Of a stretch of 64,000 bases of DNA, positions 1 through 64,000 are shown piece after piece. Source of the DNA: Bdellovibrio bacteriovorus (lineage in GTDB: Bacteria > Bdellovibrionota > Bdellovibrionia > Bdellovibrionales > Bdellovibrionaceae); assembly GCF_001592755.1 (NCBI RefSeq), contig NZ_LUKF01000016.1:248001-312000 (forward strand). The letters run 5' to 3'. The first letter of the stretch is position 1; the number at the start of each line of letters is the position of its first letter. The position numbers and the translations under genes were made by a program. The notes beneath the pieces were generated by a model. The model was not told where the DNA came from, made no database searches, and was given only the letters and a program-made list of their open reading frames with translations.

Positions 1-1
1 C

Positions 2-97
2 CAAGTTGGGACTTTCGTCATCAGCTTAAGCGGAGCTTTCTTTTATCTTCGCCGCAAAGACCGAGTCGAAACCAAAGAAATCGAGCAAGAAACTTAA
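2..97 (+). CDS. C-terminal end of an unidentified membrane protein (partial)
   Basis: Only the last 31 codons are in the window, ending at TAA (95-97). The visible residues form one hydrophobic stretch (VGTFVISLSGAFFYLRRK) followed by a short charged tail rich in Lys, Arg and Glu. This is typical of the last transmembrane helix and cytoplasmic tail of an inner-membrane protein. The family cannot be named from this fragment. The next gene is convergent, with its stop at 146. Confidence 0.5.
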   Translation, partial: QVGTFVISLSGAFFYLRRKDRVETKEIEQET

Positions 98-145
98 TTA
101 TAAATCAAGACAGCCTTTTTCTGTGCTCCAGACTGAGAGGCCGTT

Positions 146-1147
146 CTACAAAATGATGTCGGCGAAAGTCTGTGCCCACTCATACTGAAGGCGTGGATCC
201 TTCTTCTTAAATTCTTCTAACGACGCTTGTTCTTTAACGAGCTTATCTGAAGACAAAAGATATAAACGACCCACTCCCGCAGAATATCCCGCAAGAATAT
301 CAGAAGCACTGTCACCCACTAAAATGGAAGTCTCCATTCGGACATGCAGTTTTTCATCCACCATTTGCAACATACCGGCGCGAGGCTTGCGAAGGCCGGC
401 ATAAAGATTTCCAACAGGCACACCTTCCTCAATAAAGCTCGACCAAACACATTCGTCGATCCAGGCTCCTTTTTCGGCCAAAAGCGATAGCATTTGTTGG
501 TGCACGGCTTGATACTCTTTCCAGGAAATCCAACCGCGTCCCAAGCCTGACTGATTCGTTACAAGAGCAACCCAGTAACCCTTCTTATGAGCAGAGTTGA
601 TCAGTTCAATGATTCCCGGCAGTAATTGCACTTTTTGCGCTTCTTTATTGTACGGGACATTCTTAACCACAACATCGTCGCGATCTAAGAAAAGACACGG
701 AGCCTGGCTTGCCTCTCCAAACTGCGGGAGTGCCGGAGGTTTTTTCCAATTTTGCTTCAATGATCCTAAAACTTGCGTCCAGTCATTCAAACTACAATCG
801 GACCATACAAAATCGACAAAAGGAGTCTTAACGAAATTCTTCTTAGCGAGAATCAAACGCTGCCCCTGCAGAACCGAGTTTAAGGCGTCGATCAGCTCCC
901 CTTGCTCTTCAAAAAACAGAATCAGGTCCGTCGCCTTGGTTCGAAAAGTGGCCGACTGAATATCCGCGACCGAGCGTCTGACAAAAGGGATCTCGTAACG
1001 AAAATGGCTTAACAAGGTTTCAAGATACATATCCTGATCCACCGGAGCTTTGTCTTTAAGGAAGACAAGCTGTCCACCCATTTGAACTGTTTCCCGAATC
1101 AGAGTTTCCCACTGCATCATCTTAAAAATCCCCGTGTCAGAAGCCAT
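146..1147 (-). CDS. HAD-superfamily phosphatase, HisB/GmhB-like C-terminal domain
   Basis: A 333-residue protein. The C-terminal part (about residues 150-300) is a HAD phosphatase of the histidinol-phosphatase / heptose-bisphosphatase (GmhB) type. Motif I is LFLDRDDVVV, with the Asp nucleophile and the +2 Asp. A VTNQSG motif II follows, then KPRAGM around the motif III lysine, and GDSASDILAG as motif IV. The first 140 residues are a separate domain that I do not recognise. GmhB acts on heptose bisphosphate for LPS, but the extra domain makes that substrate uncertain. The ATG at 1145-1147 has no clear ribosome-binding site. An internal ATG-ATG pair about ten codons in, preceded by GGGGA, is an alternative start. 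It is divergent from the TIGR03546 gene. Confidence 0.75.
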   Translation of the reverse strand: MASDTGIFKMMQWETLIRETVQMGGQLVFLKDKAPVDQDMYLETLLSHFRYEIPFVRRSVADIQSATFRTKATDLILFFEEQGELIDALNSVLQGQRLILAKKNFVKTPFVDFVWSDCSLNDWTQVLGSLKQNWKKPPALPQFGEASQAPCLFLDRDDVVVKNVPYNKEAQKVQLLPGIIELINSAHKKGYWVALVTNQSGLGRGWISWKEYQAVHQQMLSLLAEKGAWIDECVWSSFIEEGVPVGNLYAGLRKPRAGMLQMVDEKLHVRMETSILVGDSASDILAGYSAGVGRLYLLSSDKLVKEQASLEEFKKKDPRLQYEWAQTFADIIL

Positions 1148-1251
1148 TGATTTTCTGTGCCTTATTTTACGACAAGTTGCCTCCCGTGTCCTCGGCTTTC
1201 TACTTGCCGCCTTGCATTTTAGCTTATTAGAATTTCACCTGGAGGAACGAC

Positions 1252-1776
1252 ATGACTCTCTTACTGAAGCAGATCTTCAATTTTTTAAAGCTCCTGAATT
1301 CAGACACAGGAACGAATCAACTGGCTGTGGGATTATCACTGGGATTAATTCTTGGATTCTCTCCCGTCCTATCCATTCAAACATTGATCGTTTTCTTTTT
1401 AATTTTTATTTTCCGCGTGCAAATCGGCGCCGCTTTTATCTCGGCTTTCTTTTTCAAGTTCGTGGCATTTCTGTTCGACTATCCCGCGCATCTTTTGGGT
1501 AAAGCGGTTTTAGAAACAGAGGGGCTTCGTCCTTTATTCACGACGATGTACAACATGCCTTTTGTTCCGATGACCCGTTTTAATAACAGCATCGTGATGG
1601 GATCCATGATTGTTTCACTTCTGCTTCTGCCATTCGCATTTGTCGGTTTCAAAATCATGATCATCAAATATCGCGCAACGGTCGTGGCTCGCTTTAAGAA
1701 TACGAAGTTCTGGAAAGCCTTCGCCGCAACGAAGTTTTACAACTGGTATCTTAAATACGATGAGCTTTACGGATAA
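1252..1776 (+). CDS. TIGR03546-family membrane protein (DUF2062-like)
   Basis: A 174-residue inner-membrane protein. Hydrophobic segments lie near residues 22-55, 60-80 and 115-135. The GLILGFSPVLSIQTLIVFF stretch resembles the start of DUF2062 proteins. GGAGG lies upstream of the ATG. The gene is 12 bp upstream of the AsmA-like TIGR03545 gene in the same direction. The TIGR03546/TIGR03545 pairing is a known conserved adjacency of uncharacterised families, and this is the main support for the call. A joint role in the cell envelope, perhaps lipid or polymer transport, is inference. Confidence 0.75.
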   Translation: MTLLLKQIFNFLKLLNSDTGTNQLAVGLSLGLILGFSPVLSIQTLIVFFLIFIFRVQIGAAFISAFFFKFVAFLFDYPAHLLGKAVLETEGLRPLFTTMYNMPFVPMTRFNNSIVMGSMIVSLLLLPFAFVGFKIMIIKYRATVVARFKNTKFWKAFAATKFYNWYLKYDELYG

Positions 1777-1788
1777 GGCGGAATAAAA

Positions 1789-3741
1789 ATGGCAAACACA
1801 ACACAAGACACTGCAAAGCCCCTCAAGAAAAAAGGCATCATCCGCTGGGAAGCCATCATTCCTTTTGCGATCATCTGTGCCATCATCGCGCTTTACTTCC
1901 ACTTCTTCTTTGATACGCATCTACGACGGGCGCTTGAATGGGCCGGATACAATGCCGTGGGAGCTGAAGTAAACATCGCAAAGCTTGAAACAAGCTTCTT
2001 TAACGCGAGCCTTCGCATTCAAGGCATTGAAGTCACAGATGCAGAGCGCCCCACTCACGACTCTATTAAAATTGGCGACATCCGTTTTTCAATGCTTTGG
2101 GATGCCCTTCTTCGTGCCAAGGTGGTTGTTAACGAAGCCGCCGTTGAGCAAATTGAATTCGGTGTTCTAAGAAAAAAGCCAGGCAAGGTGAAGCCTCCAG
2201 AGCCCGACGATGGCCAACCTAGCATGACTGAAAAATTGAAAGCCCAGGCCCTGAAAGAAGCTCAAGAGGAATACGGCGATAATGTTCTTGGGGACGTCAT
2301 TGCTATGCTGGGCGGAACCGACGCCAACGTCCAACTCCAAAAGCTTCAAGAAAGCCTGCCTTCGAAAGCCATGCTCGAAAAGTTCGATGCGGATTTGAAA
2401 GGCAAACAACAAGCTTGGGACGCACGTCTTAAGACCTTGCCTCAAGAAAAAGACATTCGCGCTTTGAACGAGCGTTTGAATAAAATTAAATACAAAGATT
2501 TCAAAACTCCGCAGGAGTTGCAAACTTCCGTACAAGAATTGGATAAAGTCCTTAAAGATGGCGATGCCATGTACAAACAGGTACAGACTACGGGCGATGA
2601 CCTAGGTAAAGACCTTAAAGCCGTAGAAACGCAGTACAAGGACATCGAAAAGCAAATCAAAACGGACATCAGCTCTTTAGAGCAGCACTTCCGCATTCCT
2701 CAACTAGACGCGAAAGCCATGACTCGTGCGATGTTTAATAAGTATCTAGCGCCGTACAAATCGAAATTTTATCGCTACAAAGAAATGGCGGATAAATATC
2801 TTCCACCCAACCTAATGAAGAAGGATAAAAAGGGCGAAGACATTGCGATCCAACCACACCCACGAGAAAAAGGTATCAGCTACGAATTCGGTCGCGCGAA
2901 CTCCTATCCACTTTTTTGGGTGAAGCGCACCGCGGTCAGCTCGCAAGCCGGAGTGACTCCCGATGCCGGCAATATCAAAGGTGAGATTTTAGATATCACT
3001 TCAAATCAACGTCTTGTAGGCAAGCCTACGGTCGCGACTTTGGCCGGTGACTTCCCGTCTAAAGAGATTTTTGGCTTCTTGTTGCGTCTTTCTTTAGACA
3101 ACACGAAAGCTTTGAGTGTAATCGCCTACAAGTTCAATGTTGATGCGTACTCAATATTGGGCAAAGACCTGGTAAAAACTCCGGATGTGTCTATTGCTTT
3201 CAACAAAGCAACTGGAGCTATGGGCATTGAAGGTAAAGTAGTCGGCCTTAAAAATATCGTTCTGGCGATGAACAATAAGTTCACGAAAGTCGACTATGCG
3301 ATTTCCGCGAAGAACGAAGTGGCCGACCAGATTTTGAAAGCCGTTTTTGCAGGAATTCCTGCAGTGACTTTGACAGTCAATGGCCAGGGCGACTTCCCGG
3401 ATATTCCACTGAACATCAACTCGAACCTGGGACCTGAATTGCAGCAAGGTTTCTCGAAACAAATTCAAGCGAAAGTCGATGAAGCTCGCGCACGCATTCA
3501 AGCTGTTGTCGATCAAGAGATCGGTAAGCAACGCGCGCAAGTAGAGGCTCAGCTAAATCAATTGCGCGGTCAATTCGATGGCGAAGTTAAAAAAGCCCAA
3601 GCGCAAATCGAGACTCAACGCAAACAAGCCGAGTCCCGCATTGATCAAGCGAAGAAAGATGCCGAGAACCAAGGCCGCAAGCAGTTAGAAAAAGAAGGCC
3701 AGAAAGCTTTGGACTCTTTGAAAGAAAAATTCGGTTTCTAA
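1789..3741 (+). CDS. TIGR03545-family, AsmA-like membrane-anchored protein
   Basis: A 650-residue protein with one N-terminal membrane anchor (about residues 22-42). It is followed by an AsmA/TamB-like opening around residues 45-115 (NAVGAEVNIAKLETSFFNAS and the following RIQGIEV). The middle has long charged helices, probably coiled coil (about residues 180-310). A second globular region follows, and the last 90 residues are a very Gln/Lys/Glu/Ala-rich coiled coil ending in a phenylalanine. The domain would be periplasmic. AsmA-like proteins form bridges for lipid movement to the outer membrane; that role is inferred here from the N-terminus and the membrane partner immediately upstream. Confidence 0.75.
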   Translation: MANTTQDTAKPLKKKGIIRWEAIIPFAIICAIIALYFHFFFDTHLRRALEWAGYNAVGAEVNIAKLETSFFNASLRIQGIEVTDAERPTHDSIKIGDIRFSMLWDALLRAKVVVNEAAVEQIEFGVLRKKPGKVKPPEPDDGQPSMTEKLKAQALKEAQEEYGDNVLGDVIAMLGGTDANVQLQKLQESLPSKAMLEKFDADLKGKQQAWDARLKTLPQEKDIRALNERLNKIKYKDFKTPQELQTSVQELDKVLKDGDAMYKQVQTTGDDLGKDLKAVETQYKDIEKQIKTDISSLEQHFRIPQLDAKAMTRAMFNKYLAPYKSKFYRYKEMADKYLPPNLMKKDKKGEDIAIQPHPREKGISYEFGRANSYPLFWVKRTAVSSQAGVTPDAGNIKGEILDITSNQRLVGKPTVATLAGDFPSKEIFGFLLRLSLDNTKALSVIAYKFNVDAYSILGKDLVKTPDVSIAFNKATGAMGIEGKVVGLKNIVLAMNNKFTKVDYAISAKNEVADQILKAVFAGIPAVTLTVNGQGDFPDIPLNINSNLGPELQQGFSKQIQAKVDEARARIQAVVDQEIGKQRAQVEAQLNQLRGQFDGEVKKAQAQIETQRKQAESRIDQAKKDAENQGRKQLEKEGQKALDSLKEKFGF

Positions 3742-3778
3742 GATTTCCAATTTTTCTGTCTAAGATATTTTTTCGAGA

Positions 3779-3819
3779 GTGTCGAAGCTCTCTACAGGAC
3801 CTGTAAAGAGCTTCGACAC
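3779..3819 (+). terminator. Long hairpin after the TIGR03545 gene
   Basis: A perfect 13-bp stem (GTGTCGAAGCTCT paired with AGAGCTTCGACAC) is extended by an inner 6-bp stem (TACAGG/CCTGTA) with a one-base apex. It lies 38 bp after the stop codon. There is no U-run directly after the stem, so it may act as an mRNA 3' stabiliser or a Rho-assisted stop. Confidence 0.5.
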
Positions 3820-3921
3820 ATTCCCTAACTTACTGTTTTTACTTCTAAATTCGCCTCACTTTTTTGACCCTGCCCCTTTTTTTAGCACAAGTTTTCATGC
3901 TAGCCTGACGATGAGGTAAAT

Positions 3922-5004
3922 ATGAAAGCTTCGATTCCAACTTCAAAATTGATTCTTAGCTGTGTGATCGCCACCCTCGGCACGGCTTGCGCCAAGATGA
4001 ACTTCACCCCTGTTCCCGAACAGGATAAGGCTTCTATCGTCCCGCCAACGCCTTCTAAAACGGTGACATCCACGGAAGTGGTTGCTTATGGAAATAAGCA
4101 AGTCGACTTCCTTTTGGTTTTGGACGATTCAAACTCGATGCTGCCTGAGCTGCAAAAATTGGCCGCGCGCATGTCAAGCTTTGTGAACTCATTGGATGCC
4201 AGCAACATCGATTGGCAGATGTGCTTAACCACGACTCGAGGAACTTCTCAAGGCGGCTCGCTTGTTTACGGTAAGCCTTTAAACTGGAACAGCTATTCAC
4301 CTTCATCAGGTCCCGCTTACTTGCTAAAAAAAGGCACGGCGAACCTCAATACGATTTTCACTTCCACAGTGAATGCTTTAACTATTGGTGGCTCTAACTC
4401 GGGTGATGAGCGCGCCATCAAAGCGACTCACGATAATTTCCTAGATACTTCTCACAGCTGTTATCGTCCTGGGGCCGCTGTTTCCGTCATCGTAATTTCT
4501 GACGAAGACGAACGCTCTGTCGGAGGCAACGCCAGCCGCGTGAAGCCCAACGATGCCGACGGCGTTTTCCAGCCTATGGAATCTTCGGACCAACCTACGA
4601 CATTGTTAGATGTAGCGCACAGCACTTTTGGTCAAGACTTGCGCTTCACTTTTAGCTCTATCATTGTGAAACCCGGTGATTCCGTGTGTGAGGCGGAGCA
4701 AGACCAAAACGTTTCGCCTAGCCATCCCGGATACGTTTATTCCGAAATGTCGCGCCTTACGGACGGAGGCGTCGGCAGTATTTGTGATGCCGATTATAGC
4801 GCCAACCTCAATAACTTCCGCGACAAGATCGTGAACTCTTTGTCCTCTTTGAACCTGCAGTGCGACCCTGCGGAGGGTACGTTGAAAGTAAGAATCGGAG
4901 GACTTGAAGTCCCCGGAATTAAACTCGACGGAAAAGTTCTGAAATTCAGCTACCCGCTAGTTGAAGGAACCCAAATCGACTTGATGTACGACTGTAAAGA
5001 TTAA
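3922..5004 (+). CDS. Lipoprotein with von Willebrand factor A-like domain
   Basis: A 360-residue lipoprotein. The signal peptide ends in the lipobox LGTAC, giving a lipidated cysteine near residue 23. From about residue 62 the segment FLLVLDDSNSML carries a MIDAS-type DxSxS metal-binding motif at the start of a vWA fold. The later VIVISDEDERS stretch fits a central strand and acidic loop of the same fold. Several cysteines (near residues 186, 246, 272 and 304) suggest disulfides outside the cytoplasm. vWA domains bind protein ligands through a metal ion; the partner here is unknown. The gene stands alone between a hairpin upstream and an intrinsic terminator downstream. Confidence 0.75.
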   Translation: MKASIPTSKLILSCVIATLGTACAKMNFTPVPEQDKASIVPPTPSKTVTSTEVVAYGNKQVDFLLVLDDSNSMLPELQKLAARMSSFVNSLDASNIDWQMCLTTTRGTSQGGSLVYGKPLNWNSYSPSSGPAYLLKKGTANLNTIFTSTVNALTIGGSNSGDERAIKATHDNFLDTSHSCYRPGAAVSVIVISDEDERSVGGNASRVKPNDADGVFQPMESSDQPTTLLDVAHSTFGQDLRFTFSSIIVKPGDSVCEAEQDQNVSPSHPGYVYSEMSRLTDGGVGSICDADYSANLNNFRDKIVNSLSSLNLQCDPAEGTLKVRIGGLEVPGIKLDGKVLKFSYPLVEGTQIDLMYDCKD

Positions 5005-5017
5005 GAATCTCATTCCC

Positions 5018-5048
5018 GCCTTTGCTAAGGATCCGGCGAAGGCTTTTT
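5018..5048 (+). terminator. Intrinsic terminator after the vWA lipoprotein gene
   Basis: The stem GCCTTTGC / GCGAAGGC (one G-U pair) is followed at once by TTTTTC, 14 bp after the stop codon. It sits between two convergent genes. Confidence 0.75.
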
Positions 5049-5621
5049 CTATTGCGCTGACTTTCCTAAAAGAGAATTTACGTAGGCAATTGAATCTTTG
5101 TTATACCAATCAATCGTTCCTACGATCTTCTTAACAAGCTTCTGGTCTTTACCCAAAACCATCGACTCCGGAAGACGAGCCACCTGGAACTGCTTCATCA
5201 AGCTACGGTCTTGATCCCAAACGATTTTGATGTTTTCGCCTTTCATCTCGGGGAAAGACTTCATAAAGACATCGATATCTTCGCGCAGGCTATCGCCGGA
5301 AATCGCGATCAGCTGTACATCGCCTTTAAATTCTTTCACTAATTTGATAAGCGACGGAACTTCCTCAATACAAGGCCCACACCAAGAAGCCCAGAAGTTC
5401 AAAATAACGATTTTACCTTCCATGGACTTTAACTCAAAACTTTGTCCTGCCAGATCTTTCGCTTCGAAGTTAGGCACGCCTTCTTTTTCCATACGCTCTA
5501 AAGCAGAATAGTTGTTCGCGCCCGTCTCTTCCACACGAGAACCCATCCAATGATTAAATCCCCACACTCCTAAAACAGCGAAGATAACAACGACGATAAT
5601 AGCTTTAAGATGTTGTTTCAT
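5049..5621 (-). CDS. TlpA/ResA-like membrane-anchored thiol:disulfide oxidoreductase
   Basis: A 190-residue protein with an N-terminal signal anchor (about residues 6-24) and a periplasmic thioredoxin fold of the AhpC/TSA-Redoxin (TlpA) class. The active site reads NFWASWCGPCIEEVPSL near residue 77, with the redox CxxC pair. The later KQFQVARLPESMVL holds the cis-proline loop typical of this family. Such proteins reduce or oxidise cysteines of exported proteins, for example in cytochrome c maturation; the client here is not evident. The ribosome-binding site AAGGAG lies 7 bp before the ATG and overlaps a small hairpin. Confidence 0.85.
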   Translation of the reverse strand: MKQHLKAIIVVVIFAVLGVWGFNHWMGSRVEETGANNYSALERMEKEGVPNFEAKDLAGQSFELKSMEGKIVILNFWASWCGPCIEEVPSLIKLVKEFKGDVQLIAISGDSLREDIDVFMKSFPEMKGENIKIVWDQDRSLMKQFQVARLPESMVLGKDQKLVKKIVGTIDWYNKDSIAYVNSLLGKSAQ

Positions 5622-5631
5622 AGGAACTCCT

Positions 5632-5652
5632 TACGTGCAGATAGCACGTAAA
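5632..5652 (-). promoter_or_regulatory. Hairpin in the leader of the tlpA-like gene
   Basis: A perfect 8-bp inverted repeat (TTACGTGC/GCACGTAA, 5-nt loop) lies 10-30 bp upstream of the start. Its inner edge touches the AAGGAG ribosome-binding site, so it could be an operator half-site pair or a translational control hairpin. Confidence 0.35.
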
Positions 5653-5729
5653 CTGTAGGTCAATCTTGTGAGGAGAGCAATCAATGAGCTCCGCAATACC
5701 CGGCTTGCGACAAAAGGTTGCACTGCCAA

Positions 5730-6086
5730 CTAGCCTCGTGGAGCATCCAAAATCTCCATGACCTGAACTCCATCACCCGGAAAAATCGCAAAGTGAGGGT
5801 GATCCAAAAACATCTGAGCCGCCTTTTCAAGAGACTCGGCCTTCACAACGATAAAGTTTCCTTGAAGCGCAGGGATATCTTGGACACCTTGAGTATCCAC
5901 TAGCTTCGTATTCCCCAAAGGCCCACCTTCATAGACGACAGCGCTTTTATACCTCACCGCCCACTGCTCGCGCGCGACGGTCCCCTTTTCCATACGATCT
6001 GCCTGCTCTTCAGGACTTAACGTTTTCCACGCTTCATGAGCCTTACTATTCTCAGCACAAGTGAAAATCGCCAAAAAATTCTTCAT
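5730..6086 (-). CDS. YCII/DGPF-domain protein
   Basis: A 118-residue cytoplasmic protein with the ferredoxin-like pattern of YCII-related (DGPF) proteins. An N-terminal strand (KNFLAIFTC) is followed by a helix with LSPEEQADRM, a central DTQGVQDIPALQGNFIVVKA region, and a helix-strand end containing HPHFAIFPGDGVQVMEI. GGAG stands 5 bp before the ATG. Members are small dimeric proteins of mostly unknown activity, sometimes with dehalogenase-like chemistry or fused to sigma factors. Nothing nearby points to a substrate. Confidence 0.65.
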   Translation of the reverse strand: MKNFLAIFTCAENSKAHEAWKTLSPEEQADRMEKGTVAREQWAVRYKSAVVYEGGPLGNTKLVDTQGVQDIPALQGNFIVVKAESLEKAAQMFLDHPHFAIFPGDGVQVMEILDAPRG

Positions 6087-6145
6087 ACAAGCTCCAAGAG
6101 TTATTCTTATATCTGGTCAAGTGGTCGCAGTTTTTGAAAACAGAT

Positions 6146-6180
6146 GGGATGCGAGGGTTCAAGCCCCGTTACTCACCCCA
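6146..6180 (+). pseudogene. tRNA-like 3' remnant (T-arm, acceptor and CCA)
   Basis: The stretch contains a T-loop TTCAAGC (6158-6164) with a partly paired T-stem. A 7-nt acceptor-like strand TACTCAC and a 3' CCA (6178-6180) follow. A D-arm-like GGTCAAGTGGTCG lies about 30 bp upstream, but no matching 5' acceptor strand or clean anticodon stem can be folded. It looks like a decayed tRNA or a tRNA 3' fragment left by an integration event. The rest of 6087-6300 shows nothing else I can support. Confidence 0.35.
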
Positions 6181-6300
6181 ATTTAATGTAACAGCTAATC
6201 CAGGAGACTGCCTCCAAAGAAGTTCACATCGCGAGTCGCCTAGTAAAGCACAAACGAATATTACGTAAATGAATGTGAAGGATAAAAAGGACTAGGCACA

Positions 6301-6332
6301 AAAAGAAAAAGGCCCTGATTTCTCAGAGCCTT
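6301..6332 (-). terminator. Terminator of the alpha (ribosomal) operon
   Basis: In the minus direction the stem AAGGCTCTGA / TCAGGGCCTT with a GAAA tetraloop is followed by a T-rich run. It lies 30 bp after the rplQ stop. The other strand also carries T's after the stem, so it may work both ways. Confidence 0.8.
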
Positions 6333-6361
6333 TTTTGAAAACTTATTTTTGAGATTCAAAA

Positions 6362-6892
6362 TTAAGCGCGAGCTGCTGCTCTGTCTTTCTTTTGAGCCTT
6401 TTTAACAGATTTCTTTTTAGCCGCTACTTGTTTAGTAGTTGCCTTCTTAGCTGCAGAAGCTTTTTTAGCTACTGCTTTTGGTTCTGCTTTAGTCGCTTTC
6501 GCGTCTTCTTTAGCAGCGCCTTTAGCTTCGAAATCGTAGTCTACGAACTCAAGGAAAGCCATCTCTGCAGTGTCACCAGGACGACGACCAATTTTGATGA
6601 TACGAGTGTAACCACCTGGGCGTGTCTTGAAACGTGGAGCTAGATCAGTAACGATCGAGTTAACAGCTTCTTTGTTAGGGTAGCGAGACATCAACAAACG
6701 AGTTGTTGCCAAGTCACCTTTTTTACCAAGAGTGATAGCTCTTTCAACGTGACGACGTACTTCTTTAGCACGGTCAACAGTTGTAGTGATACGGCCGTGC
6801 TCGATAAGAGAAGTTACAAGACCTCTCAACAAAGCTTTTCTTGGGCCAGATTTACGATCGAAATGTTTTACTCTTCTTCTGTGTGAACTCAT
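6362..6892 (-). CDS. rplQ: 50S ribosomal protein L17 with basic C-terminal tail
   Basis: L17 is a large-subunit protein near the polypeptide exit. The family start is clear: SSHRRRVKHFDRKSGPRK followed by ALLRGLVTSL. The conserved core ends around residue 118 (VDYDFEAK). The remaining 58 or so residues are an Ala/Lys repeat-like tail resembling histone-H1 tails, whereas most bacterial L17 proteins stop at about 120-130 residues. It is the last gene of the alpha operon, 180 bp after rpoA. An intrinsic terminator in that gap means it may be partly uncoupled from rpoA. Confidence 0.95.
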   Translation of the reverse strand: MSSHRRRVKHFDRKSGPRKALLRGLVTSLIEHGRITTTVDRAKEVRRHVERAITLGKKGDLATTRLLMSRYPNKEAVNSIVTDLAPRFKTRPGGYTRIIKIGRRPGDTAEMAFLEFVDYDFEAKGAAKEDAKATKAEPKAVAKKASAAKKATTKQVAAKKKSVKKAQKKDRAAARA

Positions 6893-7027
6893 TTTGTTCT
6901 CCGTTTGAACGGGCTGACCGTATTAGGTATCAGCACGATAGAACCCCGAAGGGTCACTTTTAAGGGCTCCTTGCCCCGCAACCCCCGCAAGGGTCACTTG
7001 TCCAGAACACCATCATTGGCAATTCTT

Positions 7028-7064
7028 AAAAAAACGATGGGAGTTCTACCTAAGCAGAACTCCC
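7028..7064 (-). terminator. Intrinsic terminator between rpoA and rplQ
   Basis: Nine bases after the rpoA stop, in the direction of transcription, is a perfect 9-bp stem (GGGAGTTCT/AGAACTCCC, 8-nt loop). ATCG and a run of seven T's follow. It has the full structure of a Rho-independent terminator, yet it sits inside the usually co-transcribed rpoA-rplQ pair. Confidence 0.75.
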
Positions 7065-7072
7065 TTTAAATC

Positions 7073-8104
7073 TTACTGAGGAGTCTCTCTCTTTTGAGGA
7101 GGTTGACTTGGATCCCAACCCGGAGGTGGCCAGCCTTCGATTTTCATACCGAGGCCAAGACCCATCTCGCCCAAGATCTCTTTGATCTCGTTAAGAGACT
7201 TACGTCCGAAGTTTTTAGTTTTAAGCATCTCTGCTTCAGAACGAACAACCAACTCACCGATGTAACGGATGTTAGCGTTTTTCAAGCAGTTAGCTGAACG
7301 TACAGACAACTCTAGATCGTCTACAGAGCGGAACAAATTCTCATTCAATGAAGGAGAACCCATTTCGCGAGCTTCTTCAGCTGGCTCCATAGTTTCGTCG
7401 AAAGTAAGGAAGATTTGAAGTTGTTCTTTCATGATTTTAGATGAAAGGGCAACTGCCTCTTCTGGTTTCAAAGAACCATCTGTCCATACTTCAAGTGTCA
7501 AAGCATCGTAGTCAGTTCTTTGACCAACGCGTGCATTTGATACGTTGTAATTTACTTTTCTAATCGGGCTGTAAAGAGCGTCTACGCCGATGAAACCTAC
7601 TGGAAGGTCAGTTTCTCTGTTTTCAACAGGAACATAACCACGACCGAAACTTACAACGATTTCCGCGTTGAAGTTTGCGTTTCCACCCAAAGTAGCGATG
7701 TGAAGATCTGGGTTCAAAACTTCGATCTTATCAGAAACTTGGATATCGCCAGCAGTTACTTTGCCTGGACCTTTTTTAGAGATCTTCAAAGTAACAGAAT
7801 CAGAAGTGTATTGTTTAAAACGCACTTCTTTAAGGTTCAAGATAATGTCAGTAACATCTTCAAGAACATCAGGAATCGTAGTGAACTCGTGCAATACGCC
7901 TTCAAACTTAACAGCCGTAATTGCAGAACCCATCATAGAACTCAAAAGAATTCTTCTTAGGGAGTTACCAAGAGTAACCCCGAAACCTCTTTCGAGGGGA
8001 CGGATAATGAATTTAGCGTAGTCATCACGAAGAGTATCACGATCAACCTCAAATCCCTTTGGTTTGATCATCTCTCTCCAGAACTTATAATAGTGCTCTT
8101 GCAT
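7073..8104 (-). CDS. rpoA: RNA polymerase alpha subunit
   Basis: A 343-residue alpha subunit. The N-terminal domain (about 1-235), which dimerises and binds beta and beta-prime, includes [17 protein letters not shown]. The C-terminal domain (about 255-325), which binds UP elements and activators, has the helix-hairpin-helix segment [15 protein letters not shown] and [15 protein letters not shown] short proline-rich tail ends the protein. It lies 20 bp after rpsD in the alpha operon and is followed by a terminator. Confidence 0.98.
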
Positions 8105-8124
8105 GCTTCCCCCGAGAGGTAAAA

Positions 8125-8751
8125 TTATCTTGAGTAGTATTCAACGATCATGTTTTCTTCAGTAGCAACTGTTACGTCTTCGCGAGTTGGAAGATCTTTA
8201 ACAGTACCAGTGAATTTAGCATGATCAGCTTCAAGCCATGCTGGAACAGATCTACGAGCAACTGATTGAATAGCGCCCAAGATTTTGCCCATTTCGCGGC
8301 TTGATTCCGCAACCGTAATAACGTCACCTTTATTTACGATGATGCTTGGAATGTTAGCTCTCTTACCATTCAACAAGAAATGGTTGTGTTTAACAAGCTG
8401 CCTTGCTTCACGACGAGAGTTTGCATATCCCAAAGCATATACAACGTTATCAAGTCTTGTCTCGAGGAATTTAAGAAGCGCAGTGCCCGTCAATTCTTTT
8501 GAACGGCTGGCTTCTGTAACATATTTCACAAATTGTTTCTCAGAAACACCGTAGTATCTCTTAGTTTTTTGTTTTTCACGCAATTGAAGTGCAAATTCAG
8601 AGAACTTCAAACGAGATTGACCGTGTTGTCCTGGAGGATAAGGTCTTCTTTCGAAAGAACACTTATCAGTGTAACAACGGTCACCCTTCAAGAAAAGTTT
8701 CACGTTTTCGCGACGGCAAAGCTTACAAACGCTTTCGTTAATGCAGCTCAC
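8125..8751 (-). CDS. rpsD: 30S ribosomal protein S4 (zinc-type)
   Basis: S4 binds the 5' domain of 16S rRNA early in assembly. The N-terminus carries two cysteine pairs (VCKLCRRE and RCYTDKC), so this is the C+ zinc-binding form. The S4 RNA-binding domain follows with [20 protein letters not shown] and [11 protein letters not shown]. The start is GTG with AGGAG 6 bp upstream, and the length (208 aa) is normal. In E. coli S4 represses the alpha operon; whether it does so here cannot be seen. Confidence 0.97.
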
Positions 8752-8763
8752 GATATACTCCTA

Positions 8764-9159
8764 TTAAATTCTTCTACGCTTAGGCGGACGGCAACCGTTA
8801 TGTGGAACAGGAGTGATATCTTTAAGAGTCAAGATTCTCATACCTGTAGCAGCAAGTGCACGGATTGCAGGTTCACGACCAGCGCCTGGTCCTTTAAGAT
8901 AAACGTCCACAGATCTCATGCCTGCTTCCATAGCTTTTTTTGCAGCGTCTTCTGCCGCGGACTGTGCTGCATAAGGAGTGCCTTTACGGCTTCCTTTGAA
9001 ACCAAGGTGTCCAGCAGAGGACCAAGACACCGTAGCTCCGTTCGGATCAGTCATCGTAACGATAACGTTACCGAAGCCAGCTTGGATATAGCAGTTCCCT
9101 TGAGGAACGTTTCTTTTAACTTTTTTCTTAGCAACTTTTTTATTGTCAGTAGTGTTCAT
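8764..9159 (-). CDS. rpsK: 30S ribosomal protein S11
   Basis: S11 lies on the 30S platform next to the E site and 16S helix 45. Family motifs include [20 protein letters not shown], the [14 protein letters not shown] segment, and a C-terminus ending [16 protein letters not shown], which is nearly invariant. The protein has 131 residues and a Lys-rich N-terminal extension of about ten residues. It is 14 bp after rpsM. Confidence 0.98.
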
Positions 9160-9173
9160 GTGCTAGCTACTCC

Positions 9174-9548
9174 CTAGACTGCTTTTTTCTTATTCGCTAC
9201 TGTCTTCTTAGGACCTTTACGAGTACGAGCGTTAGAACGAGTGTTCTGACCACGTACAGGCAAGCCCTTACGATGACGGATACCGCGGAAGCAGTTCAAG
9301 TCCATAAGACGTTTAATAGAAAGGCCAACTTCACGACGCAAATCACCTTCTACTTTGAAGCTTTGCTCGATGATGCCACGGATTTTAGCGATATGCTCGT
9401 CCGTTAGTCCCTCAGTTCTTAGATCGTGAGGAATACCAACTTGCTTACAGATCATAGCCGCACGAGGACGACCGATGCCGTAGATGTAAGTCAAAGCAAT
9501 TTCAACTCGTTTATTTCTAGGTAAGTCGACACCAAGTAAACGTGCCAT
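9174..9548 (-). CDS. rpsM: 30S ribosomal protein S13
   Basis: S13 sits in the head of the small subunit and bridges to the 50[21 protein letters not shown] and [14 protein letters not shown] near the start and [20 protein letters not shown] near the end are diagnostic. The protein is 124 residues, full length. The gene is 2 bp downstream of rpmJ, so the two are translated from one tightly packed message. Confidence 0.98.
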
Positions 9549-9550
9549 GT

Positions 9551-9664
9551 TTAACCCTGCCTTTGCTTATGTTTAGGGTTTTCGCAAATAACACGAATAA
9601 CGCCTTTTCGTTTGATAACTTTACATTTATTACAGATTTTCTTAACTGATGGTCTTACTTTCAT
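9551..9664 (-). CDS. rpmJ: 50S ribosomal protein L36 (zinc-type)
   Basis: A 37-residue protein beginning [20 protein letters not shown]. The three cysteines and the histidine (CxxC, C, H) form the zinc ribbon of the C+ form. The ATG at 9662-9664 is chosen because it gives the exact family length. A longer reading to 9748 would add an unrelated hydrophobic leader. The 126 bp between adk and rpmJ contains no infA and no map, which often lie here; it holds only a 6-bp hairpin (9687-9705). Confidence 0.95.
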
Positions 9665-9790
9665 ACTGTCTTCCCATACTTCGTTCCGCTTCAGAAAAAG
9701 AAGCGAAAATATCAGCAAAAACACGAATGCGGTCCGGCACGCTAACACCGAAAAACATTAAAGTCTAGAGATAAAAATAATACAGCCGTC

Positions 9791-10426
9791 TTATTTTATT
9801 ATTTTTTCGATCTCTTTATAGACTTCTTCGGAGTCTCTATTACCGTCCACTTCTACGTATTTGCCTGCTTTTTTATAAAACTCTTTTAAAGGGCTTGTTT
9901 GTTCTTGGTAGGTTTTAAGCCGAGTCTCGATAACCTCTGCCTTGTCATCATTCCTTTGAATGACTTCACCGCCGCAAACATCACATTTGCCTTCCGTCTT
10001 GGTAGGCTTGCTGACTATGTGGTAGACAGATCCGCAATTTTTACAGACCCGTCTTCCAGTCAATCGATCCATCAAAATACTCATCGGAACTTCGAGAAAA
10101 ATTGCTTTTCCGATGGAGAGATTCATTTTTACTAACAACTCATCCAAAGCCTGAGCTTGCACTGCAGTTCTTGGGAATCCGTCGAGGATAAAGTTCTTAG
10201 TTCCTTTTTGAAGAACTTCTTCAACCATGCCGATCACGATACTGTCCGGCACTAGCTGACCCTTATCCATATATTCTTGGGCTTTTTTACCAAGATCTGT
10301 TTGCCCCTTAATAGCCGCTCTGAACAGGTCGCCGGTGCTGATTTGCGTCATTCCCAAGCGTTTAATCAAGAGTTCAGATTGAGTACCTTTTCCGGCCCCA
10401 GGGGCACCAAACAGGATCACGTTCAT
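9791..10426 (-). CDS. adk: Adenylate kinase with zinc-binding lid
   Basis: Catalyses ATP + AMP = 2 ADP. It has the P-loop [10 protein letters not shown] (residues 7-16), the NMP-binding region [10 protein letters not shown], and FILDGFPRT. The long LID domain has four cysteines (CKNCGS and CDVCGG), so it binds zinc as in Gram-positive enzymes. The 211-residue length is normal. The ATG overlaps the secY stop by one base (TAATG), indicating translational coupling. Confidence 0.97.
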
Positions 10427-11754
10427 TAGAACTGAACCCTTCTGCTGCGAATTTTAGCTCCCTTAAGGAAGCCCTCATATTTTTGAGTAATCATATGAGA
10501 TTGAATTTGCTGAGCAGTATCTAACGCCACACCCACTAGGATCAAAAGGCTTGTTCCACCGAATTGGAATGGAACGTTGAACTGAGTCGCCATGATGCCT
10601 GGTAGGATACAGATCGTACAAAGATAGATACAACCCAACACGTTTACGCGCTCAAGAACTCTTTGGATGTAGTCAGCAGTTGTTTTACCTGCGCGAACGC
10701 CAGGGATGAAACCACCGTACTTCTTAAGGTTGTCAGCAACGTCGTTCGGATTGAAGACGATCTCTGTATAGAAGAACGAGAAGAAAATAATCAAAGCCAC
10801 GAACATGATATTGAAGATCGTGCCCGATGGGTTCAAAGAATCTTGCAAAGACTTCAACCAAGGAGTGTTCACGAACTGCGCCATAGTCGCAGGGAACATC
10901 AACAAGGAGCTTGCGAAGATTGGTGGGATAACCCCAGAGAAATTGATTTTAATAGGCAAGTGGCTTGTCGGAGTTTGCATAGATTGCATTCCGCCGCCGC
11001 CTTGTCTTTGAGAGTACTGAACCGTGATACGACGTTGTGCCACTTCCATGTAAATAACCGCTGCAATAATAGCGACCATGAAAAGCACTAGCAACAATGC
11101 TAGGACAAAACGCATTTCACCTGTACGAACTAGTTCCCAAAGCTGTTGAGCACCACCAGGGATCGCTGCTGCGATACCAGTGAAGATGATTAAAGAAGAA
11201 CCGTTACCGATACCTCTTTCAGTGATTTGCTCACCCAACCACATGATGAAGCAAGTACCTGCTGTCAACGTGATGATTGTCATGATTTGGAATGGAAGGA
11301 ACGCCACTTCAGGTGCGATCACTAATGGACGACCATCTGGGCTTGTAGAATTCATCAACCAGCTGCTGATACCGTAACCTTGAACAACCGCCAAAGCTAC
11401 AGTCGCATAACGAGTGTATTGGTTGATTTTACGACGTCCCTGCTCCCCTTCTTTCTTCAAAGATTCCAAGTATGGAATCGCTGAAGTTAGAAGTTGGAAA
11501 ATGATGGAAGCAGAGATGTACGGCATGATACCCAATGCAAAAATACTGAATTGGGAGAGAGCACCACCCGTGAAGGTGTTGAATAACCCAAAGATTCCGC
11601 GGCTTTGTGCTTGGAAGAACGACAATACAGCTGTTCCATCAACTCCAGGAGTCGGAACGTGTACGCCAATTCTGTAAATAGCCAACATTGCCAATGTGAA
11701 CAAGATGCGTTTACGAAGATCAGAATTCTTTGCGATGCTCTCAATTGCAGACAC
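10426..11754 (-). CDS. secY: Protein translocase subunit SecY
   Basis: The channel subunit of the Sec translocon, 442 residues with ten expected transmembrane helices. Recognisable pieces include [13 protein letters not shown] in helix 1 and [15 protein letters not shown] (plug/TM2b). The [12 protein letters not shown] loop and [20 protein letters not shown] follow, and the end is KIRSRRVQF. The start is GTG, overlapping the rplO stop codon by one base (TAGTG). It is co-transcribed with the spc operon and followed by adk. Confidence 0.98.
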
Positions 11755-12191
11755 TACTTAATTACCTCGACTTTGCCGCCAGCAGCTTCAATAGCTTTCT
11801 TAGCGCTTTCTGAAAATTTATGAGCCTTAACAGTCAAAGCTGCTTTTAGCTCACCATTTCCCAAAATCTTAACCGCGCCGCCATTGATTAGGCCAGCTTG
11901 GTGAAGAGTTTCAGGAGTTACCTCTCCAGAAAATTTAGCAAGTTGTGATAAATTAACAATCTCAAATTTGTTAGCAAACGCGACGTTGCTAAAACCAAAC
12001 TTAGGCAAACGACGGTGCAAAGGAGTTTGACCACCCTCGAAACCACGGCGAACACGTCCGCCAGTACGAGCTAGTTGACCTTTGTGACCTTTTGTCGCAG
12101 TGCCACCCATACCAGAACCGATACCACGACCGATTCTTTTTGGGCTGTGCTTAGATCCCGCTTTGGGAGCAAGTGTTTTAAGCAAGCTCAT
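11754..12191 (-). CDS. rplO: 50S ribosomal protein L15
   Basis: L15 is a late-assembly protein with a long basic N-terminal extension threading into 23S r[23 protein letters not shown] and [18 protein letters not shown] are family signatures. The protein has 145 residues, with a globular C-terminal half. It is 3 bp downstream of rpmD and overlaps the secY start. Confidence 0.97.
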
Positions 12192-12194
12192 GGA

Positions 12195-12380
12195 TTACCC
12201 CTTAACTACAACATCTACTAGATGTTGTACTTTCATAATATTGCCGCGAGCCGCTGGAGAGTCTTTCACTTCAGAAGTAGAATGACGCTTCTTAAGCCCC
12301 AAGCATTTAACTGCATCTTTTTGGTCTTGAGTGCAGCCGATCAATGATCTTTTCAATGTAAGAACAAATGTTTTTGCCAT
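12195..12380 (-). CDS. rpmD: 50S ribosomal protein L30
   Basis: A 61-residue protein with the L30 pattern: an N-terminal strand ([20 protein letters not shown]), then [21 protein letters not shown] and a closing helix with [12 protein letters not shown]30 binds 23S rRNA near the central protuberance. It lies between rpsE and rplO, as in the canonical spc operon. Confidence 0.94.
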
Positions 12381-12398
12381 TTTATGCCACCGTTCCGA

Positions 12399-12854
12399 TT
12401 AAAGCTGTTTCAACTGCTTTAAGCCGTCGATTGTTGCTCTTACTGCATTGTGAGGGTTACGAGTACCAACACATTTAGTAAGAATGTCTTTTACGCCAAC
12501 AGACTCAAGAACTGCACGCACCGCGCCACCCGCGATCACACCAGTACCAGGAGCAGCAGGTTTCATAATAACCTTCGCTGCGCCGAACTTGCCGATCACT
12601 TCGTGAGGGATTGTGCGACCTTCTTTAAGAGCTACGGATTTAGCAGATTTTTTTGCAGATCTGCTAGCTTTACCGATAGCCTCAGGTACTTCGCCTGCTT
12701 TACCAGAACCGAAGCCTACGTCTCCAGCCTTGTTTCCAACTACTACTAGAGCTGCGAAAGAGAAGCGACGACCACCCTTAACAACTTTCGTTACACGGTT
12801 GATCGCAACTACACGCTCTTCTAATTCAGCTGCTTGAGCTTGAACTTTCTCCAC
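12399..12854 (-). CDS. rpsE: 30S ribosomal protein S5
   Basis: S5 helps decoding accuracy and shapes the mRNA entry. The double-stranded RNA-binding part shows [20 protein letters not shown] and [19 protein letters not shown]. The second domain has [20 protein letters not shown] and [17 protein letters not shown]. The protein is 151 residues, a little short because the N-terminal tail is reduced. The start is GTG with AAGGAG 6 bp upstream. Confidence 0.97.
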
Positions 12855-12864
12855 ACATCACTCC

Positions 12865-13230
12865 TTAGAAATTAAGGCCGCCCTCACGAGCGCCTTCTGC
12901 TAGAGATTTAACACGGCCATGGTACAAGTAACCGTTACGGTCGAAAACGACGTTCTTGATGTTTTTCGTAGCAGCTGCTTTAGCCACTTCGTTACCAACA
13001 AGTTTCGCCATATCGATACCAGACTTGTCATCTTTACCAAGAGAAGAAACCGCAACAAGAGTTGTACCGTCAACGTCATTGATGATTTGAGCGTACATGT
13101 GCTTACCGCTACGGAATACGCAAAGACGTGGTCTTTCCGCAGTTCCGTTTACAGTTTTACGGATTCTGATCTTCTTTTTGAGGCGATTTGCTTTTCTGTC
13201 ACTTGTATGTTTGCTTACTTTAATTTTCAT
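12865..13230 (-). CDS. rplR: 50S ribosomal protein L18
   Basis: L18 binds 5S rRNA together with L5 and L25. Motifs include [20 protein letters not shown] and [20 protein letters not shown], followed by EGGLNF, the usual C-terminus. It has 121 residues, full length, in the standard position between rplF and rpsE. Confidence 0.98.
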
Positions 13231-13242
13231 ACATTACCTCAA

Positions 13243-13785
13243 TTATTTACCAGCCGACTTACCAGCTTTACGTCTGATATGCTCACCAGCATAACGAACA
13301 CCTTTTGCCAAGTATGGCTCAGGCGGACGGAAAGAACGGATTTTAGCTGCCACTTGACCAACCAACTCTTTGCTTGGGCCAGTGATTGTAAGGTTCGTTT
13401 GCTTATCAACCTTGATTTCGATTCCTTCAGGGATATCGAAGATCACAGGGTGAGAGAAACCCAAAGAAAGTTCCAACTTCTTACCAGATACGTTTGCACG
13501 ATATCCGACACCGTGAAGTTCAAGACCTCTTGAGAAACCTTTAGTTACGCCAGTTACTGCATTTTGAATAAGCGCTCTGTAAAGACCGTGCAATGCGCGG
13601 CTTTCTTTAGAGTCGTCTTTGCGAACCAAAACAACTTTACCGCCTTCTACTTTCGCAGAAACAGCTGATTGCATGCCGATTTTCAAAGAAGACTTCGCAC
13701 CTTTAACGACAACTTCGTTAGCAGGTGTTACGCTTACTTGTACTGTGTTATCAAAAATAACGGGTGCTTTACCAATACGAGACAT
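13243..13785 (-). CDS. rplF: 50S ribosomal protein L6
   Basis: L6 lies near the factor-binding site of the 50S subunit. The two similar beta-alpha domains can be followed from SRIGKAPVIFDNTVQVSV through GFSRGLELHGVGYRANV to the C-terminal signature PPEPYLAKGVRYAGEHIRRK. The length is 180 residues. It is 8 bp downstream of rpsH in the spc operon. Confidence 0.98.
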   Translation of the reverse strand: MSRIGKAPVIFDNTVQVSVTPANEVVVKGAKSSLKIGMQSAVSAKVEGGKVVLVRKDDSKESRALHGLYRALIQNAVTGVTKGFSRGLELHGVGYRANVSGKKLELSLGFSHPVIFDIPEGIEIKVDKQTNLTITGPSKELVGQVAAKIRSFRPPEPYLAKGVRYAGEHIRRKAGKSAGK

Positions 13786-13792
13786 AATTCAC

Positions 13793-14182
13793 CTACCAAA
13801 GTGTCGCAAGCAATTCACCACCGAGTTTTGCCTCAGTAGCTTGCTTACCGCTCATGATTCCTTTGCTAGTGCTGATGATGGACATACCCATACCAGAACG
13901 AACTGTCGGAATCTTGTCAGATTTAACATAAACTCTACGACCTGGACGAGATACGCGGTCGATAGAATTGATCACGTGGTTTCCAGCTTCGTCGTATTTC
14001 AAGTAAACACGCATAATGCCTTGTTTGCTGTCTTTAGCGACTTTGAAGCTTCTGATCAAACCTTCGTTAACGAGGATTTGAGCAATACCCGCTCTTACTT
14101 TTGAAGCAGGAAGATCCACTTTTTCGTGTTTCGCTGCTCCAGCATTTCTAATCATTGTAAGGAACTGAGAGATTGTATCCAT
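13793..14182 (-). CDS. rpsH: 30S ribosomal protein S8
   Basis: S8 binds the central domain of 16S rRNA. It has the start DTISQFLTMIRNAGAAKHEK, the VDLPASKVRAGIAQIL segment and the C-terminal signature GMGMSIISTSKGIMSG. It is 129 residues long. In E. coli S8 represses the spc operon by binding mRNA near rplE; an equivalent site could not be judged by eye here. Confidence 0.98.
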   Translation of the reverse strand: MDTISQFLTMIRNAGAAKHEKVDLPASKVRAGIAQILVNEGLIRSFKVAKDSKQGIMRVYLKYDEAGNHVINSIDRVSRPGRRVYVKSDKIPTVRSGMGMSIISTSKGIMSGKQATEAKLGGELLATLW

Positions 14183-14192
14183 AGTGATCCTC

Positions 14193-14498
14193 TTACCAAC
14201 TTGCTTTCGTTACGCCAGGCAATTTACCGTCAAGAGCCAATTGTCTGAAAGCGATACGAGACAAACCGAATTTGCGGTAGTTACCACGAGGGCGACCCGT
14301 CAATTCACAGCGAGTGATAACGCGGTTTGGATTTGTATCACGACGAAGAGCTTGAAGCTTTTTACGAGCTCCATCTCTTTCTTCGTCAGAAAGCTTCATG
14401 TCGACAGCTTTCTCTCTAAGCTCTTTTCTATATTGAGCGTATCTTTTAGAAAGTTCTTTTCTTTTATTATTTTTTTCAATGCTTGCTTTACGAGCCAA
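14193..14498 (-). CDS. rpsN: 30S ribosomal protein S14 (long, zinc-free form)
   Basis: A 101-residue S14 of the long C- form that lacks the zinc ribbon of the short form. The end [19 protein letters not shown] and [19 protein letters not shown]-like tail (here [19 protein letters not shown]) is diagnostic. S14 sits in the 30S head. The start codon is TTG ([11 protein letters not shown]), preceded by AGAGGGG. Confidence 0.97.
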
Positions 14499-14510
14499 GT
14501 TACACCCCTC

Positions 14511-15050
14511 TTACTTTCTGAAGGGCATGCCAAGTGCTTCAAGAAGCGCTCTGCCCTCAGCGTCGTTTTTAGCAGTTGTACAAATAGTGATGTTCATACC
14601 GCGAGTTTTATCAACTTTATCGTAGTTGATCTCAGGGAACACGATTTGCTCTTTCAAACCCATGTTGTAGTTACCACGGCCGTCGAAACCTTTATTTGGC
14701 AAACCGCGGAAGTCTCTTACGCGAGGAAGTGCCAAGGTGTTCAAACGATCCATGAAAGACCACATTTTTTCTCTTCTCAAAGTCACGCGAACACCCAATG
14801 GGATGCCAGCACGCAATTTGAAGTTAGAGATAGCTTTTTTAGCTTTAGTGATAACAGCTTTTTGACCAGTGATCGCAGTGATCTCGTCAACAACAGTGTT
14901 CAAAATTTTTGGATTTTGAACTGCTTCGCTCAAGCACACGCTTAGAGTGATTTTCTCTAAACGAGGAACTTGCATCACGTTTTTAGCACCCAATTGTTTT
15001 TGAAGAGCGGGAGCGATCTCTTTTCTGTATTTTGTATGTAAGCGATTCAT
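14511..15050 (-). CDS. rplE: 50S ribosomal protein L5
   Basis: L5 binds 5S rRNA and contacts the P-site tRNA and S13. It has [20 protein letters not shown] and [20 protein letters not shown]. The family signature [20 protein letters not shown] is also present. The protein is 179 residues. It is only 11 bp downstream of rplN, whereas rplX normally lies between the two. The leader AAGGGGTGATGAG immediately before the ATG serves as the ribosome-binding site, so no gene fragment remains in the gap. Confidence 0.98.
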
Positions 15051-15061
15051 CTCATCACCCC

Positions 15062-15430
15062 TTATAGAACTTCCGGAGCCAAAGATACGATCTTAACGAA
15101 CGACTTAGCTCTCAATTCTCTGGCAACTGGGCCAAAGATACGTGTTCCAATTGGTTCCTTAGAAGCGTTGATAAGAACTGCAGAGTTATCATCAAAACGG
15201 ATATAAGATCCGTCTGGACGACGAAGTTTTTGCACTGTTCTTACAACAACTGCTTTAGCAACATCACCTTTTTTAACTTTAGCGTTTGGCAAAGCTTCTT
15301 TGATAGAAACAACGATAACATCACCGATAGATGCTACACGGCGTTTTGAACCACCAAGAACCTTTACGCACATAACTTCTTTAGCGCCAGAGTTGTCAGC
15401 TACATTTAGTCTAGTTTGCATTTGAATCAT
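15062..15430 (-). CDS. rplN: 50S ribosomal protein L14
   Basis: L14 forms intersubunit bridges and binds near helix 95 of 23S rRNA. It has [20 protein letters not shown] at the start, the motif [13 protein letters not shown] and [20 protein letters not shown]. The length of 122 residues is exactly that of the family. It is followed directly by rplE instead of rplX. Confidence 0.98.
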
Positions 15431-15441
15431 GACAACTCCCC

Positions 15442-15711
15442 TTACGCCTTAGCCGTTTCAACAACTTCAGCCAAAGTCCAACGCTTAGTTTTGCTAAGAG
15501 GACGAGTTTCACGGATCTTAACGATGTCACCAGTTTTAGCTTGGTTCTTTTCGTCATGAGCCTTGAAAACAGATGTCTTCTTAACGTACTTACCGTACTT
15601 TGGATGTTTCACCATGCGGTAGATGAGGACAGAGATAGTTTTATCCATCTTGTCACTGATAACTTCACCTACGACTTCAATTTTACGTCCTCTAGTATTA
15701 GTTTCAGTCAT
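15442..15711 (-). CDS. rpsQ: 30S ribosomal protein S17
   Basis: S17 is an OB-fold protein binding the 5' domain of 16S rRNA. It has [20 protein letters not shown], the [13 protein letters not shown] segment and [18 protein letters not shown]. The protein is 89 residues. It is 9 bp after rpmC in the standard S10/spc junction. Confidence 0.97.
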
Positions 15712-15720
15712 TCTCTACCT

Positions 15721-15912
15721 CTATCTCGCCACTTTTTTAACAATCGCTGTATTGATTTTAGCGATGTTGCGGCGAAGATTACGAATTTCAATTGGGTTTG
15801 AAAGTTGACCAATTGAATTCTTGATACGTGCTTGGAACAACTCTTCAGAAAGAGCTGCTCTTTTCTTCTTCAATTCAGTTACAGAAAGATCTTGAATCTC
15901 AACGAACTTCAT
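15721..15912 (-). CDS. rpmC: 50S ribosomal protein L29
   Basis: A 63-residue two-helix protein near the exit tunnel, where trigger factor and SRP dock. It has the pattern DLSVTELKKKRAALSEELFQ and NPIEIRNLRRNIAKINTAI. It lies between rplP and rpsQ, as expected. Confidence 0.96.
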   Translation of the reverse strand: MKFVEIQDLSVTELKKKRAALSEELFQARIKNSIGQLSNPIEIRNLRRNIAKINTAIVKKVAR

Positions 15913-15916
15913 AAAA

Positions 15917-16324
15917 CTACTCCCTCACCAAGAAACGAGTTTTGAAAGGAAGTTTGTGAGCTGCGCGTTCGAAAGCTTCTTTAGCTTGTTCACGAGTCAC
16001 ACCGTTCATTTCGAAAAGAACTTTTCCAGGAAGAACGCGTGCTACCCACAACTCCGGATTACCTTTACCGCTACCCATACGAGTTTCAGCAGGTTTCTTA
16101 GTTACTGGGATGTTCGGGAACACACGGCACCAGATTTTACCACCACGTTTTACTGAACGTGAGATAGCAATACGACCAGCTTCCAACTGACGAGCTGTCA
16201 GACGGCCTTCCTCGATAGCTTGAAGACCGTAGTCTCCGAAATCAAGGTTAGAACCTCTGTAAGCAAAACCAGTTGCGCGGCCTACAAATTGTTTACGCCA
16301 TTTTACTCTTTTAGGACTTAACAC
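15917..16324 (-). CDS. rplP: 50S ribosomal protein L16
   Basis: L16 helps organise the A site and tRNA binding. The GTG at 16322-16324 is chosen because it gives the family start [16 protein letters not shown] and has GAGGAGG 6 bp upstream. That places the start inside the last codons of rpsC, a 14-bp overlap. Further motifs are [20 protein letters not shown] and [19 protein letters not shown]. The length is 135 residues. Confidence 0.97.
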
Positions 16325-16976
16325 GACCTGCCTCCTCAACTTCGCGAGCAGATAAGATATCGCCTTTATAGATCCATACTTTCATGCCGATGATTCCGTA
16401 TGCAGTCAAAGCTTCAGCAGTACCGTAGTCGATATCTGCACGCAATGTATGAAGAGGAACACTCTTCTCATTGTACCACTCTGAACGAGCAATTTCGGCT
16501 CCATCAAGACGTCCTGAAACACGGATCTTGATACCTCTCACGCCGCCTTTGATAGCAGCTGCAATAGCTTTTTTAAGTGCTCTTCTCCAAGAGATACGTT
16601 TCTCAAGTTGTTGAGCAATACTCTCAGCGACGAGCTGAGCATCGAGGTCTGGCTTGCGCACTTCTTGGATGCTCAAGAAAACTTCGTTGGGTGTAAGTTT
16701 TTGAACTTCCGCTTTAAGTGAATCAATACCAGTACCTTTTTTACCAATTACAACACCTGGACGAGCAGTAGAGATGATGATTTTAATCTTCTTCGCTGCA
16801 CGTTCCATTTCAATTTTCGCTACACCCGCGTGCTTAAGCTTATTTTTCAAATACTTTCTTAAGCGGATGTCTTCGTGGAGATTTTCAAAATATTGGTTAC
16901 CCTTCGCATACCAGCGAGAGTCCCACGTTCTGATAACACCAACTCTTAGACCAATTGGATTAACCTTTTGTCCCAC
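16311..16976 (-). CDS. rpsC: 30S ribosomal protein S3
   Basis: S3 forms part of the mRNA entry tunnel and helicase activity of the 30S. It begins [20 protein letters not shown] and contains the KH-domain motif [20 protein letters not shown]. The C-terminal domain follows with [19 protein letters not shown]. The start is GTG with GAGGAG upstream. The length is 221 residues. Its end overlaps the rplP start. Confidence 0.98.
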
Positions 16977-16978
16977 GA

Positions 16979-17311
16979 CTATTTCTCCTCGAGTACTACG
17001 TTAATGTGGCTGGTCTTCTTGCGAACTCCGAAAGCACGCCCTTGAGCGCGAGGACGGAATCTTTTAAGAACAGGGCCTTGATCAACCCAGATAGCTTTAA
17101 CATAAAGATTATCAACATCCATAACCTTTTTGTATTCTGCGTTAGCAACCGCAGATTCGATTAGCTTTTTTACCATACCAGCAGTTTTCTTATTCAAGAA
17201 AGTGAGAGTTTTTACTGCTTCGTTCACGTCTTTACCGCGAACTAGGTCAACAACCAATCTTGCTTTCTGAGCGCCTACTCTTGCATATTTCAAGCTTGCT
17301 TTAACTTCCAT
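16979..17311 (-). CDS. rplV: 50S ribosomal protein L22
   Basis: L22 lines the exit tunnel with a long beta-hairpin. The ATG at 17309-17311 is preferred ([20 protein letters not shown]) because AGAGG lies 6 bp upstream. A TTG two codons earlier is the alternative. The hairpin and C-terminus are seen as [20 protein letters not shown]. The length is 110 residues. Confidence 0.96.
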
Positions 17312-17323
17312 AATCAACCTCTA

Positions 17324-17614
17324 TTACTTCTTCGCAGCAGCAGGAGCAGCTGCTTTCTTCTCGGCGTGACCTTGGAAAGTTCTTGTTGGAGCAAACTCAC
17401 CGAGTTTGTGACCAATCATGTTCTCAGTGATGTAAACTGGAACGAACTTTCTTCCGTTATGAACCGCAAAAGTCAGTCCAATTGTCTCTGGAAGAATTGT
17501 TGAGCGGCGAGACCAAGTTTTAATAACTTTTTTATCATTTTTTTCGATCGCAGTGTCGATCTTCTTTTGAAGATGCAAATCGACGAATGGACCTTTTTTA
17601 ATCGAGCGTGCCAC
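17324..17614 (-). CDS. rpsS: 30S ribosomal protein S19
   Basis: S19 sits on the 30S head and contacts the 50S. It starts [19 protein letters not shown] and contains [20 protein letters not shown], the [20 protein letters not shown] segment and FQGHA. An Ala/Lys tail extends beyond the usual end. The GTG start has AGGAG 6 bp upstream. Confidence 0.97.
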
Positions 17615-17623
17615 CTTTTACTC

Positions 17624-18442
17624 CTACTTACGTCTCTTGATAATTGAAGAGTTGGTTCTCTTGTTATTTCTCGTTTTGTAACCCTTACAAGGTTGACCCC
17701 AAGGAGTTACCGGGTGATGCCCTTTACCAACACCCTCACCACCACCCAATGGATGGTCGACAGGGTTCATGTGCATACCACGAACTGAAGGACGGATACC
17801 TCTCCAACGAGAGCGACCTGCTTTACCAAGATTGATGTTTTCGTTGTCAGTGTTACCAACTTGACCGATTGAAGCTTTGCACACAGACAAGATTTGCTTC
17901 AATTCGCCAGACGGCATACGTACTTGGCAGTATTGTTCACCTTTACCAGCCAAAGTTGCTGTAGCACCCGCGCCACGGCAAACTTGACCACCTTTACCCG
18001 GACGCATTTCGATGTTGTGGATCACAGTACCAACTGGGATCGCAGCCAAAGAAAGGCAGTTACCTGGTTTGATGTCGGCTTTATCAGAAGAAAGAACTGT
18101 ATCACCTACGTTCAATCCAACTGGAGCGATGATGTACGCTTTCGCGCCATCTACGTAAGAGATAAGAGCGATACGGCAAGTTCTGTTTGGATCGTACTCG
18201 ATCGCAACAACTTTTGCTGGAACGTCTACTTTAGTTCTTTTGAAATCAACCAAACGGTATTTTCTTTTATGACCGCCACCTTGGTGACGGATAGTGATTT
18301 GACCGTGGTTGTTACGAGCAGCTTTATTATGTAGAGGTTCAACTAGAGATTTCTCTGGAGTTGTTTTCGTGATTTCTTTGAAATCGAAACCAGTCATTCC
18401 TCTGCGACCATGAGAGCGTGGGGCAAATGTTTTAATACCCAT
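17624..18442 (-). CDS. rplB: 50S ribosomal protein L2
   Basis: L2 is a primary 23S rRNA-binding protein needed for peptidyl-transferase centre assembly. [20 protein letters not shown], the [20 protein letters not shown] segment and the C-terminal signature [20 protein letters not shown] (with the important histidine) are present. The length is 272 residues. It is separated from rplW by only 2 bp. Confidence 0.98.
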
Positions 18443-18444
18443 CT

Positions 18445-18723
18445 TTATACTCCCTCAAAAAGAGCGATCTTCTCACCTTCAACAAGCTTAACGTAAGCTT
18501 TTTTCCAGTAAGGGACCTTTGTTAATCCGAATTTAGTGTACTTCGAGTGACCGCGGCAAACGCTAGTTCTAACGCTGTCTACTTTCACTTTGAAGTTCTT
18601 TTCTACCGCAGCTTTGATGTCAGTCTTAGTAGACTTAAGATCTACTTCGAACACATACACGCCAGCAGCGTTGTGATATGTATTTTTCTCTGTGATAAGA
18701 GGAGCTTTAATTACTTGTTTCAT
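18445..18723 (-). CDS. rplW: 50S ribosomal protein L23
   Basis: L23 is at the tunnel exit and docks trigger factor and SRP. The ATG at 18721-18723 overlaps the rplD stop by one base (TAATG) and gives the family start [17 protein letters not shown]. An upstream in-frame start seven codons earlier would lie inside rplD and is not needed. The motif [19 protein letters not shown] is typical. The length is 92 residues. Confidence 0.95.
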
Positions 18724-19352
18724 TACGCTTTCTCCAATGAGCAACGATCTACGATTTTTGCTACAGAGTCTTTAGTGATCACTGCTGCATCGTATTTCAA
18801 TAGATCGAATACGTTCAAACCTTCAACTGGGAAGTATTTGAAAGATTGTAAGTTTTTAGAAGCGCGACCGAACTTTTCGTTCACAGCAGCGTCAACCAAA
18901 ACAGCTTTTGTTAGACCGAAAGCTTTCAAACGTTTGTTAAGCTCAGCAGTTTTACCTTCAGATTGCATGCTGTCCACGATGAACAACTTGCCTTCTTTTT
19001 GAAGGTGAGAAAGTGCCATGCTCAAACCTAAACGACGAACTTTTTTAGGTAGAACGAAAGCGTAGCTACGAGGTTGTGGACCGAACATAGTACCACCACC
19101 AGGCATCAAAGGAGAACGTGAAGAACCTTGACGAGCTCCACCAGTACCTTTTTGTTTGAATGGCTTTTTACCGCCACCAGACACAAGACCTTTTGTTTTA
19201 GTCATGTGTGTACCTTGACGACGAGCCGCCAATTGCCATTGAACTACAGTGTGAAGAACTTCCTTTTTAACAGGAGCTTCGAACACGTCAGCAGCCAATT
19301 CAACTGATCCAACTTTTTCTTTTTTCCAGTTTAATACGTTTACTGTTGCCAT
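18723..19352 (-). CDS. rplD: 50S ribosomal protein L4
   Basis: L4 binds 23S rRNA domain I and its loop reaches into the exit tunnel. That loop is visible as KPFKQKGTGGARQGSSRSPL followed by a Gly-rich region. In E. coli L4 also attenuates the S10 operon. The protein is 209 residues and directly abuts rplC (1 bp gap). Confidence 0.97.
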   Translation of the reverse strand: MATVNVLNWKKEKVGSVELAADVFEAPVKKEVLHTVVQWQLAARRQGTHMTKTKGLVSGGGKKPFKQKGTGGARQGSSRSPLMPGGGTMFGPQPRSYAFVLPKKVRRLGLSMALSHLQKEGKLFIVDSMQSEGKTAELNKRLKAFGLTKAVLVDAAVNEKFGRASKNLQSFKYFPVEGLNVFDLLKYDAAVITKDSVAKIVDRCSLEKA

Positions 19353-19353
19353 A

Positions 19354-20022
19354 CTATTCTCTCACCAACTTAACTAAAGTGTTTCTGGCACCAGGAACAG
19401 GACCCTTAACCATAAGAACGTTTTCGTCCGCTAGAACTTGAACGATCTCAACATTTTTTACAGTCACTGTTTCGTTACCCAAATGACCAGGGAATTTTTT
19501 ACCAGGCATTACACGACCCGGCCATGTTCTGTTACCAGAAGAACCCGGACGACGGTGGAATTTAGAACCGTGGGCACCAGGACCACCGGCGAAGTTCCAA
19601 CGCTTCATAACACCAGCGAAACCTTTACCTTTAGATTTAGAAGTGATTTTTACGAAATCACCTTTAACCAATGAGTCGATAGAGATTTGCGCACCAACAG
19701 TCACGCCATCAGGGATTGATTGGCGGATTTCTTTTACGAATTGCGCGCCATTTTCAAAACCAGATTTAGCCAAGTGACCTTTTTCTGCTTTGTTTGAATT
19801 TTTAGCTTTTTTAGGATGGCAAGCTACTTGAATAGCTTCGTAGCCATCAGCTTCGTTAGTTTTGATTTGAGAAACAAACCAAGGCTCATAACGAAGAACT
19901 GTTACAGGAACTGCCTCACCATTTTCATTGTAAATGGTAGCCATACCTTCTTTGAATGCGAACAGGCCGTTCAGCTTCAGGCCTTGCTCGTTTGAATTTG
20001 TAGTTTGTGTAGTTTCGCTCAC
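19354..20022 (-). CDS. rplC: 50S ribosomal protein L3
   Basis: L3 is an early assembly protein whose loop approaches the peptidyl-transferase centre. It has GLFAFKEGMATIYNENGEAV, the motif SKGKGFAGVMKRWNFAGGPG and GSSGNRTWPGRVMPGKKFPG. The first 18 residues are a Thr/Asn/Gln-rich extension. The start is GTG with AGGAG 6 bp upstream. Confidence 0.98.
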   Translation of the reverse strand: MSETTQTTNSNEQGLKLNGLFAFKEGMATIYNENGEAVPVTVLRYEPWFVSQIKTNEADGYEAIQVACHPKKAKNSNKAEKGHLAKSGFENGAQFVKEIRQSIPDGVTVGAQISIDSLVKGDFVKITSKSKGKGFAGVMKRWNFAGGPGAHGSKFHRRPGSSGNRTWPGRVMPGKKFPGHLGNETVTVKNVEIVQVLADENVLMVKGPVPGARNTLVKLVRE

Positions 20023-20031
20023 TGTTTACTC

Positions 20032-20349
20032 CTAGATTGCTGAAAGTTTGATTTCAACATCAACGCCAGCTGAGAGGTCGAGTTTCATGAGCTGATCGAC
20101 AGTCTGCTGAGTGGGTTCTAAAATATCGAGCATACGCTTGTGTGTTCTCACTTCGAATTGCTCACGAGATTTTTTATCTACGTGAGGAGAACGCAACACT
20201 GTGTAGCGGTTGATACGAGTTGGAAGAGGGATTGGACCCGCAACCTTCGCACCAGTACGACGTGCTGTTTCGACGATTTCTTTCGTCGATTGATCAAGCA
20301 ATTTATGATCGAATGCCTTCAATCTGATTCTAATCTTCTGACTTTGCAT
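20032..20349 (-). CDS. rpsJ: 30S ribosomal protein S10
   Basis: S10 (NusE) is both a head protein of the 30S and part of the NusB antitermination complex, linking to NusG. It has [20 protein letters not shown] and [20 protein letters not shown], followed by the signature [18 protein letters not shown]. The length is 105 residues. It is the first gene of the S10 operon, behind its own promoter at 20508-20536. Confidence 0.98.
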
Positions 20350-20507
20350 ATGGACACTCTTCTTCTTTTTAAAGTATCGTAATTACTAGCAAATTAACTA
20401 AAATGCGCTTTAACCCCATCGAAAACTTGTCCCGAATTAGCCCTTGCGGCCTGCGATTTCACTCACGCGGGAGGTTTTTTGTAAGTTGTAGACGCTATGA
20501 GTGCGCG

Positions 20508-20536
20508 AGTATGCGCACTGTAAAACCCTTTGTCAA
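20508..20536 (-). promoter_or_regulatory. Promoter of the S10 operon
   Basis: On the minus strand TTGACA (20531-20536) and CATACT (20508-20513) are separated by exactly 17 bp, about 160 bp upstream of rpsJ. The -35 box is buried in the palindrome CCCTTTGACAAAGGG (20526-20540), which lies just after the fusA stop. The same sequence could also act as a weak fusA terminator or an operator. Confidence 0.6.
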
Positions 20537-20554
20537 AGGGAAATTATTAATTTT

Positions 20555-22660
20555 TTAATATCTTCCCATTTTGTGGAGAATTTCGGTTTTTGCCTTGGCT
20601 GGAACCACGGCATATTCCAAAAATTCCATACTGAAACTTGCTCTTCCCTGACTCAGACTGCGCACATTGGTCGCATAACCGAATAGGTTCGCTAATGGGG
20701 CTTCCGCAGAAATCACCTGACCGCCACCGACTTTGGCGTTCATCGTGAGAATTTTTCCACGGCGGGAATTTAAATCCCCCACCACATTGCCGACGAATTC
20801 ATCGGGACAAGTGACTTCTAACTTAAAGATGGGCTCTAGAAGTTCAACAGTCGCACTTTTCACGGCATCACGGAAAGCCAGGGAAGTAGCCGCTTTAAAG
20901 GCCATTTCACTGGAAGCCTCGGGACGCACTTCTACTGAATTTAAAGTCCCCTTAATACCGATCATAGAATAACTCGCAAGAGGGCCTACTTCGGCAGCCT
21001 CTTTAAAGCCGTTCTCGACTGCTTTTAAGAAAGGAGCTGTAAATTCTTTAGACACAGAAACTTTGGATACGAATTGAATGCCGTCATGTTGAGAGATCGG
21101 CTCAATCGTCAAAGAAACTTTCGCATACTGCTGCTCACCCGCCACTTCACGTTCGTAAACGTGTTCAACCGTAGCTGAAGATGAGATGCCTTCGCGATAA
21201 GACACCTGAGGGTTACCCACGTTGGCCTGAACTTTATGCTCGCGCAAAAGACGGTCAACAAGGATCTCTAAGTGAAGTTCTCCCATCCCCGACAAAAGAA
21301 TTTGACCTGTTTCCGGGTCATTTCTTAGACGGCAGGAAGGATCTTCTTTACCCAATTTTTCCAAGCCCTGAAGCATTTTTTCCTGGTCGGCTGAAGACTT
21401 CGCTTCGATCGCCACAGAAATAACAGGTTCAGGGAAAGTGATCGTTTCTAGAACGACAGCGTGAGACGTCTCGCAAAGAGTGTCCCCGGTCGCAGTGAAC
21501 TTAAGACCAACAACCGCGCCGATATCGCCGGCTTTCAAGCTTGTGATCTCTTCACGAGAGTTCGCGTGCATCTTAACTAATTTTTGGATGCGTTCTTTTT
21601 TCTCTGTGCGCGGATTGAAAAGTTGGTCGCCCACTTTCACTTCGCCAGAGTACACGCGGATGTAAGTCAAAGTTCCAGCAAATGGATCATTGGCAATTTT
21701 GAAAGCCAACGCTGCGACATTCGCATCGAAGTCTGTCTTACATACAATTTCTTTTTCTGGTTTTTGTGGATCATGACCTACGATATCTGGCACTTCAATA
21801 GGAGAAGGCAAATAGTCGATCACACCATCAAGCAAAGGTTGCACACCTTTGTTTTTGAAAGCCGCCCCACAGAATACTGGGAAAGCTTTAAGTTCGAGAG
21901 TTCCTTTACGAAGAGCGCGCTTCAATTCAGCCACAGTCACTTCTTCGCCATTCAGATACTTCTCTAAAAGTTCGTCTTCAAACTCAACGATCTTTTCAAT
22001 GACTTCTGTACGGAAGCGAGTGACTTCTTCCTTCATGTCATTGGGAACATCGGTAATTTCGAAATGGTCACCCATTCCTGATTGGTCCCACATGTAAGCG
22101 CGATTTTCTAACAAATCGACAACACCGCGAAAGGTGTCTTCCATACCGATAGGAACTTGAACAGGGATTGGGTTCGCATTGAGCTTGTCTTTGATTGTCC
22201 CGTAAGACATCACAAAGTCAGCACCCACACGGTCCATTTTATTAACGAAACAGATTCTTGGAACTTTATATTTGTCGGCTTGTTTCCAAACGGTTTCAGA
22301 CTGAGGCTCAACACCGTTCACACCGTCGAATACCGCAATCGCGCCATCGAGGACGCGCAAAGAACGCTCCACTTCAATAGTGAAATCCACGTGCCCCGGA
22401 GTATCGATGATGTTGATTCTATGATCTTTCCAGAACGCCATGGTCGCGGCAGAAGTGATTGTGATACCACGTTCTTGCTCTTGAACCATCCAGTCCATGG
22501 TAGCATCGCCATCATGAACTTCGCCGATTTTATGACTTTTACCTGTGTAGTAAAGAATGCGTTCGGTAGTGGTCGTCTTACCGGCATCAATGTGAGCCAT
22601 GATGCCGATATTACGAGTATACTTGAGATCAGCTACAACTTTAGGATCTTTAGCTGACAT
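20555..22660 (-). CDS. fusA: Translation elongation factor G
   Basis: EF-G catalyses GTP-driven translocation and ribosome recycling. It has the G1 motif [18 protein letters not shown], the G2 region with the [10 protein letters not shown] effector, G3 [19 protein letters not shown] and G4 [10 protein letters not shown]. Domains II-V follow to residue 701. Domain IV shows the [20 protein letters not shown] region. The length is normal. In the str operon it lies 9 bp after rpsG. The tuf gene is not here but at 43.9 kb. Confidence 0.98.
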
Positions 22661-22669
22661 GTAAACAGA

Positions 22670-23143
22670 TTACCAATTGTAGTGAGAGAAAGCCTTATTC
22701 GCTTCAGCCATACGGTGAACGTCGTCTTTCTTCTTAATAGAGTTACCTCTATTGTTGTAAGCATCAACGAATTCGCCAGCCAAGCGCTTAGCCATATCTT
22801 TTTCACCGCGTTCGCGAGAGTACTCAACTAACCATCTCATTGCTAGTGCCAAACGACGAGAAGGACGTACGTCTACAGGAACTTGGTAAGTCGCTCCACC
22901 AACACGGCGAGAACGAACTTCGATAGAAGGCTTTACGTTTTCAAGAGCTTTTTTGAAGATGTTCATTGGCTCTTCGCCTTGAATTTTGCCTTCAAGCTCT
23001 TTCAATGCTCCGTAAAAAAGCTTCTGTGCAGTAGCTTTTTTACCTTGGATCATCATTTTGTTAACGAATTTAGCAATTACTAGATCCTTGAAAACTGGAT
23101 CTGGAATAACTTCTCTTTTAAAGGTCTTTTTACGACGTGACAT
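22670..23143 (-). CDS. rpsG: 30S ribosomal protein S7
   Basis: S7 nucleates the 30S head and touches the E site. It starts [19 protein letters not shown] and contains [20 protein letters not shown] and [20 protein letters not shown]. The length is 157 residues. It is placed between rpsL and fusA, as in all str operons. Confidence 0.98.
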
Positions 23144-23153
23144 TTCTCAATCC

Positions 23154-23528
23154 TTATTTCTTAGGTCTCTTAGTACCGTATTTAGAGCGAGAACGCAGAC
23201 GACCGTTCACACCTTGAAGATCCAATACACCGCGTACGATATGGTAACGAACGCCCGGCAAGTCCTTCACACGACCACCACGGATCAAGACAACGCTATG
23301 CTCTTGAAGGTTGTGACCGATACCTGGGATGTAAGAGATAACTTCGAAACCATTAGAAAGACGGACTTTTGCTACTTTACGAAGAGCAGAGTTCGGCTTC
23401 TTTGGAGTCGTAGTATAAACACGTGTACAAACGCCACGACGTTGAGGACATGAAACCAACGCAGGTGACTTTGTTTGGTTCTTTTGAACTTTACGCTCAC
23501 TTTTGATGAGCTGGTTAATAGTAGGCAC
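23154..23528 (-). CDS. rpsL: 30S ribosomal protein S12
   Basis: S12 controls decoding accuracy. The GTG at 23526-23528 is taken as start because it yields the family N-terminus [13 protein letters not shown] and has AAGGGG 7 bp upstream. A TTG nine codons earlier would add unrelated residues. The streptomycin-related loop [13 protein letters not shown] has the wild-type lysine. [20 protein letters not shown] and [10 protein letters not shown] complete the signature. The length is 124 residues. Confidence 0.97.
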
Positions 23529-23556
23529 TTTAAAACCCCTTAAACGATTTTTCAAT

Positions 23557-23574
23557 ACTCCGACGAGTCGGAGT
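23557..23574 (-). promoter_or_regulatory. ACTCCG-type leader hairpin upstream of rpsL
   Basis: An 8-bp perfect stem ACTCCGAC/GTCGGAGT with a minimal loop lies about 28 bp upstream of the rpsL start. The same hairpin type (ACTCCGGC/GCCGGAGT) lies upstream of rpoB at 32122-32140. A shared leader function is inferred. Confidence 0.45.
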
Positions 23575-23599
23575 GCAGATCTAATCCAAGACGCTGGAA

Positions 23600-23627
23600 C
23601 TTACATTGCCAAAAGCGCCCTGGTCAA
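23600..23627 (-). promoter_or_regulatory. Candidate promoter of the str operon
   Basis: On the minus strand TTGACC (23622-23627) and TGTAAG (23600-23605) are 16 bp apart. They lie between the rpoC end and rpsL and upstream of the leader hairpin. Confidence 0.4.
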
Positions 23628-23651
23628 GACTTTGTTGTTATTTTTATAGTC

Positions 23652-23678
23652 CAAAAAGTGGTGTGAGCTCCGCTTTTT
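23652..23678 (-). terminator. Probable terminator downstream of rpoC
   Basis: In the minus direction AAAAAGCGG pairs with CCACTTTTT (one mismatch, 8-nt loop). The 3' arm itself provides the U-run. It lies about 60 bp after the rpoC stop. A second, G/C-rich hairpin closer to rpoC (around 23703-23720) lacks a T-run. Confidence 0.45.
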
Positions 23679-23738
23679 GATCTTTTTACACTTTGCCCCA
23701 GGAGCCGACCTAAATCGGCGCCCAGGTTTCTTTAGTTA

Positions 23739-26700
23739 CTACCCTTGGTGAGGCTGAGCTGACGCCGTCATTCCTGGCAATGCCACGAATGATGTATCGT
23801 CGTCTTCGGCTACAGACACTTTCCAACGTTTGTATGAAGTCAAACCTGTTCCCGCTGGGATCAAGCGACCCATAATGATGTTCTCTTTCAGGCCACGCAA
23901 ATGGTCTGTGCGAGAATTGATCGCTGCTTCCGTAAGAACTTTTGTTGTCTCTTGGAAGGACGCCGCTGAAATCCAGCTGTCAGTGCTCAAAGAAACTTTC
24001 GTGATACCTAGAAGAAGCGGGCTGCTAGTAGCAGGTTGTCCGCCTTCACGGTTGATACGACTGTTTTCTTCGTCGAAAGCATATCTTTCAACTTGTTCAC
24101 CCGCCAAGAAACGGCTGTCACCAGCGTCTCTGATTTCTACTTTACGTAGCATTTGGCGAACGATCACTTCGATGTGCTTATCGTTGATACCAACCCCTTG
24201 AAGTCTGTAAACTTCTTGGATTTCATTCACAAGGTATGCTGATAGAGCTTTCGCACCTAGAACCGCCAGAATGTCATGAGGATTTGTTGGACCATCCATC
24301 AACGCCTCACCGGCTCTTACGTACTCACCTTCTCTTACAGCAACGTGCTTACCTTTAGGGATGAGATATTCTTTTTGCTCACCCACTTCAGGAGTTACGA
24401 TCACACGTTGTTTACCTTTAACGTCTTTACCGAATGTCACATAACCATCGATCTCAGAGATGATAGCTGCTTCCTTCGGTTTACGAGCTTCAAACAATTC
24501 AGCAACGCGCGGTAGACCGCCCGTGATATCCTTCGTTTTCGAAGTCTCACGATGCATCTTCGCGATAACGTCACCGGCATGAACTTCCTGCTGGTCAGAA
24601 GCCAGAAGTTGCGCACCCACTGGGATCAAGTATCTCGCAGGGATGTCACGGCCAGGAAGATTCAATGTCTTACCATTGCCATCAACTAGGAATACAGTCG
24701 GCTTAATGTCAGAAGACTTCGACTCTGTGATAACTTTGGTCGCGAAACCAGTTACCGCATCGACTTGCTCCTGCATTGTCGAACCTTCTTCAATGTCGTG
24801 GTATTGGATCTTCGCAGAAACTTCCGCGATGATCGGATTCGAATATGGATCCCACTCAGCAACAGTTTGACCTTTAGTCACTTTGTCGCCTTCTTTGAAG
24901 TTAAGTACCGCACCGTAAACAAGTTTGAAGTTTTCACGTTCACGGCCTGTTTCGTCGATCACAAGGGCAGAACCGTTACGATTCATCACAGTCAACTTAC
25001 CGTTACGGTTTGTTACTGCGTGAACGTTTTCAAATTTAATAACACCGTCATGGCGAGTTGTATGAACAGATTGCTCAACCGCACGAGAAGCCGCACCACC
25101 TAAGTGGAACGTTCTCATCGTCAACTGAGTACCTGGCTCACCGATTGATTGTGCTGCAATGATACCCACTGTTTCACCAAGGTTCACAGTGTTACCGCGA
25201 GACAAGTCACGGCCGTAACATTTCACGCACACGCCACGAGTAGATTCACACACTAGAGCAGAACGGATTTCAACTTTGTCGATACCAAGCTCTTCTACGC
25301 GCTTAACATCAGACTCAGTGATTTCGTGTCCTGCTTTCAAGATCACATTGTTCGTCATTGGATCAACAACGTCTTTAAGAGTTGTTCTTCCCAAGATACG
25401 ATCGCCGATATTTTGGATGATCTCACCAGCTTCGTAAACCGGAGTGATTTCCAAACCATCTGTAGTACCGCAATCCACTTCTGACACAACAACGTCTTGA
25501 GCCACGTCAACCAAACGACGAGTCAAGTAACCAGAGTTCGCTGTTTTCAATGCGGTATCGGCCAAACCTTTACGCGCACCGTGCGTAGAAATGAAGTACT
25601 GGATAACTGTCAAACCTTCACGGAAGTTCGCAGTGATAGGAGTTTCGATGATCTCACCTGAAGGTTTCGCCATCAAACCACGCATACCACCCAACTGACG
25701 GATCTGAGCTGCGGAACCACGGGCTCCGGAGTCAGCCATGATGTAGATCGGGTTGAATGAAGGTCCTACGATTTCTTTACCATCAACATGGAAAGTTTGT
25801 TTTTCAATCGCGTTCATACCTTCTTTGGCGATCTTATCACCAGTTTGAGCCCAGATATCCACCACTTTATTGTAGCGCTCACCATCTGTGATCAAACCTT
25901 CGTCGTACTGCTGTTGGATCTCTGTCACTTGTTTCTCTGCATCAGCAATCAAAGTTGCTTTTGCTGCAGGGATCACCATGTCGTCGATACCGATCGACAT
26001 ACCCGCTGCTGTAGAATATTTGAAACCAAGTTCCATGATTTTATCAGCCAAGATACAAGTCGCTTTTGCACCGGCAAGACGGAATGTCTTATCGATCAAA
26101 GCAGCGATTTGTTTCTTATTCATTGTCACGTTCACTTCGTTGAACGGAACTTCTTTTGGTACGATGTCAGACAAGATAGAACGACCTACTGAAGTCTCTT
26201 GAACTTTACCGTTCAAACGAACTTTACAAGCCGCTTGCAAGTCAACAAGTCCAGTTTCGTAAGCGTAAAGAGCCTCTTGAACGCTGGCGAAAATTTTGCC
26301 AGTTCCTTTTGCTCCAGGACGGATACGAGTCAACCAGTACAAGCCCAACACGATATCTTGTGAAGGGTTGATGATTGGCTTACCAGATGCCGGAGAAAGG
26401 ATGTTGTTCGTAGACATCATCAATACGCGAGCTTCAACTTGAGATTCCACAGAAAGTGGAACGTGAACCGCCATTTGGTCACCGTCGAAGTCGGCATTGA
26501 ACGCCGTACACACTAGAGGATGCAATTGGATTGCTTTACCTTCGTGAAGTACTGGTTCGAAAGCTTGGATACCAAGTCTGTGAAGAGTTGGCGCACGGTT
26601 CAGAAGAACTGGATGTTCTTTAACCACGTCAGCCAAAATATCCCAAACTTCTACAGTTTCTTGGTCTACAAGGCGTTTTGCTTGCTTAATAGTTGTCGCC

Positions 26701-27869
26701 AAACCTTTTTCTTCAAGTTTGTTGTAAACAAACGGTTTGAAAAGTTCCAAAGCCATCTTCTTAGGAAGACCGCATTGGTGAAGTTTCAAAGTTGGGCCTA
26801 CAACGATAACGGAACGACCCGAGTAGTCGACACGTTTACCCAAAAGGTTTTGACGGAAACGACCTTGCTTACCTTTCAACATATCAGAAAGAGAGCGAAG
26901 AGGACGTTTGTTAGGACCAGTGAAAGTCTTACCGCGACGGCCGTTGTCCAACAACGCATCAACCGCTTCTTGCAACATACGTTTTTCGTTGCGGATGATG
27001 ATGTCTGGAGCATTTAGCTCCTGAAGACGTTTCAAACGGTTGTTACGGTTGATAACACGACGGTAAAGATCATTCAGATCTGAAGTCGCGAAACGACCAC
27101 CATCAAGTGGTACCAACGGACGAAGATCAGGAGGAAGAACAGGAAGTGCTTCCAACATCATCCACTCTGGCTTGTTGATAGAGCCTTTGAAAGCTTCAAC
27201 AACGCGCAGACGTTTCGTCAATTTTTTGATTTGCGCTTCTGATTTCGTGTCTTTCACTTCCATACGAAGTTTACGAGACAAGTACTCAGGGTCGATTTTG
27301 CGTAGCAATTCACGAACAGCTTCACCGCCCATGCCTGCTTTAAAGCTTGGACCGAACTCATTAAGAGCTGCTTGGTAAGCTTCTTCAGTCAAAATCTGAC
27401 CTTCTTCCAATGTTGTTTCCATTGGATCGATAACTACGTGAGCTTCACAGTAAAGAACCTTTTCAACGTCTTTCAAAGAAAGATTCAAAAGGTTACCGAT
27501 ACGAGAAGGCAATGAACGCAAGAACCAGATGTGTGCCACTGGAGTTGCTAATTCAATGTGGCCCAAACGCTCACGACGAACTTTAGTTTGTGTTACTTCA
27601 ACGCCGCACTTTTCACAGACGACGCCACGGTACTTCATACGTTTATACTTACCGCACAAGCACTCGTAATCCTTAATAGGACCGAAGATTTTCGCACAGA
27701 ACAAACCATCACGCTCTGGTTTGAATGTACGATAGTTGATAGTTTCAGGCTTCTTAACTTCACCAAATGACCAATCACGAATCATTTCCGGTGACGCCAA
27801 CGATACTCGTACGGCGTCAAACGAAAGTGGATCTTTTGGTTTATCGAAAAAATTCAACAAGTCTCTCAA
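23739..27869 (-). CDS. rpoC: RNA polymerase beta-prime subunit
   Basis: A 1376-residue catalytic subunit. The N-terminal zinc site is [20 protein letters not shown]. The catalytic magnesium site is [18 protein letters not shown]. The bridge-helix and trigger-loop region includes [16 protein letters not shown]-like sequence (here [16 protein letters not shown]). The second zinc site has [13 protein letters not shown]. The start codon is TTG ([19 protein letters not shown]) with AGGGG upstream, and the family N-terminus fits this start. It is 27 bp downstream of rpoB. Confidence 0.98.
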
Positions 27870-27896
27870 AGAACACCCCTGTTGTTAAAATATTAA

Positions 27897-30800
27897 TTAG
27901 TGTTGCTCTGGCTCAGTTGGAGCCGGAACAATTGCCTCTTCACCCTCGATAACGTCATCAGTCAACTCATCGTCTGAGTCGCTAAGGATGTCGGACTCCA
28001 TCAACTCAACATTCAATGCAAGAGACTGAAGCTCTTTCACTAGAACGTTGAACGATTCAGGAAGACCTGGTTCAAGGATGTTTTCACCTTTCACGATGCT
28101 TTCATACATACGAGTTCTACCTGCCACGTCGTCAGACTTAACAGTTAAGAATTCTTGTAGTGAGTAAGCAGCACCGTAAGCCTCGATCGCCCAAACTTCC
28201 ATCTCCCCTAGACGTTGACCACCGAACTGAGCTTTACCACCCAGAGGTTGTTGCGAAACAAGAGAGTAAGGTCCGATAGAACGAGCGTGGATCTTCTCTT
28301 CCACGAGATGGTGAAGTTTCAACATGTACATGATACCCACAGTAACTGGGTTCGTGAACGGCTCACCTGTACGACCGTCAAAGAGGATCGATTTACCAGA
28401 TGTTGGAACTTGCGCTTTTTCTAGCAAGCCTTTTACGTCAGATTCACGAGCACCGTCGAAGACTGGCGTACCCACGTGGATACCGTTCTTCATGCGAGTG
28501 ACCATAGATTTCAATGATCCATCATCTGCTTTATCAAGTTTTGCAGAGATGTCGCTATCACTGAAGATATCTTTCATGTCTTTACGGGCATTTTCAGCGT
28601 TCCACTTTTCAAGGTGGGCACCTAATTGTTTACCCAAATTGTGCGCAGCCCAACCCAAGTGAACCTCAAGGATCTGACCGATGTTCATACGAGAAGGAAC
28701 GCCCAGTGGGTTTAGAACCATGTCAACAGGTGTACCGTCAGCTAGGTATGGCATGTCTTCCGCAGGCAATACTTTAGAAACGACACCCTTATTTCCGTGG
28801 CGGCCGGCGAATTTGTCACCGACTTGCATTTTACGTTTAATAGCGACGTAAACTTTAACCATCTTGATCACGCCAGGAGGCAATTCGTCACCTTTGCGTA
28901 GACGATCAATTTTCTCGTTGAAGACCAATTTAACAGCGTCAAGTTGGTTACGAGCATTGTCGATGATCTTGTTCACTTGGAACTCAAGATCTTGTTCAAG
29001 AGGGATATAGTTTAACAATTCAAATGGAACTGTCTCTAGGTCCGCTTCCGTGATGATTTGACCTTTATTAAGAAGCTTTTGGCTTCCGTCTTCGTTCAAT
29101 AGAACGCCCGTTGTTGTTTTACCAACAAGGATGTCACGAAGTTTAGAGATCGCGTTATTTTTGATAACGTTTTGCTCTACAGCCAAGTCTTTCTCAAGTT
29201 TGCGTTTTTTCTCTTCGATGATTGAAGACAAACGCTCATCGCGGTCTGCGCCTTCACGAGAGTAAACTTGAGCGTCGATCACTGTACCGTAAACGCCTGA
29301 TGGCGCACGAAGTGATGTATCACGAACGTCACCCGCTTTTTCACCGAAGATCGCTCTCAAAAGCTTTTCTTCAGGAGAAAGCTGAGTTTCACCTTTTGGA
29401 GTTACTTTACCAACGAGGATGAAGCCTGGACGAACTTCCGCACCGATGCGGATGATACCAGAGCTATCAAGGTCTTTAAGAGCCTCTTCACCGACGTTAG
29501 CGATATCGCGAGTGATCTCTTCCTTACCAAGTTTTGTATCACGAGCCACACACTCGAACTCTTCGATGTGGATGGAAGTGTAAACGTCGTCTTTCAACAA
29601 ACGCTCAGAAATAAGGATGGAGTCCTCGAAGTTGTAACCTTGCCAAGGAGTGAACGCTACTAGGATGTTTTGTCCAAGAGCCAATTCACCAAGCTCTGTA
29701 GAAGGACCGTCAGCGATGATGTCGCCTTTAGAAACCTTGTCACCTACAGTAACGATTGGTTTTTGGTTAAAGCATGTATTTTGGTTCGTACGTTGGTACT
29801 TAGTTAGGTTGTAGATGTCTACGTTCGCACCCAACTCGCCACCTTTTGCAAAACGGCGAACTACGATACGAGATGCATCGACTTCTTCAACGATACCGTC
29901 GTTTTGAGCAACAACAGATGTACCAGAGTCACGAGCTACCAAACGCTCTACGCCTGTACCAACAAGTGGTGCGCGAGAACGTAACAATGGAACCGCTTGA
30001 CGTTGCATGTTCGATCCCATCAACGCACGGTTGGCGTCGTCATGCTCAAGGAATGGGATCAAAGAAGCCGCGATAGATACTAGTTGCGATGGAGAAACGT
30101 CCATCAAAGCAACTTTGTCTTTATCAACGATTTCGTACTCACCGTCACGACGAGTGATCGTCGTCGCAGTTTGGATAGCTTTATTACCAGCTTCATCACG
30201 AGCCGCAGGAGCAATGTAGTGACCTGCTTCTTCCAAAGCTGACAAGTAGTTGATGTCTTTAGAAATAGAACCTTGCTCAACCTTACGGTACGGAGTCTCG
30301 ATGAAACCGTAGTTGTTGATACGAGCATAAGTCGCCAAAGACGCGATCAAACCGATGTTTGGACCCTCTGGAGTCTCGATCGGGCAGATACGACCGTAGT
30401 GCGTAGGATGTACGTCACGTACTTCGAAACCGGCACGGTCACGAGTCAAACCACCAGGGCCGAGAGCTGACAAACGACGTTTGTGAGTGATCTCTGACAA
30501 TGGATTTGTTTGGTCCATGAACTGAGACAATTGAGAAGAACCGAAGAATTCTTTAACAACCGCGTTCACTGGTTTCGCGTTGACTAGATCGTGAGGCATC
30601 ATTGTCTCAACATCTTGAAGAGACATACGTTCACGGATCGCGCGCTCCATACGAACTAGACCGATACGGTATTGGTTCTCAAGCAACTCACCTACAGAAC
30701 GAACACGACGGTTACCCAAGTGATCGATATCGTCGATAACACCGCGACCGTTTTTAAGGTCGATCAGAGTTTTGATAGTGCTCAAGATATCTTTATGAGT

Positions 30801-32099
30801 CAGTGTTCTGTGTGAAGGTGGGCACTCGTCCATAGAGATGCCGAATCTGTGGTTGATCTTGATACGACCAACTTCAGAAAGATCATAAGTCTCTGGATCG
30901 AAGAACAAACGACCGAAGAATGTCGTAGCTGCTTCCAAAGTTGGAGGCTCACCAGGACGAAGGCGTTTGTAGATCTCAACCAAAGATTCATCTTTGTTAG
31001 AAACTTTATCAACTAGCAACGTGTTGCGAAGGTAAGGACCTACAGTCAAACCGTCGAAGAAGATCATGAAGAAACGATCAATTCCAGACTCGATAGAACG
31101 CTTGATGATTGCAGAGTTCAATTCTGCATTGGCATCAGCGATGATCTCACCTGTTGACTCGTCAATAAGTGGTTTCGCCAATACTTTTCCGTCAAGGTCT
31201 TCAGGCTGAACTTCAAGCTCAGTGATGTTAAGATCTTTGATTTTCTTAACGATCGCGCGAGTGATACGACGACCTGCTTTAACAAGCGCCTCGCCTGATT
31301 TTGGATCGATAACGTCTGTCAATGCTCTTTGACCCGACATGCGTTCGATATCAAGTTTACGATAAAGCTTTCCAGATTTTACGTAAACTTCGTCTAGGTC
31401 GTAGAAGTACTCAAGAAGTTGCTCAGTGTTGTAACCAAGAGCCTTCAAAAGAATTGTCACAGGGAATTTACGACGGCGGTCGATACGTACGTGGATAAGA
31501 TCTTTTTGATCGAATTCAGCATCCAACCAAGAACCACGGTAAGGAATCACACGTGCAGAGTAAATCAATTTACCAGAAGCATTGTTCTTACCACCATCGT
31601 GGTCGAAGAATACGCCCGGAGAACGGTGCAACTGAGAAACAACAACGCGCTCAGTACCGTTGATGATGAAAGAACCGTTGGCAGTCATCAATGGGATTTC
31701 GCCCAAGTAAACTTCTTGTTCTTTCACGTCGCGGATGCTGCGTGCTTCAGTTTCTTCGTCAACGTCGAAAACGATCAAACGAAGAGTCACCTTGATTGGA
31801 GCAGCGAAAGTCATACCACGTTGACGGCACTCGTCCACGTCGTACTTAGCTGGCTCTAGAGTGTATGATACAAACTCAAGGCTTGCTGTGTTGTTGAAAT
31901 CTGTAATTGGGAATACAGACTTGAAAACGCCATTGAGACCCGCATCGCCACGGCGATCTGGATCCATATCTTTTTGAATGAAAGCTTCGTAAGAAGATTT
32001 CTGCAATTCAATCAGATTTGGGATATCAATGACCTGCTTGTTTTTTGCAAAAGACTTTCTAACTCGGATGTTAGAAGCTGTAACTGGAGTTCTTTCCAA
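27897..32099 (-). CDS. rpoB: RNA polymerase beta subunit
   Basis: A 1400-residue beta subunit. The start is set at TTG (32097-32099) because AGGAG stands 6 bp upstream and the protein then begins [20 protein letters not shown]. Reading further upstream would pass through a leader hairpin. The rifampicin region reads [20 protein letters not shown] and then [14 protein letters not shown], the sensitive type. [17 protein letters not shown] and [18 protein letters not shown] are further signatures. The last 35 residues are an acidic tail ([16 protein letters not shown]). It is separated from rplL by about 8 kb. Confidence 0.98.
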
Positions 32100-32121
32100 T
32101 TTACTCTCCTGATCTGTTTGC

Positions 32122-32140
32122 ACTCCGGCAGGGCCGGAGT
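32122..32140 (-). promoter_or_regulatory. ACTCCG-type leader hairpin upstream of rpoB
   Basis: A perfect 8-bp stem ACTCCGGC/GCCGGAGT with a 3-nt loop ends about 22 bp upstream of the TTG start. No T-run follows. It closely resembles the rpsL leader hairpin at 23557-23574. A perfect TATAAT on the minus strand (32240-32245) about 140 bp upstream may be the -10 box of the rpoB promoter, but no good -35 box is seen. Confidence 0.45.
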
Positions 32141-32245
32141 AGAAAATCGGACATTCGCTTCGGGGGGAATTATCCAAGGCCCACATTAAATCTTTAGATA
32201 AGCATCTCAACCTACCTGAAGTTTTAAGGAAATCAAGTGATTATA

Positions 32246-32796
32246 ATACTTTCCGCCTGGTTTAGGAGGGGCTCTTCGAGGGGCTTAGAAACCTAAAATT
32301 TGATGAATTATTTAGAAGGTGTGCGGCCCTCAAAAAGGAAGGACCTTACCTTAAGAGTTCTCTTTTTGATGAAGACTTCAAAACGAAGATCAAGCAGCCT
32401 TCTCAAGAATCATCGCGTTGCGTTAGTTGATTGAAATATAAAGGAATTTTAAGCTTCAAGAAAGAATTCCGATGGAGCTGTGCCTTCGTCATTAAAGAAC
32501 TGCGACCGTTTTAAAAAGGGCTTTCCTGAACCGCATGGATTGACTCTCAGTCTATTTGCGCATCGCAGCCATGCCTCCTCTGAGCGACATTCGTATTTAA
32601 ACCTTTTCCTTTTTTCAATCGAAGAACCGGGAAGTGCTTGAAAAATACGCAGGCCAAACAACCTTTTCCTAGTTTTGCAAACGACCTTCTTGATTTCGCG
32701 GTCGTTTTAAAACTCCTAAGTGACCTTTGTAATCCTCCCATCCCACTTTTGAAAAACCCCTGATTTGTTAGGCTTTCAGCAAACAAGGAGATGCCT
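32246..32796. other. Intergenic stretch between rpoB and the beta-propeller gene
   Basis: About 550 bp without a supportable gene. Short minus-strand frames exist here, but they have no ribosome-binding site, no family resemblance, and run into the next gene's start. An 11-bp direct repeat AACCTTTTCCT occurs at about 32600 and 32660. The sequence looks like degraded or non-coding material next to the accessory block. Confidence 0.4.
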
Positions 32797-34173
32797 ATGA
32801 AAGCATTGGTCCCTTTTTTGGCGATGATAGCCACGAGCTTCGGCGCTTATGCCGGCCCCAGCGATCTGTCTGCCTATTTTTCGAAAGACTTTCTAATTAA
32901 GAAGGCGGACACCGGCTGCATGCCGAAAGGAATGAAGGCCGATAAAACCGGAGACTTCCTCTACGTCGCGGAAATGTGTGGAAAAATAGATCCCGCGAAA
33001 AACAAACGAGTGCCCACCGCCTCCGTTTTTGATCTGAAAAAGCAAACCTTAGTAAAAACACTGGTGACGCCCGCGGGACCTACGGACGGCATTTTTGCGA
33101 ATACCGAAGTCGATATTTCTATAGATGGGAAGTTTGCTTTTATTTCTCGCGCTGAGGGAGGAAAAACGGCCGAGGTCTTTAAAAACGGTGGTCTTTTGAG
33201 TGTCGTGAATACAGAAACTCAAAACATCGTGAAGTACATTCCCACAAAAGGTGAAGGCTCTAAGATCATCGCCTCACGCCCGCTCGTCGCCGAAAGACCA
33301 TTGGAACAAATTCTTTATGTCGCCAATTATTTTTCTGACGACATCAGTGTGATTGATGTTACGAATCTTAAAGATGACGGCAATTTGGATGGCAGCCGTC
33401 ACCTTGTGAAAAAAATCCGTTTGCAGACGCGTTTTACAAATCCTTCGATCAAAAAATATCTGATCGCTCCCCGCGGAATTACTTTTACGCCTGACGGGAA
33501 ATACGCATTAATTCTAGCCACCGAAACCGGCAGTCTTATCATTGTCGATGCTTTGAACCATCAGCAGATCGCGGAAATTTCTCCGATTGAAGATTCCACT
33601 GCGGGCCGACCACTAAATTTACGTCATGTGGTTGTTACTAAGAATGGACGCCTGGCTTACTTCAGTCATATGCGCGGCAACGCCGTTTCAAGGATTGATA
33701 TGGAAAAACTGATGGAGGAAATCGCAAAGGTCGCCACCACATCAATGACTCCCGTATTGCCCTCAAGTGTATGGAACAAACTTTTTGTTCCCTTCAATAC
33801 TCCGAAAGGACTTAAAAAGATTTTGATACTTGAAGATTACCCGTTAGATCATCCTAACTTCCCCGGCAAAAAATGGGACCTCGCGCACCCCAACACCATC
33901 GTTTTAGATCCTTTGGAAAATCGTTACCTTTTTGTTTCATCGCGAACTACGAGTTATAAAGATGACGACAAGGTCGATCCGCGAATTAAAGGAAAAATTG
34001 ATATTATCGACACGAGAAACGGAAAGACCGTTTTCACTTTAGTCGGAGGTGCCCAGCCAACGGCGTTGGAGGTTTCACCTGATGGTTCAACCCTAATCTC
34101 AGCGGGCTTGAAAGATGATAAAGTTTATTTCTACGACATTAGCAAGATTATTTCTTTGTACCAGCGGTGGTAG
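32797..34173 (+). CDS. Secreted beta-propeller (YncE-like) protein
   Basis: A 458-residue exported protein. The ATG at 32797 is preferred because AGGAG lies 6 bp before it; the ATG six bases earlier overlaps that ribosome-binding site. The signal peptide is MKALVPFLAMIATSFGAYA. Repeated blades of the YncE/40-residue type are seen, with LYVANYFSDDISVIDV, the motif ITFTPDGKYALILATETGS, and the final blade LEVSPDGSTLISAGLKDD. Such proteins bind ligands or partners in the periplasm; no catalytic motif or heme site is visible. It is the only plus-strand gene of the rplL-rpoB interval. Confidence 0.75.
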   Translation: MKALVPFLAMIATSFGAYAGPSDLSAYFSKDFLIKKADTGCMPKGMKADKTGDFLYVAEMCGKIDPAKNKRVPTASVFDLKKQTLVKTLVTPAGPTDGIFANTEVDISIDGKFAFISRAEGGKTAEVFKNGGLLSVVNTETQNIVKYIPTKGEGSKIIASRPLVAERPLEQILYVANYFSDDISVIDVTNLKDDGNLDGSRHLVKKIRLQTRFTNPSIKKYLIAPRGITFTPDGKYALILATETGSLIIVDALNHQQIAEISPIEDSTAGRPLNLRHVVVTKNGRLAYFSHMRGNAVSRIDMEKLMEEIAKVATTSMTPVLPSSVWNKLFVPFNTPKGLKKILILEDYPLDHPNFPGKKWDLAHPNTIVLDPLENRYLFVSSRTTSYKDDDKVDPRIKGKIDIIDTRNGKTVFTLVGGAQPTALEVSPDGSTLISAGLKDDKVYFYDISKIISLYQRW

Positions 34174-34253
34174 CCGAGAGCCCTTTTCAACAAAGGCTCT
34201 TGAATATATTTCTGAAGAGTCACTGAAACTCTTTCGTAAATAATTGAAGTCGA

Positions 34254-34284
34254 GACTCCTCCTTGCGATACCTAGGGAGGAGTC
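34254..34284. terminator. Hairpin between convergent genes
   Basis: GACTCCTCC pairs perfectly with GGAGGAGTC across a 13-nt loop, midway between the convergent propeller and hydrolase genes. There is no long T-run on either side. Confidence 0.5.
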
Positions 34285-34294
34285 ATCATCGAAA

Positions 34295-35050
34295 TTATTT
34301 ATCTACTCCCGCAGCTGCCAAAATAGCATTCACAACACGAAGAGGTTGCGATTGCATAATGACGTGGCTTCCAGGATAAGCCGTCGTCGTTGCTCCGATT
34401 TTGGAGGCCATGGCTTTTTGAAGGGCCGGCTGAATCATATGGTCTGTTTCAGCGACGACGTACCAAGAAGGTTTAGTTTTCCAAGAGGCGATTGTCGCCT
34501 TTTCCGCGAACGAAGTGGCCGCCGTCGGAATCTGCGTTGCAAACATCAGGGACGTTGTTTTGCGTGGAAGATCTTGAGCGAAATATTTTTTCATCCCCAT
34601 CTCCGTCAAAGTTCCATATCCGAAAGAATCGATCACCAATTGGCCAAAACCGGGAGATGCTGGATAATCCTTCGTCAAATCTAAAACAGACTGCCCTTCA
34701 GAAGGAGCAAAGGCCGCTACATATACCAGAGCATGAACATTCGGCTTACTGCCTGCTTGCGTAATGACGAATCCTCCCCAGGAATGTCCTACTAGAACCA
34801 CGGGGCCTTTCACATTTGCTAAAGCTCGCTCCGTCGCAGCGACGTCATCAGCAAACGACGTTAACGGATTTTGAACGGCAACGACTTTAAATCCCCGCTC
34901 TTGCAGCATGGTGGTGACACGACTCCACGAGGCTGTGGCATCGGCAAAAGCTCCGTGAACTAAAACGATGGTATGATCTGTGGGAACCAAGGCTTGAGCC
35001 CACGGAACCAACAGAAAAGATAAAATAAAAATACTTAAAATATTTCGCAT
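34295..35050 (-). CDS. Exported alpha/beta hydrolase
   Basis: A 251-residue hydrolase with signal peptide (MRNILSIFILSFLLVPWAQA). The ATG at 35048-35050 has AAGGAG 6 bp upstream. The fold signature starts with the oxyanion stretch VLVHGAFADATASW. The nucleophile elbow is VLVGHSWGGFV (serine near residue 96), a late acidic residue lies in VVAETDHMIQP, and the catalytic histidine in AYPGSHVIMQSQP. This is the pattern of periplasmic esterase-like proteins annotated as salicylate-esterase/haloperoxidase relatives. The true substrate cannot be told. Confidence 0.85.
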   Translation of the reverse strand: MRNILSIFILSFLLVPWAQALVPTDHTIVLVHGAFADATASWSRVTTMLQERGFKVVAVQNPLTSFADDVAATERALANVKGPVVLVGHSWGGFVITQAGSKPNVHALVYVAAFAPSEGQSVLDLTKDYPASPGFGQLVIDSFGYGTLTEMGMKKYFAQDLPRKTTSLMFATQIPTAATSFAEKATIASWKTKPSWYVVAETDHMIQPALQKAMASKIGATTTAYPGSHVIMQSQPLRVVNAILAAAGVDK

Positions 35051-35161
35051 AGGATGCTCCTTTTTTTCAGAAAAGTAGAGCATCATGCGGTATCGGCCTC
35101 AATCACGACGCCTAAGATACACAAAGTTCTATTTGAAAATTCACGGACTACTTAAATGGGA

Positions 35162-35698
35162 TTAGAACAGATACTGCAAGGAAAGGCCGGAAGAGATGTA
35201 GTACTGAAGGTCGCGATTGTTATTATTGAAAATAGCAATTACGCCGTTATCAAAGATGCGGATGCGATATGAGATACCAATGCGACTTCGCATAAACGTA
35301 TACGTAGTTCCAAACTCAGCCCCGTAGCGAAGCGCCGTAAAGTCATAATAATCAGGGTAGGGATACTTGTCTGGCGACTCTAGAAAGTATTTGTCAGAAT
35401 TAAGGGCGTAAACCAAGAAGAATCCAAATTGCAAAGGCCTCCAGACATCTTCGCGCACGGGAGTATTCCATCGCGAATAACGATAGACCAGATTCGCCTG
35501 ATAAAAAACCTCGTCATCAATCGGATAACCCCCCAAAGAAAGATCGACCGCGTGTTCAGGCTCAAACTCGTAACTGGCCCCTGCTGCGACAGTTCCCATG
35601 AATCCTGCGCGCTCAACCACGGCACGCCAGTCATCGGCGTGCGCTGACGACACAAAAAGAAACAGGAATGCTATCGCTAAGGCTTGATAGTTAAGCAT
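35162..35698 (-). CDS. Small outer-membrane beta-barrel-like protein
   Basis: A 178-residue exported protein. The ATG at 35696-35698 begins the signal peptide MLNYQALAIAFLFLFVSSAHA, with GGGGAA just upstream. The mature part has alternating hydrophobic/aromatic strands (FQANLVYRYSRW-like, FGTTYTFMRSRIGISYRIRI) and ends in phenylalanine (SLQYLF), as outer-membrane barrels do. Its start lies inside the end of the phosphoesterase gene (22-bp overlap), so it is the last gene of a three-gene envelope operon. The family is not recognised. Confidence 0.6.
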   Translation of the reverse strand: MLNYQALAIAFLFLFVSSAHADDWRAVVERAGFMGTVAAGASYEFEPEHAVDLSLGGYPIDDEVFYQANLVYRYSRWNTPVREDVWRPLQFGFFLVYALNSDKYFLESPDKYPYPDYYDFTALRYGAEFGTTYTFMRSRIGISYRIRIFDNGVIAIFNNNNRDLQYYISSGLSLQYLF

Positions 35699-36492
35699 GT
35701 GTTCCCCATTGTATCCATACGTGTGACACAAAATTGATTTCCTTGAACTGTGATACTTAACCAGTGAGTCCCCTCTTCACCGGCCACTCGCCCACATTGC
35801 ATCATGATAGTGTCGTGATCAGTGGAAAGATCATAGACGTGATTATGTCCGTTATAGATGACCTTTACTCTGGGATGCTCTATCACGTAACCCAATGTCG
35901 CCGCGACATCGTCAAAGTAGCGATCTGTATCGCGCAACTGCACATGCGAAAAGATCATGATGTTTTTCGCCGTTTCATCGACGCGCGCCTTCAGCCAATC
36001 CGGATCGAACTCTTTAGGATTTTCAAGATTGTTCGAATTAAAGAAGATGAAACGATAGTTGTCGGATTCGAAATAGAAATTCGAAGGCCCAAAGGCCTTG
36101 CGATAAAGTTCGGGTCCCGCTCCGATCGAGTCGTGATTACCAACCGCATTGATGACCAGTTGTCGAAGGGGATTGATCGCTTCGATAAACTCGTCATATT
36201 CGAGATTGTATGCAGAGTTCGTGAAATCCCCCAACCCCGCGACGAAGTCAAACTTTTCGGCTTGATTCATTTGAAACACCATTTTATCGGTGGCCTTATA
36301 GTTTTGATGAGGGTCAGAAAATACAGCAATGCGGATCACGCCATCGCTTTCAGGGTTCCCCACTTTATCTAAAGAAAGCTTATTCAAATTTCGTTCAGGC
36401 CGTAACAAATTGTCAGAGAAAGGAGAATCTACAAAGGGAGCGCAAGAACTCGTAAATACAAATGCAATGATATAAAAAAGGAGCCTGATCAT
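35677..36492 (-). CDS. Lipoprotein metallophosphoesterase (calcineurin-like)
   Basis: A 271-residue protein with a lipobox (FTSSC, cysteine near residue 17). The metallophosphatase motifs occur in order: IAVFSDPHQN, VAGLGDFTN, NAVGNHD, IMIFSHVQL and IYNGHNHVY. All metal ligands expected for the two-metal site are present. It would hydrolyse phosphoesters at the periplasmic membrane face; the substrate is unknown. It overlaps the upstream barrel gene by 4 bp (ATGA) and the downstream one by 22 bp, so the three are co-translated. Confidence 0.85.
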   Translation of the reverse strand: MIRLLFYIIAFVFTSSCAPFVDSPFSDNLLRPERNLNKLSLDKVGNPESDGVIRIAVFSDPHQNYKATDKMVFQMNQAEKFDFVAGLGDFTNSAYNLEYDEFIEAINPLRQLVINAVGNHDSIGAGPELYRKAFGPSNFYFESDNYRFIFFNSNNLENPKEFDPDWLKARVDETAKNIMIFSHVQLRDTDRYFDDVAATLGYVIEHPRVKVIYNGHNHVYDLSTDHDTIMMQCGRVAGEEGTHWLSITVQGNQFCVTRMDTMGNTCLTIKP

Positions 36493-37466
36493 AGTTTAAA
36501 CTCCACACCCAAGCGACCATAAAAATCATTGTCTATCTGAGTGACGTTGGAATTTGGATGATAGATTCTTTCAGATTCATAAAGTCGTCTGTCGACGGCG
36601 GCGCCTAGAGCGAAGGTCACTCCCGTTTTTGCAGTCACGAATTTTTTGAAAGCGGCTTCCGCGAAGATCTCTTGATAATACAGACGATCTTCATCATCGG
36701 CGCGAGAGTCATACATGTAAGAACGAACCGTCAAACCCACTCTGCCGTCGAAAACAAATTCGTCTTGAAGAAATTTTCGCGCCCAGTAGTTGATTCCAAA
36801 TGGGGTAATTCCAAAACTATGCAGCCAATTCACGTCAGCTCCCCATTCAATACGGAAGAAAGGAAAACCGACGGTGGTTCTTACATTTTCACTAAGATTA
36901 TAAATGACCCCAAAGTACGGAAAGGGTTTTCCATCGTGAATACCGCGATTGTCAGACTGGTTGATCGCAAAAATCCAGTGGTAGTCTTCTGCGGGTGCCG
37001 TTTGATAGGCAATAGTTCCATCAAAATAATCGTTGCGCGGCTCTCCCCAGGGAACGTCACTGGCTGTCGCATAAGATGCGAAAAAGCCCAAGCGTCCGCC
37101 ATTTGAAAACTCCCGGCGCGCACCGAAGCCAGCGCCCTGGTTTTGCAAAGAATTGGCAATGAAGACTTCCTGCTCTCCTAAGGTAAACTGAGTGCGCCCT
37201 AAACTTAAGCTTTCTGAAAAGACGTTCGCAGAAGCGCTCCAGGTTTCAGATTTATAAAGAGGAATGCGAATATCGGTGTCAAAGATACGAACCGGAGAAT
37301 CTTTGTAAGTATAAGGAGAGGTCCACAGATCCGAACGAAAGCTAAAGAGCATTTGCAGATTTTGTTCTTCAATTGTGGGAATGGTCCCTAACGGTACAGA
37401 GAAGGCCCGAGGGACTTGTAGAATAACAAACGCAAAAAAGAAAAGATGAATGAAGTAAATCACCAT
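36489..37466 (-). CDS. Outer-membrane beta-barrel-type protein
   Basis: A 325-residue exported protein with signal peptide MVIYFIHLFFFAFVILQVPR. The rest is rich in amphipathic strands (GGRLGFFASYATASD, TTVGFPFFRIEWGADVNW, FYGRLGVEFKL) with many Asp/Glu/Arg/Tyr turns. This is the composition of an outer-membrane barrel of roughly 14-16 strands. It is the first gene of the envelope operon with the phosphoesterase and small barrel. A -35/-10 pair sits so close to the ATG that the transcript may start at or near the start codon. Confidence 0.6.
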   Translation of the reverse strand: MVIYFIHLFFFAFVILQVPRAFSVPLGTIPTIEEQNLQMLFSFRSDLWTSPYTYKDSPVRIFDTDIRIPLYKSETWSASANVFSESLSLGRTQFTLGEQEVFIANSLQNQGAGFGARREFSNGGRLGFFASYATASDVPWGEPRNDYFDGTIAYQTAPAEDYHWIFAINQSDNRGIHDGKPFPYFGVIYNLSENVRTTVGFPFFRIEWGADVNWLHSFGITPFGINYWARKFLQDEFVFDGRVGLTVRSYMYDSRADDEDRLYYQEIFAEAAFKKFVTAKTGVTFALGAAVDRRLYESERIYHPNSNVTQIDNDFYGRLGVEFKL

Positions 37467-37469
37467 CTA

Positions 37470-37498
37470 TTTGTAGGCCCTGTTAAAACTTCCGTCAA
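37470..37498 (-). promoter_or_regulatory. Candidate promoter of the envelope operon, possibly leaderless
   Basis: On the minus strand TTGACG (37493-37498) and TACAAA (37470-37475) are 17 bp apart. The -10 box ends only 3 bp before the ATG, and there is no ribosome-binding site. A leaderless transcript would explain both. Confidence 0.4.
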
Positions 37499-37568
37499 CT
37501 TCTGCACAAAGTTATCAAAAGCAGTATCGGGGCCCGAATTATTTTATCTACGTATGCACTGTCAATTT

Positions 37569-38156
37569 TCACTTTTTAAAGGGATTGAAGAGATAAAGCC
37601 AACTTTGTCCCTTCTTTTTCATCCCTTTTTCGATCACAGCGACCTGATCTTCGTAAATTTTGTCAGCATCTTCAGGCAAAACAAAGTCATCCCAACTAAA
37701 ATAAATTTCCGGCCAATCCCGGCCCTCTACCACTTCGTTAAGATGCCCTTTCAGATGTTCTTTTACGAACTCAACTTCCGTACGCCAGTTTTTTTGCCAA
37801 CTTTTCTCTTCAGTAATTTTTCGCAATTGTGCAACTTCCCATTTCGCTTGTAATACTTTATCTAAATACATTTCAAAGAAAAAGTATTTAGGGACGTGAC
37901 TGCGCAAAGAAGGATTTGTGTTATCGAAGGATACGCTACAGTGATAAGCAGGATAATTGATATAGATTTCCATCCTGATGTCAGACCCAGGACGAGCCAA
38001 TTTCCAAGTCCATTCATCATTATTATAGGAACGTAAAGCAGCTTCCTGTTGCCACACTGGAGTATATTTAACCTCGAGAATATTGAATCCAAAGTCACGG
38101 GCAAACTGTTGAATATACATCTCTACACTCTTATCTGGATACTTTGGATTCATCAT
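37569..38156 (-). CDS. Candidate immunity protein for the upstream toxin
   Basis: A 195-residue cytoplasmic protein without a signal peptide or membrane segment. I do not recognise a family. Visible features are many aromatic residues (DEWTWKLARP, MEIYINYPAYHC, DWPEIYFSWDDF), a charged helical middle (about residues 95-140) and a basic end. It overlaps the toxin gene by 4 bp (ATG within ATGATGA), with GAGGAG 8 bp upstream. A small cytoplasmic protein coupled directly behind a secreted pre-toxin gene is the standard position of an immunity gene. The assignment rests on that context. Confidence 0.55.
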   Translation of the reverse strand: MMNPKYPDKSVEMYIQQFARDFGFNILEVKYTPVWQQEAALRSYNNDEWTWKLARPGSDIRMEIYINYPAYHCSVSFDNTNPSLRSHVPKYFFFEMYLDKVLQAKWEVAQLRKITEEKSWQKNWRTEVEFVKEHLKGHLNEVVEGRDWPEIYFSWDDFVLPEDADKIYEDQVAVIEKGMKKKGQSWLYLFNPFKK

Positions 38157-39673
38157 AATTTGTTCTCCTCTTCAAAAATTTTCAAAACCTCGTCATCATA
38201 GAACCGGCTGCGTTCTTTAATATTTTTTGGATTTCCGATATCAATGATGGTTATTTGTCCCGACTGAATTCTATCCACCCATTCCATATTTTCTTTATAT
38301 ATTTCGTAGCTCGGAATTTTATCATAAGGCACTCGACCCGACTTAGTTCCTTTAATGAAAGCATTAGATGATGATTTAGTAGGCTCAAAGACTACCGTCT
38401 TTACTCCAGCCACTTCCAGACGGCCAGCCGCATCTCTAACCGAACTCATATCTCGTCCAATCACTGCAACTTCTGAGATGTCTTTCCCCTCTTTGAAGCG
38501 CGCCACCTTCATTCCGCCGAGAATATCAGATACATGTTCGTACTGACTGAAGGCACTTTTAACGGTAACTTTCGTGAATGGATTGCGAGCTACTATTTTA
38601 ATTCCAGCGATCGCAAGACCCGCGACCCCAGGCATGGCAACACCGGCCGCCGCTAAAACTCTTTCTGTTTGAGAGAGCTCTCTGCCATCGACGATGCTCT
38701 TTCCGGTGATGAACTCGTAAACATCCTTTCCCCAACCCAGAGGGGAAATACCAATACCAATGTCAGCGATAGTTTTTACGATTTCTAATGATGCTTGTTG
38801 AAATACGTGCGCCTGCTCTTCAGCGTGGCCAGTGTATGCACGTTCTGCTTTCTCAAGAAAATACTTCGCCTCATTCAAAACTTTGATTTTGCCCGCGTCA
38901 TTTTGATAAGCCACTCGGGCGGTCGCAATAGAAGTTTTTATTGAGAGTTGTTTTTCCGTGAACTGAGCTAAATCCCAGTAATATCCGGCATGAGCTCCAT
39001 CTTCGTAATCGATGTAGTCGGGATAGTTCCACCAATCAGGCCGATAACCGAAATCTGCACAGTCAAAAACAGGGGCGCAATCTTTGATACCTTCAAGTGG
39101 TAAAAAAGATTTACCGTCCACTGATTTTACAAAAAGAGTTTCATCCAGCCTTTCATAAAGATTTTTGTGGCCGAACGCTCCGGGATAATAGACTGTCCCG
39201 TTTGAATCTTTGGCGAATATGACTCCGTCTCCACGATCAGAGTCTTGGCGCGCAATCACGTGGCGTTCTATTCGAGGTACCGAGTTCGAGTTGCTAGAAC
39301 CTCTATCTTCGGAAGCACTATCTAGATCACGATTGTCTTCTTTACCCTCATGCCCAGTATCAGAATTATCATGATGATGATCATCATAATCAGGACCATC
39401 ATCGTCGTAGTCGCCATATCCGCCGTCACGATCGTCATCTCTTTCATCGCACCCTGAACCTACGCAGTCTCCGTCGATGTGACCCTCATAAGCATCTTCA
39501 CCTGGAGTAATGACAAAAGGTTCATCATCAAAAATTTCGATGCGCCCGTCATCGTCATGATCGTGACCATCATTTTCGTCATAAGCATAAGCACTCGGTA
39601 AGAACGATGTATGCAGAACCAACAAAATGGCTAAAATATTCTTAGATTTCCAACGATCTAAAAGCCCGAACAT
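38153..39673 (-). CDS. Secreted polymorphic toxin with PT-TG pre-toxin domain
   Basis: A 506-residue protein. Residues 1-30 are a Sec signal peptide. Residues about 31-125 are extremely Asp/His/Gly-rich (DGHDHDDDGR, DYDDHHHDN), suggesting divalent-cation binding or a flexible linker. Residues 130-300 are a region with Trp/Tyr/Asp motifs and a long helix. Residues about 305-350 match the PT-TG pre-toxin domain (SPLGWGKDVYEFITGKSIVD and GRELSQTERVLAAAG). The C-terminal 110 residues are a variable effector-like domain (EVAVIGRDMSSV, ITIIDIGNPKNIKERSRFYD) of unknown activity. The downstream immunity candidate is coupled. The Shine-Dalgarno is occluded by a hairpin. Confidence 0.65.
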   Translation of the reverse strand: MFGLLDRWKSKNILAILLVLHTSFLPSAYAYDENDGHDHDDDGRIEIFDDEPFVITPGEDAYEGHIDGDCVGSGCDERDDDRDGGYGDYDDDGPDYDDHHHDNSDTGHEGKEDNRDLDSASEDRGSSNSNSVPRIERHVIARQDSDRGDGVIFAKDSNGTVYYPGAFGHKNLYERLDETLFVKSVDGKSFLPLEGIKDCAPVFDCADFGYRPDWWNYPDYIDYEDGAHAGYYWDLAQFTEKQLSIKTSIATARVAYQNDAGKIKVLNEAKYFLEKAERAYTGHAEEQAHVFQQASLEIVKTIADIGIGISPLGWGKDVYEFITGKSIVDGRELSQTERVLAAAGVAMPGVAGLAIAGIKIVARNPFTKVTVKSAFSQYEHVSDILGGMKVARFKEGKDISEVAVIGRDMSSVRDAAGRLEVAGVKTVVFEPTKSSSNAFIKGTKSGRVPYDKIPSYEIYKENMEWVDRIQSGQITIIDIGNPKNIKERSRFYDDEVLKIFEEENKL

Positions 39674-39677
39674 TATA

Positions 39678-39701
39678 AGCTCCTCCGCTTTCGGAGGAGC
39701 T
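39678..39701 (-). promoter_or_regulatory. Hairpin sequestering the toxin ribosome-binding site
   Basis: On the message, AGCTCCTCCG pairs perfectly over 10 bp with CGGAGGAGCT through an AAAG loop. The 3' arm is the Shine-Dalgarno itself (GGAGGAG), 6 nt before the ATG. Translation should be blocked unless the hairpin is opened, so it may be a thermosensor, a riboregulated switch or a trap released by a factor. Confidence 0.65.
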
Positions 39702-40002
39702 ATAAAGCAAAGAGAAAACCCACTAAAAACACCTTAAAAAGGGCTTTATTTGAAGATGAAGAACACCAATTCCGCCGAATCGGACGGTGTCCGAGACTAG
39801 GGAATAAAGAGAGGAAGCCAGTTTTCTATTATTTAAAAAGGATCAGGTACCTTTTGGGAGGCTTCGAGAATAGCAAATCATTCAATCAATCGCGCGAAAG
39901 CGCTGATTCGATAAATAAAAAGTACGTCGTTAAGAAGTTTGATTTTCGATGAGGATCAACGCCTTGATACCGGGTTGGTTTTTTCTTTCATTTTAGCATG
40001 GA
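39702..40002. other. Intergenic stretch upstream of the toxin gene
   Basis: About 300 bp, A/T-rich, with no supportable gene. It should hold the toxin promoter on the minus strand, but no good -35/-10 pair was found. Small hairpins are possible around 39769-39800 (ACACC...GGTGT) and around the GCGCGAAAGCGC motif (about 39893). Confidence 0.4.
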
Positions 40003-40136
40003 GCCTTGGATTGGAAGGGTGAGGTGTTTTAGAAAATTCAGACCTCCGGCCCCGCAGGATGCGGTATTCAAGGCCGGCGAGCGCCGGAAGCGCGCGTCTG
40101 AATTTTCTAAAACACCTCACCCTTCCACTCCAAGGC
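40003..40136. repeat. Long near-perfect palindrome (41-bp arms), MITE-like
   Basis: The left arm 40003-40043 and right arm 40096-40136 are inverted copies over 41 bp with a single mismatch. Each end is GCCTTGGA-like. The 52-bp loop is G/C-rich and can itself fold (CCGGCG/CGCCGG, CCGGCC/GGCCGG). No transposase and no clear target duplication is visible. It lies just beyond the rplL terminator. It could be a miniature inverted-repeat element or a large structured RNA. Confidence 0.75.
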
Positions 40137-40158
40137 GGCCCCGCTACGAACGAAAGAC

Positions 40159-40188
40159 AAAAAAAAAGCCCCGTGTTTCCACGAGGCT
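40159..40188 (-). terminator. Terminator after rplL
   Basis: In the minus direction AGCCTCGTG pairs with CACGGGGCT (one G-U pair, GAAA tetraloop), followed by nine T's. It is 28 bp after the rplL stop. It shows that the rplJL message ends here and does not run into rpoB. Confidence 0.9.
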
Positions 40189-40215
40189 TTCGATTCTTCG
40201 CAAGAAGAGCAAAAA

Positions 40216-40599
40216 CTACTTAACAGTAACTTTCGCGCCTGCAGCTTCAAGAGCTTTCTTGATTTTTTCTGCGTCTTCTTTAGTAGCGCCTTCTTTAACA
40301 GCTTTGTTACCAGCTTCAACAAGGGCTTTTGCTTCAGCAAGACCAAGACCAGTCAAGCCACGAACTTCTTTAATAACGTTGATTTTGTTGGCGCCAGCGT
40401 CAACAAGGATAACGTCAAAAGCAGTTTTTTCTTCAACAGCAGCAGCAGGGCCTGCGCCAGCAGCAGCTACAGGAGCAGCAGCAGAAACGCCCCATTTTTC
40501 TTCAAGCATTTTTACAAGTTCAGCGATCTCAAGAACAGTTTTTTGAGACAACGCATCAACTAATTGATCGTTAGTTAGAGACATTTTAAAATCCTCCAA
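40216..40599 (-). CDS. rplL: 50S ribosomal protein L7/L12
   Basis: The stalk protein that recruits translation GTPases. The N-terminal dimerisation part is followed by an Ala/Pro/Gly hinge ([20 protein letters not shown]) and the conserved C-terminal domain ([40 protein letters not shown]). The length is 127 residues. It is followed by a strong terminator, so rpoBC is transcribed separately, unlike in E. coli. Confidence 0.98.
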
Positions 40600-40649
40600 A
40601 GGATATAAATTTATTGTTAATTCAAATATTCAGCGCCCAAACGTAACTA

Positions 40650-41174
40650 TTACGCTTGTGGAGCTTCTTCAGTAGTAGCACCGCCACCAAGTTTCTCAGC
40701 GTAAGCATTTAAGCATCTAGCAAGTGCAGAACCTGCACCCAATAGCGTACCGAGGAACATAGCGCGAAGTTGGTCTTTGCCTGGAAGAGTCGCCAAGAAT
40801 TTGATCTTAGCATCGTCCAACGCTTCACCGTCCATAACACCAGACTTGATCTGAAGAACTTCAACGTCCTTCGCGAATTCAGCCAATGTTTTTGCAGTAG
40901 CGTTCACTTCACCGTAAGAGAATACGATGGCGTTAGTACCTTTCATTGAATTAGCAAATGCCTTTTCAATAGCTGGGTGATCTTTGAACGCTCTTTTTGC
41001 AAGAGTGTTGCGGACAACCTTCATCTCTGATTCAGCAGCATTCAATTTTTTGCGCAAAGTAGTAACTTGCTCAACCTTGATGCCTTTGAAGTCAACGATG
41101 AAAGCTCCTTTAGCTTTTCCGAATTTCTCCGTGATTAGCTGAATCTCTTGCTCTTTATCTGCGCGAGTGATCAT
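40650..41174 (-). CDS. rplJ: 50S ribosomal protein L10
   Basis: The stalk base, binding L7/L12 dimers through its C-terminal helix. The ATG at 41172-41174 is chosen: AAAGGAGG lies 7 bp upstream and the protein starts [20 protein letters not shown] longer frame to 41255 would read through the leader. Motifs include [20 protein letters not shown] and [12 protein letters not shown]. The length is 174 residues. It is preceded by a leader RNA resembling the L10 autoregulatory element. Confidence 0.96.
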
Positions 41175-41280
41175 AAGTGAGCCTCCTTTCGTTAGATTCT
41201 TTCTACTCCAGTTTTGCTGAAGTAGGTTGTGCGATTCAGGTTGGTTTGGAGTCACCTAGAACTAGGAAACTTTTTGCCTT

Positions 41281-41340
41281 ATCTCGGTAGGCCCCACACC
41301 GTCGTGGGATTACATCTACTAAAAGAAACCTACTGTCTCT
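41281..41340 (-). promoter_or_regulatory. L10 leader RNA core
   Basis: The rplA-rplJ spacer transcript contains GACAGTAGGT and, about 45 nt later, CCTACCGAG. The GTAGG and CCTAC strands pair, and an internal hairpin (CCCAC...GTGGG-type) lies between them. This is the core pattern of the L10 leader to which L10(L12)4 binds to repress rplJL. It lies about 110 nt upstream of the rplJ start. Confidence 0.7.
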
Positions 41341-41350
41341 GATCGCAATA

Positions 41351-41384
41351 AAAACTTAAGCTCCGATTTGCATCGGAGCTTTTA
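41351..41384 (-). terminator. Terminator or partial terminator after rplA
   Basis: A perfect 9-bp stem AGCTCCGAT/ATCGGAGCT with a GCAA-type tetraloop lies 17 bp after the rplA stop. It is followed in the minus direction by TAAGTTTTTA. T's also follow on the plus side. The position between rplA and the L10 leader allows a separate stalk-protein message. Confidence 0.6.
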
Positions 41385-41397
41385 ATTACATTTAAAA

Positions 41398-42105
41398 TTA
41401 TGCGTTAGTAGCAGTTAGAGCTGCTGCCGCATTTGGCTCAATCTTAACACCAGGGCCCATAGTTGAAGCTACGGAGATAGTTTTAAGATAGATACCTTTA
41501 GACGCTGCTGGTTTAGCTTTAACGATAGCACCCAACAAAGTTAGGAAGTTATCGCGAAGTTTAGCATCGCCCATAGATTTCTTACCGATACCAGCGTGAA
41601 CGATACCTGCTTTATCAACGCGGAAATCAAGCTTACCTTTTTTCTCGGCAGCTACGGCTTCACCAACGTTCATAGTTACAGTACCGATTTTTGGATTCGG
41701 CATCAAACCACGAGGTCCCAAGATCTTAGCAACTTTAGAAACAGTCGCCATCATATCTGGAGTCGCGATACATTTGTCGAAATCCAACCAACCACCTTGA
41801 ATTTTAGCTACAAGGTCGTCAGCACCAACGAAGTCAGCGCCAGCCGCTTTCGCTTCAGCCTCTTTAGGACCTTTTGCGAAAACAACAACTTTAACTTCTT
41901 TACCAAGACCGTGAGGCAAAGAGATCGCGCCACGAACTTGTTGGTCAGATTGCTTAGGGTCAATACCCAAGCGCAAAGCTACGTCGATAGATTCATCAAA
42001 TTTAGCTGGAGCAGTCGCTACCACAAGTTTGAATGCTTCTTCAACAGAGTATTTTTTTTGAGAATCAACCTTCTTAGAGGCTGCTTCGAATTTTTTACCT
42101 GCCAT
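41398..42105 (-). CDS. rplA: 50S ribosomal protein L1
   Basis: L1 forms the mobile stalk at the E site and in many bacteria represses the L11 operon. Motifs include FDESIDVALRLGIDPKQSDQ, the GLGKEVKVVVFAKG strand, MATVSKVAKILGPRGLMPNP and GTVTMNVGEAV. The length is 235 residues. It is 9 bp after rplK. Confidence 0.98.
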   Translation of the reverse strand: MAGKKFEAASKKVDSQKKYSVEEAFKLVVATAPAKFDESIDVALRLGIDPKQSDQQVRGAISLPHGLGKEVKVVVFAKGPKEAEAKAAGADFVGADDLVAKIQGGWLDFDKCIATPDMMATVSKVAKILGPRGLMPNPKIGTVTMNVGEAVAAEKKGKLDFRVDKAGIVHAGIGKKSMGDAKLRDNFLTLLGAIVKAKPAASKGIYLKTISVASTMGPGVKIEPNAAAALTATNA

Positions 42106-42114
42106 ACATCACCC

Positions 42115-42537
42115 CTATGCGATATCGATGCCCATGCTCTTAGCTGTACCAGCAACTTGTGACATTGCGGATTCAACTTTCAAGCAGTTCAAGTCAGGCA
42201 ATTTCGTTGTAGCGATTTGCTTGATTTGATCGTTATTGATTTTGCCTACTTTGTCTTTTTGCGGTTGTTTGGAACCAGATTCCAATTTCAACGCCTTTTT
42301 GATCAAAGAAGACACCGGTGGTGTTTTCGTAATGAAAGTAAACGATCTGTCTTGGTAAACAGTGATGATGATAGGGATGATGCTATCACCCAACGCTTGT
42401 GTACGAGCGTTGAACTGCTTACAGAATTCCATGATGTTTACCCCGTGCTGTCCAAGTGCCGGTCCAACGGGAGGAGCTGGATTAGCTTTCCCTGCCGGTA
42501 TTTGCAGCTTGATCATTCCTGTAACTTTTTTTGCCAT
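42115..42537 (-). CDS. rplK: 50S ribosomal protein L11
   Basis: L11 binds the GTPase-associated region of 23S rRNA and is needed for the stringent response through RelA. The ATG at 42535-42537 has AGGAG 6 bp upstream and gives [20 protein letters not shown]. The motifs [20 protein letters not shown] and the C-terminal [17 protein letters not shown] are diagnostic. The length is 140 residues. Confidence 0.97.
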
Positions 42538-42600
42538 GACCCACTCCTGCAAGAGGTTTGTTTAAGAGTGCCTCGACCAATTCGAAGCGACCCGTGCTTA

Positions 42601-42622
42601 AAGTGCTACCTATGTAGCGCTT
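42601..42622 (-). promoter_or_regulatory. Hairpin between nusG and rplK
   Basis: AAGCGCTAC can pair with GTAGCACTT (one mismatch, 4-nt loop) just after the nusG stop in the rplK leader. The place fits the L1 repressor-binding site of the L11-L1 message, but the required structure was not verified. Confidence 0.3.
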
Positions 42623-42625
42623 AAA

Positions 42626-43159
42626 TTATTGTTTTTCAACTTGAATGTAGTCCAATTCCACTGGAGTTGGTCTACCGAAGATGCTGACAAGGACTTTCAG
42701 CTTTCCTTTGTCCTCGTTCACTTCTTCTACAGAACCCTGGAAGTTGCTGAATGGACCGTCAATAACAGTCACATTCTCACCCACAGAGAACTTCACTTTC
42801 GGCTTCGGCTTTTCAGCCACGCCCGCCATTTGCTGCGTTACGCGAAGAACTTCAGCTTCCGGTACTTCTGGAGGACGAGTTTTAGTCCCACCCACGAAGC
42901 CGGTCACTTTAGACGAATTGCGTACTAAATGCCAAGTCTCATCATTCAAAAACATCTGAACGAAGATATAACCTGGGAAAAATTTACGCGATTTAGTTTG
43001 TTTTTGGCCTTTTACAAGCTCAACAACGCTTTCCGCTGGAATAAGGATTTCCCCGAAGAACTCTTCCATTTTATTGGATTTGATCTTTTCTTCGATCGCC
43101 TTTTTAGCGGTGTTTTCACAACTTGTTTGAACGTTAACGATATACCACTTTTTGTCCAT
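42626..43159 (-). CDS. nusG: Transcription antitermination factor NusG
   Basis: A 177-residue NusG. The N-terminal NGN domain binds RNA polymerase ([40 protein letters not shown]). The C-terminal KOW domain ([20 protein letters not shown]) couples to S10 or Rho. It is 10 bp after secE and upstream of rplK, as in most bacteria. Confidence 0.98.
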
Positions 43160-43169
43160 GGTCCGTTCC

Positions 43170-43547
43170 TTACTTCATGAGGTAGTTGATAAAGAAGCCA
43201 GAAATCAAATCGAATGAGCTGATGATCACGCTAGAGATAAGAACCATCACCACACAAGCGATTGTCATGGCAGTCGTGTCTTTACGAGAAGGCCATACCA
43301 CCTTACGAATTTCAGAGACAACTTCTTCACCCCAAGACATTACTTTTGGGTTGAATTGAAGGACTGCGAAGACAACCAAGCCCAAAGCCACAGGAACACC
43401 GTGACGAACAATGTCTGAGTCCGCAGCTCTTGCTACAACCCCGAACGCGCCCGCGAAAGCCTTGATGAGAAGAGATGTTGTCAAACCGACCAAGATAGCT
43501 GCGATGGCAAAGCTGATTGTCAAAATCTTAGAGTTGGCCTTTTCCAT
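43170..43547 (-). CDS. secE: Protein translocase subunit SecE
   Basis: A 125-residue SecE of the three-helix type: TM1 around residues 7-30, TM2 around 47-65, and the essential TM3 around 100-121. The amphipathic cytoplasmic helix with [17 protein letters not shown] precedes TM3. The ATG at 43545-43547 is used; a TTG eight codons upstream adds only a short polar run. It is 27 bp after tRNA-Trp. Confidence 0.96.
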
Positions 43548-43574
43548 AGTTCCTCTTTGTTTGGATTTCAAAAT

Positions 43575-43650
43575 TGGCAGGGGCGGAGGGATTCGAACCC
43601 ACGACCTAACGATTTGGAGTCGTTCGCTCTACCACTGGAGCTACACCCCT
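43575..43650 (-). tRNA. tRNA-Trp (CCA)
   Basis: A 76-nt cloverleaf on the minus strand. The acceptor AGGGGTG pairs with CGCCCCT, the D-arm carries AGCTCCAGTGGTAGAGC, and the anticodon loop is CTCCAAA (anticodon CCA). The T-loop is TTCGAAT and the CCA end is encoded. It sits between tuf and secE, the usual place of trpT. Confidence 0.97.
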
Positions 43651-43658
43651 GCGATCTT

Positions 43659-43757
43659 CTTGATGATAATTAACCAATCCCTTCGTTGCTCGGTCGTCGG
43701 CGTACTATCTGTACGCTCTCCTCGGTCGCGCCTCGGGCTTGATTAATTCTCATCAAG
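43659..43757 (-). repeat. Structured inter-tRNA element, copy 1
   Basis: Outer arms 43659-43680 and 43736-43757 are complementary at 19 of 22 positions. They enclose a 55-bp core (43681-43735). The core's ends are nearly identical to copy 2 at 45288-45340, while its inner stem differs (GCGTAC/GTACGC, 43700-43716). It lies 8 bp upstream of mature tRNA-Trp. Confidence 0.8.
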
Positions 43758-43805
43758 AATCTCCTTATTTAGGAGACACAAGTAGCAGTGCTATTGTTAG
43801 CATTG

Positions 43806-43832
43806 CCAAAAATACATCGACGAAGTCGATGT
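43806..43832 (-). terminator. Second terminator after tuf
   Basis: A perfect 8-bp stem ACATCGAC/GTCGATGT with a 3-nt loop, followed in the minus direction by ATTTTTGG. Confidence 0.75.
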
Positions 43833-43835
43833 GCT

Positions 43836-43880
43836 ACAAAACACCGCGGGGGACCCTTTTGTCAAGGAGTCCCCCAGGTG
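43836..43880 (-). terminator. First terminator after tuf
   Basis: GGGGGAC pairs with GTCCCCC, extended by an outer CACC/GGTG pair, and is followed by TTTTGT. It lies 30 bp after the tuf stop. With the second hairpin it makes a tandem terminator that separates tuf from tRNA-Trp-secE. Confidence 0.8.
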
Positions 43881-43909
43881 ATTTTAATTTAGCCTATGCT
43901 GCGTTATCG

Positions 43910-45100
<1,191 letters not shown>

Positions 45101-45187
45101 TATTCCTCCTGCAGAGATTTATTATAAAAGTCGTAAACGCTTTAACTAAAAACTTAACTTCAATTTCCAAATTATCCGAGTAACAAG

Positions 45188-45262
45188 TGGAGCCCATGAT
45201 CGGAGCCGAACCGACGACCTCACCCTTACCAAGGGTGTGCTCTACCACTGAGCTACATGGGC
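45188..45262 (-). tRNA. tRNA-Thr (GGT)
   Basis: A 75-nt cloverleaf. The acceptor starts GCCCATG, the D-arm is AGCTCAGTGGTAGAGC, and the anticodon stem-loop is CACCC-TTGGTAA-GGGTG (anticodon GGT). The T-loop is TTCGGCT and CCA is encoded. It is the last tRNA before tuf. Confidence 0.96.
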
Positions 45263-45365
45263 AAGTGCATCGCCAGATAAATCTTCTCTTCGTTGCTCTG
45301 TCGTCGGTGTGCGGTGCACACCTTCCTCGGTCGCGCCTCGATAAGATTTACCTGTCGAAGCACTT
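45263..45365 (-). repeat. Structured inter-tRNA element, copy 2
   Basis: Outer arms 45263-45285 and 45343-45365 are complementary at 20 of 23 positions but unlike those of copy 1. The core (45288-45340) shares its two ends with copy 1. It carries its own inner stem GGTGTGC/GCACACC (45306-45322). The element directly abuts the 5' end of tRNA-Thr(GGT). Confidence 0.8.
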
Positions 45366-45413
45366 CCTAACAACTTAGAAAACTTATCTCGCGATACCCA
45401 ACTCTGACAAATT

Positions 45414-45490
45414 TGGAGCGGGAAACGGGTCTCGAACCCGCAACCCTCTGCTTGGAAGGCAGATACTCTAGCCAATTGAGCTATTCCCGC
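45414..45490 (-). tRNA. tRNA-Gly (TCC)
   Basis: A 77-nt cloverleaf. The acceptor is GCGGGAA and the anticodon stem-loop is TCTGC-CTTCCAA-GCAGA (anticodon TCC). The T-loop is TTCGAGA and CCA is encoded. Short flanks outside the tRNA (45401-45407 and 45495-45501) are complementary over 7 bp. Confidence 0.96.
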
Positions 45491-45555
45491 CCTATCAGAG
45501 TGCCCGAAGAAGAGTAAACTCCTCTTCCCATTTTCATCTGGGTTAACATTCAAAA

Positions 45556-45641
45556 TGGTGGGCAGGGAAGGATTCGAACCTTCGTAGACGCAAGTCAACG
45601 GATTTACAGTCCGTCCCCTTTAGCCACTCGGGCACCTACCC
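45556..45641 (-). tRNA. tRNA-Tyr (GTA)
   Basis: An 86-nt class II tRNA with a long variable arm. The acceptor GGGTAGG pairs with CCTGCCC, and the anticodon stem-loop region reads ACGGACTGTAAATCCGT (anticodon GTA). The T-loop is TTCGAAT and CCA is encoded. Its leader and trailer are complementary over about 16 positions. Confidence 0.97.
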
Positions 45642-45668
45642 ATTTTGTGAATGTTGACCCAGAAAAAA

Positions 45669-45744
45669 TGGAGCTGGTTATGGGACTCGAACCCGCAACC
45701 TGCTGATTACAAATCAGCTGCTCTACCAATTGAGCTAAACCAGC
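45669..45744 (-). tRNA. tRNA-Thr (TGT)
   Basis: A 76-nt cloverleaf. The acceptor is GCTGGTT and the anticodon stem-loop is CTGAT-TTGTAAT-CAG-type with anticodon TGT. The T-loop is TTCGAGT and CCA is encoded. It is the first gene of the tRNA-tuf transcript. Confidence 0.96.
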
Positions 45745-45764
45745 CTTACTGAGATAACCGAAAT

Positions 45765-45793
45765 GTTTTACGGATAAAATCTAAGTCCGTCAA
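45765..45793 (-). promoter_or_regulatory. Promoter of the tRNA-tuf operon
   Basis: On the minus strand TTGACG (45788-45793) and TAAAAC (45765-45770) are spaced by 17 bp, about 20 bp upstream of tRNA-Thr(TGT). This is the right distance for a stable-RNA promoter. Confidence 0.6.
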
Positions 45794-45811
45794 AGATAAT
45801 TATTTGCCAGA

Positions 45812-46711
45812 TTACGATTTTTTTCGGTTTCCGCGCGGTGCGTGCTGCCTAAGAGTTTCAGTTAACGCCATAGCTGTCGCTACAGAAGCGTTATAACTCG
45901 CCGAAGAACTAGCCTGCGGAATGAAAACTAATTCATCACAAAGTCTTTCTGTTGTCACTCTCAAACCTTTGTCTTCCGAACCAATCGCCCAAATAACTTT
46001 ATCTGGAAGATCCAATTCAAAAATAGATCTTTTTCCACGCGGACTGAGACCAAAAATCCAATAGCCTTTTTTCTTTAATTCTTCTGCATAGTTAGAGAAG
46101 TTCGTCGTTTCCACAACCGGAACGTGCTCAACTCCACCACAAGCGACTTTATGAACTGTCGGAGTTAGACCCACCGCGCGATCCTCGGGAATCAATACGC
46201 CGTGAGCACCAGTAAGCCAAGAAGTTCTCATAATTGCGCCAAGGTTGTGCGGATCTTCGATACCGTCCAACATCAACACGACAGACTTATCGAAACTATC
46301 AAGACCACCCATATCCAAAGTCGGTGCGCCATCGACAAAAATCGCAGCACCCTGTTGGGAAGAACCGAACTTTTCGATCACGTTCTCGGGCTTGATATCC
46401 ACTTTCACTTTTTTCTCTGTCGCAAACTCGTACATATCACGAAGATCACCGGAATGTTCCCATCCTTGACGGATCCACATGCCTTTCACTTGGTTAGGAC
46501 GCACGTTTAAGACTTCATTGATCGCATGAGTCCCGATCACGATACGCCAGTCACGCGGAATCTGATTTTCCGAGCGCGCGGCAGGATGAGGACCGCGTCC
46601 TTGCTGTAGACGGCCGCTTTGAGGACGACCTCCCCCAGAGGGACGAGCACCGCTTTGTTGCGGACGTTGAGATTGAGAACCACGAGACGGACGAGAATTA
46701 TTTTTCTTCAT
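45812..46711 (-). CDS. rlmB: SpoU/TrmH-family rRNA 2'-O-methyltransferase (RlmB-like)
   Basis: A 299-residue protein. The first 45 or so residues are a disordered Gln/Gly/Arg/Pro-rich tail. An RNA-binding substrate domain follows (VIGTHAINEVLNVRPNQVKG). The SPOUT catalytic domain has motif 1 DPHNLGAIMRTSWLTGAHGV, motif 2 WAIGSEDKGLR and motif 3 IPQASSSASYNASVATAMAL. RlmB makes Gm2251 in 23S rRNA; the exact target here is inferred. It overlaps pyrF by 14 bp and lies upstream of the tRNA-tuf cluster. Confidence 0.88.
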   Translation of the reverse strand: MKKNNSRPSRGSQSQRPQQSGARPSGGGRPQSGRLQQGRGPHPAARSENQIPRDWRIVIGTHAINEVLNVRPNQVKGMWIRQGWEHSGDLRDMYEFATEKKVKVDIKPENVIEKFGSSQQGAAIFVDGAPTLDMGGLDSFDKSVVLMLDGIEDPHNLGAIMRTSWLTGAHGVLIPEDRAVGLTPTVHKVACGGVEHVPVVETTNFSNYAEELKKKGYWIFGLSPRGKRSIFELDLPDKVIWAIGSEDKGLRVTTERLCDELVFIPQASSSASYNASVATAMALTETLRQHAPRGNRKKS

Positions 46712-47417
46712 AAGCAGCCATTACAAAATCTGTTGCAGTTTCCTTGATGTTATTTGATTCAAGGATGGGTCTTCCAACGACCAGTGCCGAAGCTCCTTTA
46801 CGAAGAGCTTCTTTAGGACCCATGATACGCTTTTGATCGCCGGAATCCTGCATACTAAATCGAATTCCAGGTGTGACAAGGTAAAGATCGCGGTTTTGTA
46901 AAAGGTCTAATTCATGCGGAGAACAAACCACGCCTTGAAGGCCCGAAGAGCTGACTAAATTCACCAGATCGGTCACGTGCTGAGCAATCGGTTGTTCCTT
47001 CATATTCCCAGGGACAGAAGCTTGATCCCAAGATGTTAGAATAGTGACCGCCAAAATCTTGAAAGGCCTTTGGCTTTGCAGCTCTTTTTCTACGGCGGCC
47101 ATCCTTTTTAAGGCTTCGGCTCCACTGAGAGCATGAACTGTGACCAAAGAAGCCCCTGCTTCGAAACTCGCGCGAACGGCGGCCTCCATGGTGGAAGGAA
47201 TATCAAAGTGTTTATTATCCAGGAAAATCGGGCCCCGTTGTGCCATTTCTTTGACGAACTCCATGCCGTAGCGAAGGCAGAGGCGAGGCCCCAGCTTAAA
47301 TCCCCCGACGATATCACTAAGATCATCGGCAATTTTTAAAGCCTGGTCGCGAGTGTCGACGTCGAGAGCTAAAATAATCGGATTTCTCATCGGATGAGCG
47401 CGAAGATTTTTTTTCAA
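46698..47417 (-). CDS. pyrF: Orotidine 5'-phosphate decarboxylase
   Basis: Last step of UMP synthesis, decarboxylating OMP. The catalytic Asp-Lys-Asp array is in FLDNKHFDIPSTM. ALDVDTRDQALKIADDL at the start, GVVCSPHEL, the LVTPGIRF phosphate loop and ALVVGRPIL complete the barrel. The start is set at TTG (47415-47417) because AGGAG lies 6 bp upstream; the ATG nine codons later (MRNPIILALDVD) lacks such a site. The length is 239 residues. Confidence 0.93.
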   Translation of the reverse strand: MKKNLRAHPMRNPIILALDVDTRDQALKIADDLSDIVGGFKLGPRLCLRYGMEFVKEMAQRGPIFLDNKHFDIPSTMEAAVRASFEAGASLVTVHALSGAEALKRMAAVEKELQSQRPFKILAVTILTSWDQASVPGNMKEQPIAQHVTDLVNLVSSSGLQGVVCSPHELDLLQNRDLYLVTPGIRFSMQDSGDQKRIMGPKEALRKGASALVVGRPILESNNIKETATDFVMAAYEEK

Positions 47418-47579
47418 AGGGAACTCCTGGCATAAAGGATTTTTGAAGTTTCTCATTCGGGGATGAACGAAGCAACTATCGGCGCGGCCCGTCTCACCCA
47501 GAGACACCTCTTTTTCAACTTAGAGAATTCATTTAGCCACCTCTGCGGCTGAGATATACTAAGAAAAAGGCTGAAAAGT

Positions 47580-48002
47580 ATGAAAATCTTCAATCAAAGA
47601 CGCCGTCTGATCGTCAATCGCGAAGTTCAATACGATGTGCTTATGTACGTGGGCATTTTTGTTATGTCCATCTTTGCGGTTCAAGCCTTGGCGATGTACA
47701 TATTTTTAAGCCGGCTTGAACACGTCGTCAGTCACATGACGGCTTTGGAGTTTGTCGCTAAGTACAAAGTCAGTATTCTGATCTATCAACTGATTCCGGT
47801 CGGTTTTGGAATGGTTGTTGGAGTGTATGTTTTTAACAAACTGACCAGTCGAATTGTCGGTCCTCTGTATAACGTTAAAAGGATTCTTCATAATGCCGTT
47901 GAAACTCAGCAAATTCCGCAGGAAATCAAGTTGCGTGAGCACGACTATTTCCGAGAAGAAATCAACGACATCAATGTTATCTTAAAAAGACGAATAAAGT
48001 AG
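47580..48002 (+). CDS. Two-helix membrane protein with HAMP-like C-terminus
   Basis: A 140-residue protein with basic N-terminus (KIFNQRRRLIVNREVQYDV) and two transmembrane helices (about residues 21-43 and 69-90). The following segment, SRIVGPLYNVKRILHNAVET and then HDYFREEINDINVIL, is the two-helix HAMP pattern with the conserved proline. It lacks any kinase, cyclase or chemoreceptor output domain, so it may relay or modulate signals through a partner. It is divergent from pyrF. The ribosome-binding site is weak. Confidence 0.65.
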   Translation: MKIFNQRRRLIVNREVQYDVLMYVGIFVMSIFAVQALAMYIFLSRLEHVVSHMTALEFVAKYKVSILIYQLIPVGFGMVVGVYVFNKLTSRIVGPLYNVKRILHNAVETQQIPQEIKLREHDYFREEINDINVILKRRIK

Positions 48003-48141
48003 GCTCTTTTTTGCGCCTGAGCACCAGACATTTCTTCGACACCAGCCTAGATGGACTTCCCATGAAATAAAAAGAAGAAATCAAAAAAATTTTGCGACTT
48101 CCTTTGAAGCAGAAAAAAATAAGGCCATCAAAGGAGGTCCC

Positions 48142-48576
48142 ATGAAGTATCTAATTCCATTTCTATTAAGTATGGCTTTATCCACTCCTGTTTTCGCGCA
48201 GGATGTAAATGATAAGACGTCGAATGAAGAAACGTTTGAAATTGCTTTAGGTGAACAAGGAGAAGTTGAAGCGCAAACCCGCCATTTTTACTACAACTTT
48301 GGTCGCACGTATTTGAATCAAACAAAATCGGCCCGCTTTTACATTCGCAACACGGGAGGTTTACCAATCTATTTCAATGATTTCGACATCAGTGGAAATG
48401 GATTTTGGTATAATGAAAACTGCCCGCGTTTGCTTTTCTCAGGACAAAGATGCTCGGTGCGCGTTTACTTTAGACCGAACTATGTCGGGAACTTCAATGG
48501 TCGACTGGATATAGAAATGACCGGAGCTGAAGACATCCGCATTCACCTTCGTGGTCGAGGCATTTGGCCGTTCTAA
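48142..48576 (+). CDS. Exported ASH/HYDIN-like domain protein
   Basis: A 144-residue exported protein with signal peptide MKYLIPFLLSMALSTPVFAQ. From about residue 45 it is a single immunoglobulin-like ASH (choice-of-anchor D) domain. It has SARFYIRNTGGLPIYFNDFD, a Cys pair in NENCPRLLFSGQRCSVRVYF and RPNYVGNFNGRLDIEMTGAE. Such domains bind proteins or polymers in the periplasm. The perfect AAAGGAGGT before the ATG can pair with an upstream ACTTCCTTT. Confidence 0.7.
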   Translation: MKYLIPFLLSMALSTPVFAQDVNDKTSNEETFEIALGEQGEVEAQTRHFYYNFGRTYLNQTKSARFYIRNTGGLPIYFNDFDISGNGFWYNENCPRLLFSGQRCSVRVYFRPNYVGNFNGRLDIEMTGAEDIRIHLRGRGIWPF

Positions 48577-48581
48577 AAATC

Positions 48582-48612
48582 AAAAGGGGAGTTTTTTGAC
48601 TCCCCTTTTTTA
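48582..48612. terminator. Bidirectional terminator between the ASH gene and purM
   Basis: AAAAGGGGAGT pairs with ACTCCCCTTTT over a 6-nt loop with T-runs on the plus side and A-runs before it. It serves the converging ASH-domain gene and the purine operon. Confidence 0.85.
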
Positions 48613-48613
48613 T

Positions 48614-49615
48614 TTATAGCTTCCAATCCATCATCGTTATTTGACCAGAACCGCGAGAGATTTGTCCCAGCTTCCACGCTTTTATTTTTTTAGCACTCAA
48701 TTCGGCAAGGACTTCCTCGGCCTGAGCTTTCTTAACCAAAACGGTGAAGCCAACTCCCATGTTAAAAGTACGGAAAAGTTCTTCTTGTGATAAATCCGCG
48801 CGCTGAAGCATCGGTTTAAAAACAGGTGCCATCTCGTCAACGGAAGGCCAATACGAAATCGTGTAATCGAAGTTATCACTCATGCGTGGAATATTGTGAA
48901 TACCTCCCCCTGTCATATGGGCGGCGGCAAGAATTCCCTGCTGGAATTTTTGGCGAAGATGAGTGAAAGTTTCCACATAGATTTGCGTTGGCACAAGCAA
49001 CTGTTCTAAAAGATCTGTTTCTGTGTCCTTCACTAATTTTCGTAAAAGCGAATAACCGTTGGAGTGAAAACCACTGGAGGCAAGACCGATTAAAACATCG
49101 CCTTCGCTCATGTGTTCTTCTTTGAACATTTCTGAAGGAGTTAATTCCCCGACGCTAAAGCCTGCCAGATCATACTCTCCGTCTTTATAGATTCCTGGCA
49201 TTTCGGCGGTTTCTCCACCTATTAACGCCATACCCGACTGACGGCAACCGTCGACCATGCCAGTAATCAATTCTTCACTGATGCGTGTGTCTAGTTTTCC
49301 GAAGGCCATGTAATCTAAAAAAAACAAAGGGCGCGCACCGACACACAAAAGATCGTTCACACACATCGCAACCAAATCAATCCCGATACCGTGGTGTTTA
49401 TCGAGGTGCTGACCAATCTTCAGCTTAGTCCCCACACCATCCGTACAAGACGCGAGATATTTTTGCTCATTCAATTTGTAGACGGCAGCAAATCCGCCAA
49501 TTCCTTGCAACACCTGATCGTTGAATGTTGTCGGAACAAGCTTTTTAATTCTTTCAACAAAAGCATCGGCTTTTGTGATGTCGACTCCGGCCTCTTTGTA
49601 ATCTACTTGTGACAT
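48614..49615 (-). CDS. purM: Phosphoribosylformylglycinamidine cyclo-ligase
   Basis: Closes the imidazole ring: FGAM + ATP to AIR. A 333-residue enzyme with FAAVYKLNEQKYLASCTDGV, the metal/ATP signature GVGTKLKIGQHL, DLVAMCVNDLLCVGARPLFF and GGETAEMPGIYKDGEYDLAG. The C-terminal domain has AHMTGGGIHNIPR. It is the last gene of the purine operon, 13 bp after purH. Confidence 0.97.
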   Translation of the reverse strand: MSQVDYKEAGVDITKADAFVERIKKLVPTTFNDQVLQGIGGFAAVYKLNEQKYLASCTDGVGTKLKIGQHLDKHHGIGIDLVAMCVNDLLCVGARPLFFLDYMAFGKLDTRISEELITGMVDGCRQSGMALIGGETAEMPGIYKDGEYDLAGFSVGELTPSEMFKEEHMSEGDVLIGLASSGFHSNGYSLLRKLVKDTETDLLEQLLVPTQIYVETFTHLRQKFQQGILAAAHMTGGGIHNIPRMSDNFDYTISYWPSVDEMAPVFKPMLQRADLSQEELFRTFNMGVGFTVLVKKAQAEEVLAELSAKKIKAWKLGQISRGSGQITMMDWKL

Positions 49616-49628
49616 ACTTGTTCCTTTC

Positions 49629-51149
49629 TTAATGAAGAAAATGACGGCGACCCGTAAAGATCATGGCAATATCCAGACGGTCCGCTTCAGCGATCACATC
49701 GCTGTCTTTGATAGAGCCCCCCGGCTGAATGATATATTTAACCCCTAAATTCGCAGCAACCTGAATCGAATCGGCAAACGGAAAGAAAGCATCTGAGGAA
49801 AGCACGACATCAGAAATATCTTTGATTCCTTTATCGCTAAGACGTGAATGGATCAGTTTTTCAATGCAATCCACACGGTTTGTCTGACCTGAGCCCATCG
49901 TGAGGAGTTCAAATTCAGGCCCCTCTTGTCGACACAAAGCAATCGCGTTGCTTTTTAGATTTTTAACGGCCAATGCGGCGAATCCCGCGAGCTTTTCTTT
50001 ATCCGCTGCAAACTTTTTCTGCGTCACGGTTTTCATCTGAGACAGATCAAAACTATCTTGTTCTTGCATCAGCACGCCGCCTTCAATCGAGCGCACTTGC
50101 CAAGAGGAATGGGGTGTTAAGCCGACTTCCATCACGCGACAGTTCTTTTTCAATTTTTCGCGAGCAGAATCAGAGAAAGAAGGCGCTAAAATCACTTCGA
50201 CAAATTTTTCTGAAAAGAATGTCGCGACTTCGTCGGTCACCGGGAAATTTAAAGCGATGATTCCGCCAAAAGAACTTTTTTCGTCGCCCTTCCAGGCTTT
50301 TTTTAAGGCGCGCAGAGGTGACTCCGCAATCGCCAAACCGCATGGCGTATTATGTTTCACCACCACGGCGGTAGGTAAAGCTTTGTCTTTTTGCCATGAA
50401 TGCACATCTTGCAAAGTCTTTAGAGCAAAATCTGCGTCTAAATAGTTATTGTAAGACATCTCTTTTCCTTGAAGGGATTTTGCGTGTGCCAAACCTTCTT
50501 CAAATGGATTTTTCAGAACGAAGGCTTTTTGGTGAGGATTTTCACCGTAACGAAGTGCTTCGCCACTTTTCTGAGTCAGAAAACCCGCAATGGCCATGTC
50601 ATAAAAAGCTGTCATCGTATAAACCCGCGATGCACATTTTTGGCGGAACTCAAAAGAAGTACTACCTGTGTTCCGAAATTCTTGAACAAACTCTGAATAC
50701 TGATTGGATTCACAAAGTACAGTTACGGACTGAAAGTTTTTTGCTCCCGCGCGAAGAAGAGTGGGGCCACCAATATCAATGTTTTCAATGCACTCTTCAA
50801 AGCCACTTTGCTTTTTCAAAGTTTCATGAAAAGGGTAAAGATTAACGACGACTAAATCAATCGGCTGAATTCCGAGCTTTTCAGCTTGCTCGATGTCGCT
50901 GGCATCGTCACGACGGAATAAAAGACTTGAGGCAATTTCAAAGCTGATGGTTTTCATTCGTCCTTGAAAGGCTTCTCCATGACCACTCAGTTTTTCAACA
51001 GGGGTGACTTTAAGGCCCGCAGTCTCAAGAGCTTTAGCCGTTCCACCACTCGCGATCAACTCGACATTTTTTGCTGCCAAAACTTTGGCTAATTCTACTA
51101 AACCCGTTTTATCAGAAACGCTTAATAAAGCGCGACGAATCTGTCTCAT
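49629..51149 (-). CDS. purH: Bifunctional AICAR transformylase / IMP cyclohydrolase
   Basis: Last two steps to IMP. The N-terminal IMP cyclohydrolase domain has RRALLSVSDKTGLVELAKVL, the lysine in FQGRMKTI, and NLYPFHETL. The C-terminal transformylase has RYGENPHQ and the catalytic KHNTPCG. The length of 506 residues is normal. It overlaps purQ by 4 bp (ATGA). Confidence 0.97.
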   Translation of the reverse strand: MRQIRRALLSVSDKTGLVELAKVLAAKNVELIASGGTAKALETAGLKVTPVEKLSGHGEAFQGRMKTISFEIASSLLFRRDDASDIEQAEKLGIQPIDLVVVNLYPFHETLKKQSGFEECIENIDIGGPTLLRAGAKNFQSVTVLCESNQYSEFVQEFRNTGSTSFEFRQKCASRVYTMTAFYDMAIAGFLTQKSGEALRYGENPHQKAFVLKNPFEEGLAHAKSLQGKEMSYNNYLDADFALKTLQDVHSWQKDKALPTAVVVKHNTPCGLAIAESPLRALKKAWKGDEKSSFGGIIALNFPVTDEVATFFSEKFVEVILAPSFSDSAREKLKKNCRVMEVGLTPHSSWQVRSIEGGVLMQEQDSFDLSQMKTVTQKKFAADKEKLAGFAALAVKNLKSNAIALCRQEGPEFELLTMGSGQTNRVDCIEKLIHSRLSDKGIKDISDVVLSSDAFFPFADSIQVAANLGVKYIIQPGGSIKDSDVIAEADRLDIAMIFTGRRHFLH

Positions 51150-51880
51150 AGTTCTCCCCTTAAGAATTCAACTGCACTTTTAAAAAATTCCAAACCCCAG
51201 GCTTTTCCCGCGAATGGTAAATGCCAGTCGTGTAAAGCAGCTTCTGGGTGAGGCATTAAGGCAAAGACCAGCCCTGAAGGATCGCAGACTCCGGCAATAC
51301 GCTCAGTGGCTCCATTGACGTTTTCTTTGTAGCGAAGAACCGCTTGTTGGTTTTGTAAGAGACGTCCCAGAACTTTTTCATCCTGACAGACGAAGCGGCC
51401 CTCCCCGTGTCGGATCGGAAGTGCAAATTCTGCAGGTAAGTTTTTCGTCCAAATACATGGAGATGAAGAGTTTTTTTCTAATGTCGTCCAGTGATCGATA
51501 AAATGACCCTGTTCATTCTTAACTAAGGCACAAGATCTTTGAAAGTCCGCATCCGGCAACAATCCCAGTCGTACAAGAGTTTGAAAGCCATTGCAAATTC
51601 CTAAAACCGGTTTGGTTTTAACGAAAGTTCGCAGTTCTTCTTTTAAAGTATTTTCTAACTTTAATGCGAGAATCTGGCCGCTTCCAAGATGATCTCCGAA
51701 TGAAAACCCGCCGGGGAACACCATCGCCTGATGATCCCGCAAAAGAGCGGGATTTTTTAGAAGCTCGTTCACATGCACTTTGCAAGCGTCACCACCAGCT
51801 AAATCGATAGCCCGCGCGGTTTCATTTTCACAATTAATGCCGTCTCCCCAAAGAACTAAAAACTTAGGCTTCATAGACAT
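51146..51880 (-). CDS. purQ: FGAM synthase glutaminase subunit PurQ
   Basis: Class I glutamine amidotransferase that feeds ammonia to PurL. Motifs are VFPGGFSFGDHLGSGQ (oxyanion region), VLGICNGFQTLVRLGLL with the nucleophilic cysteine, and the late PHPEAALHDWH with the catalytic His-Glu. The start at 51880 has AAGGAG 6 bp upstream (MSMKPKFLVLWGDG) and lies inside the end of purL (17-bp overlap). The length is 244 residues. In proteobacteria this domain is normally fused to PurL. Confidence 0.95.
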   Translation of the reverse strand: MSMKPKFLVLWGDGINCENETARAIDLAGGDACKVHVNELLKNPALLRDHQAMVFPGGFSFGDHLGSGQILALKLENTLKEELRTFVKTKPVLGICNGFQTLVRLGLLPDADFQRSCALVKNEQGHFIDHWTTLEKNSSSPCIWTKNLPAEFALPIRHGEGRFVCQDEKVLGRLLQNQQAVLRYKENVNGATERIAGVCDPSGLVFALMPHPEAALHDWHLPFAGKAWGLEFFKSAVEFLRGEL

Positions 51881-54800
51881 TTTTAACTCCTTCAGACCAG
51901 GATTTCTGCAAGCTTTGTAAAGATGTGCTTGCCGATGCGCCGGCAAATTCTACTTTAAACTCTGGTTCATTCAGAACTGTACCGAGATGTTTGAACCATC
52001 CGGCAAAGTGGGTTTCAAAAGCCGTCTTTTTATTTACGGGGACACTGACAACGAATAAAGATCCTGTTTCAGACCAAAGTTCTTCCCAAGAAAGATCGTT
52101 TAAAGAAAGCTTCATGCCTAAAGAATTTCCGAAACCACTTTCCGCTAAGGCCGTCATCAAGCCGCCTTCGGAAATATCGTGGCAGGAAGAAAGCATTGAG
52201 GCTTGCTGAGACTCATAAATTTTTTGGTACAACTCGATATTTTTTTGCAAAATCGGATACTCTGGCGCCACGTCGTTTTGAACTTCGAATTCTTCTGAAA
52301 ATGCCGAAGCATACAAACTGCGTGTCAAATTTCCGATGACATAGATTTCGTCGCCGGCATTCTGAAAAAATCCCGGAGTGACTTTATCAGCGTCAGGAAT
52401 TTGACCAATTGCCGTCATTAACAAAGTCGGCGGAACAGAAATTTTGACGGTCTCACCACCTTTGGTTTTTCCAATGAAGTCATTTTTCATGCTGTCCTTG
52501 CCACTGACTAAAGGCGCCTTGTACGCGAGAGCCGCTTCGTACATACCTTCGCATGCACGGACAAGCTGGGCCATCTTGTGAGCGGCATCCGGATTTGTTT
52601 TTTTACCAATCGGATCAGGCCAGCAGAAATTATCCACGAGAGCCATCCGGCGGGGATTAACTCCTGTTGCGACAAGATTGCGAACCGCTTCGTCGACGGC
52701 TTTTTGCGCCATGAGGTAAGTGTCATAGTAAGAAAACTGAGGGCATAGACCATTTGATACCGCGACGGCATTATTTTTTTCACCGCCATGGACTGACAGA
52801 TCAATGACGCCGGCATCGTTCGCACCATTTTGAGTTTTACCCGCGTAGGGTTTCACTCTTGTTGCTCCTTGCACTTCATGATCGTAGTAGCGCACCAGAG
52901 GCTCTCTTGAAGCCACATTCGGCGAAGCTAAAACGTCTTTGAGTGCGGAAAGAAGAGAGCTTGCGTTTTTTGCTGGAGATGCCTTTCGTGGATTTTCACG
53001 ATGGTATTCCTTATAGGCTTTCGGTCCTTCGAAATGGGCTGGAATCTTCATGCGACTCAGACCCTCGTGCAGAAAATGCAGATCCAACGACGCTAACGGC
53101 GTATCACCGTAAGAAACATCGAATCGTCCTGAATCCGTGAATTCTCCAAGAACGGTTGCTTCAACTCCCATGTCTTTTGCCAGAGTTAAAAAGTTTTGAA
53201 TATCGCCTGGAGCCACCGCATAAGACATGCGCTCTTGCGATTCACTGACTAACATTTCCCAGTATTCAAGACTTCCGTATTTCAAAGGATGCTGACTTAA
53301 ATCCATTCTTGCGCCGCCCGAGAACTGCGCCATTTCGCCAATGGAAGAACTGACTCCGCCGGCTCCATTATCAGTGATGGCTTGGATCCAACCGCGGTCG
53401 CGAGCTTGCAAAGTAAAATCCAGCAAACGCTTTTGCGTGATGCTATCTCCGATTTGCACGACATTGGAGGAAACTTGATCGTGTAACGCTAATGAGCTGA
53501 ACGTCGCGCCATGCACGCCATCTTTGCCTAGACGGCCACCGGCGACAACGATGAGATCACCTGGCGCAATTTTTTTCTTTTCACTGGGGCGTCCTTTAAC
53601 GGTCTTAGGCATCACGCCTAAAGAACCCACAAAGATCAAAGGCTTCGCTGCAAATTCGCTGGCAAAATAAAAGCTGCCATTGATAGTAGGAATACCACTT
53701 TGATTTCCGCCCTCTTCGACACCTTGGTGGACACCACGGAAAATAACGCCAGGCTCTTTCAAAAGTTCAGGACGCTTCGGAGAGTCTGCGGCCGGGAATA
53801 AATCTTTTTTGGAAAGACAGAAAACATCCGTATTCGCAACGGGTTTAGCTCCTAAGCCGCAACCTAAGATATCGCGGTTCACTCCTAAAATCCCTGTCAA
53901 AGCGCCACCAAAAGGATCGAGAGCTGAGGGACTGTTGTGAGTTTCGACTTTAACGCAAACATTGATGTTTTTATCAAAATCAACGATGCCACCGTTGTCT
54001 TTAAAAACGGAAACCAGGTATCCACAAGACTCGAGTTCTTTTGTGGCCTTTTGAATATACGTTTTATAAAGGCTAGTGATGTTTTTATTTCCTACCGCAG
54101 GGAAACTCCCTGTTTCTTCGGTGTAATTAACTTCAGCGGCAAAGATCTTGTGCTTACAGTGCTCGCTCCAGGTTTGTGCTAAACACTCTAGTTCCACTTC
54201 CGTGATTTTATGAGCCCATCCTAAAGACGTTCGAGCTTGAAGCATTTCTGAAGAAGAAAAATGTTGAATGATCGTATGGATTTCTTCATCCACCAGAGCT
54301 AAACCGCGTTCTTCGTTAATGCGCTTCAGTGTTTCCATGTTCAGATCAAATAGCTGAAGGCGGCGTTTTTCCAATGCCGGAGACTGCCAGAATTTGGAAA
54401 AATCTTTCCAAGGATTTGATTGATGAAGTTCGGATCCGCGAGCGATTTCAACTTTGTGTAAAAGAGGGTTTGCTAAAGACTGAAAAAGAATTTTTTCGAT
54501 CTGCTTTTGCGAATAATCCCCCTCAATTTCAAGCTCCCATCCGCTGTGGGCTTCAATTCCAAAATCCTGCCAAGAAGAATTATGTTGCGAAGAAAAAAGC
54601 ATTAAGGCTTCTGTTGCTGATCTTGCCAAGTTGTCAGTCACCCCTGCTAGGAAACGCAATTCCACATAGGTGGATTGAAGATGAAACTCGGGGAAACCAT
54701 GTTGAATTTCTTCCGCTACCGGATCAAAGAAGATCTTGTCCATCAAAGTGTCTAAACGGATTTCCTGACTTAAACCTGGCGTTTTTTCTAAAAGCCAGTA

Positions 54801-54908
54801 CACACGGCGAAGACGAAGCGCTTTCAAGGGCGCTTCCTTTTCAAAGGCTTTTTTTAATGCGTTTTCGGTACTGTGATCATAAAGACTGCGAACAGAAATT
54901 CTTTGCAT
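51864..54908 (-). CDS. purL: FGAM synthase PurL, intermediate form with fused PurS-like N-terminus
   Basis: ATP-dependent amination of FGAR. It is 1014 residues, between the small PurL (about 740) and the large one (about 1300). Residues about 1-170 resemble the PurS-like dimer domain (ISVRSLYDHSTENALKKAFE). The linker and catalytic ATP-grasp-like PurM-type repeats follow, with QTWSEHCKHKIFAAEVNYTE, the VKVETHNSPSALDPFGGALT segment, and later PLVSGKDSMKND. No glutaminase domain is present; PurQ is the next gene. The ATG at 54908 overlaps the purN stop by one base; a GTG at 54911 is possible. Confidence 0.94.
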   Translation of the reverse strand: MQRISVRSLYDHSTENALKKAFEKEAPLKALRLRRVYWLLEKTPGLSQEIRLDTLMDKIFFDPVAEEIQHGFPEFHLQSTYVELRFLAGVTDNLARSATEALMLFSSQHNSSWQDFGIEAHSGWELEIEGDYSQKQIEKILFQSLANPLLHKVEIARGSELHQSNPWKDFSKFWQSPALEKRRLQLFDLNMETLKRINEERGLALVDEEIHTIIQHFSSSEMLQARTSLGWAHKITEVELECLAQTWSEHCKHKIFAAEVNYTEETGSFPAVGNKNITSLYKTYIQKATKELESCGYLVSVFKDNGGIVDFDKNINVCVKVETHNSPSALDPFGGALTGILGVNRDILGCGLGAKPVANTDVFCLSKKDLFPAADSPKRPELLKEPGVIFRGVHQGVEEGGNQSGIPTINGSFYFASEFAAKPLIFVGSLGVMPKTVKGRPSEKKKIAPGDLIVVAGGRLGKDGVHGATFSSLALHDQVSSNVVQIGDSITQKRLLDFTLQARDRGWIQAITDNGAGGVSSSIGEMAQFSGGARMDLSQHPLKYGSLEYWEMLVSESQERMSYAVAPGDIQNFLTLAKDMGVEATVLGEFTDSGRFDVSYGDTPLASLDLHFLHEGLSRMKIPAHFEGPKAYKEYHRENPRKASPAKNASSLLSALKDVLASPNVASREPLVRYYDHEVQGATRVKPYAGKTQNGANDAGVIDLSVHGGEKNNAVAVSNGLCPQFSYYDTYLMAQKAVDEAVRNLVATGVNPRRMALVDNFCWPDPIGKKTNPDAAHKMAQLVRACEGMYEAALAYKAPLVSGKDSMKNDFIGKTKGGETVKISVPPTLLMTAIGQIPDADKVTPGFFQNAGDEIYVIGNLTRSLYASAFSEEFEVQNDVAPEYPILQKNIELYQKIYESQQASMLSSCHDISEGGLMTALAESGFGNSLGMKLSLNDLSWEELWSETGSLFVVSVPVNKKTAFETHFAGWFKHLGTVLNEPEFKVEFAGASASTSLQSLQKSWSEGVKNVYEA

Positions 54909-55528
54909 CACGGTGTCTCCTTAAAATAGACCGTCGGTTGACGTCCCAAAGCCACGTTCTCTAGAAACTGACTGTAAAGGCGGTGTTCCACTTCATGAAA
55001 TTGTTGTGTCCATGCCGGAAGAGTTGAATCCTGACTACGACAAACAATTTCCTGAACTAAAATCCGTCCGGTATCCATGCCTTCATCCACCAAATGAAGA
55101 GTCACGCCACTTTCTTTTACACTGTCGCTAAACGCGCGCGCGATCGAATCCACGCCCGGATATGCTGGCAATAATGAAGGATGAATATTCACTATTTGTT
55201 CGGCGCCCTCATGCCACTGGCGGAAGTGTTGAATAAAATCGGCCGATAGCAATCGCATGTAGCCTGCTAAAAAAATCCAATCCACGTGATACTCGTGAAG
55301 AAGGCTTAAAACTTCCGCCTCGTGGGCCTTACGATCTGCCTTCTTTTCTACAAGATAAGTGCGCACACCGGCGTTTTTGGCTTTCTCAAGAACGGGGGCT
55401 GCGGGTTTGTCAGAAAGGATAAAGGCAATCTCGATCTTTTCTTTTGATAGCTCTTGGGCTTTTGCGACTAGAGCCATCGCATTTGATCCTGTCCCTGAAG
55501 CAAAAATGGCGATGCGAACAGGTCTCAT
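54908..55528 (-). CDS. purN: GAR transformylase (folate-dependent)
   Basis: Transfers formyl from 10-formyl-tetrahydrofolate to GAR. It has IAIFASGTGSNAMALVAK, the VDWIFLAGYMRLLSADFIQ segment, the catalytic IVNIHPSLLPAYPG (Asn-His) and HLVDEGMDTGRILVQE with the catalytic Asp. The length is 206 residues. It overlaps purD by 4 bp and purL by one base. Confidence 0.96.
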   Translation of the reverse strand: MRPVRIAIFASGTGSNAMALVAKAQELSKEKIEIAFILSDKPAAPVLEKAKNAGVRTYLVEKKADRKAHEAEVLSLLHEYHVDWIFLAGYMRLLSADFIQHFRQWHEGAEQIVNIHPSLLPAYPGVDSIARAFSDSVKESGVTLHLVDEGMDTGRILVQEIVCRSQDSTLPAWTQQFHEVEHRLYSQFLENVALGRQPTVYFKETP

Positions 55529-56757
55529 AGTCCGATGTCCTCTCGCACATACATTCCTTTAAAGGAAACTTTTTGAATGTCTTGGTAAGCAAGCTCACGG
55601 GCTTCTTCGCGCGAGGCCGCTAAAGCGGTGATTCCTAAGACTCTTCCCCCCGAGTTAACAAGCGTATTTTGCATTTCGCTGACCCCGGCATAGTACAATT
55701 GATGACGAACTTTGGGTTCGATGGCGACGGGATGACCGGTATTCAAAGGACCTTGCGGATAACCTTCACTCACCGCCACAACGTGAACGGAAGTTTCTGG
55801 TTTCACCTCACAAACCTGGTTTTTTAATTCGTGTGTCACGGCCGTAACAATAAGCTTCGCTAAGTCTGATTTCAGACGTGGCAGAAGAGCTTGTGTTTCG
55901 GGATCACCCATACGCACATTGTATTCTAGGACATAAAGTCCTTGGTTTGTTTTCATCAAACCTGCAAACAAAAATCCCTGATAGGGAAGATTCTTAGCGT
56001 GCAAGCAGGCCAAGGTTTTGGCGAAGATCTGGTGAATCGTGCTTTCGTCTTCTTTGGTGATAAAGTCACAAGGACTGTAGGCGCCCATGCCTCCGGTGTT
56101 TGCACTGAAAGGATCCGGAGTAATGCGCTTGTAATCACAGGCTGTGCCCAATAGAACAAAGTCTTTTCCGTCACAAAGAGCAAACGCAGAAAGCTCTTTT
56201 CCGATCAAACATTCTTCAAGAAGTAAAGGATAGCCATACTGACTGCCTAGCACGCGAACGGCTTCTTGGGATTTTTCAAGACTTTCACAGACCCACACGC
56301 CCTTTCCCTGCGCCAACCCATCAGCTTTAATAACGATGGGTTTTTGGAAGTCGTGCTGCTCTAAATATGTCATCGCCTCTTTCTCAGAGTAACCGACATG
56401 GCAGGCTGCCGTCGGGACTTGAGATTCTTGAAGAACGCCTTTGCAAAAAAGCTTTGAAGATTCAAGTTCTGCGACTTTTGCTGAAGGTGCAAAACAAGAA
56501 ATACCTTGAGCTTCCAATCGTTGTTTTAAGTCGGAAAGAATTGCGGCTTCGGGTCCTACGACAACCAAGGACACTTGATTCTGCAGACAAAAAGTTTCAA
56601 TTTCTGCAGGCGATTCAGCGGATGCACATTGTAAACCTGCAACTCGCATCCCCGGGTTTCCCGGGCACACCCAAAGCTCACTGACTAAAGAAGACTCTTT
56701 AAGCTTCTGAGCCAGAGCGTGTTCTCTTCCGCCTTTACCAACAACAACGACTTTCAT
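55525..56757 (-). CDS. purD: Phosphoribosylamine-glycine ligase (GAR synthetase)
   Basis: ATP-grasp ligase joining PRA and glycine. It starts VVVVGKGGREHALAQKLKES, has VVVGPEAAILSDLK, the ATP-binding KADGLAQGKGVWVCE and NTGGMGAYSPCDF, and VLEYNVRMGDPETQALLPRL as the metal site. The length of 410 residues is normal. It is 1 bp after purC. Confidence 0.97.
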   Translation of the reverse strand: MKVVVVGKGGREHALAQKLKESSLVSELWVCPGNPGMRVAGLQCASAESPAEIETFCLQNQVSLVVVGPEAAILSDLKQRLEAQGISCFAPSAKVAELESSKLFCKGVLQESQVPTAACHVGYSEKEAMTYLEQHDFQKPIVIKADGLAQGKGVWVCESLEKSQEAVRVLGSQYGYPLLLEECLIGKELSAFALCDGKDFVLLGTACDYKRITPDPFSANTGGMGAYSPCDFITKEDESTIHQIFAKTLACLHAKNLPYQGFLFAGLMKTNQGLYVLEYNVRMGDPETQALLPRLKSDLAKLIVTAVTHELKNQVCEVKPETSVHVVAVSEGYPQGPLNTGHPVAIEPKVRHQLYYAGVSEMQNTLVNSGGRVLGITALAASREEARELAYQDIQKVSFKGMYVREDIGL

Positions 56758-56758
56758 T

Positions 56759-57790
56759 TTATGACTCCAAAACTTTTTGCGCTTTTTGATGCCACAATTT
56801 CAAATTAAGTTCTTCAGCAAATGGTTTTTTACGACCCACCACTGACGCCACTTCGTTCGCCAAGGCTTGATATAAGAGAGAACTTACTTCAATCTGCGCG
56901 GGATTCAGACTTTGTGGCACTTCACGAAGTTCTTCGCGACAAATGCCTTTCCAATCTTGAGTCTTGCGTTCCTGTGCCATCTCTTTGGCTTTCTTGACAG
57001 CGGCATGCCAAGAAGTTGGCGCATACAATTGACGAAGGAATTCTTTCGACAAGGGAAGGCCTTCATATGTCAGACGAAGCTCATCAGGTCCGATAGAATC
57101 AACAAGAAGGAGCGTCCTTGCTCCAGAGGGTTCTTTATCTCCAAAGGCAAATTCTAACTTTCCATCCCAAAGCTTCACACCGAAGGAAGCAAAGAGCTTT
57201 TCCAACTCTTGAACGACCGCTTGGGTGTTCAGACGCAAGTTTTGCAGCTCTTCATCCGTTACGATATTCATCTGCGCGATTTCGGCGCGGCTTAGATAAC
57301 GGTCCGAAGTTTCAAGCTTTGTTGAAAACTCAATCAGCGCAGGAGAAAATACCGTCGATGCATTTGGCATCTCTGTTAATTGCAAGTCCTGCAAATAAGC
57401 AGGATTTTTCTTCAAACGGCCTTCTAAAGAGTTTCCTTGGCCCAAGAATTTTCTAAAAATGACTTCTAAAGGCACAAGACAGTTCGTAGGAACATCTTTA
57501 TAGACCGAATAGTCATACTGACCTTCATACCATTCTGGACGAAGCACCTTCACGGGCTTAACGGCGATCGTATTTTCGCCCGTTGTTTTTACGAAATGCG
57601 AAGGAATTCCTTTCTTCGCCAGATACTCGAAAAACGATGCCGCCATGGACGCCAGTGCGGCGCCTTTCATTGGAATTTCGTTGGGCATTTCACCCCAATC
57701 AAAGATCGAGTAACGATTGCTATAATTAAACACCAAGCTGTCGCCATTTTTATAAAGATCTTTGACGGAGCCTTTATAAATTAGTTCCAT
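56759..57790 (-). CDS. purC: SAICAR synthetase, long form
   Basis: Condenses CAIR with aspartate. At 343 residues it is about 100 longer than the E. coli enzyme. The phosphate-binding start is YKGSVKDLYKNGDSLVFNYS. IPMKGAALASMAASFFEYLA and GIPSHFVKTTGENTIAVKPV follow. The active-site region is KLEFAFGDKEPSGARTLLLV with the later DSIGPDELRL. The C-terminal 90 residues are extra helices. It overlaps purE by 10 bp. Confidence 0.92.
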   Translation of the reverse strand: MELIYKGSVKDLYKNGDSLVFNYSNRYSIFDWGEMPNEIPMKGAALASMAASFFEYLAKKGIPSHFVKTTGENTIAVKPVKVLRPEWYEGQYDYSVYKDVPTNCLVPLEVIFRKFLGQGNSLEGRLKKNPAYLQDLQLTEMPNASTVFSPALIEFSTKLETSDRYLSRAEIAQMNIVTDEELQNLRLNTQAVVQELEKLFASFGVKLWDGKLEFAFGDKEPSGARTLLLVDSIGPDELRLTYEGLPLSKEFLRQLYAPTSWHAAVKKAKEMAQERKTQDWKGICREELREVPQSLNPAQIEVSSLLYQALANEVASVVGRKKPFAEELNLKLWHQKAQKVLES

Positions 57791-58500
57791 GCTGATTTCC
57801 TCATTTCAGAAAGCTTTTTCCACTGTAAAACAAAGTTCCCGATATTATTGGCACCGACCCAAGCGCCCGAGTGACGAGCCTTCGCAAAGAAATCCAAAGC
57901 CAGGTTCGAGCTGGTCAGCTGTTCTTTTTCACAAAGAAACAAGTTTAATCCCACCACTTTCGGAAGCTCCCAAGGACTGACAATTTCACCCAAACATTTT
58001 TCATCCGTGTGAGAGCACCAAAGCACTTCGGCACCGCTGTCTTTTTGAATATCTTCTAAAGATTTCTGAATTGGAGAATACGACTCTAGACTGCGATTCC
58101 AATGCAGATAAATTTTATCCTCTGGCAAATTCTTCCAACGCAGAAGAAGATCCGAAATATTTTTGTAGTTTTCTTCGGTCACGGCCATGACCGGAACTCC
58201 TTTAGGCATTTGCACGATCGACAAGAAAGAATCAAGTCCTGCAAAAGCGCCATTCACTGCAACACCGAAGACAGGCTTTGCCGTCAAAGAAGCAACAACA
58301 CCTGGCAGGTGCGCTGCCAACCCCGCGCCGGCGACAAATACATCTGCACCACAAGTCGTAACAATTTCGCGTACGCGGTCGGGATGACGATGGGCCGAAG
58401 CCACTTCCATTTTTACTTCACCGCATTTTTCCAAAGAGTGACACAAAGGACCAAAGACTCTTTCATCACTCGCACTGCCGAACATAACCTGAATTTTCAT
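57781..58500 (-). CDS. purE: PurE-type AIR carboxylase/mutase with C-terminal extension
   Basis: A 239-residue PurE. The core (about residues 1-150) has the phosphate loop FGSASDERVFGPL, the SAHRHPDRV catalytic histidine region, GAGLAAHLPGVVASLTAKPV and GLDSFLSIVQMPKGVPVMAV. About 85 further residues follow with Trp/Cys/His (EVLWCSHTDEKCLGEIVSPW), not found in ordinary 160-residue PurE. No purK is in the operon, so whether it uses N5-CAIR or free CO2 with AIR cannot be decided. It overlaps purF by 4 bp. Confidence 0.9.
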   Translation of the reverse strand: MKIQVMFGSASDERVFGPLCHSLEKCGEVKMEVASAHRHPDRVREIVTTCGADVFVAGAGLAAHLPGVVASLTAKPVFGVAVNGAFAGLDSFLSIVQMPKGVPVMAVTEENYKNISDLLLRWKNLPEDKIYLHWNRSLESYSPIQKSLEDIQKDSGAEVLWCSHTDEKCLGEIVSPWELPKVVGLNLFLCEKEQLTSSNLALDFFAKARHSGAWVGANNIGNFVLQWKKLSEMRKSAWN

Positions 58501-59954
58501 AAAGGCACCTCGCTTTTACCATCTCCACCAATATTGTGATGTCTTGTTTTCAAAAATTTTTCTGTAGCCACAGGAACAGGATAATCTCCGTCAAGGCAGG
58601 CACTGCACAGATTGGAAAGCCCCAAGCCTTCTTGCAGACGTTGCAATGGGAGGAACACCAGTCCATCAACTTCTAAGACCTTGGCGATTTCATCTTCGGA
58701 TTTTTTATGAGCCACTAAGGACTCTCCGTCGGGAAAATCAATTCCGTAAAAACACGGGTGACGAATCGGTGGACACGTGCTGGCAAGGTACACTTTTTCC
58801 GCGCCGGCTTCGCGCAAAAGACGGATGATACGAGCCGAAGTCGTTCCGCGCACGATACTGTCGTCAACAAGAAGAATTTTCTTCCCGCGAATTTCGCTTT
58901 CTACCGGTGAAAGTTTTAAGTTCACCATCATCTTTCGAAGTTCCGGTTGGTTGACAATGAAACTTCGTTGAACGTAACGATTTTTGATAAGCACTTCGCG
59001 ATAAGGTTTTTCTAAAACTTCCGCTAAACGGCAGGCCGCCGCACGTGAGGTGTCAGGAACTGGCGCAACAACATCCACATCCAATCCCTTTTTTTGAACC
59101 TCTTCAGCCAAAATACGTCCTAAATTCAATCGGACTTCATAGACCGGCCGACCATGCCACTCGGTCTCGGAGCCGGCAAAATAAATCCATTCAAACATAC
59201 AAGGACGAGCTTTCTTTTCACTGAGAAGAAAAGAGTGCAGGTTTAAATCTTTATCGATAAAGACCAGCTCCCCCGGGCGCAGATCGCGAAAATACTCAAA
59301 GCCCAAACCAAAAAACACCTGTTTTTCAGAGGCAAAACAATAGCTGTACTTATCGCCGTTCTTTTTTCTTCCTAAAAGCAAAGGCCTGATCCCATGCGAA
59401 TCGCAAAACGCGAAGAGTCCCTGATCTGCCAGCATTCCAATGGCGCTGTACGCCCCTTGCACTTGCTGCAAAAGTTCTCGGATGGATTCAGATAAATTTT
59501 TTGCGAGTTCTCCGGTTTCTTTGCGTGAAGCCAGTCCAATCGCTGTCATATGCAGAAGAATTTCCAGATCGTTGCGGCTAAACGTCCAACGCAGCTTACG
59601 ATTGCGAAGATAGTCGACGACCTCGTCGTAATTTGTGACGTTCCCGTTGTGAATCATGCCGATTCCGTAGGGATAACTTAAAAACAAAGGCTGAAGATCC
59701 TCTTTATCAACGGTTCCAATCGTGGAATAGCGCGTATGCCCCAGAGCCATGGATCCTTTAAGTCGAAGCTGTCTTTCAGAAGTAAAAACGTCTTCAACTA
59801 AGCCTAAGTCTTTTTCGAGATGAAACTGAGAGCGCTCGAAATCATAACTTAGAATCCCCGCTGCATCTTGACCGCGATGTTGAAGAGCGAATAAAGCAGG
59901 ATACAGTTTTTGACCGGCTTTTTCTTCTCCAATCAGACCAACTACTCCACACAT
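58497..59954 (-). CDS. purF: Glutamine PRPP amidotransferase
   Basis: The first committed step of purine synthesis. It begins MCGVVGLIGEE, so the catalytic Cys2 becomes N-terminal after Met removal with no propeptide. The glutaminase domain has ALFALQHRGQDAAGIL and GHTRYSTIG. The PRPP loop is ILLVDDSIVRGTTSARI. Cysteines in CMFEWIYFA, HPCFYGIDFP and LCSACLDGDYP match the four Fe-S cluster ligands of the Bacillus-type enzyme. The length is 485 residues. It leads the purine operon. Confidence 0.97.
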   Translation of the reverse strand: MCGVVGLIGEEKAGQKLYPALFALQHRGQDAAGILSYDFERSQFHLEKDLGLVEDVFTSERQLRLKGSMALGHTRYSTIGTVDKEDLQPLFLSYPYGIGMIHNGNVTNYDEVVDYLRNRKLRWTFSRNDLEILLHMTAIGLASRKETGELAKNLSESIRELLQQVQGAYSAIGMLADQGLFAFCDSHGIRPLLLGRKKNGDKYSYCFASEKQVFFGLGFEYFRDLRPGELVFIDKDLNLHSFLLSEKKARPCMFEWIYFAGSETEWHGRPVYEVRLNLGRILAEEVQKKGLDVDVVAPVPDTSRAAACRLAEVLEKPYREVLIKNRYVQRSFIVNQPELRKMMVNLKLSPVESEIRGKKILLVDDSIVRGTTSARIIRLLREAGAEKVYLASTCPPIRHPCFYGIDFPDGESLVAHKKSEDEIAKVLEVDGLVFLPLQRLQEGLGLSNLCSACLDGDYPVPVATEKFLKTRHHNIGGDGKSEVPL

Positions 59955-59980
59955 GGATTAGGACTCCCCTTTAAAAAACA

Positions 59981-60007
59981 AAAACGGCGTCATAGAGACG
60001 CCGTTTT
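59981..60007 (-). terminator. Attenuator-like terminator just upstream of purF
   Basis: A perfect 11-bp stem AAAACGGCGTC/GACGCCGTTTT with a 5-nt loop, followed by TTTTTGTTTTTT, ends directly before the purF ribosome-binding site (GGGGAG). Read-through control of the purine operon is the simplest explanation. It could also simply end the antiporter message. Confidence 0.8.
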
Positions 60008-60010
60008 TAT

Positions 60011-60252
60011 TAAGATACGTATTCAAATTTTTTAGACACTTCGGGTATTCAGACACACGGAGGGTGTGGAGTCGGGATTTTTCCCCCGGACTGCCCCCTG
60101 ATGGAGGGCCATAGAGCGAATTTCTTAAGAACAGTCGCTGAGCCATACACTCTCTACTTGAAGATTTAAAATGGATGCCCAACGCTATCGACTGTGACAG
60201 AGTTCGGTCAAGAGCCCTAACACAATCCTGACAATTCAACACGCCCCGACAA
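60011..60252 (-). promoter_or_regulatory. purF leader region
   Basis: A 240-bp leader between the antiporter gene and the attenuator. On the message it contains several possible hairpins (CACACCCTCCGTGTG; CCGGGGG with CCCG; GCCCT with AGGGGGC). It also has a short open frame starting ATGGCTCAGCG and running through the terminator to a stop 4 bp before purF. It does not match the ZTP, purine, PRPP or ykkC consensus that I know. TTGACC at 60206-60211 may be a -35 box, but its -10 is poor. Confidence 0.4.
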
Positions 60253-61107
60253 TTAGGCACCTTTGCCAGAAGCATTTACTGCGGGTACAGCCATCAGCGC
60301 CGTCAATATTCCTAATAAAACCAGAGCCGCGAAAATATCTCCAGAGATGAGTTGGGCTTGATACGCGTACGATGCAGCCAATATTTCCATCGCCCCGCGA
60401 GCGTTGAGCAGAAAACTGAACTTTATCGCCTCAGAAGAATCTACTCCCGCAAAACGAGTGAAAATATAAGTTCCTACTAATTTTGAAGTTACGGCCGCTA
60501 CAAATATCAGTAAAAATGTTTTCAAAGAGAATAAACCGAGGATATCGATCTTCCATCCTAACACAATGAAAAACACGGGAGCCAAAATCCACATCTGCAC
60601 TGAAATTAAGTGCGTATCTCTTGGGAATTCTTTCCAACGTCCCAAAGCCATGCCAATGAAAAAAGCCAGCACCACCCAATGACTCATCAGCCATCCGACA
60701 ACATCTTCTTTGGGAAGAAGAAACGCCAACACCACCCAAGCCACGATGTCGCAAAGACTCGCTACCGTGATCGTTCGGCGAGAAAGACGCGAGCCGTACA
60801 AATTTCGTTCTTTCAAAATTTGAATTACGATGGGTAGCGCTGAAATCGAAAAGGCTATTGCCAAGAACCAGTTTCGCTCAAACAAGAAATAACCCGTAAA
60901 AAATGGAATGACGAAGCTTCCGATAAACGAAAGAGCGTAAAACCGCGCATCCTTGCGAAGATTGACAAACTGAAGTTCCCAACCGGCCAGAAAAAGAAAA
61001 CCGGCTCCAGCCACTTGCGCTAACTGGGGCATCCAAGAAGGCATCGTAATATCGGTGACGCCAGGCCCTAAGCACAAACCCAAAACAATCCAAATAATTA
61101 ACTTCAC
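60253..61107 (-). CDS. CPA2-type cation/proton antiporter (short)
   Basis: A 284-residue inner-membrane protein with about nine hydrophobic helices and the family motif FLLNARGAMEILAAS (Asn-Ala-Arg-Gly). The N-terminus begins directly at IIWIVLGLCLGPGV, so the usual first helix is partly missing; full members have about 380-400 residues. The helix motif for ion binding is seen around ASLCDIVAWVVLAFLL. The start is GTG with AAAGAG upstream. It likely exchanges Na+ or K+ for H+. No regulatory RCK domain is attached. It lies upstream of the purine operon in the same direction. Confidence 0.75.
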   Translation of the reverse strand: MKLIIWIVLGLCLGPGVTDITMPSWMPQLAQVAGAGFLFLAGWELQFVNLRKDARFYALSFIGSFVIPFFTGYFLFERNWFLAIAFSISALPIVIQILKERNLYGSRLSRRTITVASLCDIVAWVVLAFLLPKEDVVGWLMSHWVVLAFFIGMALGRWKEFPRDTHLISVQMWILAPVFFIVLGWKIDILGLFSLKTFLLIFVAAVTSKLVGTYIFTRFAGVDSSEAIKFSFLLNARGAMEILAASYAYQAQLISGDIFAALVLLGILTALMAVPAVNASGKGA

Positions 61108-61349
61108 GACAAACTCTTTCGCTTAAAACCGACAGTAAGCCTATTTAATATCAGCTTTTTGAAAAACTGATTCAAATCAATTTTACTGAAAGCGACTAAC
61201 CTTCATGAGGATTTTGCGCGATTGAAAGTAGACCCTCCGGTGATAAGACCTCAATCGTCTTGGCTGCGACTCGAGATATGAAACCTTCTTGTAGGCATGA
61301 TAGGATCTTGCTGACAGAACTCTCCTTAAGATCACGACTTGATGTGCGT

Positions 61350-61865
61350 TTACAGATCTTTCTTTTTTCGTGATTTACGATAGGCAAATACGCTTAAAGA
61401 AATAACGGAAAACGCGATTGCAAGAAAAAGATAAATGCGCCCTTCGGCCGTATCGTCTTCAGCAGATTTAATACCAAAATAGAAAACGGCGGTTTTCGTG
61501 ACGAGTGTCGCTTGCAATAAAATCCAAATATAAGAAAAAAGCTCCCAAAAAATTTTATCTTCTTTGGTTTCAATTTTCTTTTCTTTTTTCAGAAGCCTTT
61601 GTTCGCCCCATTGATTTTGATGAAATTCGCGAATGATGGAAATCCAAGCCTTCTGAAATTCTTCCCGTGAAGGACCATGCACTTCAGACGCAAGTTTCTG
61701 CATAGCTATTTCGCGAAATTTCTGGATAGAATCCCGGCTCCAGTGGCCACCCGCACTTTGCCATAGATCTTGTGCAATGGATTTTTCTAAATCCGCTAGA
61801 AAATCCGCCCCTTCAACAGAAAGGTCTTTGTGCAGTTTGAATTCTTCTTTGAGGGAGTGGCCCAT
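61350..61865 (-). CDS. Unknown protein with C-terminal membrane hairpin
   Basis: A 171-residue protein that I do not recognise. The first 105 residues are soluble and helical with many charged residues (LHKDLSVEGADFLADLEKSI, EEFQKAWISIIREFHQNQWG). Two hydrophobic segments follow (about residues 108-130 and 143-160), then a very basic tail (YRKSRKKKDL). This suggests a cytoplasmic domain anchored by a helical hairpin. The ribosome-binding site is weak. The 240 bp between this gene and the antiporter hold nothing I can support. Confidence 0.6.
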   Translation of the reverse strand: MGHSLKEEFKLHKDLSVEGADFLADLEKSIAQDLWQSAGGHWSRDSIQKFREIAMQKLASEVHGPSREEFQKAWISIIREFHQNQWGEQRLLKKEKKIETKEDKIFWELFSYIWILLQATLVTKTAVFYFGIKSAEDDTAEGRIYLFLAIAFSVISLSVFAYRKSRKKKDL

Positions 61866-61924
61866 GCAGATTTTCTATCTTAAAGAAGATTATCTGACAA
61901 GCCACACCTCAACGTGGTCAGTAA

Positions 61925-62617
61925 TTAGCGATCTTCGACGATGATTAACGTGCGATAGTTCACACGACGAATAACGTTTCCGCGACGATCTCGAGAAATC
62001 GTTCCATTTCGGTTGATCACAGGCACGAGGCCGCGCCCCTCAGTCTGAATACGGTTGAATACAAAAGCCGCGTTTTCATGTTGAAGACGCACGCAACCTC
62101 CGGATGCGCGGGATCCCAACTGTTTGTAAAGTCCCGGTGTTGTCGCATGAACGGCAATACCCCCGTTGAAAAAGACGGCGTAAGGCATTGGAGTCTTCCA
62201 CGTTTCCGAATAATGATCTTTGTTCAACATATAGGGATAGAAATAACCCGTCGGAGTGACGGAAAAATAAGTACGACCACTTTTCGCGGTTTCCCATCTT
62301 TCACGTCCTGTAGAAACTAGCCAATCATAAGTTAAGAAGCCATTAAGATAAACTCGCATGCGTTGGGCACCGACACCGGCCGCCTTTTTGTTGATGATTA
62401 ACACGACTCGAAATTCACGAAATACGTCCAGTGATTCCGTGCGAGCGATGTCGTCCACCGACTTAACGACAAGAGGAATTTCGGTGCGCGGGAAACCACT
62501 CTCTTCAGCGATTTCATCCGGTGACATCAAGTCATCAAGGGGTTGAGGTTCTAAGGACTCTTGTGCCTGAGCGTTCAGCGATAGCAACAACAAGAGCGGC
62601 AAAAGATATTTCTTCAT
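61925..62617 (-). CDS. L,D-transpeptidase (YkuD family)
   Basis: A 230-residue exported enzyme with signal peptide MKKYLLPLLLLLSLNAQAQ. The YkuD domain (about residues 65-205) starts at FRVVLIINKKAAGVGAQRMR. It has the catalytic motif pair AVHATTPGLYKQLG and SRASGGCVRLQHENAAFV, containing the active-site His, Ser-Gly and Cys. Such enzymes make 3-3 peptidoglycan cross-links or attach proteins or amino acids. Bdellovibrio uses several to modify prey and self walls, so a role in bdelloplast formation is possible but inferred. GGAG is present before the ATG. Confidence 0.88.
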   Translation of the reverse strand: MKKYLLPLLLLLSLNAQAQESLEPQPLDDLMSPDEIAEESGFPRTEIPLVVKSVDDIARTESLDVFREFRVVLIINKKAAGVGAQRMRVYLNGFLTYDWLVSTGRERWETAKSGRTYFSVTPTGYFYPYMLNKDHYSETWKTPMPYAVFFNGGIAVHATTPGLYKQLGSRASGGCVRLQHENAAFVFNRIQTEGRGLVPVINRNGTISRDRRGNVIRRVNYRTLIIVEDR

Positions 62618-62763
62618 GGTGTCTCCTTCATATTTTTCTGAGTCGTAAAAAGACCGGACTCAACGCTACCCTCGTGATGAATTGGGGCTCAAGACGATAT
62701 TGTCTAGTTTGTCTGAATAAACTTTTGACGAGGTATTACGAAGGATGGCCGCAAAGGCAGCGT

Positions 62764-63717
62764 CTAAAAATGCAGATTCACGTTCACCGTGACACCCGGA
62801 TTTCTGACGAAGTTTGTTTCACGGACAAAGTCGATATTGGGAATAATATCGTAATCCAGAATACGATTTAAAACGATGTGTCGCCATGTTACTGAAAAGT
62901 TGTAACCGGCCAACTGGTAATTAGGACGATTTGAAGAGGTCACAAAAATGGCATACGACAAGGAACGACTTTTTGAAAAACTCTGTCCTAAAGACACGCC
63001 ATTGGTAACAGTAAAAATATGGGGACGACTTTGGTAATCCCCTTCATTGATCAAAGTCACTGAGTACTTTGCGCTCAACGGCCAGTTGAAGTTAAGAGCT
63101 TCAAAAATTCCCGCACCCTTTCCTGGAGTCGCGTAAAACTCAAGTTCCGGATTGATACGATAAGTTTTCTCTTGAACGATTGTTTCAAACTTCAAAGAGT
63201 GCGATATCGCCGGCGTTCCTTCAAAAGTGATCCGCGGCTGAAATGAAGTTCTAATGTCGCCCATCCTTTTGAATAGACTTAATGAAGCTCCGTAGTTTCT
63301 TTCGCGCGGCTCGGTACGAAGATACTTTGTCTTCGCATCTCTTTCTTCATTTTCATCATAGCTGGTAAAGGTCAGTTGCCAGTACTCTTCCACATTCGGA
63401 AGACGAAGATCGATATTAAAGTTGAAGGCTCCGGAAGTACCGTCAAGCTCGGTGTAATAACCAGAAGATTCTAAGGTCACGACAGTTTTGTTCGGACGCT
63501 CAGTGTATCGTTCCCCCGCTAAAAACACATCCAAACCGTCGGCCACGCTATCCAACCATTCTGACACGTTGACGTTTTGCCGAATGATGGTTTCCTCAAT
63601 AGTTTCGGGGGCGGCTGAACTTGAAACCGAATACACCAAAACTCCAAGACATAAAAAGGCCTTCCACGAAGTGAAGTTCCTTTTACTTGAAAATTTTGAT
63701 TGTATTTTCTCGCTCAA
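62764..63717 (-). CDS. Exported outer-membrane-type protein
   Basis: A 317-residue protein. A basic N-terminus and hydrophobic segment (AFLCLGVLVYSVSSSAA) form a signal peptide. The mature chain is a series of amphipathic strands (SGYYTELDGTSGAFNFNIDL, YWQLTFTSYDE, SLSYAIFVTSSNRP) ending VTVNVNLHF with terminal phenylalanine, the usual outer-membrane barrel end. The start is TTG with GGGAG 8 bp upstream. It is 16 bp from the divergent next gene. The family is unrecognised. Confidence 0.6.
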   Translation of the reverse strand: MSEKIQSKFSSKRNFTSWKAFLCLGVLVYSVSSSAAPETIEETIIRQNVNVSEWLDSVADGLDVFLAGERYTERPNKTVVTLESSGYYTELDGTSGAFNFNIDLRLPNVEEYWQLTFTSYDENEERDAKTKYLRTEPRERNYGASLSLFKRMGDIRTSFQPRITFEGTPAISHSLKFETIVQEKTYRINPELEFYATPGKGAGIFEALNFNWPLSAKYSVTLINEGDYQSRPHIFTVTNGVSLGQSFSKSRSLSYAIFVTSSNRPNYQLAGYNFSVTWRHIVLNRILDYDIIPNIDFVRETNFVRNPGVTVNVNLHF

Positions 63718-63733
63718 AATTTAATCTCCCTAT

Positions 63734-64000
63734 ATGGACCACTGTAAACTAATTTCTGGTATCTTGTCCTTTATTTTGTTGTTTTCTTTCGTTGAAAACG
63801 CACACGCCTATATTCCTCAAAGAGGCAACGTCCACACATCCATTGGTCCCTATTTTTATCGCACAAATTATGACGGTGAAGGCTCTTCACCGGGCTACAA
63901 CACGGGCGTGAACTGGGTGATCATCGGTGATGTGAACGAGCGCGGAAGTCTAGAGTTTACAACAACCTTCATGAACAAAAGCTTCGTCGGAAGAGATGAT
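63734..64000 (+). CDS. N-terminal part of an exported protein (runs off the window)
   Basis: The first 89 codons of a plus-strand gene. It has a signal peptide (LISGILSFILLFSFVENAHA), then IPQRGNVHTSIGPYFYRTNY and DGEGSSPGYNTGVNWVIIGD, followed by a strand-like segment RGSLEFTTTFMNKSF. This fits a periplasmic or outer-membrane protein, possibly the functional partner of the divergent barrel gene. The ATG at 63734 has no clear ribosome-binding site, and the start is 16 bp from the opposite gene's start. Confidence 0.55.
   Translation, partial: MDHCKLISGILSFILLFSFVENAHAYIPQRGNVHTSIGPYFYRTNYDGEGSSPGYNTGVNWVIIGDVNERGSLEFTTTFMNKSFVGRDD

Follow-up and report, generated by a model that had tools for sequence, protein, structure and literature searches.

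What decides whether RNA polymerase reaches the purine operon of Bdellovibrio bacteriovorus, when a predicted transcription terminator stands directly in front of purF, its first gene? A preliminary description of this locus, within a stretch of DNA of 64,000 nucleotides (here called the window), had left several answers side by side, namely a ribosome-mediated attenuator, a protein-mediated attenuator and a new class of riboswitch. We compared the leader of the operon with its counterparts in related genomes, and ran literature searches, whose listings showed no paper on attenuation of the Bdellovibrio purine operon. The purF leader is, in our assessment, probably a ribosome-coupled transcription attenuator of the pyrBI type, with the purine operon as its target.

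Anatomy of the purF leader

The leader (60252..59955) is on the minus strand of the window, placed between a Na/H-exchanger-like gene (61107..60253) that is transcribed in the same direction and purF (59954..58497). Directly 3' of purF are purE and purC (Pfam AIRC and SAICAR synthetase), and the further genes past purC we take, from reading the sequence, to be purD, purN, purL, purQ, purH and purM. In the order of transcription, the features of the locus are:

60216..60233, minus strand: direct repeat TGTCAGG-N4-TGTTAGG with 11-bp spacing, 5' of the -35 element; putative Pho-type operator
60184..60211, minus strand: predicted promoter, with -35 TTGACC, a 16-nt spacer and -10 GATAGC
60150..60155, minus strand: Shine-Dalgarno sequence AGAGAG of the leader ORF; a similar sequence is present in 19 of 20 leaders
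59958..60146, minus strand: leader ORF of 62 codons plus stop, MAQRLFLRNSLY...NGVSMTPFLFFKGES, running through the terminator; open in 20 of 20 leaders
60008..60047, minus strand: A-rich, G-poor tract 5' of the hairpin; candidate polymerase pause region
59973..60008, minus strand: intrinsic terminator (the putative attenuator), with a 12-bp stem, a 5-nt loop and a T tract; present in 20 of 20 leaders
58497..59954, minus strand: purF, gene 1 of the purine operon (Pfam GATase and Pribosyltran)

The 20 leaders come from a set of 24 genomes of the genus that we searched, 20 of which passed the threshold set for a PurF match. We aligned the regions upstream of purF in these genomes together with that of G076, a member of a sister genus, and each of the 20 leaders was read for ORFs and hairpins. 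The remaining genomes, G009, G010, G015 and G019, have no PurF match at E 1e-60, and the purF promoter box is also absent from the three of them searched for it (G010, G015 and G019). Purine synthesis has possibly been lost in these four, although two of the assemblies are only 88-90% complete.

The terminator hairpin (60008..59980) has the form AAAAACGGCGTC-loop-GACGCCGTTTTT, with 12 pairs and a predicted energy of -17.8 kcal/mol when folded alone. It is followed by a G and six T, with the purF ribosome-binding site directly after the T tract and 25 nt between the hairpin and the purF ATG. The terminator that had been described at this site is hence real, although its stem has 12 pairs by our count and not the 11 bp first given. 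Across the 20 leaders the terminator hairpins range from -12.1 to -17.8 kcal/mol, and the hairpin is expected to terminate transcription in the cell.

Comparison places the start of the leader ORF at the ATG at 60146, behind AGAGAG, and its stop at the TAA at 59960-59958; a mechanical ORF list gives a 105-codon version beginning at 60275. A single scan of the genus leaders recovered the terminator in all 20 and an ORF led by a Shine-Dalgarno sequence through it in 19, the ORF of G016 being without such a sequence. In this genome (locus L106) the ORF start is located a few nucleotides past the expected transcription start, and is perhaps a leaderless start.

Conservation of the leader ORF

The ORF varies from 45 to 82 codons among the 20 leaders and is open through the terminator in every one of them. 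The short ORF running through the terminator, noted earlier in the window alone, is thus a conserved property of the 20 genus genomes that carry purF, and this lends support to the ribosome-mediated option among those originally proposed. Its stop codon begins between -3 and -15 relative to the A of the purF start codon in 13 leaders and between +10 and +19 in the other seven; the position -6 is shared by six of the 20, the window included. Between the ORF start and purF, stops number 79 and 68 in the other two frames (1277 codons each) and four in the ORF frame (1289 codons). L109-L112 have one of these four each, and in each case it is the stop of the ORF itself, downstream of the hairpin. 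The distance from the ORF start to the terminator stem (GGCGTC) takes nine values in the 20 leaders, eight of which are multiples of three (the exception is G003), and therefore insertions and deletions appear to have kept the frame. Most listed pairs have a lower dN than dS, such as G000/G002 (0.128 versus 0.448), whereas among G005, G001 and G023 the two values are nearly the same. The sequence of the leader peptide differs strongly across the genus, and a search against Pfam yielded no family at the cut-off (the best, DUP, scored 14.5 of 23 bits). The open frame, the dN/dS values and the variable peptide, taken together, therefore suggest that translation through the hairpin has been kept under selection, with weaker selection acting on the peptide itself. 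The leader ORF is presumably translated.

A translated frame of this kind lends itself to other explanations. The leader could be a sensor of amino acids or of translation in general, in which a ribosome slowed by starvation, or by poor initiation on the leader ORF, would let the terminator form and turn purine synthesis off, with good translation keeping it on. The anatomy would be identical, and several leaders encode glutamine, a substrate of PurF, close to the hairpin (CQQNLN, CQQKKSN, CLQNL). However, glutamine codons are absent there in G000, G018, G008, G002, G013 and G014, among others, no run of a single amino acid is conserved in the 20 peptides as judged by eye, and the logic would be opposite to trp-type control. 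Likewise, the trp- and his-type leader peptide attenuators share with the purF leader a terminator controlled by the ribosome, but the purF leader has neither their regulatory codon run nor a conserved antiterminator, and its ORF continues through the terminator. We consider a sensor of amino acids or of translation unlikely. It is quite improbable that the ORF is instead a conserved gene for a small protein, cotranscribed with purF, with the terminator setting a fixed level of readthrough and no regulation: the dN/dS values agree with such a gene, and the spacing of stop and start would permit translational coupling to purF in many leaders, but the peptide varies strongly whereas the open frame across the hairpin is retained, and the Pfam search points to no known family.

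We also considered rare codons as a device for slowing the ribosome, and dropped the idea. The first 37 codons of the ORF score below all 652 windows from purine genes in codon use, but 866 of 2000 random sets of synonyms score as low or lower, and this score is also reached when synonyms are used equally. Unselected synonymous choice thus suffices to produce the ORF's poor codon use, which is no evidence for a ribosome slowed by design.

RNA structure, predicted promoter and putative operator

Comparative folding of the purF leaders, which had been suggested as a check, was run with RNAalifold on the 20 genus genomes. It gave nine pairs, every one of them within the terminator and intact in all 20 leaders; at two of them both partners have changed. 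The terminator is thus the sole RNA structure predicted to be conserved across the set. Several hairpins are indeed predicted in the window leader, as had been described, but the transcript leader that we predict measures ~223 nt upstream of purF, in place of the 240 nt first given. The whole window leader folds at -94.1 kcal/mol (z -2.8; two of 200 shuffles were as good). These predicted hairpins could be taken for a riboswitch or an attenuator bound by an RNA-binding protein, its aptamer lying somewhere within the initial 150 nt, and 11 closer relatives do show other small helices, in which five of 27 pairs are changed on both sides. However, other pairs of these upstream helices are broken, the covariation term is unfavourable (+0.37), and no pairs beyond the terminator are conserved in the 20 leaders. 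In G016, whose leader measures 149 nt, most of the upstream hairpins are missing.

Purine, PRPP and ppGpp riboswitches occur upstream of purine genes in other bacteria. The purF leader differs from them in having no conserved aptamer and no Rfam match at the gathering threshold, in accordance with the earlier remark that it fits no known riboswitch; a match of this type had been named in advance as a finding that would speak against a novel element, and none emerged. Six weak matches appear when E values up to 10 are admitted, the best being L20_leader with 21 bits against a cut-off of 58.7, and this lies on the terminator. An aptamer is very improbable, because the conserved fold consists of the terminator alone, no Rfam family exceeds its cut-off and G016 manages with a short leader. 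The new riboswitch class proposed earlier thus loses its ground, as does a protein-mediated RNA attenuator, for which the leaders offer no conserved structured RNA site, with protein control of leader translation being a possible alternative. As 6S RNA is linked to purine genes, it too was considered at the leader, and rejected: the 6S match of this genome is on another contig.

The predicted promoter has TTGAC at the corresponding site in 20 of 20 genus purF leaders, and its -10 hexamer is GATAGC in 12, GCTAGC in five and one of three other variants, found once each, in the rest. Transcription would be expected to start near 60177. The alignment shows the promoter, ORF and terminator kept while several relatives have unrelated sequence 5' of the promoter, and the route from the conserved promoter to purF leads solely through the hairpin. 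That the hairpin instead terminates the upstream gene, with the start for purF beyond it, can be dismissed as hardly credible: the upstream gene does run in the same direction in the window, but the hairpin is ~245 nt past that gene and also downstream of the conserved promoter, several relatives have an unrelated upstream sequence, and the 25 nt left to purF are too short for a separate promoter, so that the start downstream of the terminator raised earlier as a counter-argument is unlikely from the spacing.

Of the 20 genus purF promoters, 18 match TGTYAGGN4TGTYAGG exactly in the direct repeat upstream of the -35 element, and the other two deviate from it at one position. A related repeat, TGTTARG-N4-TGTTAG, is found upstream of phoU in all seven genomes looked at (for example, L141 and L209), and in the window's genome we read phoU as being followed by a PhoB-like gene. 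The resemblance of the purF repeat to the phoU repeat suggests that purF may be controlled by PhoB and belong to the Pho regulon. A longer pattern has a single match, at purF, in six of ten genomes, the four without it being three genus genomes that lack a PurF match and G076. The repeat pattern alone, with one mismatch allowed, gives 21 sites in four genomes versus 20 for a reversed control, and in the two genomes seen the region upstream of pstS is without such a repeat. In the centroid fold the conserved block 60240-60182 appears as an RNA stem-loop, a candidate that we set aside, since comparison reads it better as operator and promoter. By eye, G076 (L113), from the sister genus, has a long inverted repeat, GGTACCAGTTCCC...GGGAACTGGTACC, before purF.

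A further 61 loci comprise five genus members (L032-L036) and others, of which 25 were scanned. In these 25 loci from outside the genus, a hairpin within at most 200 nt of purF was found once and is weak, and no ORF led by a Shine-Dalgarno sequence was noted through a hairpin. Similarly, a hairpin scan of nine of the ten loci L113-L122 from the same family (L120 is partial) yielded a single weak hairpin, the ORF test having been run on the 25-locus set alone; L037 of the 25 appears to be the same contig as L113. The attenuator plan is thus seen in the genus Bdellovibrio and was not found in the 25 and nine outside loci scanned.

Candidate signal, related systems and pyrB

In enteric bacteria, the textbook account of pyrBI control rests on a terminator that lies within a leader ORF. 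Run on the Escherichia coli pyrBI region, the script that we used for the purF leader places the terminator at -50..-30, within pyrL, and the pyrL stop at -6; the corresponding values in the window are -54..-25 and -6. Hence, both systems combine a leader ORF that passes through an intrinsic terminator with a stop at -6 of the structural gene, and in both the operon begins with the first committed enzyme of a nucleotide pathway. They differ in that the purF leader precedes a purine and not a pyrimidine operon and has an A-rich in place of a U-rich tract, and in that its ORF has 45-82 codons, versus 44 in pyrL, and overlaps the purF start in seven of 20 leaders; we claim no sequence kinship between the two. 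The pyrBI terminator is described as being within a 135-bp leader gene (PMC4824070), and the account in PMC3641672 attributes pyrBI control to a U-rich stretch with UTP-dependent coupling. The latter source also describes mgtM, the leader ORF of Salmonella mgtCBR, which contains an adenine stretch and for which coupling of polymerase and ribosome is proposed to sense ATP (PMC3641672). The mgtM leader resembles the purF leader in having its adenine stretch inside a leader ORF, but differs in that its expression rises with high ATP and the outcome depends on alternative stem-loops; the purF leader has its terminator inside the ORF, and the opposite response to ATP would be expected.

Under the pyrBI-type reading, RNA polymerase would start ~223 nt upstream of purF, and a ribosome would initiate at once on the 62-codon leader ORF. 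Should this ribosome stay close behind the polymerase, it would cover the terminator region, no hairpin would form and the purF operon would be transcribed; should the polymerase outrun the ribosome, the hairpin would form and transcription would stop just before purF. The likely point of control would be the speed of the polymerase through the A-rich stretch before the hairpin. With low ATP, the polymerase would be slow, coupling tight and purF expressed, and with plentiful ATP, as during uptake of nucleotides from prey, termination would result.

The 40 nt before the hairpin have 44.5% A and 11% G in the 20 leaders, compared with 36.1% A and 18.0% G for control terminators in the sequences at hand (n=20). 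A larger control gave 34.8% A and 16.8% G (n=30), the A fractions being 0.433 for purF leaders versus 0.348 and the rank test P values 0.0003 for A and 0.007 for G, in a comparison whose related sequences are not independent and whose 30 other terminators include the opposite strands of purF hairpins as well as pyrB hairpins. A run of at least five A is present in 13 of the 18 purF leaders kept by the script versus 14 of the 30 other terminators, and an ORF passes through the hairpin in 17 of 18 versus six of 30, the six including three from pyrB and two on the opposite strand of purF. The A-richness before the hairpin is thus modestly above that of other terminators. Control terminators being A-rich as well, we rejected the tract as proof of ATP sensing and keep it as a lead. 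We name ATP tentatively as the nucleotide that may be sensed, and this step is weak because the tract exceeds other terminators only moderately in A; the codon use of the ORF lends it no further support.

A second, strong terminator in a coding sequence is found within pyrB. At 111-147 nt from the start, the pyrB genes of 22 of the 24 genus genomes contain a hairpin of 10-13 bp with a T tract behind it, a few of the stems having one mismatch; pyrB of G003 has a weaker, altered hairpin and that of G016 none.

L155 (G000:C14:288774-289676), nt 117-143 after the ATG: terminator inside pyrB; also in L156-L175 and L180

When degenerate codons with a conserved amino acid are considered, retention of a single codon averages 0.90 for the 11 in the hairpin and T tract, versus 0.58 for the other 151. 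Among four-fold degenerate codons, none of the 54 elsewhere in pyrB reaches 0.95, and three of the five in the hairpin do, the free one being in the loop. The genus pyrB promoters share the style of the purF promoter, with TTGACA...TAGGCT, and from the predicted start would leave ~8 nt before the ATG. The pyrB terminator is likely a second translation-coupled attenuator, with its leader fused into the gene, and its presence in a translated sequence of the same genus counts as support for the coupling reading of purF. No terminator was found near the starts of guaB and purA in ten of ten loci. Outside the genus, G035 (L179) and G024 (L181) have hairpins with T-rich tails at a similar place in pyrB, these being two of the six outside-genus loci listed, a sample too small for a judgement.

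The two systems may be joined in a wider reading, which we regard as rather doubtful, wherein the purF leader ORF would read ATP, the first ~40 codons of pyrB would be its own leader, and coupling would control the first committed step of both pathways. A terminator in the pyrB coding sequence, held in place by synonymous codons, would then achieve such control in less space. The same plan as in pyrBI, set in an unrelated sequence before the purine operon of a predatory bacterium, would show that the coupling of ribosome and polymerase can gauge purines. It would also show that such coupling operates in Bdellovibrio, whose growth depends on prey nucleotides and where it is directly testable; and if the joint reading of purF and pyrB is true, de novo nucleotide synthesis in these bacteria would be tuned to the nucleotides released from their prey.
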